A DNA stretch of 42,750 bases from an uncultured Alphaproteobacteria bacterium (lineage in GTDB: Bacteria > Pseudomonadota > Alphaproteobacteria > RF32 > CAG-239): positions 1-42,750 of the forward strand of contig CALXVR010000013.1 in NCBI GenBank assembly GCA_944392155.1, written 5' to 3'. Positions 1 to 42,750 of this stretch are shown here, piece after piece. Position 1 is the first letter of the stretch; the number at the start of each line of letters is the position of its first letter. A model generated the notes under the pieces. That model saw only the letters and a program-made list of their open reading frames with translations, had not been told where the DNA came from and made no database searches. The position numbers and the translations under genes are program-made.

Positions 1-19
1 AGTTCGCGTTTCCAGCCAC

Positions 20-46
20 AAAAAAAGCTCCGTAAAAAAACGGAGC
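20..46 (-). terminator. Terminator in the outer repeat copy
   Basis: Minus-strand hairpin with GCTCCG/CGGAGC stem and a run of seven T. It duplicates the tRNA-Arg terminator at 214-240 and follows the 19-base tRNA remnant. Confidence 0.7.
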
Positions 47-213
47 TCTTTTCGTAACTGGCGCGCCCTAGACGATTACTCTGCGCTATAGCTTGAGTTG
101 CACAGGCGCAATTTTTGCCTTCGGCAAAACCGGCGATACCCGCGTCTCGCCTATTGCTGGTAGTCAAACGTCTGTCTCAGACGTTCAAATCGTAAGTTCG
201 CGTTTCCAGCCAC

Positions 214-240
214 AAAAAAAGCTCCGTAAAAAAACGGAGC
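214..240 (-). terminator. tRNA-Arg terminator
   Basis: Stem GCTCCG (221-226) with CGGAGC (235-240), followed on the minus strand by seven T. It lies just past the CCA end of the tRNA. Confidence 0.85.
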
Positions 241-252
241 TCTTTTCGTAAC

Positions 253-329
253 TGGCGCGCCCTAGACGATTCGAACGTCTGACCCACAGCTTAGAAGGCT
301 GTTGCTCTATCCAGCTGAGCTAAGGGCGC
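253..329 (-). tRNA. tRNA-Arg (anticodon TCT)
   Basis: On the minus strand a 77-base cloverleaf can be drawn: acceptor GCGCCCT/AGGGCGC, D arm AGCTCAGCTGGATAGAGC, anticodon loop CTTCTAA (TCT), T loop TTCGAAT, discriminator G and encoded CCA (253-255). It decodes AGA/AGG. A strong promoter lies upstream at 355-383 and a terminator downstream. Its last 19 bases are duplicated 194 bases away. Confidence 0.97.
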
Positions 330-354
330 ATGGATAACTTAAAATCTGAGACGG

Positions 355-383
355 AATATAAACTTATCCGCTCTTTAAGTCAA
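355..383 (-). promoter_or_regulatory. tRNA-Arg promoter
   Basis: Minus strand TTGACT (378-383), 17-base spacer, TATATT (355-360). The -35 is preceded by GC, giving the GCTTGAC block also seen upstream of tRNA-Ile and tRNA-Ser. Confidence 0.8.
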
Positions 384-406
384 GCGTAAAAATTTGGATA
401 TTATTT

Positions 407-670
407 TTAATTTTTTTGATATTTAAAAATCATATATAAAACAATACCACCAAAGATTATTCCGATAAAATTAAAGAGAACCATTTGTATTGAACGCAGA
501 TAAATTCCGTAAACAAGCCAACATCCAAGACCTAGGTTATATATGATGTAACTTGCTTTTGATAAATTTTGAACTTGTTTGCTTCTTATGGTCTTTAGCG
601 TTTGGGGGAGAAAACATACGGCAGTGCAAATTCATGCCAAATATCCTAAAATTTCAGCTCCGATATTCAT
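407..670 (-). pseudogene. SemiSWEET-type (MtN3/PQ-loop) sugar transporter, in-frame stop
   Basis: From ATG at 670 the minus strand reads MNIGAEILGYLA, a TGA at 632-634, then ICTAVCFLPQTLKTIRSK and on to a TAA at 407-409, about 86 residues. The PQ motif after helix 1, the basic K-x-R-SK loop, the CWLVYGIYL helix and a final hydrophobic helix match SemiSWEETs, small three-helix transporters that work as dimers. The only defect seen is the stop at codon 13. TGA is a normal stop in several genes here, so this is probably a nonsense mutation or a sequence error. It starts 14 bases past queH and looks like the last gene of trxB-queH-semiSWEET. Confidence 0.8.
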
Positions 671-683
671 AATTGATTCCTTT

Positions 684-1220
684 TTACCTCGGTTTGCAAC
701 CACAGTAATTTTGTGAATATAAATTAAGCTCTTTTATCAGCTTTTCTCTCAAATCCTGCATGCCGTGTTTGCGCCCCTCAATATGTACATATTCAACATT
801 TGTTTCTTTGGAAGCTTTATCAGCAGCCTCGTTAACTTGTTCCAGATTTTTGTATCTGGAAACGCCTAAAACCGAGGCAACGGCGTCAAAACCATTGGCT
901 TTGGCATATTCCATTACTCTTTTGAGCCGCAAATGAAAACAGACAGAGCATCTTTTGCCTCTTTCAGGCTCATTTTCTAAGCCTTGAGTGGCCTCACACC
1001 AAAGGTCGTTATCATATTCCAGCTCAATAAAGGGAATATGATAAAGCTCACAAACGCGTTTGTTTTCTTCCAGACGTTTTGTATATTCCGCTAAAGGGCG
1101 GATGTTGGGGTTATAAAAAGCTACTGTCAGGTTGAGCCCTGTTTCTGCAGCTTTGGCTATGACAGCGCAAGAGCAGGGGGCGCAACATGACAGTAGCAAT
1201 ATTTTTTTGTTTTCCGACAT
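684..1220 (-). CDS. queH: Epoxyqueuosine reductase QueH (DUF208)
   Basis: 178 residues. QueH carries out the last step of queuosine synthesis in tRNA, reducing epoxyqueuosine, and is a non-orthologous replacement for the cobalamin enzyme QueG. The family's cysteine sets are visible: CCAPC at 12-16, CSVC at 91-94 and a terminal CGC at 173-175, expected to hold an iron-sulfur cluster and a second iron. The start is one base after the trxB stop, so the two are co-transcribed. Thioredoxin reductase as a neighbour may relate to redox supply, but that is inference. Confidence 0.93.
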   Translation of the reverse strand: MSENKKILLLSCCAPCSCAVIAKAAETGLNLTVAFYNPNIRPLAEYTKRLEENKRVCELYHIPFIELEYDNDLWCEATQGLENEPERGKRCSVCFHLRLKRVMEYAKANGFDAVASVLGVSRYKNLEQVNEAADKASKETNVEYVHIEGRKHGMQDLREKLIKELNLYSQNYCGCKPR

Positions 1221-1221
1221 C

Positions 1222-2175
1222 TTATCTTTTAGAAACTTCTAGTTCGTTAAGATATTTTTCGGCTTCCAGGGCAGCAATACAGCCGCTACCTGCCGCAATA
1301 ATAGCCTGACGATGATGCGGATCTTTGATGTCTCCGGCAGCAAAAACGCCTTTAACGCTGGTTTCGCAACTATCCGGTTGGGTGGCAATATAACCTTCTT
1401 CATCTAATTTAAGATGACCTTTGACCAAATCTGTGTTTGGATGATGCCCGATGGCAATGAAGACGCCGTCAACGGCTAAGTCAGAAATATTATCCGTTTT
1501 AACATTTTTGAGTTTCAGTCCGGTAACGCCAAGCGGTGTATCCGTGCCGACAACTTCTGCGACGACGCTATTCCAAGCTACATTGATTTTTGGATTTTGT
1601 TTAACGCGTTCTTGCATGGTTTTATCTGCTCTGAATTCATCACGACGATGAATAATCGTTACGCTTTTGGCAAAGTTGGTCAGATATAAAGCCTCTTCCA
1701 AAGCCGTATTGCCTCCGCCGACAACCGCAACATTACGGTTGCGATAAAAGAAACCGTCGCAGGTGGCACAAGCTGAAACACCGAAACCTCTGAACTTGGT
1801 TTCACTGGGGATTCCTAACCAACGTGCGGAAGCGCCTGTGGCAATAATTAAAGAATCGCTCACAAAAGAATTGGCATTTTCTGAAGAACAAACAAAAGGA
1901 CGATGATCAAAGTCGATTTCCGTAATCGTATCATCAATAATTTGAACACCCAAGTTTTGAGCTTGTTCGCGCATACGCTGCATTAACTCGCCGCCCTGAA
2001 TCGGGGTCGGAAAACCCGGAAAATTTTCAACCTCTGTGGTAATGGTTAATTGTCCGCCGACTTGAGTTCCTGAAACCAAAATCGGTTTTAAACCGGCACG
2101 AGCCGCATAAATTCCGGCAGTGTAACCGGCAGGTCCTGAGCCGATGATGAGTATTTTTGATTTATATTCAGCCAT
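1222..2175 (-). CDS. trxB: Thioredoxin reductase
   Basis: 317 residues, close to the usual length of about 320. This flavoprotein passes electrons from NADPH to thioredoxin in the cytoplasm. The FAD-binding GSGPAG is at 12-17, the redox pair CATC at 136-139, the NADPH-binding VVGGGNTALE at 151-160, and a late FAAGD motif contacts the flavin. The start has an ACGGAG ribosome site. It is first in an operon with queH and the broken SemiSWEET gene. Confidence 0.97.
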   Translation of the reverse strand: MAEYKSKILIIGSGPAGYTAGIYAARAGLKPILVSGTQVGGQLTITTEVENFPGFPTPIQGGELMQRMREQAQNLGVQIIDDTITEIDFDHRPFVCSSENANSFVSDSLIIATGASARWLGIPSETKFRGFGVSACATCDGFFYRNRNVAVVGGGNTALEEALYLTNFAKSVTIIHRRDEFRADKTMQERVKQNPKINVAWNSVVAEVVGTDTPLGVTGLKLKNVKTDNISDLAVDGVFIAIGHHPNTDLVKGHLKLDEEGYIATQPDSCETSVKGVFAAGDIKDPHHRQAIIAAGSGCIAALEAEKYLNELEVSKR

Positions 2176-2207
2176 TTTTTTATATTCTCCGTTATTTAAT
2201 TTTCCTT

Positions 2208-2235
2208 ACTATAAAACCGATATTTTTATTTTCAA
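2208..2235 (-). promoter_or_regulatory. Putative trxB promoter
   Basis: Minus strand TTGAAA (2230-2235), 16-base spacer, TATAGT (2208-2213), about 33 bases before the trxB start. Confidence 0.45.
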
Positions 2236-2276
2236 GAACTTCTGAAACTTGCTCTGATAAGTTATTAATTTTAAAG

Positions 2277-2302
2277 AAAAAGCCGACAATTGTCGGCTTT
2301 TT
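2277..2302 (-). terminator. greA terminator
   Basis: Perfect 18-base palindrome AGCCGACAATTGTCGGCT (2281-2298) flanked by A and T runs, just after the greA stop. The symmetry allows it to work on both strands. Confidence 0.85.
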
Positions 2303-2316
2303 CCCGTAAAACTGAC

Positions 2317-2790
2317 TTATTTATAAACAACGTCCAAAATTTCAAAGGATTTTTTGCCTCCCGGAGCGACATATTCGGCAACATCACCGACTTCCTTGCC
2401 AATCAGGGCCTTTGCTAAAGGTGAAGAGAGCGAGATTTTGTTCTGTTCAATATTAGCTTCATAGTCACCGACGATTTGGTAAGATTTTTCAGCGTCCGTA
2501 TCCTCATCAACAACGACAACGGTTGCGCCAAAACGAATGACGCTGCCTTTGTTTTGAGAGGGATCAATAACCTGAGCACGGCTGATAACAGCTTCCAACT
2601 CTTGAATACGGCCTTCAATGAAGCTTTGTTTTTCTTTAGCTGCGGAATATTCGGCATTTTCGGACAAATCACCGTGGGAACGAGCTTCCGCAATGGCGGC
2701 AATGATATTCGGGCGGTCAACGCCTTTGAGGTGCTTTAATTCAGCTTCCAGAGCCGTAAAACCATCTTTTGTCAAAGGAAATTTATCCAT
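2317..2790 (-). CDS. greA: Transcription elongation factor GreA
   Basis: 157 residues (E. coli 158). GreA enters the secondary channel of RNA polymerase and stimulates cleavage of backtracked RNA. The N-terminal coiled coil contains DLSENAEYSAAKEKQSFIEG with its acidic tip, and the C-terminal FKBP-like domain ends in SPLAKALIGKEVGD. The open frame continues upstream, but ATG at 2790 follows a GGAG site and gives the conserved MDKFPLTKDG start. A terminator-like hairpin sits in its leader. Confidence 0.95.
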   Translation of the reverse strand: MDKFPLTKDGFTALEAELKHLKGVDRPNIIAAIAEARSHGDLSENAEYSAAKEKQSFIEGRIQELEAVISRAQVIDPSQNKGSVIRFGATVVVVDEDTDAEKSYQIVGDYEANIEQNKISLSSPLAKALIGKEVGDVAEYVAPGGKKSFEILDVVYK

Positions 2791-2813
2791 TTTTATTACT
2801 CCTTCATTATTCC

Positions 2814-2853
2814 AAAAAAAACAATGCAGCCTGCCAAAGATTTGGCAGAGCGG
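2814..2853 (-). promoter_or_regulatory. Terminator-like hairpin in the greA leader
   Basis: Minus strand: CTGCCAA/TTGGCAG stem (2831-2848), partly extended by flanking G/C bases, then after a few bases a run of eight T (2814-2821) just upstream of greA. It looks like an intrinsic terminator or attenuator. E. coli greA has a comparable leader that ends early to give the GraL RNAs. Any matching function here is inference. Confidence 0.55.
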
Positions 2854-3016
2854 CATTTTAAAAAAGTTAGAAAAATCAAGCTGCGATAAACTTTGATTTA
2901 TCACAGCCGTCTTTTGTGTTAATTTCTTGTAATATAACACGGAATTAAAATACTGCAAGCTTTTTTATTTTTTGCTCGGATAGATTGTATAAAGTTCTGT
3001 ACAAAAGTTTGAGGAA

Positions 3017-3025
3017 TGGTATAAC
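3017..3025 (+). promoter_or_regulatory. Putative extended -10 promoter of the DUF3015 gene
   Basis: TGGTATAAC fits an extended -10 (TGnTATAAT, one mismatch). TGTACA 16 bases upstream is a weak -35. The position is about 40 bases before the start. Confidence 0.4.
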
Positions 3026-3063
3026 TAAAAAGCTAAATGCTTTGATTTTAAAGGAGAAAAACA

Positions 3064-3520
3064 GTGAAAAAAACTTTATCTTGCTTCTGCTTTGGCCGTA
3101 GCCATGGCTTTTTCTTCCAACGCAATGGCTGTTGACAGTACAGGTTGCGGTTTGGGTTCTATGGCTTGGAGAGGACAAAGCGGTGTTGTTCCTCAGATTT
3201 TGGCTGTTACGACAAATGCTTCTTTCGGAAACCAGACTTTCGGTATTTCTTCAGGAACATCCGGTTGTGATCAAAACGGCAGAATTACAGGTGGAACACA
3301 ACGTATGGTTTTGAACTTCTTGGAAAATAATATGGAACAATATGCTCTGGATGCATCCAGAGGCGAGGGTGAGACTTTGGATACTTTAGCCGGTATTATG
3401 GAAGTTGATAAAAATGTGTTGGCAACAAAAGTTCATGATAATTTTGCTCTCATTTTCCCGCATGATGATGTAGATGCCGTTGAAGTTACTTTGAATCTCT
3501 TTAAAGTAATGAACGCTTAG
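3064..3520 (+). CDS. DUF3015 secreted protein, frameshift in signal peptide
   Basis: The mature part matches DUF3015: GCGLGSMAW, then QILAVTTNASFGNQTFGIS and a paired SGTSGC cysteine. An AAAGGAG ribosome site precedes GTG at 3064, but that frame meets TGA within 25 codons. The conserved frame reads KKLYLASALAVAMAF...AMA, an ideal signal peptide, once one A of the A7 run at 3067-3073 is skipped. The only in-frame start (TTG 3092) would cut the signal peptide in half. So the gene has a +1-base error, is broken, or relies on slippage at the A run. Function unknown; exported. It sits directly before the DUF4105 gene with a terminator between. Confidence 0.7.
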
Positions 3521-3534
3521 TTGATTTCTTATGA

Positions 3535-3566
3535 GCCGCTCAGACGTTAGAATGGGCGGCTTTTTT
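3535..3566 (+). terminator. Terminator after the DUF3015 gene
   Basis: Stem GCCGCTCA (3535-3542) with TGGGCGGC (3553-3560), then six T. Confidence 0.8.
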
Positions 3567-3583
3567 ATATCTGTCTGAATGTT

Positions 3584-5395
3584 ATGAAAAAATTTTTTGC
3601 GGTTTTGATGTTTGTCGGGTTATGGTCTATGCCGGTTGCCGCCGGTGTGGAGGATAATCCGCAATGGTTGGCTCTCGGGCATTATCGACCGCAGTTGTTC
3701 GGTGGTGTTGAGAGCACGATTGATACACCGAATTTTTTCTTGGCAGAAGACGGAAAAGTTAATCCTAAGTCTGAACTTGAGGCGACAATAGCTTTATTTG
3801 AGGAAAATAAGGATGTTGATAGAATCTGTATTTTTCCGGCGCGTTATAAATTTTTAAAAGCTCAGGGTTTGGTTGCGCAAGATTTTCCGAAATGTGAGGA
3901 ATTTGAAGAATTTAAGAAAGATTTGCATCCTGCAGGAGTTACGCTCCTTTTTACGGATGCTTATATGAATAATCCGTCTTCTTTATTTGGGCATACATTA
4001 ATCAGAATTGATACGTCGCGCAAGGGAACACAACTTTTGGCGCATGGTGTGAACTATGGGGCTTTTACGGCAGGGCAGGAAAACGCCGCTCTTTTTGCAA
4101 TTTTGGGCTTAACCGGCGGTTTTTACGGTGGTTTTACGGTCAAACCTTATTATGACATTATTAATACTTATAATAATATTGAGAATCGTGATATTTGGGA
4201 ATATAGCCTTGATTTAACCCCCGAAGAGTTGGATATGTTTGTGGCACATTTGTGGGAAGTTGGGCAAACACAGACAAGGTATTTCTTTTTTACGGAAAAT
4301 TGTTCTTATATGCTGATGGAGATTTTGGATGCCGTGCGTCCTTCTTTGAAGTTGGCTGATGATTTTCCGGTGCAGGCAATTCCGTTGGATACAATCAAAG
4401 CTGTGAAAAGTCGCAAAGGCTTGGTTAAAAGTGTTAATTATCGTCCGTCCAGACAGTCTAAAATTCGTTATAGATTTAAGCAGATGAATGATAAGCAAAA
4501 AGATGCTTTCTATGCAGCAGTATTAGAGCAGAATTGGGCATTGGAGGGTTTGGAAGATGATGAAAAAGCTGATGTTTTGGAAACGGCTTATCAGTATGTG
4601 CAATATCAGTATATTGCTAAGGATTTGGAACTTAAAGAATATCGCAAGCGTAGCTTTAAGAGCCTTAAAGCCAGAAGCAAAATTGATGATATACCGCATT
4701 TTGCCGAGCATGATGAAGGCAAACCGCCGCATGAGGGACATGATTCCATGCGAATGGTTTTAGGGGTAGGTAATCGGAACGGCGAAGCTTTTCAGGAGGT
4801 TCAGTATCGTCCGGCTTATCATTCCTTAACCGATGATAATTTCGGCTTTTTACGCGGGGCGGAGATTAACTTCTTAAATACGACTTTACGCCACTATGAC
4901 AACCAAAACAAAACCGTGTTGCAAAAGTTGGATTTGGTTGGGATAAAATCTCTTTCACCCGCAGATTTAATGTTTTTGCCGACTTCTTATACCATTATGG
5001 CGGATATTGAACGTGTCTATAATCCTGAAACGGAAAAAGAGGGGTATGCTTTTAATTTTAAAGTGGGTGGCGGTTTTACTTATGCCTTGAGTGATAATAT
5101 TTGGATATATTCCATGAATAGCTTATATGCCAGTTATGGCGGATTTTTGCCGCATAATCAGTGGGGCGGAATCGGTGTTGCAGGCGGAATTTATGCTGAT
5201 TTTGGAAAATGGCGGCTCTTGGCAGAGGCGGAAAAGGTTTTTGCAACTTCGCACTTTGCGGAGAGTATGAAATATTCGGCCGAAGCGGCCTTAACCCTGA
5301 CCAAAAACAGTGCTTTGGCTCTGAACTATAAATATCAGGTCAATTACGGGCATAATATTGATGAATTTATGACTTCTTTGCGGTTTTATTTTTAA
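3584..5395 (+). CDS. DUF4105 / Lnb N-terminal domain envelope protein
   Basis: 603 residues with a signal peptide (1-20, cleaved near VAAG). FTDAYMNNPSSLFGHTLIRI (123-142) and FFTENCSYMLMEILD with Cys240 are hallmarks of the DUF4105 family (PF13387), which includes the periplasmic domain of the Enterococcus lipoprotein acyltransferase Lnb. His137 and Cys240 are candidate catalytic residues. The C-terminal part from about 390 ends in alternating aromatic strands finishing in RFYF, which looks like an outer-membrane beta structure. Substrate unknown; a role on lipoproteins or cell-wall material is inference. It follows the DUF3015 gene, a pairing I recall from other proteobacteria. Confidence 0.8.
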   Translation: MKKFFAVLMFVGLWSMPVAAGVEDNPQWLALGHYRPQLFGGVESTIDTPNFFLAEDGKVNPKSELEATIALFEENKDVDRICIFPARYKFLKAQGLVAQDFPKCEEFEEFKKDLHPAGVTLLFTDAYMNNPSSLFGHTLIRIDTSRKGTQLLAHGVNYGAFTAGQENAALFAILGLTGGFYGGFTVKPYYDIINTYNNIENRDIWEYSLDLTPEELDMFVAHLWEVGQTQTRYFFFTENCSYMLMEILDAVRPSLKLADDFPVQAIPLDTIKAVKSRKGLVKSVNYRPSRQSKIRYRFKQMNDKQKDAFYAAVLEQNWALEGLEDDEKADVLETAYQYVQYQYIAKDLELKEYRKRSFKSLKARSKIDDIPHFAEHDEGKPPHEGHDSMRMVLGVGNRNGEAFQEVQYRPAYHSLTDDNFGFLRGAEINFLNTTLRHYDNQNKTVLQKLDLVGIKSLSPADLMFLPTSYTIMADIERVYNPETEKEGYAFNFKVGGGFTYALSDNIWIYSMNSLYASYGGFLPHNQWGGIGVAGGIYADFGKWRLLAEAEKVFATSHFAESMKYSAEAALTLTKNSALALNYKYQVNYGHNIDEFMTSLRFYF

Positions 5396-5471
5396 CGCGT
5401 AAAATGCTGTTGATTTTTTGGCTCTAAGCTATTATCCTCAGGGCAATCGTAAATTTTTTTGGAGAAAATAA

Positions 5472-5924
5472 ATGTTGAGAGAAGACTTACAAAAAGCTTT
5501 GAAAGAATCTATGCTGAACAAAGATATGGATACGGTCAGCGCCGTTCGTTTGATTATTGCCGGTATGAAGGAAAAAGATGTTGATGCTCGCGGCAAAGGT
5601 TTGAAAGAGGCAAGCGAGGCTGATTTGTTGTCTATGATGCAAGGTATGATTAAGCAACGTAATGATTCAATCAAAATGTATGTTGAGGGTAACCGCGAAG
5701 ATTTGGCGGCTAAAGAGCGTAAGGAAATCAGCGTTATTGAGCGCTTTTTGCCCAAACAAATGAGTGATGCAGAGATTGAAACAGCAATTAAAGCAATTAT
5801 TGCCGAAACAGGTGCCGCTTCCATGAAGGATATGGGTAAAGTTATGGGGGCTTTGAAGGCTAAATATGCAGGTCAGCTTGATTTCGGTAAAGCCAGCGGA
5901 ATGATTAAGAACTTCTTGAACTGA
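5472..5924 (+). CDS. yqeY: YqeY / GatB-YqeY domain protein
   Basis: 150 residues, the usual length. YqeY resembles the tRNA-binding tail of the amidotransferase subunit GatB; its job as a free protein is unclear. MLREDLQKALKESMLNKD at the start, VIERFLPKQMSDAEIE in the middle and MGKVMGALKAKYAGQLDFGK near the end are typical. A TGGAGAA ribosome site precedes the ATG. The TGA stop is 17 bases before dnaG, and yqeY-dnaG-rpoD is a common alphaproteobacterial order. Confidence 0.92.
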   Translation: MLREDLQKALKESMLNKDMDTVSAVRLIIAGMKEKDVDARGKGLKEASEADLLSMMQGMIKQRNDSIKMYVEGNREDLAAKERKEISVIERFLPKQMSDAEIETAIKAIIAETGAASMKDMGKVMGALKAKYAGQLDFGKASGMIKNFLN

Positions 5925-5940
5925 GGTCTTGTTGTCTTAA

Positions 5941-7764
5941 ATGGCTTCGGCGGATTTGCAAAAATTTTTGGATGAGTTGCGTGCCAGAATTTCCATTGTA
6001 GATGTGGTTGGCGCGAAGGTTAAGCTTGTCCGAAAAGGTCGAGAATATCAGGCTTGTTGTCCGTTTCACAATGAAAAAACGCCGTCTTTTACCGTGAACG
6101 AAGCCAAGGGTTTTTATCATTGTTTTGGTTGCGGTGCGCATGGCGATATCATAAAATTTGAGATGGAGGCTAACAATCTGCCTTTTATGGATGCCGTGCG
6201 CAAGCTTGCGGACAAAGCCGGTTTGCAAGTACCTCAGATGAGCCATGAAAACAAAGAAGAGATTGAAAAAAGAGCTTCGCAATATGATATTATGGAGATG
6301 GCAACGAAGTTTTTTGAAAAATGTTTGCGTATGCCCGAAGGTGTGCGGGCTATGGATTATTTGGCAAACCGCGGTTTCGGTGATGAGATTATTACTAAGT
6401 TTAGGCTCGGCTATGCTCCCAATAACAACGGGTTGAAGGCTTTGCTCGCATCTAAGGGTATCAGCGAAGCCGAAATGCACGAGCTGGGCTTGATTGCCAT
6501 TCCTGAAGATAAAAGCCGCCGCTCGCATGATTTTTTCCGAGACCGTGTGATTATTCCGATTATGGACAAGCGGGGCAGGGTGATTGCTTTCGGCGGGCGA
6601 ATCATGGGGGACGGACAGCCTAAATATTTGAACTCGCCGGAAACACCGGTTTTTAATAAAAGGCGTGTGCTTTATAATTTGAATTATGCCAGAGATAAGG
6701 CTTTTGAGGCACGTAATATTATTATTTGCGAAGGTTATATGGATGTTATTGCCATGGATAAGTTCGGCATAGGTTATGCCGTGGCTCCTTTGGGTACAGC
6801 ATTGACAGAAGACCAAATTCAGGAGGCGTGGCGTGTTTGCCCGATGCCGACTTTGTGCTTTGACGGAGATAACGCCGGTATTCGCGCAGCCGTACGCTCG
6901 GTTGACAGAGCTTTGCCGATTTTGAAGGCAGGATATTCTACCAGATATGTGTTTTTGCCGGATAAAATGGACACTGATGAGTTCTTAAAAGCCAAAGGCA
7001 GAGACGAGTTTTTGAAAATTATCGGAGATACGGTTCCTTTGGCAGAGCTTGTTTGGCGTAAAAACATTCAGAGCAAGGATTTGTCTACGCCGGAGCAAAA
7101 AGCCCTAATTGAAAAGAACATTATGGAAGAAGTCGGCAAAATTGCCGATGAAAAAGTTCGCGGCTATTATATTCAGGATATGAAAAACCGTATCTATGAG
7201 GCTTTTGGTCGTAGTAATTGGAAAGGCCGGAAGCAAGATGACGGACATAAAAGTAAAACAGTTCAGCCTCAGCAAACAGTAAAAAAAGTTGTTGCTTCCA
7301 GACCAAAACCAAGTTTGGATGAGTTGGTTTTAAAATTTGTGTTGGCGGCTTTTGTTTATTATCCCGAGCTGGTGGCGGAATATGAAGAAAAAATGTCTTT
7401 CTTTGATTTTAATAATCAGCGTTTGCGGGCTATGTATGATCAAATGAGTGAGATTTGCTCCGAAAATGAGCAAATTACTTTTGCCGAGATGTATAAAAGT
7501 TTGGAAGAAAGAGGTTTTGCTAAGGATTTGGCAGAGTTGTGGGAGCTTAATATGTTTAAACAACAGAATCCTTATCTTCCTAAAATACGTTCCGAGATAG
7601 ATACAAAAATTATTGAAGTTCAGCTCAAGCAACTCGAAAATGAGATTAGAGAATGTTTGAGAGTTATTCAAACTTCCGAGTCGTTTCCGGAAGATGTGTA
7701 TAAGCACTATGAATCGTTAAAAAAAGAAAAAGAAGCGCTGCTTGATACACAAAATTTTAATTAA
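5941..7764 (+). CDS. dnaG: DNA primase
   Basis: 607 residues. DnaG makes RNA primers at the replication fork with the DnaB helicase. The CHC2 zinc finger is present (Cys40, His43, Cys61, Cys64), then the catalytic core with GGRIMGDGQPKYLNSPET, and the TOPRIM domain with Glu264 in CEGYMD and the Asp308-x-Asp310 pair in CFDGDNAG. The C-terminal 150 residues form the helical DnaB-binding region. The start overlaps no clear ribosome site, so translation may be coupled to yqeY just upstream. Confidence 0.97.
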   Translation: MASADLQKFLDELRARISIVDVVGAKVKLVRKGREYQACCPFHNEKTPSFTVNEAKGFYHCFGCGAHGDIIKFEMEANNLPFMDAVRKLADKAGLQVPQMSHENKEEIEKRASQYDIMEMATKFFEKCLRMPEGVRAMDYLANRGFGDEIITKFRLGYAPNNNGLKALLASKGISEAEMHELGLIAIPEDKSRRSHDFFRDRVIIPIMDKRGRVIAFGGRIMGDGQPKYLNSPETPVFNKRRVLYNLNYARDKAFEARNIIICEGYMDVIAMDKFGIGYAVAPLGTALTEDQIQEAWRVCPMPTLCFDGDNAGIRAAVRSVDRALPILKAGYSTRYVFLPDKMDTDEFLKAKGRDEFLKIIGDTVPLAELVWRKNIQSKDLSTPEQKALIEKNIMEEVGKIADEKVRGYYIQDMKNRIYEAFGRSNWKGRKQDDGHKSKTVQPQQTVKKVVASRPKPSLDELVLKFVLAAFVYYPELVAEYEEKMSFFDFNNQRLRAMYDQMSEICSENEQITFAEMYKSLEERGFAKDLAELWELNMFKQQNPYLPKIRSEIDTKIIEVQLKQLENEIRECLRVIQTSESFPEDVYKHYESLKKEKEALLDTQNFN

Positions 7765-7846
7765 TATTATATAATATAATCGGCGGAAAACCAAACAAGA
7801 CGGCAATAAGCAGCGAATCGGCTTCTTTTTTGTGTTAAAGCAAGTG

Positions 7847-7870
7847 TTGACAAAAAGCTTTAAAATTATT
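7847..7870 (+). promoter_or_regulatory. Possible rpoD promoter
   Basis: TTGACA at 7847-7852 lies 107 bases before rpoD. The -10 is unclear (AT-rich bases near 7865-7875). I see nothing else firm in the 194-base gap between dnaG and rpoD. Confidence 0.3.
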
Positions 7871-7958
7871 AAAAAAAGTGCCAGCTAGCAGTTTTTCGGG
7901 CTTTTTTGTCTGGTTAAGGCCTGAAGTTTAAAAAAATAGAATTTTTTTAAGGAACGAC

Positions 7959-10025
7959 ATGTCAGATACAGAAAATCAAGACTATTACGAAGGCGGTGCG
8001 GCAGACGCGCCGTTGATTGATTCATTAGGCAGCGCCGTAAAACGTCTTATTGATAAGGGTAAGGTTCGGGGCTATATCACAGTTGAAGAACTTAACAAAG
8101 CATTGCCTTCAGAGAGAGAAACTTCCGAACAGATTGAAGATATTATGTCGGAAATTTCGGATATGGGAATTAGTATTATATCCGAATCCGATGCAGATAA
8201 TTTTGAGCCGGATGTGATCGAGGAAGAAGAAGATTATGATGAGTCCGGTAACTTTGACGAGAAAGAATTAGGTCGCTCTGATGACCCTGTCCGTATGTAT
8301 TTGAAAGAAATGGGTACGGTAGAACTCTTATCCAGAGAAGGTGAAATCGCTATTGCAAAGCGTATTGAGGCCGGAAAAACCGTGATGATTGACGGTTTGT
8401 GCGAAAGCCCGATGACTTTGAAAGCTATTGCAGGTTGGCGTGACGACCTTGTTGAAGGTAAAATGCAGCTCCGTGATATCGTCGATTTGGAAATGATGTA
8501 TGGCGATGATCCCGAGGCTTTGGCTTATGAAGATGATGAGGCTCCGGTTGATTTGGATAAGGTTGCCGAAGAATTGGAAACCAAAGAAAGCCTTGATGAT
8601 ATTGACGATGATCTTGATGATGATATGGAATTGGAAGACACCGTCGATGATGAAGTTGAAGATGAAGATGATGCTTCAGATTTAGGTGAAGACGGTGATG
8701 ACGATACTTCTTCTTCCGGTGATGACGATGATGAGGATGGTGTCGGCGGTAGAGCCGCAGCTTCTGTTTCAGCTATGGAAGAGGCATTGTTGCAACCTGT
8801 TTTGGAAATTTTGAATAAAATCTCAAGCTATTATGATGATTTGAAAAAAATTCAAAGCCAACGTATTGCTGCCGTTTTGGCCGGAAAAAATATCAGCCCG
8901 AGCGTTGAGAAAAAATATTTGCAGGTGAAAAAAGAGTTGGTTGAGTTGATGAGCTCTATTCACTTGAACGCAACGCGTATCGAGCAATTGGTTGAACAAC
9001 TTAATGATTTGAACAAAAGGTTGATGGGTCTTGAGGGTAAGTTGTTGCGTTATGCTTTGTCCTGCAAGATTAAACGTGAAGACTTTTTGCTTGCTTATCA
9101 AAAATCTGAGCTTGATCCGAAATGGATTGAAAATATATCTCACAAAACAGATAAACATTGGAAAATGTTTGTTGAAAAATATGGTGCAGAAATTGCCGAG
9201 CTGCGCGATAATGTAGCAAAAATGGCTCAGGAATGCGGTTTGCCAATTACGGAATATCGCAGAATGGTTGATACCATAAAAAAAGGTGAGCGCGAGGCTG
9301 AAAGAGCTAAAAAAGAGATGATTGAGGCTAACTTGCGCTTGGTTATTTCTATTGCTAAAAAATATACAAACCGCGGTTTACAGTTCTTGGATTTGATTCA
9401 GGAAGGTAATATCGGTTTGATGAAAGCCGTTGATAAATTTGAATATCGCCGCGGTTATAAGTTTTCGACTTATGCAACTTGGTGGATTAGACAAGCGATT
9501 ACGCGTTCTATTGCTGACCAAGCCAGAACTATTCGTATTCCGGTTCATATGATTGAGACAATTAACAAATTGGTCAGAACTTCTCGTCAGATGTTGTCGG
9601 AGATGGGCAGAGAGCCTGTGCCGGAAGAGTTGGCCGAGCGTTTGTCCATGCCTTTGGAAAAAGTTCGTAAGGTTATGAAAATTGCCAAAGAACCGGTTTC
9701 TTTGGAAGCACCGGTCGGTGATGAAGAAGATTCTTCTTTAGGTGATTTTATCGCAGATGAGAGCGCTTTGCAGCCGCTTGATTCAGCAATTCATTCTAAC
9801 CTTAAAGAGACTTGCACGAGAATTTTGTCGTCCTTGACCCCGAGAGAAGAACGTGTCTTGCGTATGCGCTTCGGTATAGGTATGAATACAGATCATACCT
9901 TGGAAGAGGTAGGACAACAGTTTAATGTTACACGTGAGCGTATTCGTCAGATTGAGGCAAAAGCTTTGCGTAAACTTAAACATCCGTCAAGGTCGCGTAA
10001 GTTGCGGTCTTTCTTGGATAACTAA
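7959..10025 (+). CDS. rpoD: RNA polymerase primary sigma factor RpoD (sigma-70)
   Basis: 688 residues. It directs RNA polymerase to housekeeping promoters. Region 1.1 is at the N-terminus and [20 protein letters not shown] marks region 1.2. A non-conserved insert follows with a very acidic stretch (about 185-260, long runs of Asp and Glu). Region 2 reads [20 protein letters not shown] with the -10-binding [20 protein letters not shown]. Region 4 ends with [20 protein letters not shown], which reads the -35. TTGACA-N17-TATATT type promoters in this window agree with it. A GGAA sequence precedes the start. Confidence 0.97.
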
Positions 10026-10035
10026 AGTTAGAAAG

Positions 10036-10060
10036 CCCTGCGAAAAGCGGGGTTTTTTTT
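10036..10060 (+). terminator. rpoD terminator
   Basis: Stem CCCTGC (10036-10041) with GCGGGG (10047-10052) and GAAAA loop, then eight T. Confidence 0.88.
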
Positions 10061-10071
10061 ATAAGAAGTAT

Positions 10072-10100
10072 TTGACAGAATATTTTAGGAAGCGTATATT
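10072..10100 (+). promoter_or_regulatory. Strong promoter of the orphan gene at 10131
   Basis: TTGACA (10072-10077), 17-base spacer, TATATT (10095-10100). It implies a leader of about 24 bases with no Shine-Dalgarno sequence. Confidence 0.8.
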
Positions 10101-10130
10101 TCCGAACGTAAATCTTATATATTGTATATT

Positions 10131-10538
10131 ATGAATGCAGATGAATTATTAAAGGAAGCGCGAGGAAGTTCAGTAGCCGCGTTGCGATTGGGTAAGGATA
10201 TCGTTAATGGCGATGTTGAATTACCGATTGGAAAAATGATTGAGGCTTTCTCTATTATTTATCAGATCTATTTGGGATATGGTAAGGAATATGACGAAGC
10301 TAAAACAGAACAGGAAAAAGAACGGTCTTTACACTGGTTAAATATGTTTCAAAAGTTGGTAAATGACTTTTATGAAGTCTTTTTCAATTTTGAGATTGAA
10401 ATATTGTCATATTTATCTGGTTTGAAAAAATCCGAGATGACAGAAGATGAAGTGAAAACCGTGAAGAATTTCCTGAAAGCAAGTCAGAAGGACGATAATT
10501 TATCGGCAGAACTCAAAAATTTTGAGTTAGCTGAATAA
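10131..10538 (+). CDS. Hypothetical helical protein
   Basis: Not recognised. 135 residues from ATG 10131 (MNADELLKEARGSS). An in-frame start nine bases earlier is possible. The protein is predicted mostly helical, acidic towards the C-terminus, with no signal peptide or membrane segment, so probably cytoplasmic. It stands alone between two terminators with its own TTGACA/TATATT promoter. The leader CTTATATATTGTATATT carries no ribosome site, as for several other orphan genes here. Confidence 0.75.
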   Translation: MNADELLKEARGSSVAALRLGKDIVNGDVELPIGKMIEAFSIIYQIYLGYGKEYDEAKTEQEKERSLHWLNMFQKLVNDFYEVFFNFEIEILSYLSGLKKSEMTEDEVKTVKNFLKASQKDDNLSAELKNFELAE

Positions 10539-10554
10539 ATGAGGTTCTAATTAA

Positions 10555-10598
10555 AAGAGCATTTAAGGCTTTAGAAGTCTTTAAATGCTCTTTTTTTT
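10555..10598 (+). terminator. Terminator after the orphan gene
   Basis: Stem AGAGCATTTAA/TTAAATGCTCT (10557-10591) with inner pairing, followed by a T run. Confidence 0.85.
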
Positions 10599-10669
10599 GT
10601 ATAAATGTTTGACAAAATCAATTTTTGGAATTAGTTTTTATCCGTTTAATTTAAAAATATAGAGTTATT

Positions 10670-11128
10670 ATGGAAAAAAGAGTGTTAGCGGTTAAGACTG
10701 CTGAGCAGGCTTTCGCATTAATGAAAAGTATGCTCGCTGCCAATATGGTGGATAACGAGCTGGTAGAAAAAGACGTTAAGACAGGCGCCGAAGTAGGTTC
10801 TGGAGATGTCTTTGACGAAAACTCCAAAGCTTGGTATCATCTGCAGCTTGTATGGTTGAAAAGAGGAGACGATGAACTAGTTGGTTGTCCTTGCTTTGTT
10901 TGTCCGTTTAAGGGAATTTTGCCGGATGGAACAAAGGTGGATACACTTGTTTATGTAAAAGCTTTTTCAACCAAGGCTTTGCATAACTGCAAACTCCATC
11001 GTAAAGGTGAAGAGCTGGAGTGGACGGAAATCAAGGACGGCGATGAATTTGTTATGAAAGCAGAAGCCGGACGTTTTCCTGAAGAACGTTTTCTCTACCG
11101 TGGCGGAGAGATTTTTGAGTTGAAGTAG
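10670..11128 (+). CDS. Hypothetical protein with CPCFVCPF cysteine cluster
   Basis: Not recognised. 152 residues, cytoplasmic by appearance. The middle holds GCPCFVCPF, three closely spaced cysteines that could bind metal or be redox active, and a later Cys-x-x-His (NCKLH). The C-terminus (EERFLYRGGEIFELK) looks like beta strands. TTGACA at 10609-10614 may be its -35, though the -10 is weak. The leader (AATATAGAGTTATT) has no clear ribosome site. A terminator follows, so it is a single-gene unit. Confidence 0.75.
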   Translation: MEKRVLAVKTAEQAFALMKSMLAANMVDNELVEKDVKTGAEVGSGDVFDENSKAWYHLQLVWLKRGDDELVGCPCFVCPFKGILPDGTKVDTLVYVKAFSTKALHNCKLHRKGEELEWTEIKDGDEFVMKAEAGRFPEERFLYRGGEIFELK

Positions 11129-11148
11129 TCTTTCGCTTCTATTTTTTT

Positions 11149-11187
11149 AATCCTTGCAAAATGTGAATTTTGCGAGGATTATTTTTT
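11149..11187 (+). terminator. Terminator after the cysteine-cluster gene
   Basis: Stem AATCCTTGCAAAAT (11149-11162) with ATTTTGCGAGGATT (11167-11180), one mismatch, then T-rich sequence. Confidence 0.88.
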
Positions 11188-11196
11188 AAATTATGC

Positions 11197-11225
11197 TTGA
11201 CTTAAGCGGACGAATTTCATATCTT
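11197..11225 (+). promoter_or_regulatory. tRNA-Ile promoter
   Basis: TTGACT (11197-11202), 17-base spacer, TATCTT (11220-11225), 13 bases before the tRNA. GC before the -35 gives the shared GCTTGAC block. Confidence 0.75.
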
Positions 11226-11238
11226 CTTTTTTGTCATC

Positions 11239-11315
11239 GGGCCCTTAGCTCAGTTGGTTAGAGCAGGCCGCTCATAACGGTCTGGTCGCAGGTTCGAGTC
11301 CGGCAGGGCCCACCA
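11239..11315 (+). tRNA. tRNA-Ile2 (anticodon CAT)
   Basis: 77-base cloverleaf: acceptor GGGCCCT/AGGGCCC, D arm AGCTCAGTTGGTTAGAGC, anticodon loop CTCATAA (CAT), T loop TTCGAGT, discriminator A, encoded CCA. The body closely follows E. coli tRNA-Ile2 (TTAGCTCAG, GGTCGC variable region) rather than a methionine tRNA. It should therefore be lysidine-modified by TilS and read AUA. Its 3' region is partly duplicated about 250 bases downstream. Confidence 0.93.
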
Positions 11316-11316
11316 T

Positions 11317-11349
11317 AAAAAAACTCTCCCATAGCGGAGAGTTTTTTTT
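11317..11349 (+). terminator. tRNA-Ile terminator
   Basis: Stem ACTCTCC/GGAGAGT with CATAGC loop, then eight T. Confidence 0.88.
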
Positions 11350-11556
11350 ATGGTGATTTGTGGACAAGAAGCTGCGACGGTCGCAGGGCTCGCAGCAAAA
11401 AAAATGTTTGGGGAACATTTTTTTTTGCGAGAGCTATAGCAGCGGTTAGGCGGTGATTTGCCGACAGGCGATAGAGCCGCCGTTACGGCTGGCTTGTCCG
11501 AAGCGAAGTTATTGAGCGTGAAAACGCGAAATTTACGAAGCAAGAAGAGTCCGGCA

Positions 11557-11588
11557 GAAAAAACTCTCCCATAGCGGAGAGTTTTTTT
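11557..11588 (+). terminator. Second copy of the tRNA-Ile terminator
   Basis: Same hairpin as 11317-11349, seven T, preceded by the tRNA remnant GAGTCCGGCAG. Confidence 0.8.
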
Positions 11589-11616
11589 ATGGTGATTTGT
11601 GCGGATAAGAGCTTAA

Positions 11617-12000
11617 TTAATAGCCGTTTTGTTGTTGGGCGCGTATCTTCATTGCTAAGATTTCGTTTGGATTAATTCTTTTTATGATTCGTTTTTGCGG
11701 AACAAAGTCTTGAATAACGTTTTGTAATTTTGCTTCAACTCGACTAACCAATTCTTCCGGTGATGTAGGAACTTTTATAAAAATTTGGTTGAAGTAGTTA
11801 CGGACACAGATATCACTTTTAGGAAGAAATTCTACGGTGCCTTTTTGAACCATATTGTCGGCAATCCTTTTATTCTTTTCATCTAAGGTGTCATAATTGA
11901 TTATGATATAGGCGCAATCAGAGCAATTTTCGCCGTTGCAGCCGGAATCTATGGTTTCAATATGATTACGAAAGAAACGATTTTGTATGACACATATCAG
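11617..12000 (-). pseudogene. Cysteine-cluster protein lacking a normal start (truncated or frameshifted)
   Basis: Not recognised. The frame is open from 12000 to the TAA at 11617, but the only standard start is an internal ATG at 11853, which would drop a cysteine cluster (GCNGENCSDC) that looks like a metal site. Upstream, another frame reads NNPTDFHPYLIVTDMC, and a single-base shift near 11990 would join the two. It is therefore probably a damaged gene, or one with a rare start codon. The retained part ends KRINPNEILAMKIRAQQQNGY. Confidence 0.45.
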
Positions 12001-12042
12001 TTACGATTAGATATGGGTGGAAATCCGTTGGATTATTAAACA

Positions 12043-12074
12043 AAAAAGAGCAGGGGTGTTTTCCTGCTCTTTTT
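12043..12074. terminator. Bidirectional terminator
   Basis: AAAAAGAGCAGG (12043-12054) pairs perfectly with CCTGCTCTTTTT (12063-12074). A and T runs on both sides suit both strands. It lies just after the stop of the minus-strand HAD-like gene. Confidence 0.85.
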
Positions 12075-12088
12075 GTTAGAGATATGAC

Positions 12089-12475
12089 TTATTCCATTAC
12101 TTTTACCGAAGCAAAGTTTGATGGAATTTGTCTTTGATTAATAAAATCAAAACTATCAGCCCACGGGAGAATGTGGGTGGCATCAAAGTTTTTTGCCGGC
12201 CTTTCATTATCTACTACTATTCCGGTTACAAAGAGCTCATAGTTGCTCAATGAACCTTTAGCGATAAAGGTGAATTTTTCTACATCTACCCCAAATTTTT
12301 TTAGGAGTTCGCGCATTTGATGCGGAGTCCAACTGTAGATGTAAATTTTTGCGCCTTTGTTCAGAGCCTCAATCATTGTCTCATAGAGTTTCTGATTAAG
12401 TGAATATCCAAAATCAGATAACAGTAAGGTGCCTTGTATATCTACAAGGGAACCTTTAACGACCATTTTGTTCAT
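12089..12475 (-). CDS. HAD-superfamily-like protein, altered motif I
   Basis: 128 residues. The outline of a small HAD hydrolase is visible: motif I VDIQGTLL (Asp12), motif II at YSWT (47-50), a conserved-type Lys in the middle and an acidic VVDNE before the C-terminal part. The usual DxDGT has Gln14 in place of the second Asp, which normally acts as general acid, so phosphatase activity is doubtful. No cap domain. Role unknown. It has its own promoter at 12519-12547 and a leader (AAAACATATATT) without a ribosome site, nearly identical to that of the gene at 41829-42089. Confidence 0.65.
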   Translation of the reverse strand: MNKMVVKGSLVDIQGTLLLSDFGYSLNQKLYETMIEALNKGAKIYIYSWTPHQMRELLKKFGVDVEKFTFIAKGSLSNYELFVTGIVVDNERPAKNFDATHILPWADSFDFINQRQIPSNFASVKVME

Positions 12476-12518
12476 AATATATGTTTTTGGGGGTTATAAT
12501 AATCTAATTAGTTTGATT

Positions 12519-12547
12519 AGGATATTGATTTTTTGCGTAAAAGTCAA
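12519..12547 (-). promoter_or_regulatory. Promoter of the HAD-like gene
   Basis: Minus strand TTGACT (12542-12547), 17-base spacer, TATCCT (12519-12524). CTAATTAG just downstream is a possible operator. The rest of the 230-base gap up to 12713 is AT-rich and shows nothing firm. Confidence 0.55.
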
Positions 12548-12713
12548 TTGTTTTGTCTAATATTGTTTTTCTTTGAGAGTTTTTTGTTGCTTTCAGCAAC
12601 TATTTGTGGAATATGTCTTTTTTCTAATTATATAAGAACTATCTAATATTATCCGCTGTTTATTTTCAGAAATTGACATACATTGGCTCTGACTTTTCAG
12701 AAGGAGTATTTTA

Positions 12714-12881
12714 ATGTCAGAAAATGAAGAATATTTAAAAGAAATAAGATTAATTACGGAAGCTTTTAATGATTTATTCGGAAAATTAAAAAAGCGAGGG
12801 TTTAAGCAGACACAATTTTTTTTGAGTGTTGCTTATGAAGCTTATACACGAGATGTGTATGAGGAGATTCGCAAAGATTAA
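12714..12881 (+). CDS. Small hypothetical protein
   Basis: Not recognised. 55 residues (MSENEEYLKEIRLITEAFND to YEEIRKD), charged and probably helical, with a good GAAGGAG ribosome site seven bases before ATG. It lies 87 bases upstream of the XRE regulator gene on the same strand and could be co-transcribed with it. A regulator or toxin-antitoxin partner role is only a guess. Confidence 0.6.
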   Translation: MSENEEYLKEIRLITEAFNDLFGKLKKRGFKQTQFFLSVAYEAYTRDVYEEIRKD

Positions 12882-12968
12882 GTATTCTGAATTTTTGTTC
12901 ACCTTGTCGCAGATAATATGAAATCTAGTTCATAGATAAAAGTTTTATTTTATGGTATAGGGTGCGAT

Positions 12969-13316
12969 ATGGAGAAGGATTTGAACAAATATTTGGGATT
13001 GAAAGTTCGTTCTTTGCGCGAAAATGCACAAATGACGCAGGAAGAGCTTGCAAATGTTTGTGACGTGAGCTGGCGAACAATATCTAATGTGGAAAGAGGT
13101 TGTGTTACGCCTGATTTAGCTTTGGTTTGCAAAATATCTAAAAAGTTTAATGTCGGTTTGGATGATTTATTGAATATTGAGGTTCAAAAAAGGAAATCTC
13201 GGTCCAGAATAGCTACGGAAAATTTGTTGATTGAGCGAATTAAAACGATTGATGATCCGATGCTTGATTGTGTGGTAGAGCAGCTTAATGTGATTTTGAA
13301 ATATTTTGGAGCATAA
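12969..13316 (+). CDS. XRE-family transcriptional regulator
   Basis: 115 residues. An N-terminal Cro/CI helix-turn-helix spans about 9-66: LRENAQMTQEELANVCDVSW then RTISNVERGCVTPDLALVCK. The C-terminal 45 residues (KSRSRIATENLLIERIKTID) are helical and may dimerise. It binds DNA; targets unknown. The stop lies ten bases before the LysR gene start, so the two form a likely operon. Confidence 0.88.
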   Translation: MEKDLNKYLGLKVRSLRENAQMTQEELANVCDVSWRTISNVERGCVTPDLALVCKISKKFNVGLDDLLNIEVQKRKSRSRIATENLLIERIKTIDDPMLDCVVEQLNVILKYFGA

Positions 13317-13323
13317 TCAGACA

Positions 13324-14205
13324 ATGAGGATTGGTGATAAGTTAATATTATTGCGAAAAATATTGAGTTTTGCTGCTGTGGCAAAAACCGGAAATGTTAC
13401 GGCAGCAGCCCTTGAAAATGGAATGAAACAGTCGAATTTGTCCGGATATGTGAAAGATTTGGAAGCTAAAGTCGGTACAAAATTATTTGAGTATGGCGAC
13501 AGAAGAATGATTTTGACCGAAGCCGGTAAAAACTTGTATGAAATAAGCTGCGGCATTGAAAAATCTATTTATAAAATTGATACTTATAAACAATATGGAA
13601 ATAATGTGAGCGGGGCTGTCCGCCTTTGGACAAGTGATGGTTTGGCTGCTGCTTATCTTTCCTCATGTCTACCTGGTTTTTATCAGCTTTATCCAGATGT
13701 CAGAATAGAAATTTTGTGTTCTATCGAGGCGCCTTCCGTTCTTTATGATGCAGATTTGGCCGTAGTTTATGATAAACCTATACATCCTGATGCTATTGTT
13801 TTGTTTAAGCATAATTTGCGTTTTGGTTTATTTGCTTCCAAAGATTATTTAGCTAATTTCGGTTATCCTAAAAATATGGAAGATATTCAGAAAAATCATA
13901 GACTCTGTGTGCGATCAAATTATCGTGAAGTTTGGAGTGAGTGGCGTGATTTTGTTGAAAATTGTAACTATGTGGCAGCGGAAACAAATTCGTCATCAAT
14001 GCTTATGCAACTTACAAAAAACGGTATAGGCATTGCTTTGCATCCTTTTGGTGTGGGCTTAAAGGAAGATAATTTGGTTTGCTTGGATAAAATTAAGTTT
14101 GAATTATCACATCCGTTTTGGATAGTTTCTTATAAAGATGTTAAAGATCAAAAAAAGGTTAGAGTACTTATTGATTATATTAAGAAAGCAACTGCTTCAT
14201 TATAA
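13324..14205 (+). CDS. LysR-family transcriptional regulator
   Basis: 293 residues from ATG 13324; a TTG six codons earlier overlaps the preceding gene and is less likely. The winged helix-turn-helix covers about 8-70 (SFAAVAKTGNVTAAALENGM, KQSNLSGYVKDLEAKVGTKL). A full-length periplasmic-binding-like effector domain follows (about 90-290). Effector and targets unknown. Its 3' end overlaps the convergent short LysR-like gene by 26 bases, and both share the recognition-helix signature ENG-x-KQ-x-NLS. Confidence 0.88.
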   Translation: MRIGDKLILLRKILSFAAVAKTGNVTAAALENGMKQSNLSGYVKDLEAKVGTKLFEYGDRRMILTEAGKNLYEISCGIEKSIYKIDTYKQYGNNVSGAVRLWTSDGLAAAYLSSCLPGFYQLYPDVRIEILCSIEAPSVLYDADLAVVYDKPIHPDAIVLFKHNLRFGLFASKDYLANFGYPKNMEDIQKNHRLCVRSNYREVWSEWRDFVENCNYVAAETNSSSMLMQLTKNGIGIALHPFGVGLKEDNLVCLDKIKFELSHPFWIVSYKDVKDQKKVRVLIDYIKKATASL

Positions 14206-14731
14206 AATCATATAAAGAAACCGCTTGCGGTTTGTCCATTTTGCAAGTCAGCCATAATTTTTGAGATAAATTTCCCGGTGTGGTGAGTTTGGTGTATTCG
14301 CATGACCAAAGAGGTTCTTGCGTCAAAATGCTTAAGTCTGCCTCTTGCGGGGAGGATATGATAACGACTTTGTATGTCGGATGTTGGTTTTCAAATTCAT
14401 TTAGATTTTTCAGACATAGCTCAGGACTTAAAAAAATTTTTATTTGTTTAGTATCTTTGGGAGTAATTAACTTCTCGAGTTCTTGCAGGTTATTTTCTAT
14501 GTTTGTTGCTATTTTTGAAATAAGAATTCCTTGTTGGGTTGGGGTAACACCTTGATTGCTTCTTTGTAAAAGGGTTATTCCCGTGGCGTTTTCAAAATCT
14601 GTTAAAAGGTGGCTGAGATTGGCTTGCTTTATGCCGTTTTCTTGAGCGACTTTAGATATTTTTCCGTTTTTTAAAACTGCATTAAAGTAAAGCAGAGTCT
14701 TTATTTTTGATAGTTTTTGTTTGATGTTCAT
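14180..14731 (-). CDS. Short LysR-like regulator with reduced effector domain
   Basis: 183 residues against about 300 for the family. The helix-turn-helix (NAVLKNGKISKVAQENGIKQ then ANLSHLLTDFENATGITLLQ) is intact and resembles the convergent neighbour. Only about 90 residues follow the linker helix, enough for part of one effector subdomain (IKIFLSPELCLKNLNEFENQ). It could be a degraded copy or a DNA-binding partner that forms mixed dimers. The leader shows no ribosome site. Confidence 0.75.
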   Translation of the reverse strand: MNIKQKLSKIKTLLYFNAVLKNGKISKVAQENGIKQANLSHLLTDFENATGITLLQRSNQGVTPTQQGILISKIATNIENNLQELEKLITPKDTKQIKIFLSPELCLKNLNEFENQHPTYKVVIISSPQEADLSILTQEPLWSCEYTKLTTPGNLSQKLWLTCKMDKPQAVSLYDFIMKQLLS

Positions 14732-14827
14732 TTTTTATAATCTCATGTTTCATGTGACTCAAAATATATAGCTTATTATAATATTAGTATATTTTAATCT
14801 GGTTCTGGTCAAGATTATAATAGTTTT

Positions 14828-15418
14828 ATGAATGAAAAATCTATAGAAATAGTTGTTGTCCAGAATCAGGCGGATTTTGATGAGGTTATGAAAATCCGAC
14901 GCAAAGTTTTTGTTGAAGAACAAAAAATTCCCGAAGAAAAAGAGTTTGATGGTAACGATTTTGTTTCTACGCATATCTTAGCAAAAATTGATGGTGTTGG
15001 TGTCGGAACCATGAGAATACGCTATTTTGCCGATTTTACAAAATTTGAGCGAATGGCCGTATTGCGAGGATTTCGCAAAACAAGTGTTTCTGATAAAATT
15101 ATGAATAAAGGTTTTGATTTTGTTGCGCGAAAAGGGTATCGGCAAGTTTACGGAATGTGTAAAAAAGAACTTTTGGATAGGTGGGGAGCTTGCGGTTATC
15201 AACGGATTGAAGGCGCGCCCGTTTTAAAACATAACGGGATGGAACTTATTCCGATAAAAAGAGAACTTCCTAAAAACGGCAAAGCTTTACATATATGTTC
15301 GCATCCGGAACTATTGACGGCAAGGGAAGATGCTTGGGATGATGTTTGGGCAGAAGTTTCTGACGTAAACTTGATAAAAATAGCCGGTTTGAAAAATAAG
15401 CTTTCTTCTGAAAAATAG
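14828..15418 (+). CDS. GNAT-family N-acetyltransferase
   Basis: 196 residues. The first 150 form a GNAT domain: FDEVMKIRRKVFVEEQKIPE at the start as in ElaA-type proteins, the THILAKIDGVGVGTMRIRYF strands, and FERMAVLRGFRKTSVSDKIM where acetyl-CoA phosphates should bind. The last 45 residues are an extension with KALHICSHPELLTAREDAWD. Substrate unknown. It is divergent from the short LysR-like gene across a 96-base gap, so that regulator may control it (inference). No clear ribosome site. Confidence 0.78.
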   Translation: MNEKSIEIVVVQNQADFDEVMKIRRKVFVEEQKIPEEKEFDGNDFVSTHILAKIDGVGVGTMRIRYFADFTKFERMAVLRGFRKTSVSDKIMNKGFDFVARKGYRQVYGMCKKELLDRWGACGYQRIEGAPVLKHNGMELIPIKRELPKNGKALHICSHPELLTAREDAWDDVWAEVSDVNLIKIAGLKNKLSSEK

Positions 15419-15517
15419 TTTTTTGACAAAAAAATAGACATTTAAAATTTATTATGCTAAAAACAGGAGAGTTTTTAGCATAATTTTAGATATATTATAA
15501 CCCTTAAATATTTTTAT

Positions 15518-16510
15518 ATGGAAACAAAAGTTAAACTGGTTAAAGATTTGATTACAAGTCTTGGCCTAACAAAACAAGAAGTGCTCGATGTGGTGCTTTT
15601 TTTGGTATCTGATAAGAAGTTAGTTCTGGCTGATTTTCCTCAAATTCAGAGTAAATTTAGGCAGATTGTTGAGTTACACGGATTGCTGAACAAGCAATTT
15701 GAGAATCTTCTGCAAGGCGAGGATGATTGGTTGGAACAAAGTTCGGCGTCTCCTGAAAAAGAGGTGGAAGTTAAACCAAAGAGAAAGTATACCAAAAGGG
15801 CAAAAACCGCTTCAAAGGAAGAGAAACCAAAGAGGAAGTATACCAAAAAGGCGGAAACAGCTTCAAATGCGGAGAAACCTAAAAGAAAGTATACTAAGCA
15901 TACGCAACAGTCTTCTCCCGAGAGTTTGTCAAAGGTAGAGGAGACGAATGTTGCCGTTCCTCAAAAGGCGTTGTCTGAAAGCGTGGATATTTCTTCCGAG
16001 AAAGCTGCGGAAAAAGCTCTTGCTCAGAAAGAGCCAAACAAAATTAAAAAAACAGAAATTTTAGAGCAGAATCGTAAGGATATTTTGCCTTCTAAAAATG
16101 ATGTTGACGATTTGGCTATGGGAAAGGTCTTAACTTGTAAACTTTTGTATCTGACGAAAGAAGGTCTTCATCTTTCTGACAGAGCGCTGAATTCTCTTAA
16201 TCCGGAAGGGGTACAAGTTCCGTATCGTATCAATGGTAAGTTTTTTATTTTGCGGATTTATGATGAGGCGCAAGGTCTGACTTTGAAAGAGGCTGTGGCT
16301 TACGCCAAAAAACTGCCACGTTTGAACGACAAGCCGTGGATGGTATTAACACCACAGCAAAAAGAAAGTTGTTTGGCTGTGAAAGCTGATTTAAATGAGG
16401 CTTTGAAAAAAGTCGGCGGAGATTTGTTTGACGGTGGTTACTTAACAAATCCGCCTTCTTATGGTAAAAAAGGCGAAAAAATTCGTTTTGCCGTTGATGT
16501 TGAATTGTAA
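15518..16510 (+). CDS. Hypothetical protein with KPKRKYTK repeats
   Basis: Not recognised. 330 residues in three parts: an N-terminal helical region (1-75, LVKDLITSLGLTKQEVLDVV), a basic low-complexity linker with three 17-residue repeats starting KPKRKYTK at 86, 103 and 120, and a C-terminal globular domain from about 195 (LYLTKEGLHLSDRALNSL to KIRFAVDVEL). The repeats resemble the basic tails or AT-hook-like elements of DNA-binding proteins, so nucleic-acid binding is a reasonable guess. No ribosome site; TTTTAGAT is in the leader. Confidence 0.7.
   Translation: METKVKLVKDLITSLGLTKQEVLDVVLFLVSDKKLVLADFPQIQSKFRQIVELHGLLNKQFENLLQGEDDWLEQSSASPEKEVEVKPKRKYTKRAKTASKEEKPKRKYTKKAETASNAEKPKRKYTKHTQQSSPESLSKVEETNVAVPQKALSESVDISSEKAAEKALAQKEPNKIKKTEILEQNRKDILPSKNDVDDLAMGKVLTCKLLYLTKEGLHLSDRALNSLNPEGVQVPYRINGKFFILRIYDEAQGLTLKEAVAYAKKLPRLNDKPWMVLTPQQKESCLAVKADLNEALKKVGGDLFDGGYLTNPPSYGKKGEKIRFAVDVEL
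15773..15925 (+). repeat. 51-bp coding tandem repeat, three copies
   Basis: Three in-frame 51-bp units each code for KPKRKYTK plus nine variable residues rich in Ala, Ser, Thr and Glu. Confidence 0.85.
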
Positions 16511-16527
16511 AACGGATGGCTTATATC

Positions 16528-16562
16528 AAAAAGCGTTTCTCTTTGCAGAAACGCTTTTTTTT
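16528..16562 (+). terminator. Terminator after the KPKRKYTK-repeat gene
   Basis: AAGCGTTTCT pairs with AGAAACGCTT around CTTTGC, followed by eight T. Confidence 0.9.
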
Positions 16563-16659
16563 AGGTTTTAATAAAGGATAACCTAAACTTGGCATTGATT
16601 ACATGTAAAAAAATATGATATAAAAAGTAAAATTTAATTTTAGTTCGGAAGAGGGAACC

Positions 16660-17130
16660 ATGCTTAAAAATGATGTTGTTATAAGAGATGCTAAGGTTGA
16701 GGATTTTGGTTTTATTCTTGAAGCAAACGCAGCAATTCTTGAAAAAAATTCGGATATGGTTTCCCAAAATGAGGAAAAATTAAAAAAAGATTTATTCGGT
16801 CGTCAAGCCAAAGCCAAAGTTGTTGTTGCTGAAGTTGAGGGAAAAACAGTTGGAATGGCTTTGTATGCAAAAACATATTTTGCAAATGTCGGAGAATTGA
16901 TGTGGGTTAGTCAGATGTATGTCGAACCTCATTTTAGAAACCGTAAACAATGGATTGCACCGGCATTGATGGCGGAGTTAATTAAGATTGCGCAGAAAAA
17001 GAAGTGGGAATACATTTGCTGGGCAACTGATATCGGAAACAATATTCCTAAAAAGTTATCGCAAAAGTTGGGCGCTAAAGCTTTGGATAATTTTATGATG
17101 TATGCACTGCCTTTGAAGGAAGAAGACTAG
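16660..17130 (+). CDS. GNAT-family N-acetyltransferase
   Basis: 156 residues, one GNAT domain. It starts IRDAKVEDFGFILEAN, has strands VVVAEVEGKTVGMALYAKTY and WVSQMYVEPHFRNRKQWIAP, where the Arg/Asn-rich turn should hold acetyl-CoA, and ends with the cofactor-side helix KLSQKLGAKALDNFMMYALP. Substrate unknown; a small amine or amino acid is typical. GAAGAGGG precedes the start. The metallophosphoesterase gene follows after 22 bases. Confidence 0.85.
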   Translation: MLKNDVVIRDAKVEDFGFILEANAAILEKNSDMVSQNEEKLKKDLFGRQAKAKVVVAEVEGKTVGMALYAKTYFANVGELMWVSQMYVEPHFRNRKQWIAPALMAELIKIAQKKKWEYICWATDIGNNIPKKLSQKLGAKALDNFMMYALPLKEED

Positions 17131-17152
17131 ATATTAAATTAAGGAAGAGCTG

Positions 17153-18151
17153 ATGAACAGAAAGTGGAGAAAACGTCTGGGACTCTGTGGATGGGGACTC
17201 GTTTTTGTAGCTTTATTTATGGTGTCTCTTCGGAGTTTTGTCGTAGAGTCCTTTAATGATGCGGAGTATCGGAGTTTTTTGGCCCCGGCCGGAAAGATAT
17301 TTGCTCATGATAAACAAAAGTTTTCTTTTGCAGCGGTTAGTGATACCGGAGCCAGAAATGAGCCAATTGAAAGAATCTTGGAAAAAATAAGACACAGCAG
17401 AGCAAAATTTGTTTTGTATGTGGGGGACCTTGTTCGCTACAGAAACCCAAGCCATTTTAAATGGATTGCAGATGAAATTGATGAAAAATTGGGACGTGTG
17501 CCTTTGTATGCGGTTCCGGGAAATCATGAAATATATTCTGTGAACGGGATTTTTGATAAGACTTTGTATCAAGAGTTATTTGGACAAGGTTATTATTGGT
17601 TTAGTTACGGAAATGTGTTGTTTATCGGTTTAGACTCTTCAACTTCAGCTTATGATGATGAACAATTATTGTGGTTGGAAAAGACTCTTGATAAAATACG
17701 TCCGCAGTTTAAGTATTGTATCATTTACTCTCATGTTCCGCCGATTAATGTGAAAGCCCCGAATTCTCATCGTTTGTTTGATGGTGCCAGAGAGCGTTTT
17801 GCAAAAGTAATTAAGAATAAAGGCGTTGACTTAATGATTTCGGGGCATGTACATCATTTTTCAGAGAGTGAGTTTGCCGGTATTCCTTTAGTTACTTTGC
17901 CTTCTTCGGGACAACCCATTCGTTCTGATATCAGGAAGTTTGGTTATGTGGAATTTGATGTTGATGCATCCGGTGTTAGTAAAATTAAGCCGATTTATGT
18001 CGATGCCGATGATGATATGGAGCATTTTGAAGCCTTTATGAGTAATGCGTTGGTTGATGAAGACATAAATGCTGTTGCGATTTGGATTTTTGTTGTTGGC
18101 GGAATTTTGGTGGTGCTTAATCTTTGGTTAAGACGGCGAAGAAAAAGATAA
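17153..18151 (+). CDS. Membrane-anchored calcineurin-like metallophosphoesterase
   Basis: 332 residues. Metal-binding motifs occur in order: VSDTGARN (about 62), YVGDLVRY (about 88), VPGNHEIY (about 120), YSHVPP (about 188) and SGHVHHF (about 228). The D-x-G, GD, GNHE, H and GH-x-H pattern is nearest to purple acid phosphatase-like enzymes. One hydrophobic segment at about 12-28 and another at about 303-323 (IWIFVVGGILVVLNLWL, then basic residues) suggest that the catalytic domain faces the periplasm between two anchors. Substrate unknown. AGGAAGAG precedes ATG. Confidence 0.88.
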   Translation: MNRKWRKRLGLCGWGLVFVALFMVSLRSFVVESFNDAEYRSFLAPAGKIFAHDKQKFSFAAVSDTGARNEPIERILEKIRHSRAKFVLYVGDLVRYRNPSHFKWIADEIDEKLGRVPLYAVPGNHEIYSVNGIFDKTLYQELFGQGYYWFSYGNVLFIGLDSSTSAYDDEQLLWLEKTLDKIRPQFKYCIIYSHVPPINVKAPNSHRLFDGARERFAKVIKNKGVDLMISGHVHHFSESEFAGIPLVTLPSSGQPIRSDIRKFGYVEFDVDASGVSKIKPIYVDADDDMEHFEAFMSNALVDEDINAVAIWIFVVGGILVVLNLWLRRRRKR

Positions 18152-18170
18152 TCTTGGATGGAGAAGTTTA

Positions 18171-18527
18171 GTGCGGTTGGGTGTTGGATGCGACATAGAA
18201 GAAATAAGCCGTTTTGAAAAACTTATAAATAAACAGGAGTTTGTACGGTTGATTTATTTGCCGGATGAGGAGAAATATTGTCTGGGAAAAAGTCGGCCAC
18301 AACAGCATTTCGCCGCTATTTTTTGTGGTAAGGAAGCCGTTATAAAAGCTTTAGGAAATTTGGAAATTGATAAAATCGGTTTTTTGGATATGGAGATTTC
18401 ACATTTGCCGAATGGTTGTCCTCAAGTAAGAATTTTGAAAGAAATCGGTTGTGATTTAGAGGTTAAACTCAGTTTATCTCATTGTAAAACCATGGCTATG
18501 GCTCAAGCGACAGCCGTAATTCGCTAG
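18171..18527 (+). CDS. acpS: Holo-[acyl-carrier-protein] synthase
   Basis: 118 residues. AcpS transfers phosphopantetheine from CoA to apo-ACP for fatty acid synthesis. The magnesium-binding GCDIEEISRFEK (Asp8) and FCGKEAVIKAL (Glu55) motifs are both present. The start is GTG at 18171 with a GGAGAAG site nine bases upstream; it opens the conserved RLGVGCDIE strand. It lies 20 bases after the phosphoesterase gene. Confidence 0.93.
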   Translation: MRLGVGCDIEEISRFEKLINKQEFVRLIYLPDEEKYCLGKSRPQQHFAAIFCGKEAVIKALGNLEIDKIGFLDMEISHLPNGCPQVRILKEIGCDLEVKLSLSHCKTMAMAQATAVIR

Positions 18528-18615
18528 CTGTTTCATATTTTCGGATAAAAATATTGCACTTTGAGATGAAAAAGTGTACATATTTTGCGTTAATTTTTAA
18601 AAATTTAGATAGATT

Positions 18616-19215
18616 ATGGTACAAAAAATTATTGTTTGCAGTCGGAGCCAAGAAAAAACCGATGAAGTTAGGAATGTTTTGCAAAAATATGGAATAGAAG
18701 TTGTTTCCATTGCAGAGCTCGGTATTGAGAATTTGGACGATGTCAGGGATGTTGCTCGACAAGTGGGAGCTTTGGTTGCTTTGGATGTGGCAAATATGAC
18801 CGGAGAATGTTGTTTATGCGATGATTGCATGTTGACGGTTAACGCATTGGCAGAGCAGAAAAAAATGTTTAATTTGCGTATAGACGTTGAAAATGCAGAT
18901 AAGCAGATGGATGAAGTCTTGGATGTTTTGGGCAAAAATAATGAATATGACCGAAATGCGTTGATGACGTGTGTTTTGGTCTTGGCCTTTCCTTCAAACG
19001 GAGATAAGAAGCAAGAAACACATATGTTTTTGGGAGAGGTTAAAGGTCGTATTTCGCCGTTTAAGTATTCCGGTTCGGGAAATGATTTTGAACGGATTTT
19101 TTCGCCAAACGGCTATAGGCAGACTTTAGCTCAAATTCAGATTGAAGAAAAAAATCAGATTTCTCACGTCGGCGGAGCTTTGCATGATTTGGCTGCATTT
19201 TTGACGAATGAATGA
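18616..19215 (+). CDS. Degenerate Ham1/RdgB (ITPase)-like protein
   Basis: 199 residues. The order of Ham1/RdgB elements is clear: an N-terminal KIIVCSRSQEKTDEVRNVL strand-helix, a DD motif (69-70), GEVKGRIS at 140-147 and SPNGYRQTLAQIQIEEKNQI at 163-182. Key residues differ. The usual GFGYDPIF is GNDFERIF (155-162), the final SHR is SHV (183-185), and CDDCMLTVNAL replaces SDDSGLxVDAL. Canonical enzymes hydrolyse ITP, dITP and XTP; this one may be inactive or have a new substrate. Extra cysteines (ECCLCDDC, 64-71) are unusual. The leader TTTAGATAGATT has no ribosome site. Confidence 0.72.
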   Translation: MVQKIIVCSRSQEKTDEVRNVLQKYGIEVVSIAELGIENLDDVRDVARQVGALVALDVANMTGECCLCDDCMLTVNALAEQKKMFNLRIDVENADKQMDEVLDVLGKNNEYDRNALMTCVLVLAFPSNGDKKQETHMFLGEVKGRISPFKYSGSGNDFERIFSPNGYRQTLAQIQIEEKNQISHVGGALHDLAAFLTNE

Positions 19216-19233
19216 AAAGATTGTTTTCTTGAG

Positions 19234-19265
19234 AAAGAGGTTCAGTTATGAGCCTCTTTTTTTTG
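19234..19265 (+). terminator. Terminator after the Ham1-like gene
   Basis: AAAGAGGTTC pairs with GAGCCTCTTT (one wobble or mismatch), followed by a T run. Confidence 0.75.
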
Positions 19266-19271
19266 TGAAGA

Positions 19272-19300
19272 TTGACAGAAGGTTTTATGTTGATTAAAGT
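19272..19300 (+). promoter_or_regulatory. rnhB promoter
   Basis: TTGACA (19272-19277), 17-base spacer, TAAAGT (19295-19300), 24 bases before the ATG. Confidence 0.65.
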
Positions 19301-19323
19301 ATGGCTTTAATTATGGAGGAAAA

Positions 19324-19950
19324 ATGCCTGATTTTGAGTTGGAAAAAAGTTTGGATTGTATTGTTGCCGGCGTGGATGAGGCAGGGCGAGGACCTTGGGC
19401 CGGTCCGGTTGTTGCCGGGGCGGTGGTGATTGCTGACAAAAATTTGTGTCCGGAGCTCTTAAACGGACTTGATGACTCTAAAAAAATATCCTCTAAAAAA
19501 CGCGAAGTTTTGTATGAAAAGCTCCGTGAAGAAGAAAAACTCGGTAAAATTTATATCGGAATCGGGCAGGCGAGTGCTGAAGAGATTGATAAATATAATA
19601 TTTTGCAAGCCACATTCTTGGCGATGAGACGTGCTGCCGAAAATTTGAAGATTAAGCCTGAATTTGCGATTGTGGATGGTAACCAAACGCCGAAAAATTT
19701 TCCTTGCCCAACCAAAACAGTGGTCAAAGGTGATGCGCGCTGTATGTCTATTGCCGCGGCTTCTATTGCGGCAAAAGTTTATCGTGACCATTTGATGGCT
19801 GATTTGGCGCAAAAATATCCGTATTATGCTTTTGAAAAAAATGCGGGTTATGGTACAAAAGCACATATTGAAGGCTTAAAACAACACGGAGTTACGCCGG
19901 AGCACAGAAAGTCTTATCGGCCGATTCAGGAAATTTTACAAAAAGCTTAA
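19324..19950 (+). CDS. rnhB: Ribonuclease HII
   Basis: 208 residues. It cuts the RNA strand of RNA/DNA hybrids and removes single ribonucleotides from DNA. The catalytic acids are in VDEAGRG (Asp18, Glu19), the VDGN motif and GDARCMSIAAASIAAKVYRD. DDSKK and the final YGTKAH are further hallmarks. A TGGAGGA ribosome site precedes the ATG, unlike the orphan genes around it. Confidence 0.96.
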   Translation: MPDFELEKSLDCIVAGVDEAGRGPWAGPVVAGAVVIADKNLCPELLNGLDDSKKISSKKREVLYEKLREEEKLGKIYIGIGQASAEEIDKYNILQATFLAMRRAAENLKIKPEFAIVDGNQTPKNFPCPTKTVVKGDARCMSIAAASIAAKVYRDHLMADLAQKYPYYAFEKNAGYGTKAHIEGLKQHGVTPEHRKSYRPIQEILQKA

Positions 19951-19957
19951 AGAAAAA

Positions 19958-20007
19958 TTGACAAAAAAATAAAATCACTTCATAATTCGGTCAAATAAAC
20001 CCGAATT
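19958..20007 (+). promoter_or_regulatory. Promoter overlapped by an inverted repeat (likely operator)
   Basis: TTGACA (19958-19963), 17-base spacer, CATAAT (19981-19986). The repeat AATTCGG (19984-19990), N10, CCGAATT (20001-20007) straddles the -10 and expected start point, as a repressor site would. It could also act as a weak terminator for rnhB, since T-rich sequence follows. Confidence 0.6.
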
Positions 20008-20031
20008 ATTTTATTTTAAATTTTAGATATT

Positions 20032-20598
20032 ATGAACGCGAAAGAATTAACTCAAGCTCTGAATCAGATTCATCTTGAATGTAGTGTTATTGAAACTTTG
20101 CTTGCTCAATACAGAGCGCATGCAGGCAGTGAAAACATTAAACGTTTAGCCAGATTGCTTTCTGACATTCATATGAACTTTATCAGTGATATCACCGATA
20201 AATGGTGTCGGGAAGAGTTGGAAAAGCAGATTGAAAAATATGCTGATGTTTGCCGGCAGATTATGTATAAGCCGCAGATTATCAGTATTAATCCGCCAAT
20301 GCTGGTGGATGTTTTTAATGTTTTGTTACGAAGCTCATACAAGTATCTTTCTTCTGAAGATACGAAGCATGTGATGATTATAACGGCAAATATGATGGAA
20401 ATTGCCGATAGTCAATTATCGGAAGGCTTGTTTAATGAGCTCTTATATTGGTTTGAAGCATTGGATTTTGACGAGCCGTGGGAAGCTGTGGCCAGAATCC
20501 CCCGTGTCAAAGAAATGATACAAGAGGAACAAGACAAGATGATGCAACAGCATATTGAAAGAACCATTAAAAATGGTAAGAACTTTCCTAAGGCTTGA
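20032..20598 (+). CDS. Hypothetical helical protein, first of a tandem pair
   Basis: Not recognised. 188 residues, predicted all helical, no signal peptide. A middle segment (DVCRQIMYKPQIISINPPML and SYKYL) lines up with DICSWILMKPELRETYPPVF and EYKYL in the next gene, and RIPRVKEMIQ with RIPRFRKILE near both C-termini. The two thus look like diverged duplicates. It is translated from ATG behind TTTAGATATT with no ribosome site. The next gene begins 27 bases after its stop. Confidence 0.75.
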   Translation: MNAKELTQALNQIHLECSVIETLLAQYRAHAGSENIKRLARLLSDIHMNFISDITDKWCREELEKQIEKYADVCRQIMYKPQIISINPPMLVDVFNVLLRSSYKYLSSEDTKHVMIITANMMEIADSQLSEGLFNELLYWFEALDFDEPWEAVARIPRVKEMIQEEQDKMMQQHIERTIKNGKNFPKA

Positions 20599-20625
20599 TT
20601 TTAAAACCTTTAAAACTTTAATGCT

Positions 20626-21201
20626 ATGAAGCAAGAAAATATGCTTAAAGCTCTGAAAAGACTGTATTTGGTCTCAGAACTAACAGAAAGTGTATGCGCG
20701 CAAATTGCACATGAGGATGAATGGGAAAACAAGCTCTTGATGAAAGAGACTATTCTGAAGCTTATGGGGCAAAAAGATGACGGCAAAGTGAAAAATGATG
20801 AAGAATTAAAAGTCTGGAACTATTCCGTAATGTATCAATGTGTGATGCATTTTCAGGATATATGTTCTTGGATCTTGATGAAGCCGGAACTACGCGAAAC
20901 ATATCCGCCTGTTTTCGGTCATTTATTTGCTCAGCTTTGCAAGCTTGAATACAAATATTTGGAAGGGATTACGATTGCCGAGCAAGTGGCTGAGGTGCTG
21001 CTTGTATGGGAAGAAAAAATCCCAGACAAAGATTTGGAGGAAATGTTTGGGGTCTTTCTGATAGAGAATCTTTGCTTGGACGAGCTTAATAGAATTCCTC
21101 GTTTCAGAAAGATTTTGGAAAACGGAAATGTTGATGGCTTGCCATCTGATGAAGAGTTAGTGAGATTTTTGTCGGGGTTCAAAGATTTGCCCTCGGCATA
21201 G
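20626..21201 (+). CDS. Hypothetical helical protein, second of a tandem pair
   Basis: Not recognised. 191 residues, helical and acidic, cytoplasmic by appearance. It shares the MKPELRETYPP region and the C-terminal RIPRFRKIL motif with the preceding gene. They form a two-gene operon closed by a terminator at 21217. No ribosome site is visible before ATG. The conserved KP-N5-PP core suggests a family with its own fold. Confidence 0.75.
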   Translation: MKQENMLKALKRLYLVSELTESVCAQIAHEDEWENKLLMKETILKLMGQKDDGKVKNDEELKVWNYSVMYQCVMHFQDICSWILMKPELRETYPPVFGHLFAQLCKLEYKYLEGITIAEQVAEVLLVWEEKIPDKDLEEMFGVFLIENLCLDELNRIPRFRKILENGNVDGLPSDEELVRFLSGFKDLPSA

Positions 21202-21216
21202 GACTTAAAAAAAGAG

Positions 21217-21252
21217 AACGACTTTACGTTTTGGCGTAAGGTCGTTTTTTTT
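21217..21252 (+). terminator. Terminator after the tandem orphan pair
   Basis: AACGACTTTACG (21217-21228) pairs with CGTAAGGTCGTT (21235-21246), one G-T, followed by eight T. Confidence 0.92.
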
Positions 21253-21285
21253 GTTTGAAAAATTAGAAGATTAAGGAAACAAAGG

Positions 21286-21328
21286 GATTCCTTAAGATTT
21301 TTTTTGATTCTTGTTAATAAATTTATAA
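21286..21328 (+). promoter_or_regulatory. Candidate ccrM control region: two GANTC sites and a CtrA-like box
   Basis: GATTC occurs at 21286-21290 and 21306-21310, both GANTC, the site CcrM methylates. TTAA-N7-ATAA (21314-21328, TTAATAAATTTATAACC with flank) is one base from the CtrA box TTAA-N7-TTAA. In Caulobacter, CtrA activates ccrM and methylation of GANTC in its promoter affects timing. The same wiring here is inference. Confidence 0.5.
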
Positions 21329-21373
21329 CCATCTATCTCTCATACTGTCAGCAGAGTGATCATATAACCTTAG

Positions 21374-22486
<1,113 letters not shown>

Positions 22487-22504
22487 TCTTCAAAATCTGT
22501 TATA

Positions 22505-22532
22505 AAACCCGAGTTAGACCTCGGGTTTTTTT
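22505..22532 (+). terminator. ccrM terminator
   Basis: ACCCGAG (22507-22513) pairs with CTCGGGT (22520-22526), followed by seven T. Confidence 0.9.
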
Positions 22533-22624
22533 GTAAAAAAGTCTGATAAAATTATTGTATGAGAAGAATTTATGATTTATATTCTAACGAAATGTGAAGA
22601 TTGAGTTGATGTTGAAGCTGATTA

Positions 22625-23746
22625 ATGCAAAAGTGGAATAAAAAAAATAATAAAAACGGACATAATCCGGTAAGAAAAAATGAGCAACCCGTGCAAAAAA
22701 ATTTTGCAGCGATTGATTTGGGCACAAATTCTTGTCGGTTGGTTATTGCAAGTCCAACTCCGGCTTCTTTTCGTATTGTTGAAACTTTTTCCAAAATTAC
22801 GCGTTTGGGGGAGGGTATCATTAATGACAATGAACTCTCTCGTCCGGCTATGCGCCGAACAATTAATGCATTGAAGGTTTGCGCCGGTGTGATTGAGGAA
22901 TATGCGCCGATTTATCGTTCGCGTTTTGTGGCAACGGCAGCTTGCAGAAGAGCAAAAAATTGTAAGGAATTTTTGGAGCTGGTTAAAAAAGAAACCGGTT
23001 TGACGATTGAAACGATTTCTTCCAAAGAAGAGTCTCGTTTGGCCGTGGTCGGATGTATTCCACTTTTGAATCGAAGCATTAAAAGAGCTTTGGTCTTTGA
23101 TATCGGCGGAGGTTCTACCGAAATATCTTTGGCGCGCATAACCAACAGCGGTAAAACTTTTATTGAGGGATTTGTTTCTTTGCCTTATGGCGTGGTTACG
23201 GTGTCAGAGGCTTTTCCTTCGCAAGATATGACTAATTTGGCTTATGATACAATTATTGAAAGAACCCACAAATTGCTTAAAGAATTTGATGAAAAACACC
23301 AAATCAGCGAAGCAATTAAACGACAAGAAATTCAGGTTATCGGAACGTCAGGGACGGTTACGGTTTTGGGGGCGGTTCATCTGAATTTGCCGCGATATAA
23401 TCGTTCCGCCGTGGATGGGATATCAATTACTAAGCAGGATGTTGACAGAGCTATCACCAAAATTAAACGTTTGGGCGATGAGGGACGAAAAAGACATCCT
23501 TGTATCGGGGCGCAAAAGGCTGATTTAACAATGGCCGGTTGCGCGATTATTGAAGGACTTTGTTCTTTTTGGCCGATTGAGGAGATTACGGTGGCAGATC
23601 GTGGCATTCGGGAAGGAATTTTGCTTGATTTGATGCATAGCAATCAAAATAAGCCACATTTCGGAAAAAAGAAAAAAGTTCGTCCGCCTTTCAGGCGTTT
23701 TGGCGCGGATGCCGGAAAATTTGCTAAAACAAAACAGGAAAAATAA
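22625..23746 (+). CDS. Ppx/GppA phosphatase family protein, copy 1
   Basis: 373 residues. The family degrades polyphosphate (Ppx) or pppGpp (GppA); the sequence alone does not separate them. The actin-like phosphate loop AAIDLGTNSCRLVIA starts at about 28, TAACRRAKN follows, a Glu in SSKEESRLAVVG fits the catalytic glutamate, and FDIGGGSTEISLA is phosphate loop 2. The last 50 residues are basic (KKKKVRPPFRRFG). The first 25 residues are also basic; a GTG at 22691 is an alternative start. Two bases separate it from copy 2. Confidence 0.88.
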   Translation: MQKWNKKNNKNGHNPVRKNEQPVQKNFAAIDLGTNSCRLVIASPTPASFRIVETFSKITRLGEGIINDNELSRPAMRRTINALKVCAGVIEEYAPIYRSRFVATAACRRAKNCKEFLELVKKETGLTIETISSKEESRLAVVGCIPLLNRSIKRALVFDIGGGSTEISLARITNSGKTFIEGFVSLPYGVVTVSEAFPSQDMTNLAYDTIIERTHKLLKEFDEKHQISEAIKRQEIQVIGTSGTVTVLGAVHLNLPRYNRSAVDGISITKQDVDRAITKIKRLGDEGRKRHPCIGAQKADLTMAGCAIIEGLCSFWPIEEITVADRGIREGILLDLMHSNQNKPHFGKKKKVRPPFRRFGADAGKFAKTKQEK

Positions 23747-23748
23747 AA

Positions 23749-24696
23749 ATGACTCAAAATGTTTTTGCCGCAATTGATTTGGGAACGCAGTCCAATCGGT
23801 TGTTGATTGCTGATGAAAACGGAAAAGAACTTTATAAAGATATTATTACCACCAGATTGGGTGAGGGAATGTATGCTCAGATGAAGTTTACGCCGGAGGC
23901 TGTGGAACGCGGTATAAATAGTTTTAAAAAATTTGCCGAAGATATGAAAAAATTCGGGGTTACAAAATATCGGGCGATTGCTACGGCGGCTTGTCGGATG
24001 GCGTCAAATGGTCCTGATTTTGTAAAGGCGGTAGAAGAAATCAGCGGTATAAAGCTTGAAGTGATTGACGGGTATGAAGAAGCCAGACTTAACCTTAAAG
24101 GTGCATTGGTTAATGCTAAGGGAAAAGCCCCTTATGTCTTGGTGTATGATTTGGGGGGAGGATCTACAGAGATTACTTTGGCGACCAATGAAGAAGATCC
24201 GAAAATTTTGCATACGGTATCTATTCCTTGGGGAGCCCGAAATGCATCAGAGGCGTTTGATTTGGCAGAATATGTTCCTGAAAATGCAGATAAGCTCAGG
24301 AAAGAAGTGGCCGGATATGTTGCTGATTTTTGTGAGAAAAGCAATTTGTCAGCATACAAAGATAAAGTTTGTTGCGTGGCTACGTCGAGTACTCCTCTTC
24401 GTTTAATTTCATGGGTTGAAAATTATGGCGATTATGATCGTGAACGAGCTGACGGAATTGAAGAGAAAATAGCTGGTTTTGATTCTGTTATTGCGGAAAT
24501 TAATGCAATGTCACGGGAGGCGTTGGCAAAGTCGCCGTATGTCGGTGAAAAAAGATCTTATATCTTTCAGGCGGCAACGGTTATTTTTAAAACAATTTAT
24601 GACGGCTTGGGAGTTCAAAAACTTACGGCATCTTTGAAAAGCGCTAAAGACGGAATTATTGAAGAATTGGTGGAAGAAAATGGCAAAACTCACTAA
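23749..24696 (+). CDS. Ppx/GppA phosphatase family protein, copy 2
   Basis: 315 residues, the bare two-lobed domain without the basic tails of copy 1. It has AAIDLGTQSNRLLIA (Gln where copy 1 has the usual Asn), a TAACRMASN motif, the GYEEARLNLKG glutamate and YDLGGGSTEITLA. The two copies are clearly homologous but well diverged, so the duplication is old. Its end overlaps rlmE by 17 bases, so translation is likely coupled. One copy may handle polyphosphate and the other pppGpp (inference). Confidence 0.87.
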   Translation: MTQNVFAAIDLGTQSNRLLIADENGKELYKDIITTRLGEGMYAQMKFTPEAVERGINSFKKFAEDMKKFGVTKYRAIATAACRMASNGPDFVKAVEEISGIKLEVIDGYEEARLNLKGALVNAKGKAPYVLVYDLGGGSTEITLATNEEDPKILHTVSIPWGARNASEAFDLAEYVPENADKLRKEVAGYVADFCEKSNLSAYKDKVCCVATSSTPLRLISWVENYGDYDRERADGIEEKIAGFDSVIAEINAMSREALAKSPYVGEKRSYIFQAATVIFKTIYDGLGVQKLTASLKSAKDGIIEELVEENGKTH

Positions 24697-25378
24697 ATCG
24701 GCTAAAGAAGTTCGCGGCAGGCATATGCTGACCGTGCGGGTTAAGACCTCAAAATATAGGGATAAATCTTCCAACAAATGGTTGGAGAGACAACTCAATG
24801 ACCCGTATGTGGCAGAGTCAAAACGCTTGGGATACCGCTCAAGAGCAGCGTTTAAGCTTATTCAACTTGATGAAAAATATAAGTTCTTAGGCAAGGGTAA
24901 AACAATTGTTGATCTGGGCTGCGCACCGGGTGGTTGGACACAAGTTGCGGTTATGCGCAACAAAGGCACAGGGCAGGTTGTGGGTATGGATATTTTGGAA
25001 ACCCAACCGATTGAAGGCGCAACGCTTATTCAGCAAGATTTTACGGAAGAAGATGCCGCCGACAAGCTCAAAGCTTTGCTGAACGGCAAAGCTGATATTG
25101 TGATGAGCGATATGGCGGCAAACACAACCGGTCATCAACAAACGGACCATTTGCGCACCATAGGTTTGGTTGAAGCGGCTTATGAGTTTGCCAAAGAAGT
25201 TTTGGCTGACGGCGGAATTTTTATTGCCAAAGTTTTTCAAGGCGGTGCGGAAGGCGGCTTATTGGCAGATGCCAAAAAGAATTTTGCCAAAGTCGGGCAT
25301 TGTAAGCCGGATGCCAGCCGTCAGGGGTCGCCGGAGACATATTTGGTTTGTATCGGTTTTCGCGGAAATAATAAATAA
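24680..25378 (+). CDS. rlmE: 23S rRNA 2'-O-ribose U2552 methyltransferase RlmE (FtsJ)
   Basis: 232 residues from ATG 24680; a start seven codons earlier exists but the later one gives the usual basic N-terminus. It methylates U2552 in the ribosomal A loop. SRAAFKLIQLDEKY holds the first catalytic Lys, VDLGCAPGGWTQVA binds AdoMet, and MSDMA (Asp), FIAKVFQGG (Lys) and SPETYLVC (Glu) complete the K-D-K-E set. It follows the Ppx/GppA genes, a common alphaproteobacterial order. Confidence 0.95.
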   Translation: MAKLTKSAKEVRGRHMLTVRVKTSKYRDKSSNKWLERQLNDPYVAESKRLGYRSRAAFKLIQLDEKYKFLGKGKTIVDLGCAPGGWTQVAVMRNKGTGQVVGMDILETQPIEGATLIQQDFTEEDAADKLKALLNGKADIVMSDMAANTTGHQQTDHLRTIGLVEAAYEFAKEVLADGGIFIAKVFQGGAEGGLLADAKKNFAKVGHCKPDASRQGSPETYLVCIGFRGNNK

Positions 25379-25395
25379 AAAAGCGGAGAACAAAT

Positions 25396-26781
25396 ATGCT
25401 TGATAAAAAATTAGCCGAGTTGGTTTTGCTCAAAGCTCTGGACAGTGGAGCTGATTTTGCCGAGATTTTTGCGGAGAAAACACGTTCCTCTTTTCTAAAA
25501 GTAGGTGATAAAAAAGTTGACGGTGCTTCGGCTAATTTGCGCTTGGGCGTTGGTGTCAGAGTTTTTAAGGATGATTTTTGCGGCTATGCTTATACCAATG
25601 ACCTGAGTGAAGAAGGCTTGCTTAAAGCTGCGGCGGAAGCGGCAATTGCCATAAAATCCAAAAAGTTGATTTCTTCGGTGAATCTGGTTTCGCAAGAGAT
25701 TGAAAATAAACATAAATGTTTGATTTCGCCATTGAGCAGAACTTCGGCGGAAAAAGCAGATTGGCTCAAGCAGTTTTCCGAATATGTTTATGGGGCAGAT
25801 GCGCGCGTGGCTCGTGTTGATATGAGCCAAAGCAGCAAAATGCAAGATATTTTGGTGGCAAACAGCGAAGGTTTGTGGGTGGAAGACAGCCGTATTAGAA
25901 CCAGAGTTGGATTTTCGGTCAAGGTTGAGCAAGACGACAAATGTTTTGAGAACTTTTGGACGAAGGGAAGACTCCAAGGACTTGAAATGATTGATGAAAT
26001 TGATGCTCGCTCGGTGGCCGCGCAAACTGTTAAAGAAGCTGTGGAAATGCTCAAAGCCGAAAATTGTCCGGCCGGAAAAATGCCGGTCGTGCTGGCTAAA
26101 GAAATCGGCGGGGTTTTGTTCCATGAAGCTTGCGGACATTCTCTGGAAGCAACGGCTGTGGCCAAAAATGCTTCGGTTTTTTGCAATAAACTCGGGCAAA
26201 AGATTGCCAGCTCCGTGGTTACGTTAATTGATGACGGAACTTTACCGAACCAGTGGGGCTCAACCAATGTTGATGATGAGGGTGTGAAGACCCAACATAA
26301 TGTTTTGATTGAAAAAGGTGTTTTGAAAGGCTATTTGGTGGACAGATTTAACGGGCGGCGGATGAATATGTCGCCAACGGGAAGTTCCCGCCGTGAGTCT
26401 TACGAGTTTGTGCCTACTTCGCGAATGAACAATACCTATATTGTCAGTGGCGAAAGCTTGCCTGAAGATATAATTGCCGCAACGCCGAACGGAATTTTTG
26501 CCGCGCAGATTAAAGGCGGTTCGGTTAATACGGAAACAGGGGATTTTAATTTTTCGGTCAGTCGAGCTTATTTGATTGAGAACGGCAAAATAACCAAACC
26601 TGTCAAAGGTGCAAAATTGATTGGTAACGGGGCGGAGATTTTGCAAAAGATTGATATGGTAGCTAATGATTCCGCCATTAAGAGCGGCGGTCAATGCGGT
26701 TCGGTTTCGGGTTGGGTGCCGGTATCTTACGGAACGCCGACTTTGCGTGTTTCCGAAATTGCAGTCGGAGGGCAAAAATAA
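25396..26781 (+). CDS. tldD: Metalloprotease TldD
   Basis: 461 residues. TldD and TldE (PmbA) form a heterodimeric zinc protease that works on unfolded peptides, for example microcin leaders or CcdA. The zinc site is LFHEACGHSLEA (His243, Glu244, His248). Late motifs are TGSSRRESYEF and the glycine-rich GGQCGSVSGWVPVSYG end. A GCGGAGAA ribosome site precedes ATG. Its TAA shares a base with the pmbA start. Confidence 0.95.
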   Translation: MLDKKLAELVLLKALDSGADFAEIFAEKTRSSFLKVGDKKVDGASANLRLGVGVRVFKDDFCGYAYTNDLSEEGLLKAAAEAAIAIKSKKLISSVNLVSQEIENKHKCLISPLSRTSAEKADWLKQFSEYVYGADARVARVDMSQSSKMQDILVANSEGLWVEDSRIRTRVGFSVKVEQDDKCFENFWTKGRLQGLEMIDEIDARSVAAQTVKEAVEMLKAENCPAGKMPVVLAKEIGGVLFHEACGHSLEATAVAKNASVFCNKLGQKIASSVVTLIDDGTLPNQWGSTNVDDEGVKTQHNVLIEKGVLKGYLVDRFNGRRMNMSPTGSSRRESYEFVPTSRMNNTYIVSGESLPEDIIAATPNGIFAAQIKGGSVNTETGDFNFSVSRAYLIENGKITKPVKGAKLIGNGAEILQKIDMVANDSAIKSGGQCGSVSGWVPVSYGTPTLRVSEIAVGGQK

Positions 26782-28109
26782 TGGATATTCAGTCTTTTAT
26801 TGATTTGTTATTTGCAGAAGCGCGTAAGCAAGGTGCTGAACAATATCAGGTAAAATATGCCGAAACGGAACGCTCTGAACTGCAGGTGTTTGAGCAAAAG
26901 GTCAGTAAACAAGTGGCGGCAAAAGTCCAGAAACTTAATTTGGCGGTGAAAGTCGGGGATAAGGTCGGGCATTTTGTTTCCGAATGTTTTGAGCCGTCCG
27001 AAATTCCGTTTATGGTCAGTGAAGCCATTGCCAATGTCAAACTCTTGGATTGTGATGAAAAGTTTTTCTTTTATGACGGGCAGGGTGAATATAAAAAACT
27101 TAAACCTTATGCGCCTTTGGCTGAAAAACTAAAAAATTTTGACGTTGTAGTTTATTTGAAAGAAGCCGAAAAGCTTGCTTATGATGCCGATGAGCGGATT
27201 AAGCAAGTGATTGCCACGGCTTTTCATAAAAAAAGCAATAAGCTGATTATGCGCAACTCCTTAGGGCTTGATTTGCAAGAAGAAAACAAATCGGCAAGCG
27301 CGTATATTTTCTTGAGTGCGCAGGATGAAAGCGGTGTGAAGTCCTTTAGCCATGCGGTTTGTTTTGACAAGCCGGAAGATTTTGAGCCCAAAAATTTGGT
27401 TATGCCCGCGGTTGAGCAAGTTTTGGCGCATTTGAGCCCGACGGAGATTATGCCGCAAAAAACCGCTGTTGTGTTTGAAAATAAGCAATTTGCCGGACTT
27501 TTGGGTGAAATGGCTGATATTTTTGATGCTTATGAGGTGGATTGCGGAAAGTCGCAACTCAAAGGCAAAATCGGCGAACAAATCGCCTCTTCTTTGGTTA
27601 CGATTGTTGATGACCCGTGGTTGGATGGTGGTTTTGCAACAGAGGCTTTTGACGGCGACGGTGTGCCGACGCAATATAAGGAAGTGGTTAAAGGTGGTGT
27701 CTTGCAAACATTTTTGTATGGTCTGAGTATGGCAGACAAGCATCAATGTGCCTCAACCGGTAACGGAAGCGGTGCTCAGGGTGCAAAAATCTTTAACTTT
27801 TACCTTAAAAACGGAGAGACAAGTTTTTCTGAACTCCTGACTTTGGCAGAAAATGGTGTCTTTATTGATAAGATTAAAGGCTTGGGTGTTGGGTTTAATG
27901 CGGTTACGGGAGATGTTTCCGCGGCGGCTGAAGGTTTTGTGATTGAAAATGGCAAAATAACCAAGCCTTTGAAGCAATTTACTTTTTCTTGCAATATTTA
28001 TCAGTTGCTCAAAGATATTCGGGCTATCGGCAATGATTTGGAGTTTTATTGCTCTCAGGTCGGTTCGCCTTCAGTTTTGGTTGACAATATTACAATAGTT
28101 AATTCGTAA
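26781..28109 (+). CDS. pmbA: PmbA/TldE, partner of TldD
   Basis: 443 residues from ATG 26781 (MDIQSFIDLLF), which overlaps the tldD stop as TAATG. An upstream in-frame extension lies wholly inside tldD and is not likely. PmbA has the TldD fold but no H-E-x3-H site, as expected for the non-catalytic partner. Family motifs include FFYDGQGEYKK, DGDGVPTQYKEVVKGGVLQT and the closing CSQVGSPSVLVDNITIVNS. Confidence 0.94.
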   Translation: MDIQSFIDLLFAEARKQGAEQYQVKYAETERSELQVFEQKVSKQVAAKVQKLNLAVKVGDKVGHFVSECFEPSEIPFMVSEAIANVKLLDCDEKFFFYDGQGEYKKLKPYAPLAEKLKNFDVVVYLKEAEKLAYDADERIKQVIATAFHKKSNKLIMRNSLGLDLQEENKSASAYIFLSAQDESGVKSFSHAVCFDKPEDFEPKNLVMPAVEQVLAHLSPTEIMPQKTAVVFENKQFAGLLGEMADIFDAYEVDCGKSQLKGKIGEQIASSLVTIVDDPWLDGGFATEAFDGDGVPTQYKEVVKGGVLQTFLYGLSMADKHQCASTGNGSGAQGAKIFNFYLKNGETSFSELLTLAENGVFIDKIKGLGVGFNAVTGDVSAAAEGFVIENGKITKPLKQFTFSCNIYQLLKDIRAIGNDLEFYCSQVGSPSVLVDNITIVNS

Positions 28110-28122
28110 GAAGATAAAGGAT

Positions 28123-28138
28123 TTGACAAATTTGTCAA
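28123..28138. promoter_or_regulatory. Perfect palindrome TTGACAAATTTGTCAA
   Basis: A 16-base perfect palindrome that contains a -35 hexamer TTGACA (28123-28128). TAGCTT at 28146-28151 is 17 bases further on but a poor -10; TATATT-like sequence lies near 28170. It may be an operator over the promoter of the orphan pair. Confidence 0.5.
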
Positions 28139-28185
28139 AAAAGTTTAGCTTATCAGGCAGAAAAACCTATTATATTAGATAAGTT

Positions 28186-28824
28186 ATGGAAAAAAATGAA
28201 AAAATTCGTCTTTCTGAGGAAGAACTTCAGAAGCGTATGTTTTTTGTTGATGACAAAAAACTGTTTAACTTGCGACAAATTTATTTCAACCAAGTTGAAA
28301 AGTTGTGTCGTCCGGTGTTGGAAAAAGCTGGGTATTGGGTTAAAAATGTTAAGCTAAAATGGCTCAGTATTTCGCCGAAATGTCCTTTCATTGAGGAGCT
28401 CCGCTATTATGACTCTTTCTGTGGAATGCCTTGTTTGTTTACCTTTGAAGTAGGTAATAGCTGGGATAAGTATCTGGCTGTTTATGCTTTGTATTCGTCT
28501 CAGATTTATCTTCTTAAAGAAGGTGAGTATAAAGAGAGTGGATATTCGGAGGCTACTTTGCGGTTGAACATTAGGTATTTCTTTGAAAACCAAAATTCCG
28601 GTGTTTGCAAGAATGTTTGTTTGTATGCCAGAGTTGCCGACTTAGAACAAACATTGTTTCGCGGAAGATTGTATTTGCAACTTACGGAGGATTTTTCGGT
28701 AAGAAAAACCGTAGGTGTTAATGAAACAAATTTGCTTAAAGCATTTAACAACGCGTTTTTGTTCTCTGAGGTTTTTCGGAGTAGTGAGTTGTTTAGTTTA
28801 ACTTCTAAAAACAGAGAAAAATGA
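28186..28824 (+). CDS. Hypothetical protein, first of a second tandem pair
   Basis: Not recognised. 212 residues, no signal peptide or membrane span. The central part alternates aromatic strands (FTFEVGNSWDKYLAVYALYS, QIYLLKEGEY), suggesting a beta-sheet domain. It ends with TGA overlapping the next ATG (ATGA). The segment YLAVYALYSSQIYLLKEG resembles MYGIYLPLSGKLYVITRG in the next gene, so the two may be distant duplicates. The leader has TTAGATAAGTT and no ribosome site. Confidence 0.7.
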   Translation: MEKNEKIRLSEEELQKRMFFVDDKKLFNLRQIYFNQVEKLCRPVLEKAGYWVKNVKLKWLSISPKCPFIEELRYYDSFCGMPCLFTFEVGNSWDKYLAVYALYSSQIYLLKEGEYKESGYSEATLRLNIRYFFENQNSGVCKNVCLYARVADLEQTLFRGRLYLQLTEDFSVRKTVGVNETNLLKAFNNAFLFSEVFRSSELFSLTSKNREK

Positions 28825-29420
28825 AAATTGTTGAAGTCTTTGATGTTAATGACATAATGTTGTCATTGCTTAGAAAAATACGATTTGAAAATGTTTTGTC
28901 TGTTTTGAAGTCTGTATTGGAGCCAACGTATTTCATTGAGCAAGTTTCCTTTGTTTGGCTTAAGTTTGCTAAAAACAATGAGGTTGAGCAAAATCTTCGT
29001 AGCTTGAAAGATGATGGATCTCATGCGGTTTTTTGGTTGCTTTTGCGCCAAGATGATAAGCAGATGTATGGTATTTATCTGCCACTTTCGGGAAAGTTGT
29101 ATGTAATTACTCGAGGGTTGCTCTCATCCGTTAAGCCTATTGTCTCCGGTGAATTTGTTCGCTTTGTGCTGAAATACACCTCGTTTAAAGATCCGTTTAG
29201 CAGATATACGACTGTTAGGCGGAAATCAAGGTGCTTTATGGTGCAAAAAAGATGGTTCAAAAATGAGTTGCAACTTTGCGCTAAAGAAGACCGCCTTGAA
29301 GAACGCGATGTTATCTGCAATGAAGGAATAGCTTTGGAAAATGCTTTCTATGTGGAATCGCAAAGTGAGAATTTTAATTCTTACAAAGCGATGTATTTTC
29401 GCTCAATAGAAGACGAATAA
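28821..29420 (+). CDS. Hypothetical protein, second of a second tandem pair
   Basis: Not recognised. 199 residues, four-base overlap with the preceding gene, so translation is probably coupled. Similar layout to it: an N-terminal helical part (FENVLSVLKSVLEPTYFIEQ), then strands with FWLLLRQDDKQMYGIYLPLS, then a basic stretch (TTVRRKSRCFMVQKRWFKN). Likely cytoplasmic. A long perfect hairpin follows six bases after the stop. Confidence 0.7.
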   Translation: MKIVEVFDVNDIMLSLLRKIRFENVLSVLKSVLEPTYFIEQVSFVWLKFAKNNEVEQNLRSLKDDGSHAVFWLLLRQDDKQMYGIYLPLSGKLYVITRGLLSSVKPIVSGEFVRFVLKYTSFKDPFSRYTTVRRKSRCFMVQKRWFKNELQLCAKEDRLEERDVICNEGIALENAFYVESQSENFNSYKAMYFRSIEDE

Positions 29421-29425
29421 TGTTA

Positions 29426-29460
29426 AAAGGCCTTAAAAGCAGATTGCTTTTAAGGCCTTT
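29426..29460 (+). terminator. 16-bp perfect hairpin
   Basis: AAAGGCCTTAAAAGCA (29426-29441) and its exact complement (29445-29460) around a three-base loop. Only three T end the stem, so termination would be atypical, although the position fits. Confidence 0.65.
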
Positions 29461-29497
29461 GGCGTTTATAGTAGAGAAAATTTTTGAGGAGTAAAAA

Positions 29498-30709
29498 ATG
29501 CAACAAGCTGCGCGCTATAATGCCGTTTTGGAACTTATTGGCGAAATTTTTAAGGATAAAAGTCCGGCAGACGGAATTATCAATAATTATTTGCGCGAGC
29601 GAAAATATATCGGCTCCGGTGACAGGCGCTTTATTACCGAAACCGTGTGGAAGATTATCAGACATCGTCGGCGACTTGAATTTGAAGCGGGCTCAAAAGA
29701 AGCGCGCAAGATTTTGCTTGTTTTTCTGAAAGATGAGGATTTGGATTTGATTTTTGGGGCAGGGGAATATGCCCCGCCAGCTTTGAGTAAAGAAGAAAAA
29801 ATCTGGATGAGAAACTTGAAGGAAGAAGTCTATCCTCTTGATGTTGAATCGGAATGTCCCGAGTGGTTGTTTGCGAAAATTAAAGATGTTGCGTTGCTTA
29901 AATCCTTAAATGAGCCGGCAAGTGCGGATTTGCGCGTCAATTCCGGTTTAAGAGAGCAAGTTTTGCAAGACTTGCGGCGAGAAGGTTTGTTTTTTGCGCC
30001 GACACCTTATTCTCCCATCGGCATCCGCTCAAGCGAAAGAGTGAACCTGAACAACTGTATTGCTTATAAAGAAGGTGTGGTTGAGGTTCAGGACGAGGCC
30101 TCGCAGTTGGCGGCGATTTTGTGTGATGTGCGGCCGGAGCACAAAGTTATTGATTATTGCGCCGGAGCAGGCGGAAAAAGTTTGGCAATTGCTTCTCTCT
30201 TGAATGGTAAAGGCAAAATTGAGGCGCATGATATTGACTGGCATCGCTTGGAACAAATCAAACCACGCTTAGAGAGGCTGAATATTAAAAATGTGGTGCC
30301 GGTTCGGGAATTGAGCGGCAAAGATTATGACCGCTTTATTATAGATGCCCCTTGCTCGGGAACAGGAACTTGGCGCAGATCGCCTGATGCAAAATTTCGC
30401 CTAACACCCGAAAAATTAAACGAATTAACCAAAATTCAGTCTCAACTGCTTGAATTTGCATTGGAAAATACGAAAGTCGGCGGGCGCATCGTCTATATCA
30501 CTTGTTCTATTTTGCCGGATGAAGATGAAAATATTGTTTCCGCTTTTGCACAAAGACACAAAAATGTTCGCTATGTTGACTTAAAGCAACTTTGGCAACA
30601 AAAAATTGATGCGCCTTATCCGGCAAAAAATACCGAATTTTTGCGTTTTTCACCACTTTTGACTAATACGGACGGGTTTTTCTTGGCAATTTTTGAAAAA
30701 ATGGCCTAA
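29498..30709 (+). CDS. rsmB: 16S rRNA m5C methyltransferase, RsmB/Sun family
   Basis: 403 residues. By family it methylates C967 of 16S rRNA. The N-terminal region (about 1-140) is the NusB-like RNA-binding part. The Rossmann domain has DYCAGAGGKSLAIASLL for AdoMet, DAPCSGTGTWRRSPD with the release cysteine and ITCSILPDEDE with the catalytic cysteine. GAGGAG precedes ATG. Exact target position among related m5C enzymes is not certain from sequence. It overlaps the convergent FlhB-like gene by four bases. Confidence 0.87.
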   Translation: MQQAARYNAVLELIGEIFKDKSPADGIINNYLRERKYIGSGDRRFITETVWKIIRHRRRLEFEAGSKEARKILLVFLKDEDLDLIFGAGEYAPPALSKEEKIWMRNLKEEVYPLDVESECPEWLFAKIKDVALLKSLNEPASADLRVNSGLREQVLQDLRREGLFFAPTPYSPIGIRSSERVNLNNCIAYKEGVVEVQDEASQLAAILCDVRPEHKVIDYCAGAGGKSLAIASLLNGKGKIEAHDIDWHRLEQIKPRLERLNIKNVVPVRELSGKDYDRFIIDAPCSGTGTWRRSPDAKFRLTPEKLNELTKIQSQLLEFALENTKVGGRIVYITCSILPDEDENIVSAFAQRHKNVRYVDLKQLWQQKIDAPYPAKNTEFLRFSPLLTNTDGFFLAIFEKMA

Positions 30710-31029
30710 TTTTCGGGTAATTCTTTATTGTTGACCTGATAAACATAAGAAATGATTTCGGCAACAGCGGCAAAAGCCTCAACCGGAATTTCTTCATCAA
30801 TGTCTACGGCTTTGAGAATCTGTAATAAATCAGCGTCTTGACGAATCGCAATGCCTTCATCAATGGCGATTTGCACAATCTTCTGCGCAATATGTCCTTG
30901 TCCTTTGGCTAAAACCTTTGGTGCGGCGTTTTGTTTGCTGTCATAACCGAGTGCAACCGCATAATCTGTGGACAAAATATCTGCGTCGTTGTCTTTGGTT
31001 GTTTTTTTGTTATTATCGTGTTCAGACAT
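30706..31029 (-). CDS. FlhB-like protein (orphan FlhB C-terminal domain)
   Basis: 107 residues from ATG 31029 (MSEHDNN); a longer frame runs upstream but would cross the flgB promoter. AVALGYDSKQNAAPKVLAKG and GIAIRQDADLLQIL match the cytoplasmic tail of the flagellar export gate protein FlhB. The autocleavage NPTH sequence and membrane part are absent, as in the small FlhB-like proteins encoded near flagellar genes. It may modulate export substrate switching. It is divergent from flgB-flgC-fliE. Confidence 0.87.
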   Translation of the reverse strand: MSEHDNNKKTTKDNDADILSTDYAVALGYDSKQNAAPKVLAKGQGHIAQKIVQIAIDEGIAIRQDADLLQILKAVDIDEEIPVEAFAAVAEIISYVYQVNNKELPEN

Positions 31030-31095
31030 GGTGTCATTCCTTGTTGGTTGCTTTAATTGTAGTTTCAGGCAGCTTATTTGGCAAGGGTTTTTATT

Positions 31096-31111
31096 TGGCA
31101 TATTTATTGCA
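31096..31111 (+). promoter_or_regulatory. Sigma-54 promoter of flgB-flgC-fliE
   Basis: TGGCAT-ATTTA-TTGCA has the -24 GG and -12 GC at the exact spacing of the RpoN consensus (TGGCAC-N5-TTGCA) with one mismatch. It lies 54 bases before flgB. RpoN control of mid-class flagellar genes is known in alphaproteobacteria such as Caulobacter. Confidence 0.8.
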
Positions 31112-31164
31112 TGTTCAGGTTATGTGGGGACGTAACCTTACATTATTGCAAAAGGGGAATTTGC

Positions 31165-31566
31165 ATGGATTTGAATAATTTGACCATTTTTAATATGGCA
31201 AACCAAGAGCTGAACTATCTGACCGAGCGTCAGAAAGTTTTGGCTACGAATCTGGCAAACTCCAATACACCGGGTTATATTGCCAAAGATTTAGAAGAGC
31301 CCAAATTTCAGGACGAACTCAAAAACGCTCTCAATGTTAATGTTACTAATGAAAAGCATTTTGCCGCTTTGCCATCAAAAATCTCCTCAAACGGGGTTTA
31401 TACGCCAAAGCCGGATTATGCTTTAACCATTGACGGAAACGGTGTCATTATTGAAGATCAGCTCAATAAAGTGGCGGAGACTAAAGGCGATTATAATCGT
31501 ATGCTCACGATTTATACAACCTATCGCAATATGCTTAAAACCGCTAATACGGAGCCGAGTTCATAG
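31165..31566 (+). CDS. flgB: Flagellar proximal rod protein FlgB
   Basis: 133 residues from ATG 31165 behind AAAAGGGG; the longer frame would start before the promoter. FlgB forms the base of the rod on the MS ring. The rod motif LATNLANSNTPGYIAKDLE is at about 29-47 and the C-terminal helix ends YNRMLTIYTTYRNMLKTAN, which also carries the flagellar rod pattern. First gene of flgB-flgC-fliE. Confidence 0.93.
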   Translation: MDLNNLTIFNMANQELNYLTERQKVLATNLANSNTPGYIAKDLEEPKFQDELKNALNVNVTNEKHFAALPSKISSNGVYTPKPDYALTIDGNGVIIEDQLNKVAETKGDYNRMLTIYTTYRNMLKTANTEPSS

Positions 31567-31581
31567 GGAGGATAAAGTATT

Positions 31582-31995
31582 ATGGCCGGAAATTTGTCAG
31601 TAAGTGCAGATATTGCCGTCTCGGGTATGAAAGCTCAAGCCGAGCGCTTGCGCGTTATCTCCGAGAATATGGCTAACGCCGACTCTGTCGGAGTTCGCCC
31701 CGGCGAAGATCCGTACCGCCGCCAAGTGGTTACTTTCAAAAACTATATTGATAAAGAGACCGGTGCGCAAATGGTTAAAGTTGACAAGGTTGTGCCGGAT
31801 AAGTCAGAGTTCCAGATGAAATATATGCCTAACCATCCCGCAGCAAACGAGCAAGGCTATGTGGCTATGCCAAATGTTAATCCGCTGATTGAGATGATGG
31901 ATATGAAAGAAGCGCAACGCAGCTATGAAGCTAATATGAGTATGATGCAAACCGCGCGCGATATGAACAGCAGTATTCTTGATGTTTTGAAGTAA
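31582..31995 (+). CDS. flgC: Flagellar proximal rod protein FlgC
   Basis: 137 residues. DIAVSGMKAQAERLRVISEN then MANADSV is the N-terminal rod helix. GYVAMPNVNPLIEMMDMKEA, RSYEANMSMM and ARDMNSSILDVLK form the conserved C-terminus. It lies 15 bases after flgB with a GGGAGGA ribosome site, and is assembled next to FlgB in the rod. Confidence 0.96.
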   Translation: MAGNLSVSADIAVSGMKAQAERLRVISENMANADSVGVRPGEDPYRRQVVTFKNYIDKETGAQMVKVDKVVPDKSEFQMKYMPNHPAANEQGYVAMPNVNPLIEMMDMKEAQRSYEANMSMMQTARDMNSSILDVLK

Positions 31996-32012
31996 GTTAA
32001 AGGGGAAAAACA

Positions 32013-32327
32013 TTGACAAACAATATTAACAGTGCACTTAACGCTTATCAGCAAGCTCTCGGCAGAATAGGGGCAAAACTTCCGGCAGCTGAACCCAAAC
32101 CTGCAGAAAAAACAGGTTTTCAGGATATGGTTAAAGAAGCTCTGACAACTACCGTTGACTTATCCAAACAAAGCGAGCAGCTTGCCATAAACGGAATTTC
32201 CGGCAAAGCAGATATTCAAGATGTAGTCTTGGCCGTATCCAACGCACAGATGGCACTTGAGACAGTCGTTGCCGTACGCGATTCAGCCATAAAGGCTTAT
32301 AAAGAGATTATGTCTATGCCGATGTAA
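32013..32327 (+). CDS. fliE: Flagellar MS-ring/rod junction protein FliE
   Basis: 104 residues. FliE joins the MS ring to the rod and is needed early for export. FQDMVKEALTTTVDLSKQSE and DIQDVVLAVSNAQMALETVV followed by VRDSAIKAYKEIMSMPM are typical. The start is TTG at 32013 behind AAGGGGAA; no ATG fits. The stop TAA overlaps the first bases of the 126-bp palindrome. No fliQ follows, although that gene often comes next in this order. Confidence 0.93.
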   Translation: MTNNINSALNAYQQALGRIGAKLPAAEPKPAEKTGFQDMVKEALTTTVDLSKQSEQLAINGISGKADIQDVVLAVSNAQMALETVVAVRDSAIKAYKEIMSMPM

Positions 32328-32451
32328 AAACTCGTCTAGCGGGCACCTAATACAGAAACTGCGGGGTAAAATTTTTAGTCTTGTACTGTTTTGGTACGCT
32401 CAAAAAATTTTCCCCTTGTTTCTTATTATCTGCCACGCTATCCGAGTTTTT
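32326..32451 (+). repeat. 126-bp imperfect palindromic element, copy B
   Basis: AAAAACTCG at 32326 pairs with CGAGTTTTT ending at 32451. Inside, CTAATACAGAAAC faces GTTTCTTATTAT, and GGGGTAAAATTTTT faces AAAAAATTTTCCCC. The apex is GTAC-N7-GTACGCT. Copy A at 41434 has the same length, the blocks CTAATACAGAA, GTACGCT and TTCTTATTAT, and different but paired arm bases. It begins within the fliE stop codon and ends in T5, so it may end transcription. From here to tRNA-Leu (32452-32638) I see only a likely tRNA promoter (TTGATT at 32589). Confidence 0.85.
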
Positions 32452-32638
32452 CAAGCTGTTGCCACAAGTGGATGCACTTGAGCGCTCACTGGCTGCTTTG
32501 AGAACCTTTGTTGAACTGCGATGCTTTCTAAGAGCATATCTCTCTTTTGTGCTTTATAAAAATTTTTCAACATATTTGCAAAAAATGCTTGATTATTTTT
32601 GCAAATCGGAATAAATCTGTGCTTGTCTTATTTGAGAT

Positions 32639-32724
32639 GCGGCCGTGGCGAAATTGGTAGACGCGTAACGTTGAGGTCGTTATGAGCTAAGCTCATGGAA
32701 GTTCGAGTCTTCTCGGCCGCACCA
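32639..32724 (+). tRNA. tRNA-Leu (anticodon GAG)
   Basis: 86-base class II tRNA: acceptor GCGGCCG/CGGCCGC, D arm with GGCGAAATTGGTAGACGC, anticodon loop TTGAGGT (GAG), long variable arm TGAGCTAAGCTCA, T loop TTCGAGT, discriminator A, encoded CCA. It reads CUC/CUU. TTGATT at 32589-32594 and AT-rich bases at 32611-32617 may be its promoter. Unlike the other three tRNAs it has no duplicated 3' end. Confidence 0.96.
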
Positions 32725-32856
32725 AATTTAAGGCAATCACCAATAATCAATCAAAGAATTTTGTTTTTTTGCGTTAAGGATTTTGCCATCGGCATATCAG
32801 AAAAAAGAACCTATGTTTAGTTTTTAGGCGTTCGCCTTGAAAGTCGGGGAGGAAAA

Positions 32857-34290
32857 ATGAAAAAAAATGCGAAAAAGCGTCTGCCCGGCTCTAAAGTAAA
32901 AAAACAAAGAAAATTTACCCGTAAAAAACAATTGCAACAAGTCCAATACGGTATTGGTCAGAAAATGATTAATTCCGTTCTTATTGCTTTGGACGAAGAT
33001 GATAAAATTCATGTTCGCAAGATTGTGGAAGGTCTTGATGAATATGATTTGGCTCGTTTAATTGAGGTTTTGGACATTAATCACCGGCGTCAATTGGTTG
33101 AGATTTTGGGTGACCATATTGATCCGGAAGTTTTTCCTGAACTTAATGATGTTGTTCAAGAGCAAGTTATTGAAACCTTAGACGAAGACCAACTGGTTAA
33201 TATCGTTAATGAGTTGGACTCTGATGATGCGGTTGAGATTTTGGAACATATGGATGATGATGAGCAAAAGTCCATCATCAACCAATTGGACCCTGAATTA
33301 AAATATCAGGTTGAATCTTCTCTTAATTATCCCGAAGATTCTGCCGGACGTATTATGGTGCGCAATTTTGTAAGCATGCCAGACCATTGGACGGTTAAAG
33401 AAGCGCGCCAATATTTACTCTCTGATACAGAGCTTCCTGATGAATTTTATACGATTTTCTTGACAGATTCTCTAACCTTGCATCCAACGGGAGAAATTAC
33501 CTTGGATAAGCTTTTGCGAGCTAAAGGAAATGAGAAACTTTGTAATATTATGGATTGCGAAATTGTGCCTGTTGATGTTTATACCGACAGAGAAGAAGTT
33601 GCGCATATGTTTCGCGAATATGGTTGGATGTCGGCCTCTGTTGTTGATAATAAGGGGCGGCTTATCGGTGTGATTAATATTGATGATGTCGTTAATATTG
33701 TGCACGAAGAAGCCGGCGAAGATATTATGCACTTGTCCGGTGCTGAAGAAGGCGATGTTTATAAGTCGGTTTTTGGAATCTTCAAATCCCGTTCCATTTG
33801 GCTGGTTACAAATTTGTTTGCGACGATTATGGCTTCAACCGTGGTTAAAGGCTTTCAGGACATTATTGCCGAAATTTCGGTTTTGGCTGTGTTGATGCCG
33901 ATTGTGGCTTCAATGGGCGGAACGACAGGAAATCAAACACTTGCCGTGGCTGTAAGAGCTTTGGGAACAAAGGAGTTAACCGCAAGCAATACTTTGAGAA
34001 CGGTTGGCAAGGAGTTTATGGTTGGGGTTATTAACGGGCTTTTGTTTGCTTGTTTAATTGGTTTGATAACGTGGTTTTTGTTTCCGGCAAGGCATGAACT
34101 TAGTGCTATTATTGCTATTGCAATGTTGTGTAATCTTTCTTTGGCAAGCTTGGCCGGTATCCTTATACCGCTTACTTTGCATAAGTTGAAAATTGACCCG
34201 GCCATAGCTTCCGGCGTATTTTTGATTGCTCTGACGGATTCAGGCGGTTATTTCATCTTTTTAGGCTTAGCTAAGCTGATTTTGTTCTAA
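32857..34290 (+). CDS. mgtE: Magnesium transporter MgtE
   Basis: 477 residues. It is an inner-membrane Mg2+ channel gated by its own cytoplasmic Mg2+ sensor. The first 35 residues are very basic. The helical N domain (about 45-160, HPEVF-like DHIDPEVFPELN, DSDDAVEILEHMDDDEQ) and paired CBS domains (about 170-290) follow. The membrane part from about 310 has MPIVASMGGTTGNQTLAVAV and ALTDSGGYFIFLGLAKLILF, with the acidic pore residue in TDS. A GGGGAGG ribosome site precedes ATG. Confidence 0.94.
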   Translation: MKKNAKKRLPGSKVKKQRKFTRKKQLQQVQYGIGQKMINSVLIALDEDDKIHVRKIVEGLDEYDLARLIEVLDINHRRQLVEILGDHIDPEVFPELNDVVQEQVIETLDEDQLVNIVNELDSDDAVEILEHMDDDEQKSIINQLDPELKYQVESSLNYPEDSAGRIMVRNFVSMPDHWTVKEARQYLLSDTELPDEFYTIFLTDSLTLHPTGEITLDKLLRAKGNEKLCNIMDCEIVPVDVYTDREEVAHMFREYGWMSASVVDNKGRLIGVINIDDVVNIVHEEAGEDIMHLSGAEEGDVYKSVFGIFKSRSIWLVTNLFATIMASTVVKGFQDIIAEISVLAVLMPIVASMGGTTGNQTLAVAVRALGTKELTASNTLRTVGKEFMVGVINGLLFACLIGLITWFLFPARHELSAIIAIAMLCNLSLASLAGILIPLTLHKLKIDPAIASGVFLIALTDSGGYFIFLGLAKLILF

Positions 34291-34380
34291 AATATCTGCA
34301 TATTTCCTATTAAAGGCTTTCTATCTCTGATTTTTTGCTTATAATGGAGCTTGTGTTTTTAACGTACGGGGAGGAACGGC

Positions 34381-34848
34381 GTGTTTTTAGGCTTGTGTGT
34401 AGCAATTACGGTTTTGGTTGCCGATCAAATATCTAAGTACTATATTCTTAATGAAGTCCTTGAAGACAGAGCCATGATTATTTATACATCATGGTTTAAT
34501 TTGGTGAAAGCATGGAATACGGGAGTAAGCTTCTCAATGTTTAATGACTTGGGAGGGCTGGGTGTCTTTTTGCTTTCATTTTTAGCATTGGGAATTATAA
34601 GTTTTTTAGTTATATGGTTGAAAAAAGAGCCTAGTTCTTTGGTTCGGGTTGCACTTGGTTTTATTATCGGCGGCGCTATCGGAAATTTAATTGATCGTAT
34701 TCGTCTCGGTGCGGTTTTTGACTTTTTGGACTTTCATATTGCAGATGCTCATTGGCCAGCCTTTAATGTGGCGGATAGTTTTATTTGTATCGGCGCAATT
34801 ATCATTATTGTTCATAGTTTGTTTAATAAAGAAAAATCAGTTATTTAA
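34381..34848 (+). CDS. lspA: Prolipoprotein signal peptidase (SPase II)
   Basis: 155 residues, four membrane helices. LspA cleaves the signal peptide of lipid-modified prolipoproteins. The aspartate pair is in GNLIDRIRLGAVFDF and FNVADSFI, and NTGVSFSMF is the usual third motif. The start is GTG with GGGGAGGAA eight bases upstream. It precedes a DUF3035 lipoprotein gene, a likely substrate, and two M16 peptidase genes. Confidence 0.95.
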   Translation: MFLGLCVAITVLVADQISKYYILNEVLEDRAMIIYTSWFNLVKAWNTGVSFSMFNDLGGLGVFLLSFLALGIISFLVIWLKKEPSSLVRVALGFIIGGAIGNLIDRIRLGAVFDFLDFHIADAHWPAFNVADSFICIGAIIIIVHSLFNKEKSVI

Positions 34849-34871
34849 GCAAGATCTGAAAAGGGGAAAAT

Positions 34872-35198
34872 ATGAAAAATTCTGTTTTGATTGTGATGGC
34901 TGCGGTACTTGTTTTAAGTGCGTGTAGCACTGAAACCAAGAGAAAACTTGGTTTGGTTAGTCAGGGACCTGATGAGTTTATGGTTATGTCCAGAGCACCT
35001 TTATCTTTGCCTCCGGAATATGGTTTGCGTCCCGTTAAAGATATGAGCGGTGTACAACAGCTTGATATGAGTGAACGAATGGCCGGAATGGATTTGTCTG
35101 AGCAAAAACTGATGGCTAAGATTGATGCCGCACAGACTGATGCTAATATTAAGGCCAAAATTGAAAAAGAATTTAGGGAAATGAATGCTGAAAAGTAA
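34872..35198 (+). CDS. DUF3035 lipoprotein
   Basis: 108 residues. The lipoprotein signal MKNSVLIVMAAVLVLSACS has a lipobox LSAC with the lipidated Cys at 18. VSQGPDEFMVMSRAPLSLPP then EYGLRPV is the DUF3035 signature, seen mostly in alphaproteobacteria next to lspA and M16 genes. Function unknown. The last codons overlap the next gene by 14 bases. AAAGGGG precedes the start. Confidence 0.9.
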   Translation: MKNSVLIVMAAVLVLSACSTETKRKLGLVSQGPDEFMVMSRAPLSLPPEYGLRPVKDMSGVQQLDMSERMAGMDLSEQKLMAKIDAAQTDANIKAKIEKEFREMNAEK

Positions 35199-36525
35199 AA
35201 AAAATTCCGCCTTTATTGCTTTGATGAGCATTTTTTTGTTTTGTGCTAAAGCTGAGGCAAAAATCTTTGATATGACCGAGTTTTACTTGAAAAACGGGTT
35301 GCAGGTTATTGTTATTCCCAACCATAAGGCTCCTATCGTGAGGCAGATGGTATGGTATAAAGTCGGCAGTGTTGATGAAGCCATGGGCAAAGGTGGTACG
35401 GCTCATTTGCTTGAACATTTGATGTTTCGGGGTACAAAAAAGGTCAAAGATTCTAAGTTTAACAGTATCGTGGCGCAAAATGGCGGTGACAGCAACGCTT
35501 TTACGGCACAGGATTTTACGTCTTATTATGAAACAATGGATGTCGGTCGACTTGAGCTTGCCATGGCTTTGGAAGCTGATCGTATGGAAAACTTAGATTT
35601 CAGCAAAAAATCATTCAAAAAAGAGAGAGATATTGTGTTTCAGGAACGGATGCAGGTTGTAGAAAATAATCCGTCTGCTTATTTTGGCGAAGCTTTACGG
35701 CGTGTTTTGTGGCAACAACATCCATATGCGCGTTCAATTTCGGGTACGCCGGAAGAGATTATGAAACTTAATAAAGATGATGTTATGGCTTTTTATGAAA
35801 GTTATTATGCCCCAAATAATGCCATTTTGGTTTTGTCCGGTGATATTGAACCGCAAGTTGCTAAAGTTTTGGCTGAAAAGTATTTTGGGGAGATTGAGCC
35901 TAGAAAGGTTGGACTGAAGGCAGATTTTCCAAAGCTTGATAAACAATTTGAGGCACGCTTGGAAATGAAGTTGCCGCAGATTAAGTCTGAGCGTATGGTC
36001 AAGCTTTATGTGGCGCCTTCGATTAATGTTGATAAAGAATTTGTTTATCCTTTGATGGTTTTAGCAGCTTATTTGGGCGAGGGTGAAACTTCAAAACTTT
36101 ATAAAAAGTTAGTTTTGGAGGAGAAGTCGGCATTAGGCGTTTCTGTTTCTTATGATTATACTTCCCGTAGTTTGGGCGGCTTAAGCGTTTCGGCAACGCC
36201 CAAAGAAGGTGTTGATACCAAGACATTTGAAAAAACTCTGAATAAGGCCTTAAAACAGGCAGTGGCTGAAATTAATATAGAAGAGATAGAAAAAACAAAA
36301 AATAAAATGTTGGCGGGGCAGGTCTATTTACGAGATAATCCTAATGATGCCGCTTATATTGTCGGAGCTATGGCCGCGGCAGGGATGTCTGTAGAAGATA
36401 TTGAGAATCATGCCGAGAATATTCGTAAAGTTTCGGCGGCAGAGGTTAGACAAGCAGCCCAAAAGTTGTTCGGCGGCGCAATTAATGTTACGGGGGTTAT
36501 TAAACCAACGGAGGAGGATAACTGA
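35185..36525 (+). CDS. M16 zinc peptidase, catalytic
   Basis: 446 residues with a signal peptide (about 1-25, ending AKAEA), so periplasmic. The inverted zinc motif HLLEH is at 74-78 and the downstream Glu falls near 150 in FQERMQVVENNPSAYFGEAL. The body is a double M16 alpha/beta repeat as in pitrilysin-type peptidases. The partner gene starts within its TGA. Pairs of this kind act as catalytic and non-catalytic halves. Confidence 0.92.
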   Translation: MLKSKKNSAFIALMSIFLFCAKAEAKIFDMTEFYLKNGLQVIVIPNHKAPIVRQMVWYKVGSVDEAMGKGGTAHLLEHLMFRGTKKVKDSKFNSIVAQNGGDSNAFTAQDFTSYYETMDVGRLELAMALEADRMENLDFSKKSFKKERDIVFQERMQVVENNPSAYFGEALRRVLWQQHPYARSISGTPEEIMKLNKDDVMAFYESYYAPNNAILVLSGDIEPQVAKVLAEKYFGEIEPRKVGLKADFPKLDKQFEARLEMKLPQIKSERMVKLYVAPSINVDKEFVYPLMVLAAYLGEGETSKLYKKLVLEEKSALGVSVSYDYTSRSLGGLSVSATPKEGVDTKTFEKTLNKALKQAVAEINIEEIEKTKNKMLAGQVYLRDNPNDAAYIVGAMAAAGMSVEDIENHAENIRKVSAAEVRQAAQKLFGGAINVTGVIKPTEEDN

Positions 36526-37946
36526 TGGTGCGCAGATATTATCATAAAACACGCTCCTATGATTGGTTGTGGTGGTTGCTGTTGGCTGTTTTGGCGGTTT
36601 ATGGCGGGTGGCGTCTTTATAATCGTTGGTTTGTTTTTAATCCGCGTGTGATACTAGAAAACGCAATGCTGAAAGAAAAAAGCTTTGATACAGAAGTAAA
36701 GGAGATTACATCTCCTAAGGCAAAGATTAAGGCTTATTTATTTCAAGATAAGACCAATCCTATTATCAGTATTAGTTTTTTGTTTAAAAATGCAGGGTTG
36801 TCTACCGATGAAAGCGCTGAGAGCGGCATAAGCACAATGGTGGCGTCTTTATTGACGGAAGGTGCCGGAAATTTAGACAGCCAAGCATTCAAAGAACTTT
36901 TGGAACAAAAAGCCATTGGTATGGGCTTTAGTGTGGATATGGATGATTTTTCGGGGCGTTTGCTGACCACTCGTGAAAATATGGATACGGCTTTTAAGCT
37001 GTTGAATTTGGCTCTGACAAAACCGAGGTTTGATGCTGAAGATATTCAGCGGACCAAGGCGCAGATGTTGACCGCGCTTAAGCGTCAAGTGGAGCATCCG
37101 TCGGGGATTTTGGCTTTGGCGGCGGCAAAAGAGATTTTTGGTGAGCATCCTTATGCCAGAAATCCGATTGGTGATGCCAAAGCGATTAAGAATATCAGTA
37201 AAGTCCAGTTGCAAAATTTTGTGCAGAACCATATCAGTCGGAGTAATTTGATGATTGGTATTGCCGGAGATGTGAGCGAAGAAGAAGCCGGCAAAATAGT
37301 TGATAAGATATTTGCAAACTTGCCGGAAAACGGGCGAATTGTGTTTGTTCGTGAAGCAGAGCTTACTTTTGACGGCAGAGTTAAGAATATTAATCAGCCT
37401 TCGGCGCAGATTATATCTTCTTTTGCAGCCAAAGGTATTGCACGGCAACATCCGGATTTTTATCCCTTATATATTGCAAATCATATTTTAGGCGGGGCTG
37501 GGCTTAATTCAAGGTTATCCGTGGCGGCTCGAGAAAATGAGGGGTTGACGTATGGAATTGATTCTTATTTGAGTTTGCAGGATAAAGCTCCGTTAATTCG
37601 CGGTGGCTTTTCGGCAACGCCCGAGAATTTTAACCGTGTGGTAGAGATTGTGAAAAAACAGTGGGCCAAAATGGCAAAAGACGGCGTGAGTGAGGATGAG
37701 CTTGATGAAGCCAAAGATTATTTGATAGCCTCATATAATCTGCGTTTTGCTTCGATTGATACGATTTCTTCCATTTTGGTTTATATGCAAAAGGATAATT
37801 TGGGACTTGATTTTTTACAAAAGCGTAATGCATATGTAAGACAAGTTACTCTTGATGATGTTAATCGGGTGGCAAAGGAATACTTTAAGCCCGAGCAGAT
37901 TGTGTTTGTTAATATCGGAAGTTTTGAGAAGCAGGGAGTTAAGTAA
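36525..37946 (+). CDS. M16-like peptidase, non-catalytic partner
   Basis: 473 residues. A membrane anchor (about 14-32, WLWWLLLAVLAVYGGW) replaces a cleavable signal. The M16 fold is evident (SISFLFKNAGLSTDESAESG, GMGFSVDMDDFSGRLLTTRE, YIANHILGGAGLNSRLSVA) but the H-x2-E-H zinc motif is missing, with SGISTMVASLL at that place. It should pair with the preceding enzyme. It overlaps the neighbouring genes on both sides (ATGA and TAATG), so the run is one operon. Confidence 0.9.
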   Translation: MVRRYYHKTRSYDWLWWLLLAVLAVYGGWRLYNRWFVFNPRVILENAMLKEKSFDTEVKEITSPKAKIKAYLFQDKTNPIISISFLFKNAGLSTDESAESGISTMVASLLTEGAGNLDSQAFKELLEQKAIGMGFSVDMDDFSGRLLTTRENMDTAFKLLNLALTKPRFDAEDIQRTKAQMLTALKRQVEHPSGILALAAAKEIFGEHPYARNPIGDAKAIKNISKVQLQNFVQNHISRSNLMIGIAGDVSEEEAGKIVDKIFANLPENGRIVFVREAELTFDGRVKNINQPSAQIISSFAAKGIARQHPDFYPLYIANHILGGAGLNSRLSVAARENEGLTYGIDSYLSLQDKAPLIRGGFSATPENFNRVVEIVKKQWAKMAKDGVSEDELDEAKDYLIASYNLRFASIDTISSILVYMQKDNLGLDFLQKRNAYVRQVTLDDVNRVAKEYFKPEQIVFVNIGSFEKQGVK

Positions 37947-39592
37947 TGTTTGAAAAAACAGTAAATAAAACAAAAGCATGGAAAAAACTGGAGAATCATT
38001 ATAAGCACCTTCGTAAGGTGGAAATGAAAGATATGTTTGCTTTTGATGAAGATAGAGCTAAAAAGTTCAGTATCAATTTGGAGCAGATGTATTTGGATTA
38101 TTCCAAAAACCGTATTAATGAACGCACAATGAAACTTTTGATGGCTTTGGCCAGAGAAAGCGGATTGGAAGAAAAAATTAAAGCAATGTTTGCCGGCGAG
38201 AAAATTAATGTTACCGAAAAACGTGCCGTGCTTCATCTGGCTTTGCGTAACCGCTCTAATAAGCCGATTTTGGTTGATGGCAAAAATGTTATGCCTCAGA
38301 TTAATGATGTTTTGGCTAAGATGAAAAAGTTTTCCGATGCGGTACGTTTTGGCGAGTTTAAGGGTTATACGGGCAAAAAACTGACAAATATCGTTAATAT
38401 CGGTATCGGAGGTTCTGATTTGGGGCCTTTTATGGCTTGTGAGGCTTTGCGTAAATATTGGGCTAAAGATATTAATTGCTACTTTATCTCCAATATTGAT
38501 GGAACGGCTTGTGCCGAAGTGTTGAATAAGATTGATCCGGAAACGACTTTGTTTATCGTGGCTTCCAAGACCTTTACGACCATTGAGACTTTGACGAATG
38601 CCAGAACTTGCCGCAAGTGGTTGGTTGATGCTTTGGGTGAGCATGCCGTTGCCAAACATTTTGTGGCTTTGTCCACCAACACACAAGAGGTTGAGAAGTT
38701 TGGCATTAACCCCGAGAATATGTTTGAATTTTGGGATTTTGTCGGCGGGCGCTATTCTATGTGGTCGGCTATCGGCTTGATTATTGCCATTGCGGTCGGA
38801 TTTGAAAACTTTGAGCGGATGCTTGAAGGCGCAAATGCGATGGACCAGCATTTTTACAATACGGATTTGGAGCATAATATTCCGGTGATTTTGGCAATGC
38901 TCGGCATTTGGTATAATAACTTCTTTGGGGTACATCGTTATTCCGTTATTCCTTATGACCAATATTTGCAATATGTGCCGATGTATTTGCAACAGCTTGA
39001 TATGGAAAGCAACGGTAAATTTGTGACCATTAACGGTGAATATGTTAAATATGCTACGGGACCGGTTTTGTTCGGTGGTGCGGGAACGGATGTTCAGCAC
39101 TCTTTTTATCAGCTGATTCATCAGGGAACGGAGATTGTGCCGATGGACTTTATTATTCCGGCAATCTCACATAATGAAATCGGTGAGCATCACGAGATTT
39201 TGGTTGCAAATGTGTTGGCTCAAGGCGAAGCCTTAATGCGCGGCAAAACGGTTAAAGAAGCGGCAGAAGAGCTTAAAAAGGCCGGAAAATCTCGCGAGGA
39301 AATCAATTATTTGAAGAAGTTTAAGAGCTTTGAGGGTAACAGACCGTCAAACACAATCGTCTTTAAGAAGATTGATCCTTATACTTTGGGTATGCTGATT
39401 GCGATGTATGAGCATAAGGTTTTTGTTCAGGGTGTGGTTTGGAATATTAACTCTTTTGACCAATACGGTGTTGAGCTCGGTAAGCAAATGGCTTTGAGTA
39501 TTTTGCCTGAGTTGCAGAATAATTCTTCCGAAAACAAGCATGATGCTTCAACCGGCTCGTTGATTGAGTTGATTAAGCGTTTGCGGAAGTAA
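37946..39592 (+). CDS. pgi: Glucose-6-phosphate isomerase
   Basis: 548 residues (E. coli 549). It interconverts glucose-6-phosphate and fructose-6-phosphate. NIGIGGSDLGPFMACEALR, SKTFTTIETLTNARTCRKWL, GGRYSMWSAIGL and EGNRPSNTIVF are the sugar-phosphate and catalytic segments. VELGKQMALSILPEL is the C-terminal family signature. It starts within the stop codon of the M16-like gene. Codon use looks like that of its neighbours. Confidence 0.97.
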   Translation: MFEKTVNKTKAWKKLENHYKHLRKVEMKDMFAFDEDRAKKFSINLEQMYLDYSKNRINERTMKLLMALARESGLEEKIKAMFAGEKINVTEKRAVLHLALRNRSNKPILVDGKNVMPQINDVLAKMKKFSDAVRFGEFKGYTGKKLTNIVNIGIGGSDLGPFMACEALRKYWAKDINCYFISNIDGTACAEVLNKIDPETTLFIVASKTFTTIETLTNARTCRKWLVDALGEHAVAKHFVALSTNTQEVEKFGINPENMFEFWDFVGGRYSMWSAIGLIIAIAVGFENFERMLEGANAMDQHFYNTDLEHNIPVILAMLGIWYNNFFGVHRYSVIPYDQYLQYVPMYLQQLDMESNGKFVTINGEYVKYATGPVLFGGAGTDVQHSFYQLIHQGTEIVPMDFIIPAISHNEIGEHHEILVANVLAQGEALMRGKTVKEAAEELKKAGKSREEINYLKKFKSFEGNRPSNTIVFKKIDPYTLGMLIAMYEHKVFVQGVVWNINSFDQYGVELGKQMALSILPELQNNSSENKHDASTGSLIELIKRLRK

Positions 39593-39604
39593 GAGACAAA
39601 CAAA

Positions 39605-41431
39605 ATGGCAATCAGAATTTTACCAAATAATCTGGTTAACCAGATTGCCGCCGGTGAGGTTATTGAGCGGCCGGCTTCCGTTGTCAAGGAGTTGGTGGAA
39701 AACTCTATTGATGCCGGAGCAACATCGGTTGAAGTTACTTTATCCGATGGCGGTAAAAGTCTGATTGTTGTTTCTGACAACGGCAAAGGTATTGATAAAG
39801 ACGAATTGCCGATTGCCGTGGAGCGGCATGCAACATCGAAGCTTCCGGATGATAACTTATTTAACATCAATTTTTTCGGGTTTCGCGGAGAGGCTTTACC
39901 CTCAATTTCTTCCGTGGCACGAATGTCTATTGTCTCTCGCCGAGAAGGTGCTGAAAATGCTTGGAAAATTGAGGTTAACGGCGGTGAAAAATCTGATGTC
40001 GTACCTGCAGCGCATCCGCGCGGAACGCGTATTGAGGTTCGGGACTTGTTTTATGCTGCGCCGGCAAGACTCAAATTCTTAAAGTCATCTGCTTCGGAAA
40101 CGGCACAATGTGTTGAAATTCTTAATAGAATTGCGCTGGCAAATCCGACAATCTCTTTCTATTTAACCGAAGATGGTAAGAAAAAAGTATCTCTAAATGC
40201 TTGTCAGGGTGAGTTGTTTGATTCCAGGCTCAAACGCTTAACTGATGTCATGGGTAGAGAATTTGGTGATAATTCGCTCCTGATTAACGCGCAGCGTGAA
40301 AATTTGCGGATTACGGGCTATGTGTCTTTGCCGACCTTGAATAAATCTAATTCATTATATCAGTATTTATTCGTTAATAATCGTCCGGTGCGGGATAAGT
40401 TGCTTTTGGGTGCCATAAAAGGCGCTTATCAAGATGTGTTGGCGCATAATCGGTATCCGATGGCGGCTTTGTATTTTGATATTGATCCGGCTTATGTTGA
40501 TGTAAACGTGCATCCGGCAAAGGCTGAGGTTCGCTTTTATGATAATGCTTTGGTGCGCGGACTTTTGGTGAGTTCTATTCGTCAGGCTTTGGCATTGGGC
40601 GACCACAAAACAGCCAATAACTTGGATTTGGCGGCCTTTGTGCAGGATAATATACCATCTTTCGGACAGAATGAGACAACAGTTCTGCGTGAGCATCAGC
40701 CTGTTTCGGCAAATTATCCGGTTTTTCAATCGGCTATGCCGCAGCCGAGGCGGCAGGTTTGTTTGCCGGATTTGGAGCGCAAATCCTTTTCCATTAAGGT
40801 TGATGAGCCGATAGTTTCTTCGGAAACTAATGTTGCTGAAGGGGAAGTCGGACCGCTCGGCTTAGCAAAAGCTCAATTCCATGATACCTATATTATCTCT
40901 CAAACCGAGGACAGCATTGTTATTATTGACCAACACGCCTCGCATGAGCGTATTGTGATGGAAAAGTTGAAAGCTTCGCTTTTGGCTGAAAACAAGGTGG
41001 CAACGCAGATTTTGCTTATTCCTGAAATTGTGGATTTGAGTATCAGCGAAAAAACACGGATTGTTGAAGCGGCGGAAGAACTGCAAAAGCTTGGCTTGGT
41101 GGTGGAAGAGTTTGGCTCTACGGCAGTTATTGTGCGTGAAGTTCCGGCATTAATCGGCGATTGTGATATCAAAGCCTTAATTCGGGATTTGGCCGGAGAA
41201 ATGGCGGAATGGGGCAAAGGTTTCAGCCTAACCGACAAGCTGCACACAATTTGTGCCACAATTGCTTGTCATGGTTCAGTCAGGGCAGGGCGCAAACTTA
41301 ATATTAACGAGATGAACCACCTCTTGCGCGATATGGAAAAAACCGAGCATTCCGGTCAATGCAACCATGGCCGCCCGACTTATGTCGAACTCAAGTTAAA
41401 AGATATAGAGAAGTTGTTTGAACGCCGCTAG
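39605..41431 (+). CDS. mutL: DNA mismatch repair protein MutL
   Basis: 608 residues. The GHKL ATPase part has IAAGEVIERPASVVKELVEN, SIDAGAT, DNGKGI and FRGEALPSISSVA. The C-terminal domain carries DQHASHERIVME, CHGSVRAGRK and CNHGRPTYVEL, the metal-binding set of MutL proteins that nick DNA themselves, as expected where MutH is absent. The ATG is 13 bases after pgi. The stop is three bases before the 126-bp palindrome. Confidence 0.96.
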   Translation: MAIRILPNNLVNQIAAGEVIERPASVVKELVENSIDAGATSVEVTLSDGGKSLIVVSDNGKGIDKDELPIAVERHATSKLPDDNLFNINFFGFRGEALPSISSVARMSIVSRREGAENAWKIEVNGGEKSDVVPAAHPRGTRIEVRDLFYAAPARLKFLKSSASETAQCVEILNRIALANPTISFYLTEDGKKKVSLNACQGELFDSRLKRLTDVMGREFGDNSLLINAQRENLRITGYVSLPTLNKSNSLYQYLFVNNRPVRDKLLLGAIKGAYQDVLAHNRYPMAALYFDIDPAYVDVNVHPAKAEVRFYDNALVRGLLVSSIRQALALGDHKTANNLDLAAFVQDNIPSFGQNETTVLREHQPVSANYPVFQSAMPQPRRQVCLPDLERKSFSIKVDEPIVSSETNVAEGEVGPLGLAKAQFHDTYIISQTEDSIVIIDQHASHERIVMEKLKASLLAENKVATQILLIPEIVDLSISEKTRIVEAAEELQKLGLVVEEFGSTAVIVREVPALIGDCDIKALIRDLAGEMAEWGKGFSLTDKLHTICATIACHGSVRAGRKLNINEMNHLLRDMEKTEHSGQCNHGRPTYVELKLKDIEKLFERR

Positions 41432-41433
41432 GG

Positions 41434-41559
41434 GAAAATCGGGCTCTGTGGTCGACTAATACAGAATTAGCGGGACGCAAACATCCTCACGTACGTTTAT
41501 GTACGCTGCGGTGTTTTTGCCCTAAATTCTTATTATTCGTCGCACATATCCCGATTTTC
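41434..41559 (+). repeat. 126-bp imperfect palindromic element, copy A
   Basis: GAAAATCGGG at 41434 pairs with CCCGATTTTC ending at 41559. Inside, CTAATACAGAATT faces AATTCTTATTAT, and GACGCAAACATCCTCAC faces the complementary region up to GGTGTTTTTGCCC. The apex is GTAC-N6-GTACGCT. Length and inner blocks equal copy B at 32326. It directly follows mutL. Confidence 0.85.
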
Positions 41560-41767
41560 GGTTTGGCACAGGAGGAGAGGTGGTTGGCTTTGTGGCTGAC
41601 TAATACAGAATTAGCGGGATGCAAACATCCTCACGTACGTTTATGTACGCTGCGGTGTTTTTGCCCTAAATTCTTATTATTCGTCGCACATATCCCGATT
41701 TTCGGTTTGGCACAGGAGGAGAGGTGGTTGGCTTTGTGGCTGACTAATACAGAATTAGCGGGACGCA
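41454..41767 (+). repeat. Tandem repeat, 144-bp unit, 2.2 copies
   Basis: Units start GACTAATACAGAATTAGCGG at 41454, 41598 and 41742 (the last is partial). Copies differ by very few bases. The unit contains most of the palindromic element plus CGGTTTGGCACAGGAGGAG and a short G/T-rich tail, so a second, nearly complete hairpin lies at about 41598-41703. No gene is supported in 41432-41783. Confidence 0.93.
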
Positions 41768-41783
41768 CAAAATAAATACAAAA

Positions 41784-41822
41784 AAAACAGGCGGTAATTT
41801 TTTTATTACGGCCTGTTTTTCT
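41784..41822. terminator. Bidirectional terminator
   Basis: AACAGGC-GGTAAT pairs with ATTAC-GGCCTGTT; A and T runs lie on both sides. It follows the minus-strand orphan gene. Confidence 0.85.
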
Positions 41823-41828
41823 TTGATG

Positions 41829-42089
41829 TTAGTTGTTGGCAATTATGTCTTCAACAAAGCTTTTTAGCGTTATTAAATCATCTCTGAATATTCGTCGTCG
41901 ATTTAGTATGGTTGCATTGTTTTGCAATTTTTCAATGTTTTCTAGCAAAACTTTTGCAGGAATTGTTGCTTTGGTGAAAAAAGCGGAACAACAAAGCATC
42001 CATACTTGGCGATAATATCTGTCTGATGGATTTTTTTCTACATATTGAGCATATTTGTTTATCAGCTCAATGATATGTTTCTTTTCCAT
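41829..42089 (-). CDS. Hypothetical small protein
   Basis: Not recognised. 86 residues from ATG 42089 (MEKKHIIELINKYAQYVEKN), preferred over an upstream start because the leader AAAACATATATT is the same as that of the HAD-like gene at 12475. Predicted helical, with a cysteine pair (MLCCSAFF). No ribosome site. It stands alone, convergent with mutL, with a terminator after it. Confidence 0.65.
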   Translation of the reverse strand: MEKKHIIELINKYAQYVEKNPSDRYYRQVWMLCCSAFFTKATIPAKVLLENIEKLQNNATILNRRRIFRDDLITLKSFVEDIIANN

Positions 42090-42186
42090 AATATATGTTT
42101 TTAATAGTTGTTTGGACAAAAAATAGCTCTTTTTTGACAATAAGTCAATAAAGAAGATTTTTATTATCAATAATCAAAAATAATGC

Positions 42187-42215
42187 TTGACGTTTAAAGA
42201 CGAATTGATTAAAAA
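42187..42215 (+). promoter_or_regulatory. Putative tRNA-Ser promoter
   Basis: TTGACG (42187-42192), 17-base spacer, weak -10 TAAAAA (42210-42215). The -35 lies in the GCTTGAC block shared with tRNA-Arg and tRNA-Ile. Confidence 0.45.
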
Positions 42216-42249
42216 AGCTATGCAAACACGGATTGCCGTTAATGATTAT

Positions 42250-42339
42250 GGAGAGGTGGCAGAGTGGTTTAATGCAGCGGTCTTGAAAACCGTCGAGGGT
42301 GCGAGCCCTCCCAGAGTTCGAATCTCTGCCTCTCCGCCA
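42250..42339 (+). tRNA. tRNA-Ser (anticodon TGA)
   Basis: 90-base class II tRNA: acceptor GGAGAGG/CCTCTCC, D arm with GGCAGAGTGGTTTAATGC, anticodon loop TTGAAAA (TGA), long variable arm CGAGGGTGCGAGCCCTCC, T loop TTCGAAT, discriminator G, encoded CCA. It reads UCA and related codons. Tandem units carrying its last ten bases follow. Confidence 0.96.
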
Positions 42340-42344
42340 AATTT

Positions 42345-42373
42345 AAAGCTCGTTGAGATGACGGGCTTTTTTT
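42345..42373 (+). terminator. tRNA-Ser terminator
   Basis: AAAGCTCGT pairs with ACGGGCTTT around TGAGATG (one G-T), followed by seven T. Confidence 0.82.
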
Positions 42374-42504
42374 ATAGGCGGAGAACCGCTCAAACGTCGC
42401 GAAGCTTGTTTTCGCGGGGCAGAGCTTTCAATTCGTCTAGGGCTTGTTCGCCGGCTGTCGCCGCCTTACCGCCAAGACATCATTGGTTTTGCAGACAAAA
42501 ATGA
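42358..42504 (+). CDS. Possible Arg-rich 48-residue peptide in the repeat unit
   Basis: An ATG in the terminator loop opens MTGFFYRRRTAQTSRSLFSR and continues for 48 codons, rich in Arg and Ser. The next unit (42561-42707) keeps the same frame with four base changes, two silent and two not. E. coli tyrT repeats encode the small basic peptide Tpr in a similar place. There is no ribosome site, and expression would need read-through, so this may be chance. Confidence 0.2.
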   Translation: MTGFFYRRRTAQTSRSLFSRGRAFNSSRACSPAVAALPPRHHWFCRQK

Positions 42505-42547
42505 CATTTAAGGTCATTTTTGCTTAGCAACTCTCTCCGCCAAATTT

Positions 42548-42576
42548 AAAGCCCGTTGAGATGACGGGCTTTTTTT
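42548..42576 (+). terminator. Second copy of the tRNA-Ser terminator
   Basis: AAAGCCCGT/ACGGGCTTT stem with TGAGATG loop, then seven T, 203 bases after the first copy. Confidence 0.8.
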
Positions 42577-42750
42577 ATAGGCGGAGAACCGCTCAAACAT
42601 CGCGGAGCTTGTTTTCGCGGGGCAGAGCTTTCAATTCGTCTAGGGCTTGTTCGCCGGCTGTCGCCGTCTTACTGCCAAGACATCATTGGTTTTGCAGACA
42701 AAAATGACATTTAAGGTCATTTTTGCTTAGCAACTCTCTCCGCCAAATTT

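Follow-up and report, generated by a model that had tools for sequence, protein, structure and literature searches.

In the genome of an uncultured alphaproteobacterium, a second gene of the Ham1/RdgB type, here named ham1b, encodes a protein that has probably changed its job relative to RdgB, since the residues used for recognition are replaced and a conserved cysteine cluster has been gained. The explanation that we favour, at roughly even chances, is that Ham1b is a duplicated paralogue without ITPase function that acts as a binding or regulatory protein. In molecular terms, it is probably a pseudoenzyme or binding protein carrying an added CxxC or thiol site.

Locus and family assignment

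The ham1b open reading frame occupies exactly positions 18616–19215 (+) of the window (the whole stretch of DNA that was analysed, 42,750 nucleotides) and encodes 199 amino acids. The locus contains the following features:

18171..18527 (+), acpS-like gene, upstream neighbour of ham1b in the closest species of the window only
18616..19215 (+), ham1b, divergent Ham1/RdgB-fold paralogue of 199 aa with a non-canonical active site
19235..19267 (+), terminator-like hairpin (AAGAGGTTCAGTTATGAGCCTC, then a T-run) between ham1b and rnhB
19324..19950 (+), rnhB (RNase HII), conserved downstream neighbour of ham1b

The original prediction of a Ham1/RdgB relative is borne out by a match to Pfam PF01725 (Ham1p_like; 94.9 bits, cut-off 22.5, profile positions 1–185 of 186) and by a fold match with Z of about 21–22, and the motifs it had read (GEVKGRIS, NGYRQTLAQ, EEKNQISH, GNDFERIF and SHV) are all present. 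On its sequence and model, Ham1b is a member of the Ham1/RdgB superfamily fold. All NCBIfam RdgB equivalog cut-offs are nevertheless missed by a wide margin, among them that of TIGR00042 (77.9 vs 145.35), as is the NF011397 cut-off (89.1 vs 234). By these cut-offs, as well as by its SHR arginine, metal glutamate and base pocket, Ham1b appears to fall outside the RdgB XTP/dITP diphosphatase family. When the genome (1.63 Mb, 53 contigs) was searched by protein family, exactly one other Ham1 protein was found, the fully canonical RdgB of contig C24 (Ham1p_like, 237.8 bits), which is the second, canonical rdgB envisaged at the outset.

The five genomes of the genus that carry ham1b share the gene order ham1b, rnhB, two ORFs, ccrM and ppx. 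A ham1b–rnhB operon was considered and rejected: the hairpin with its T-run separates the genes in 5/5 species (as read from the alignment; the automatic consensus scan did not list it), which makes cotranscription unlikely. The two ORFs between rnhB and ccrM (20032–20598 and 20626–21201, about 190 aa each) match no family above the cut-off; they are positionally conserved in the five ham1b species and fast evolving, with identities of 48–57 % vs 81–83 % for rnhB (G002/G003). Upstream, the acpS-like gene is accompanied by a second ACPS-domain gene elsewhere in the genome (G000:C2:85670), and the window copy is unusually divergent, with 67–69 % protein identity between close species and a dS of about 1.5 vs 0.14–0.47 for neighbour genes.

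A M16-peptidase-like protein with no recognisable HxxEH zinc motif adjoins or replaces ham1b in G002, G003, G004, G006 and G015. Its genes are located as follows:

L066:6653–7825 (-), M16-like gene
L065:6652–7824 (-), M16-like gene
L077:7367–8527, M16-like gene
L078:8267–9448 (-), M16-like gene
L079:7310–8482, M16-like gene

The M16-like gene is absent from the window's own ham1b locus and has homologues (about 29–43 %) in many further genera of the family; the two genes have been gained or lost independently of each other at this single locus.

Active-site residues

Five Ham1b orthologues were aligned to E. coli RdgB, used for residue numbering only, and to 73 canonical Ham1 proteins from the class. 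The segments concerned are the following:

18646..18657 (+), S11–K14 (preceded by S9–R10), canonical T/S-x-N-x-x-K loop; N10 replaced by Ser, K13 kept
18739..18780 (+), D42–A55, canonical EETGxTFxENAxxKA; E41, F46, N49 and K53 all replaced
18808..18828 (+), C65–C71 (CCLCDDC), cysteines flanking the retained DD pair; PCLADDS in canonical proteins
19078..19101 (+), G155–F162 (GNDFERIF), base-pocket motif; canonical GFGYDPIF
19147..19173 (+), E178–G186 (EKNQISHVG), K177 and H182 kept; the SHR arginine is Val

Among the 52 canonical positions conserved to ≥90 %, 24 are kept in all five Ham1b proteins and 28 are not. The residues K13, E16, D68, D69, K177, S181 and H182 (E. coli numbering) are retained in 5/5 orthologues; in Ham1b's own numbering, K14, D69, D70, K179, H184 and V185 are invariant, K14 and D70 corresponding to the catalytic residues K13 and D69 of the E. 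coli enzyme. Changes found in all five proteins are N10 to S, F46 to A, N49 to V, I or T, K53 to V, S70 to C, G71 to M or T, F154 to N, S or T, G155 to D, P158 to R and R183 to V. The metal-ligand Glu (E. coli E41, human E44), present in all canonical proteins and assigned its role in E. coli numbering by alignment, is D, D, D, E and R in the five orthologues. At D157, four orthologues have Glu and one retains Asp. The SHR arginine (human R178, E. coli R183), Arg in 73/73 canonical proteins, is Val in 5/5, and the base pocket GFG[YFW]D (human F149) is replaced by GNDFE, GSDFE or GTDFD.

Mutation of K13 in E. coli RdgB abolishes activity and N10A leaves 30 % (PMC8893687), while the crucial residues of human ITPA include E44, D72, F149 and R178 (PMC9016069). 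In ITPase, Arg178 and Phe149 read the purine base; R178 is essential, as even R178K fails complementation, and F149 excludes GTP (PMC5075207). The loss of R183 and F154 should therefore remove base recognition, and that of E41 should remove one metal ligand; from the sequence, we infer that Ham1b is without ITP/XTP pyrophosphatase activity. The earlier idea of a nucleotide sensor becomes less likely, since the base pocket, with the equivalents of Arg178 and Phe149, is lost.

K13 and D69 both matter in genuine RdgB enzymes, and since Ham1b retains them it may have some hydrolytic activity on a different substrate. A neofunctionalised hydrolase, cleaving a phosphoanhydride (of a nucleotide or otherwise) that RdgB rejects, is conceivable but unlikely; it would use the equivalents of K13, D68/D69, K177 and H182, perhaps with a thiol-bound metal replacing E41. 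Such activity would agree with the invariance of K14, D69, D70, K179 and H184 in five species and with the fixation of R160 for a near-invariant Pro and of V185 for an invariant Arg, which resembles a rebuilt pocket. The Maf family carries an SxSPRR motif, with Ser at the N10 position, and the N10-to-Ser change of Ham1b resembles this Maf state. On the other hand, E41, N49 and K53, invariant among the 73 canonical homologues, are all lost, and position 42 varies between D, E and R among species, so that no metal ligand is conserved there.

The cysteine cluster

The four cysteines C65, C66, C68 and C71 flank D69–D70, align with the SDDSGL segment and, like the two aspartates, are invariant in the five Ham1b species. 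The original prediction had placed four cysteines and two Asp near residues 64–71 at the SDDSGL site, in a loop whose conservation in orthologues was to be checked; the position and the conservation stand, whereas only three of the cysteines are new, because C66 is Cys in 44/73 canonical homologues, and the aspartates are the canonical DD pair, kept rather than rewritten. C119 is likewise ancestral (Cys in 73/73). At the new cysteines, the canonical state is mostly Pro for C65, Ala, Gly or Ser for C68 and Ser (73/73) for C71; C68-D-D-C71 constitutes a CxxC.

The highest number of Cys within seven residues is four in Ham1b vs two in 22 other ORFs of the window, where the background frequency of Cys is 1.2 %. 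In residues 59–78, 16/20 positions are invariant vs 93/199 overall (p 0.0016, the segment having been picked post hoc). The codons of C65, C66 and C71 switch between TGT and TGC with the residue unchanged. The pattern exceeds chance, because the substitutions are common to five species and the Cys codon changes are synonymous only.

Predicted structure

An AF2 model from the five orthologues alone reached a pLDDT of 41, and one with 12 viral Ham1 sequences added reached a pLDDT of 85.1 and a pTM of 0.83; as viral canonical homologues were needed in the alignment for folding, the model is biased to the canonical fold. It matches S. aureus Ham1 (4bnq; Z 22.0, rmsd 2.2 over 181 residues), E. coli RdgB–ITP (2q16; Z 21.3) and the P. 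horikoshii NTPase (Z 21.3). Viral scans with single-protein queries returned nothing beyond the queries themselves. Residues 65–75 of the model form one continuous beta-strand (DSSP) that carries all four cysteines, which makes a simple four-Cys site within one subunit awkward. With these conserved candidate ligands on a predicted single strand, Ham1b may still be the metal sensor that was first suggested.

Distribution, selection and evolutionary history

Orthologues of ham1b occur in four other members of the genus (G001, 92 % identity; G005, 89 %; G003, 60 %; G002, 52 %). None of them has the canonical residues that would have refuted the original prediction, and a local mutant or sequencing error is ruled out by the same rewritten residues in five species. 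The gene is missing from 2/7 genus members, G004 (92 % complete) and G006 (99 % complete), both of which have a contig with the intact locus. A search through 152 genomes of the family gave just one further high-scoring match, a protein of G015 (genus g10), 33 % identical. Its gene is likewise found upstream of rnhB, separated from it by an M16-like gene; this location supports orthology independently of the tree. In two genomes of the set (G007 and G021; L023 and L027), RNase PH and RdgB share a single open frame of 439–445 aa, a probable Rph–RdgB fusion. A literature search found no description of a Ham1 paralogue like Ham1b in open-access papers, an absence that is not proof.

By analogy with Ham1 proteins, which are homodimers, Ham1b could pair with RdgB in a mixed dimer and so modulate the canonical enzyme. 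The whole predicted fold is kept, and a canonical rdgB coexists in every ham1b-bearing genome of the genus; however, ham1b and rdgB are not neighbours, and RdgB occurs without Ham1b in G004 and G006, so that such a regulatory partnership seems improbable.

Pairwise dN/dS is 0.08–0.24 for ham1b and 0.05–0.07 for rnhB in unsaturated pairs, several distant saturated pairs having been excluded. The gene is therefore conserved, and these values make a pseudogene unlikely. A decaying duplicate heading for loss, with no selected function, would fit the absence of ham1b from two intact loci and its faster evolution than that of rnhB, but it is very improbable in view of the dN/dS, the undamaged frames in six genomes and the cysteine strand, which is among the best-conserved parts and shows only synonymous Cys codon changes.

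In the tree, the five Ham1b proteins form a clade (100/100, stem 1.41), which G015 joins at 81/90 (two long branches, not starred). The class outgroup is separated from every family row, those of ham1b among them (76/86, not starred), an arrangement compatible with a duplication inside the family. The G015 protein shares with Ham1b the loss of E41, F46, N49, K53 and F154 and a longer hairpin, keeps N10, S70, G71 and SHR, and has none of the cluster cysteines except C66. Being half-changed, with SHR kept and the new cysteines absent, it indicates that the catalytic side changed first; if G015 is a true orthologue, this suggests that the phosphate/metal side was altered first and the base arginine and thiols later.

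Functional implications

The favoured reading, a binding or regulatory pseudoenzyme, would have arisen when rdgB was duplicated within an alphaproteobacterial family, before the window's genus and g10 separated. The original rdgB would have stayed to clean ITP/XTP. The ham1b copy has lost the catalytic-metal and purine-reading residues and kept the predicted fold. It has also acquired a CxxC-bearing cysteine cluster, which under purifying selection has become fixed in all five species. Derivation from a house-cleaning enzyme, as proposed originally, together with departure from that role, is well supported by the canonical second copy, the cysteine loop kept in orthologues and the missing catalytic and recognition residues. 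Ham1b would no longer hydrolyse ITP/XTP, its leftover Lys, Asp and His may hold a phosphate-containing ligand, and the thiols on the DD strand might be a redox- or metal-responsive element. A more doubtful proposal is that a house-cleaning nucleotidase has become a thiol- or metal-responsive protein, in which the CC-x-CDDC strand and the residual phosphate pocket would link the binding of a ligand to its redox or metal state.

Ham1b offers a clean natural example of a near-universal housekeeping enzyme that was duplicated and then re-engineered stepwise, with the G015 intermediate suggesting the order in which active-site residues went and with the catalytic strand now bearing a conserved thiol cluster. 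The Ham1 fold would gain a pseudoenzyme or a new activity. The hosts form a small set of uncultured bacteria of gut type with a normal RdgB beside the second Ham1-fold copy, and such copies should not be annotated as RdgB.

Comparison with known systems

KomB of the Kongming defence system (PDB 8zsg, 9v0g, 9xvc) is, like Ham1b may be, a Ham1-fold protein turned to a non-housekeeping role, in its case as a complex subunit, and the model matches KomB structures with Z 16.5–18.0. A dITP or nucleotide sensor of such an anti-phage system is nonetheless extremely improbable: sequence similarity is low (E 0.0015 and 0.064 for KomB/HAM-like entries vs 1e-14 for housekeeping Ham1), the base-reading residues are lost and the chromosomal neighbours are conserved. 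A defence role is largely ruled out by the lack of a PADLOC match and of any SIR2_2 protein; no KomC-type SIR2 partner was found in the genome, PF13289 being the one family searched for Kongming partners.

The Maf pyrophosphatases (YceF, YhdE and B. subtilis Maf) are related in fold (Z 8–9) and share the Ser at the N10 position; no Maf model appears in the Ham1b Pfam list up to E 1, and the assignment is Ham1p_like. Four other alphaproteobacteria (G351, G209, G424 and G078; L161–L164) likewise have a second, low-scoring Ham1 beside the canonical one. Unlike Ham1b, these copies have other motifs (EDTDF, SDTGL, EDGGF and GGGYNAIF) and no Cys cluster, and they apparently represent separate lineages.

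With RdgB/ITPA/Ham1 (PF01725, TIGR00042), Ham1b shares the full-length fold, K13, D68, D69, K177, S181, H182 and EKNxISH. It differs by the replacement of N10, E41, F46, N49, K53, S70, G71, F154, G155, P158 and R183, by additional residues in the hairpin that precedes GEVKG, by the CCxCDDC cluster and by its coexistence with a canonical copy.
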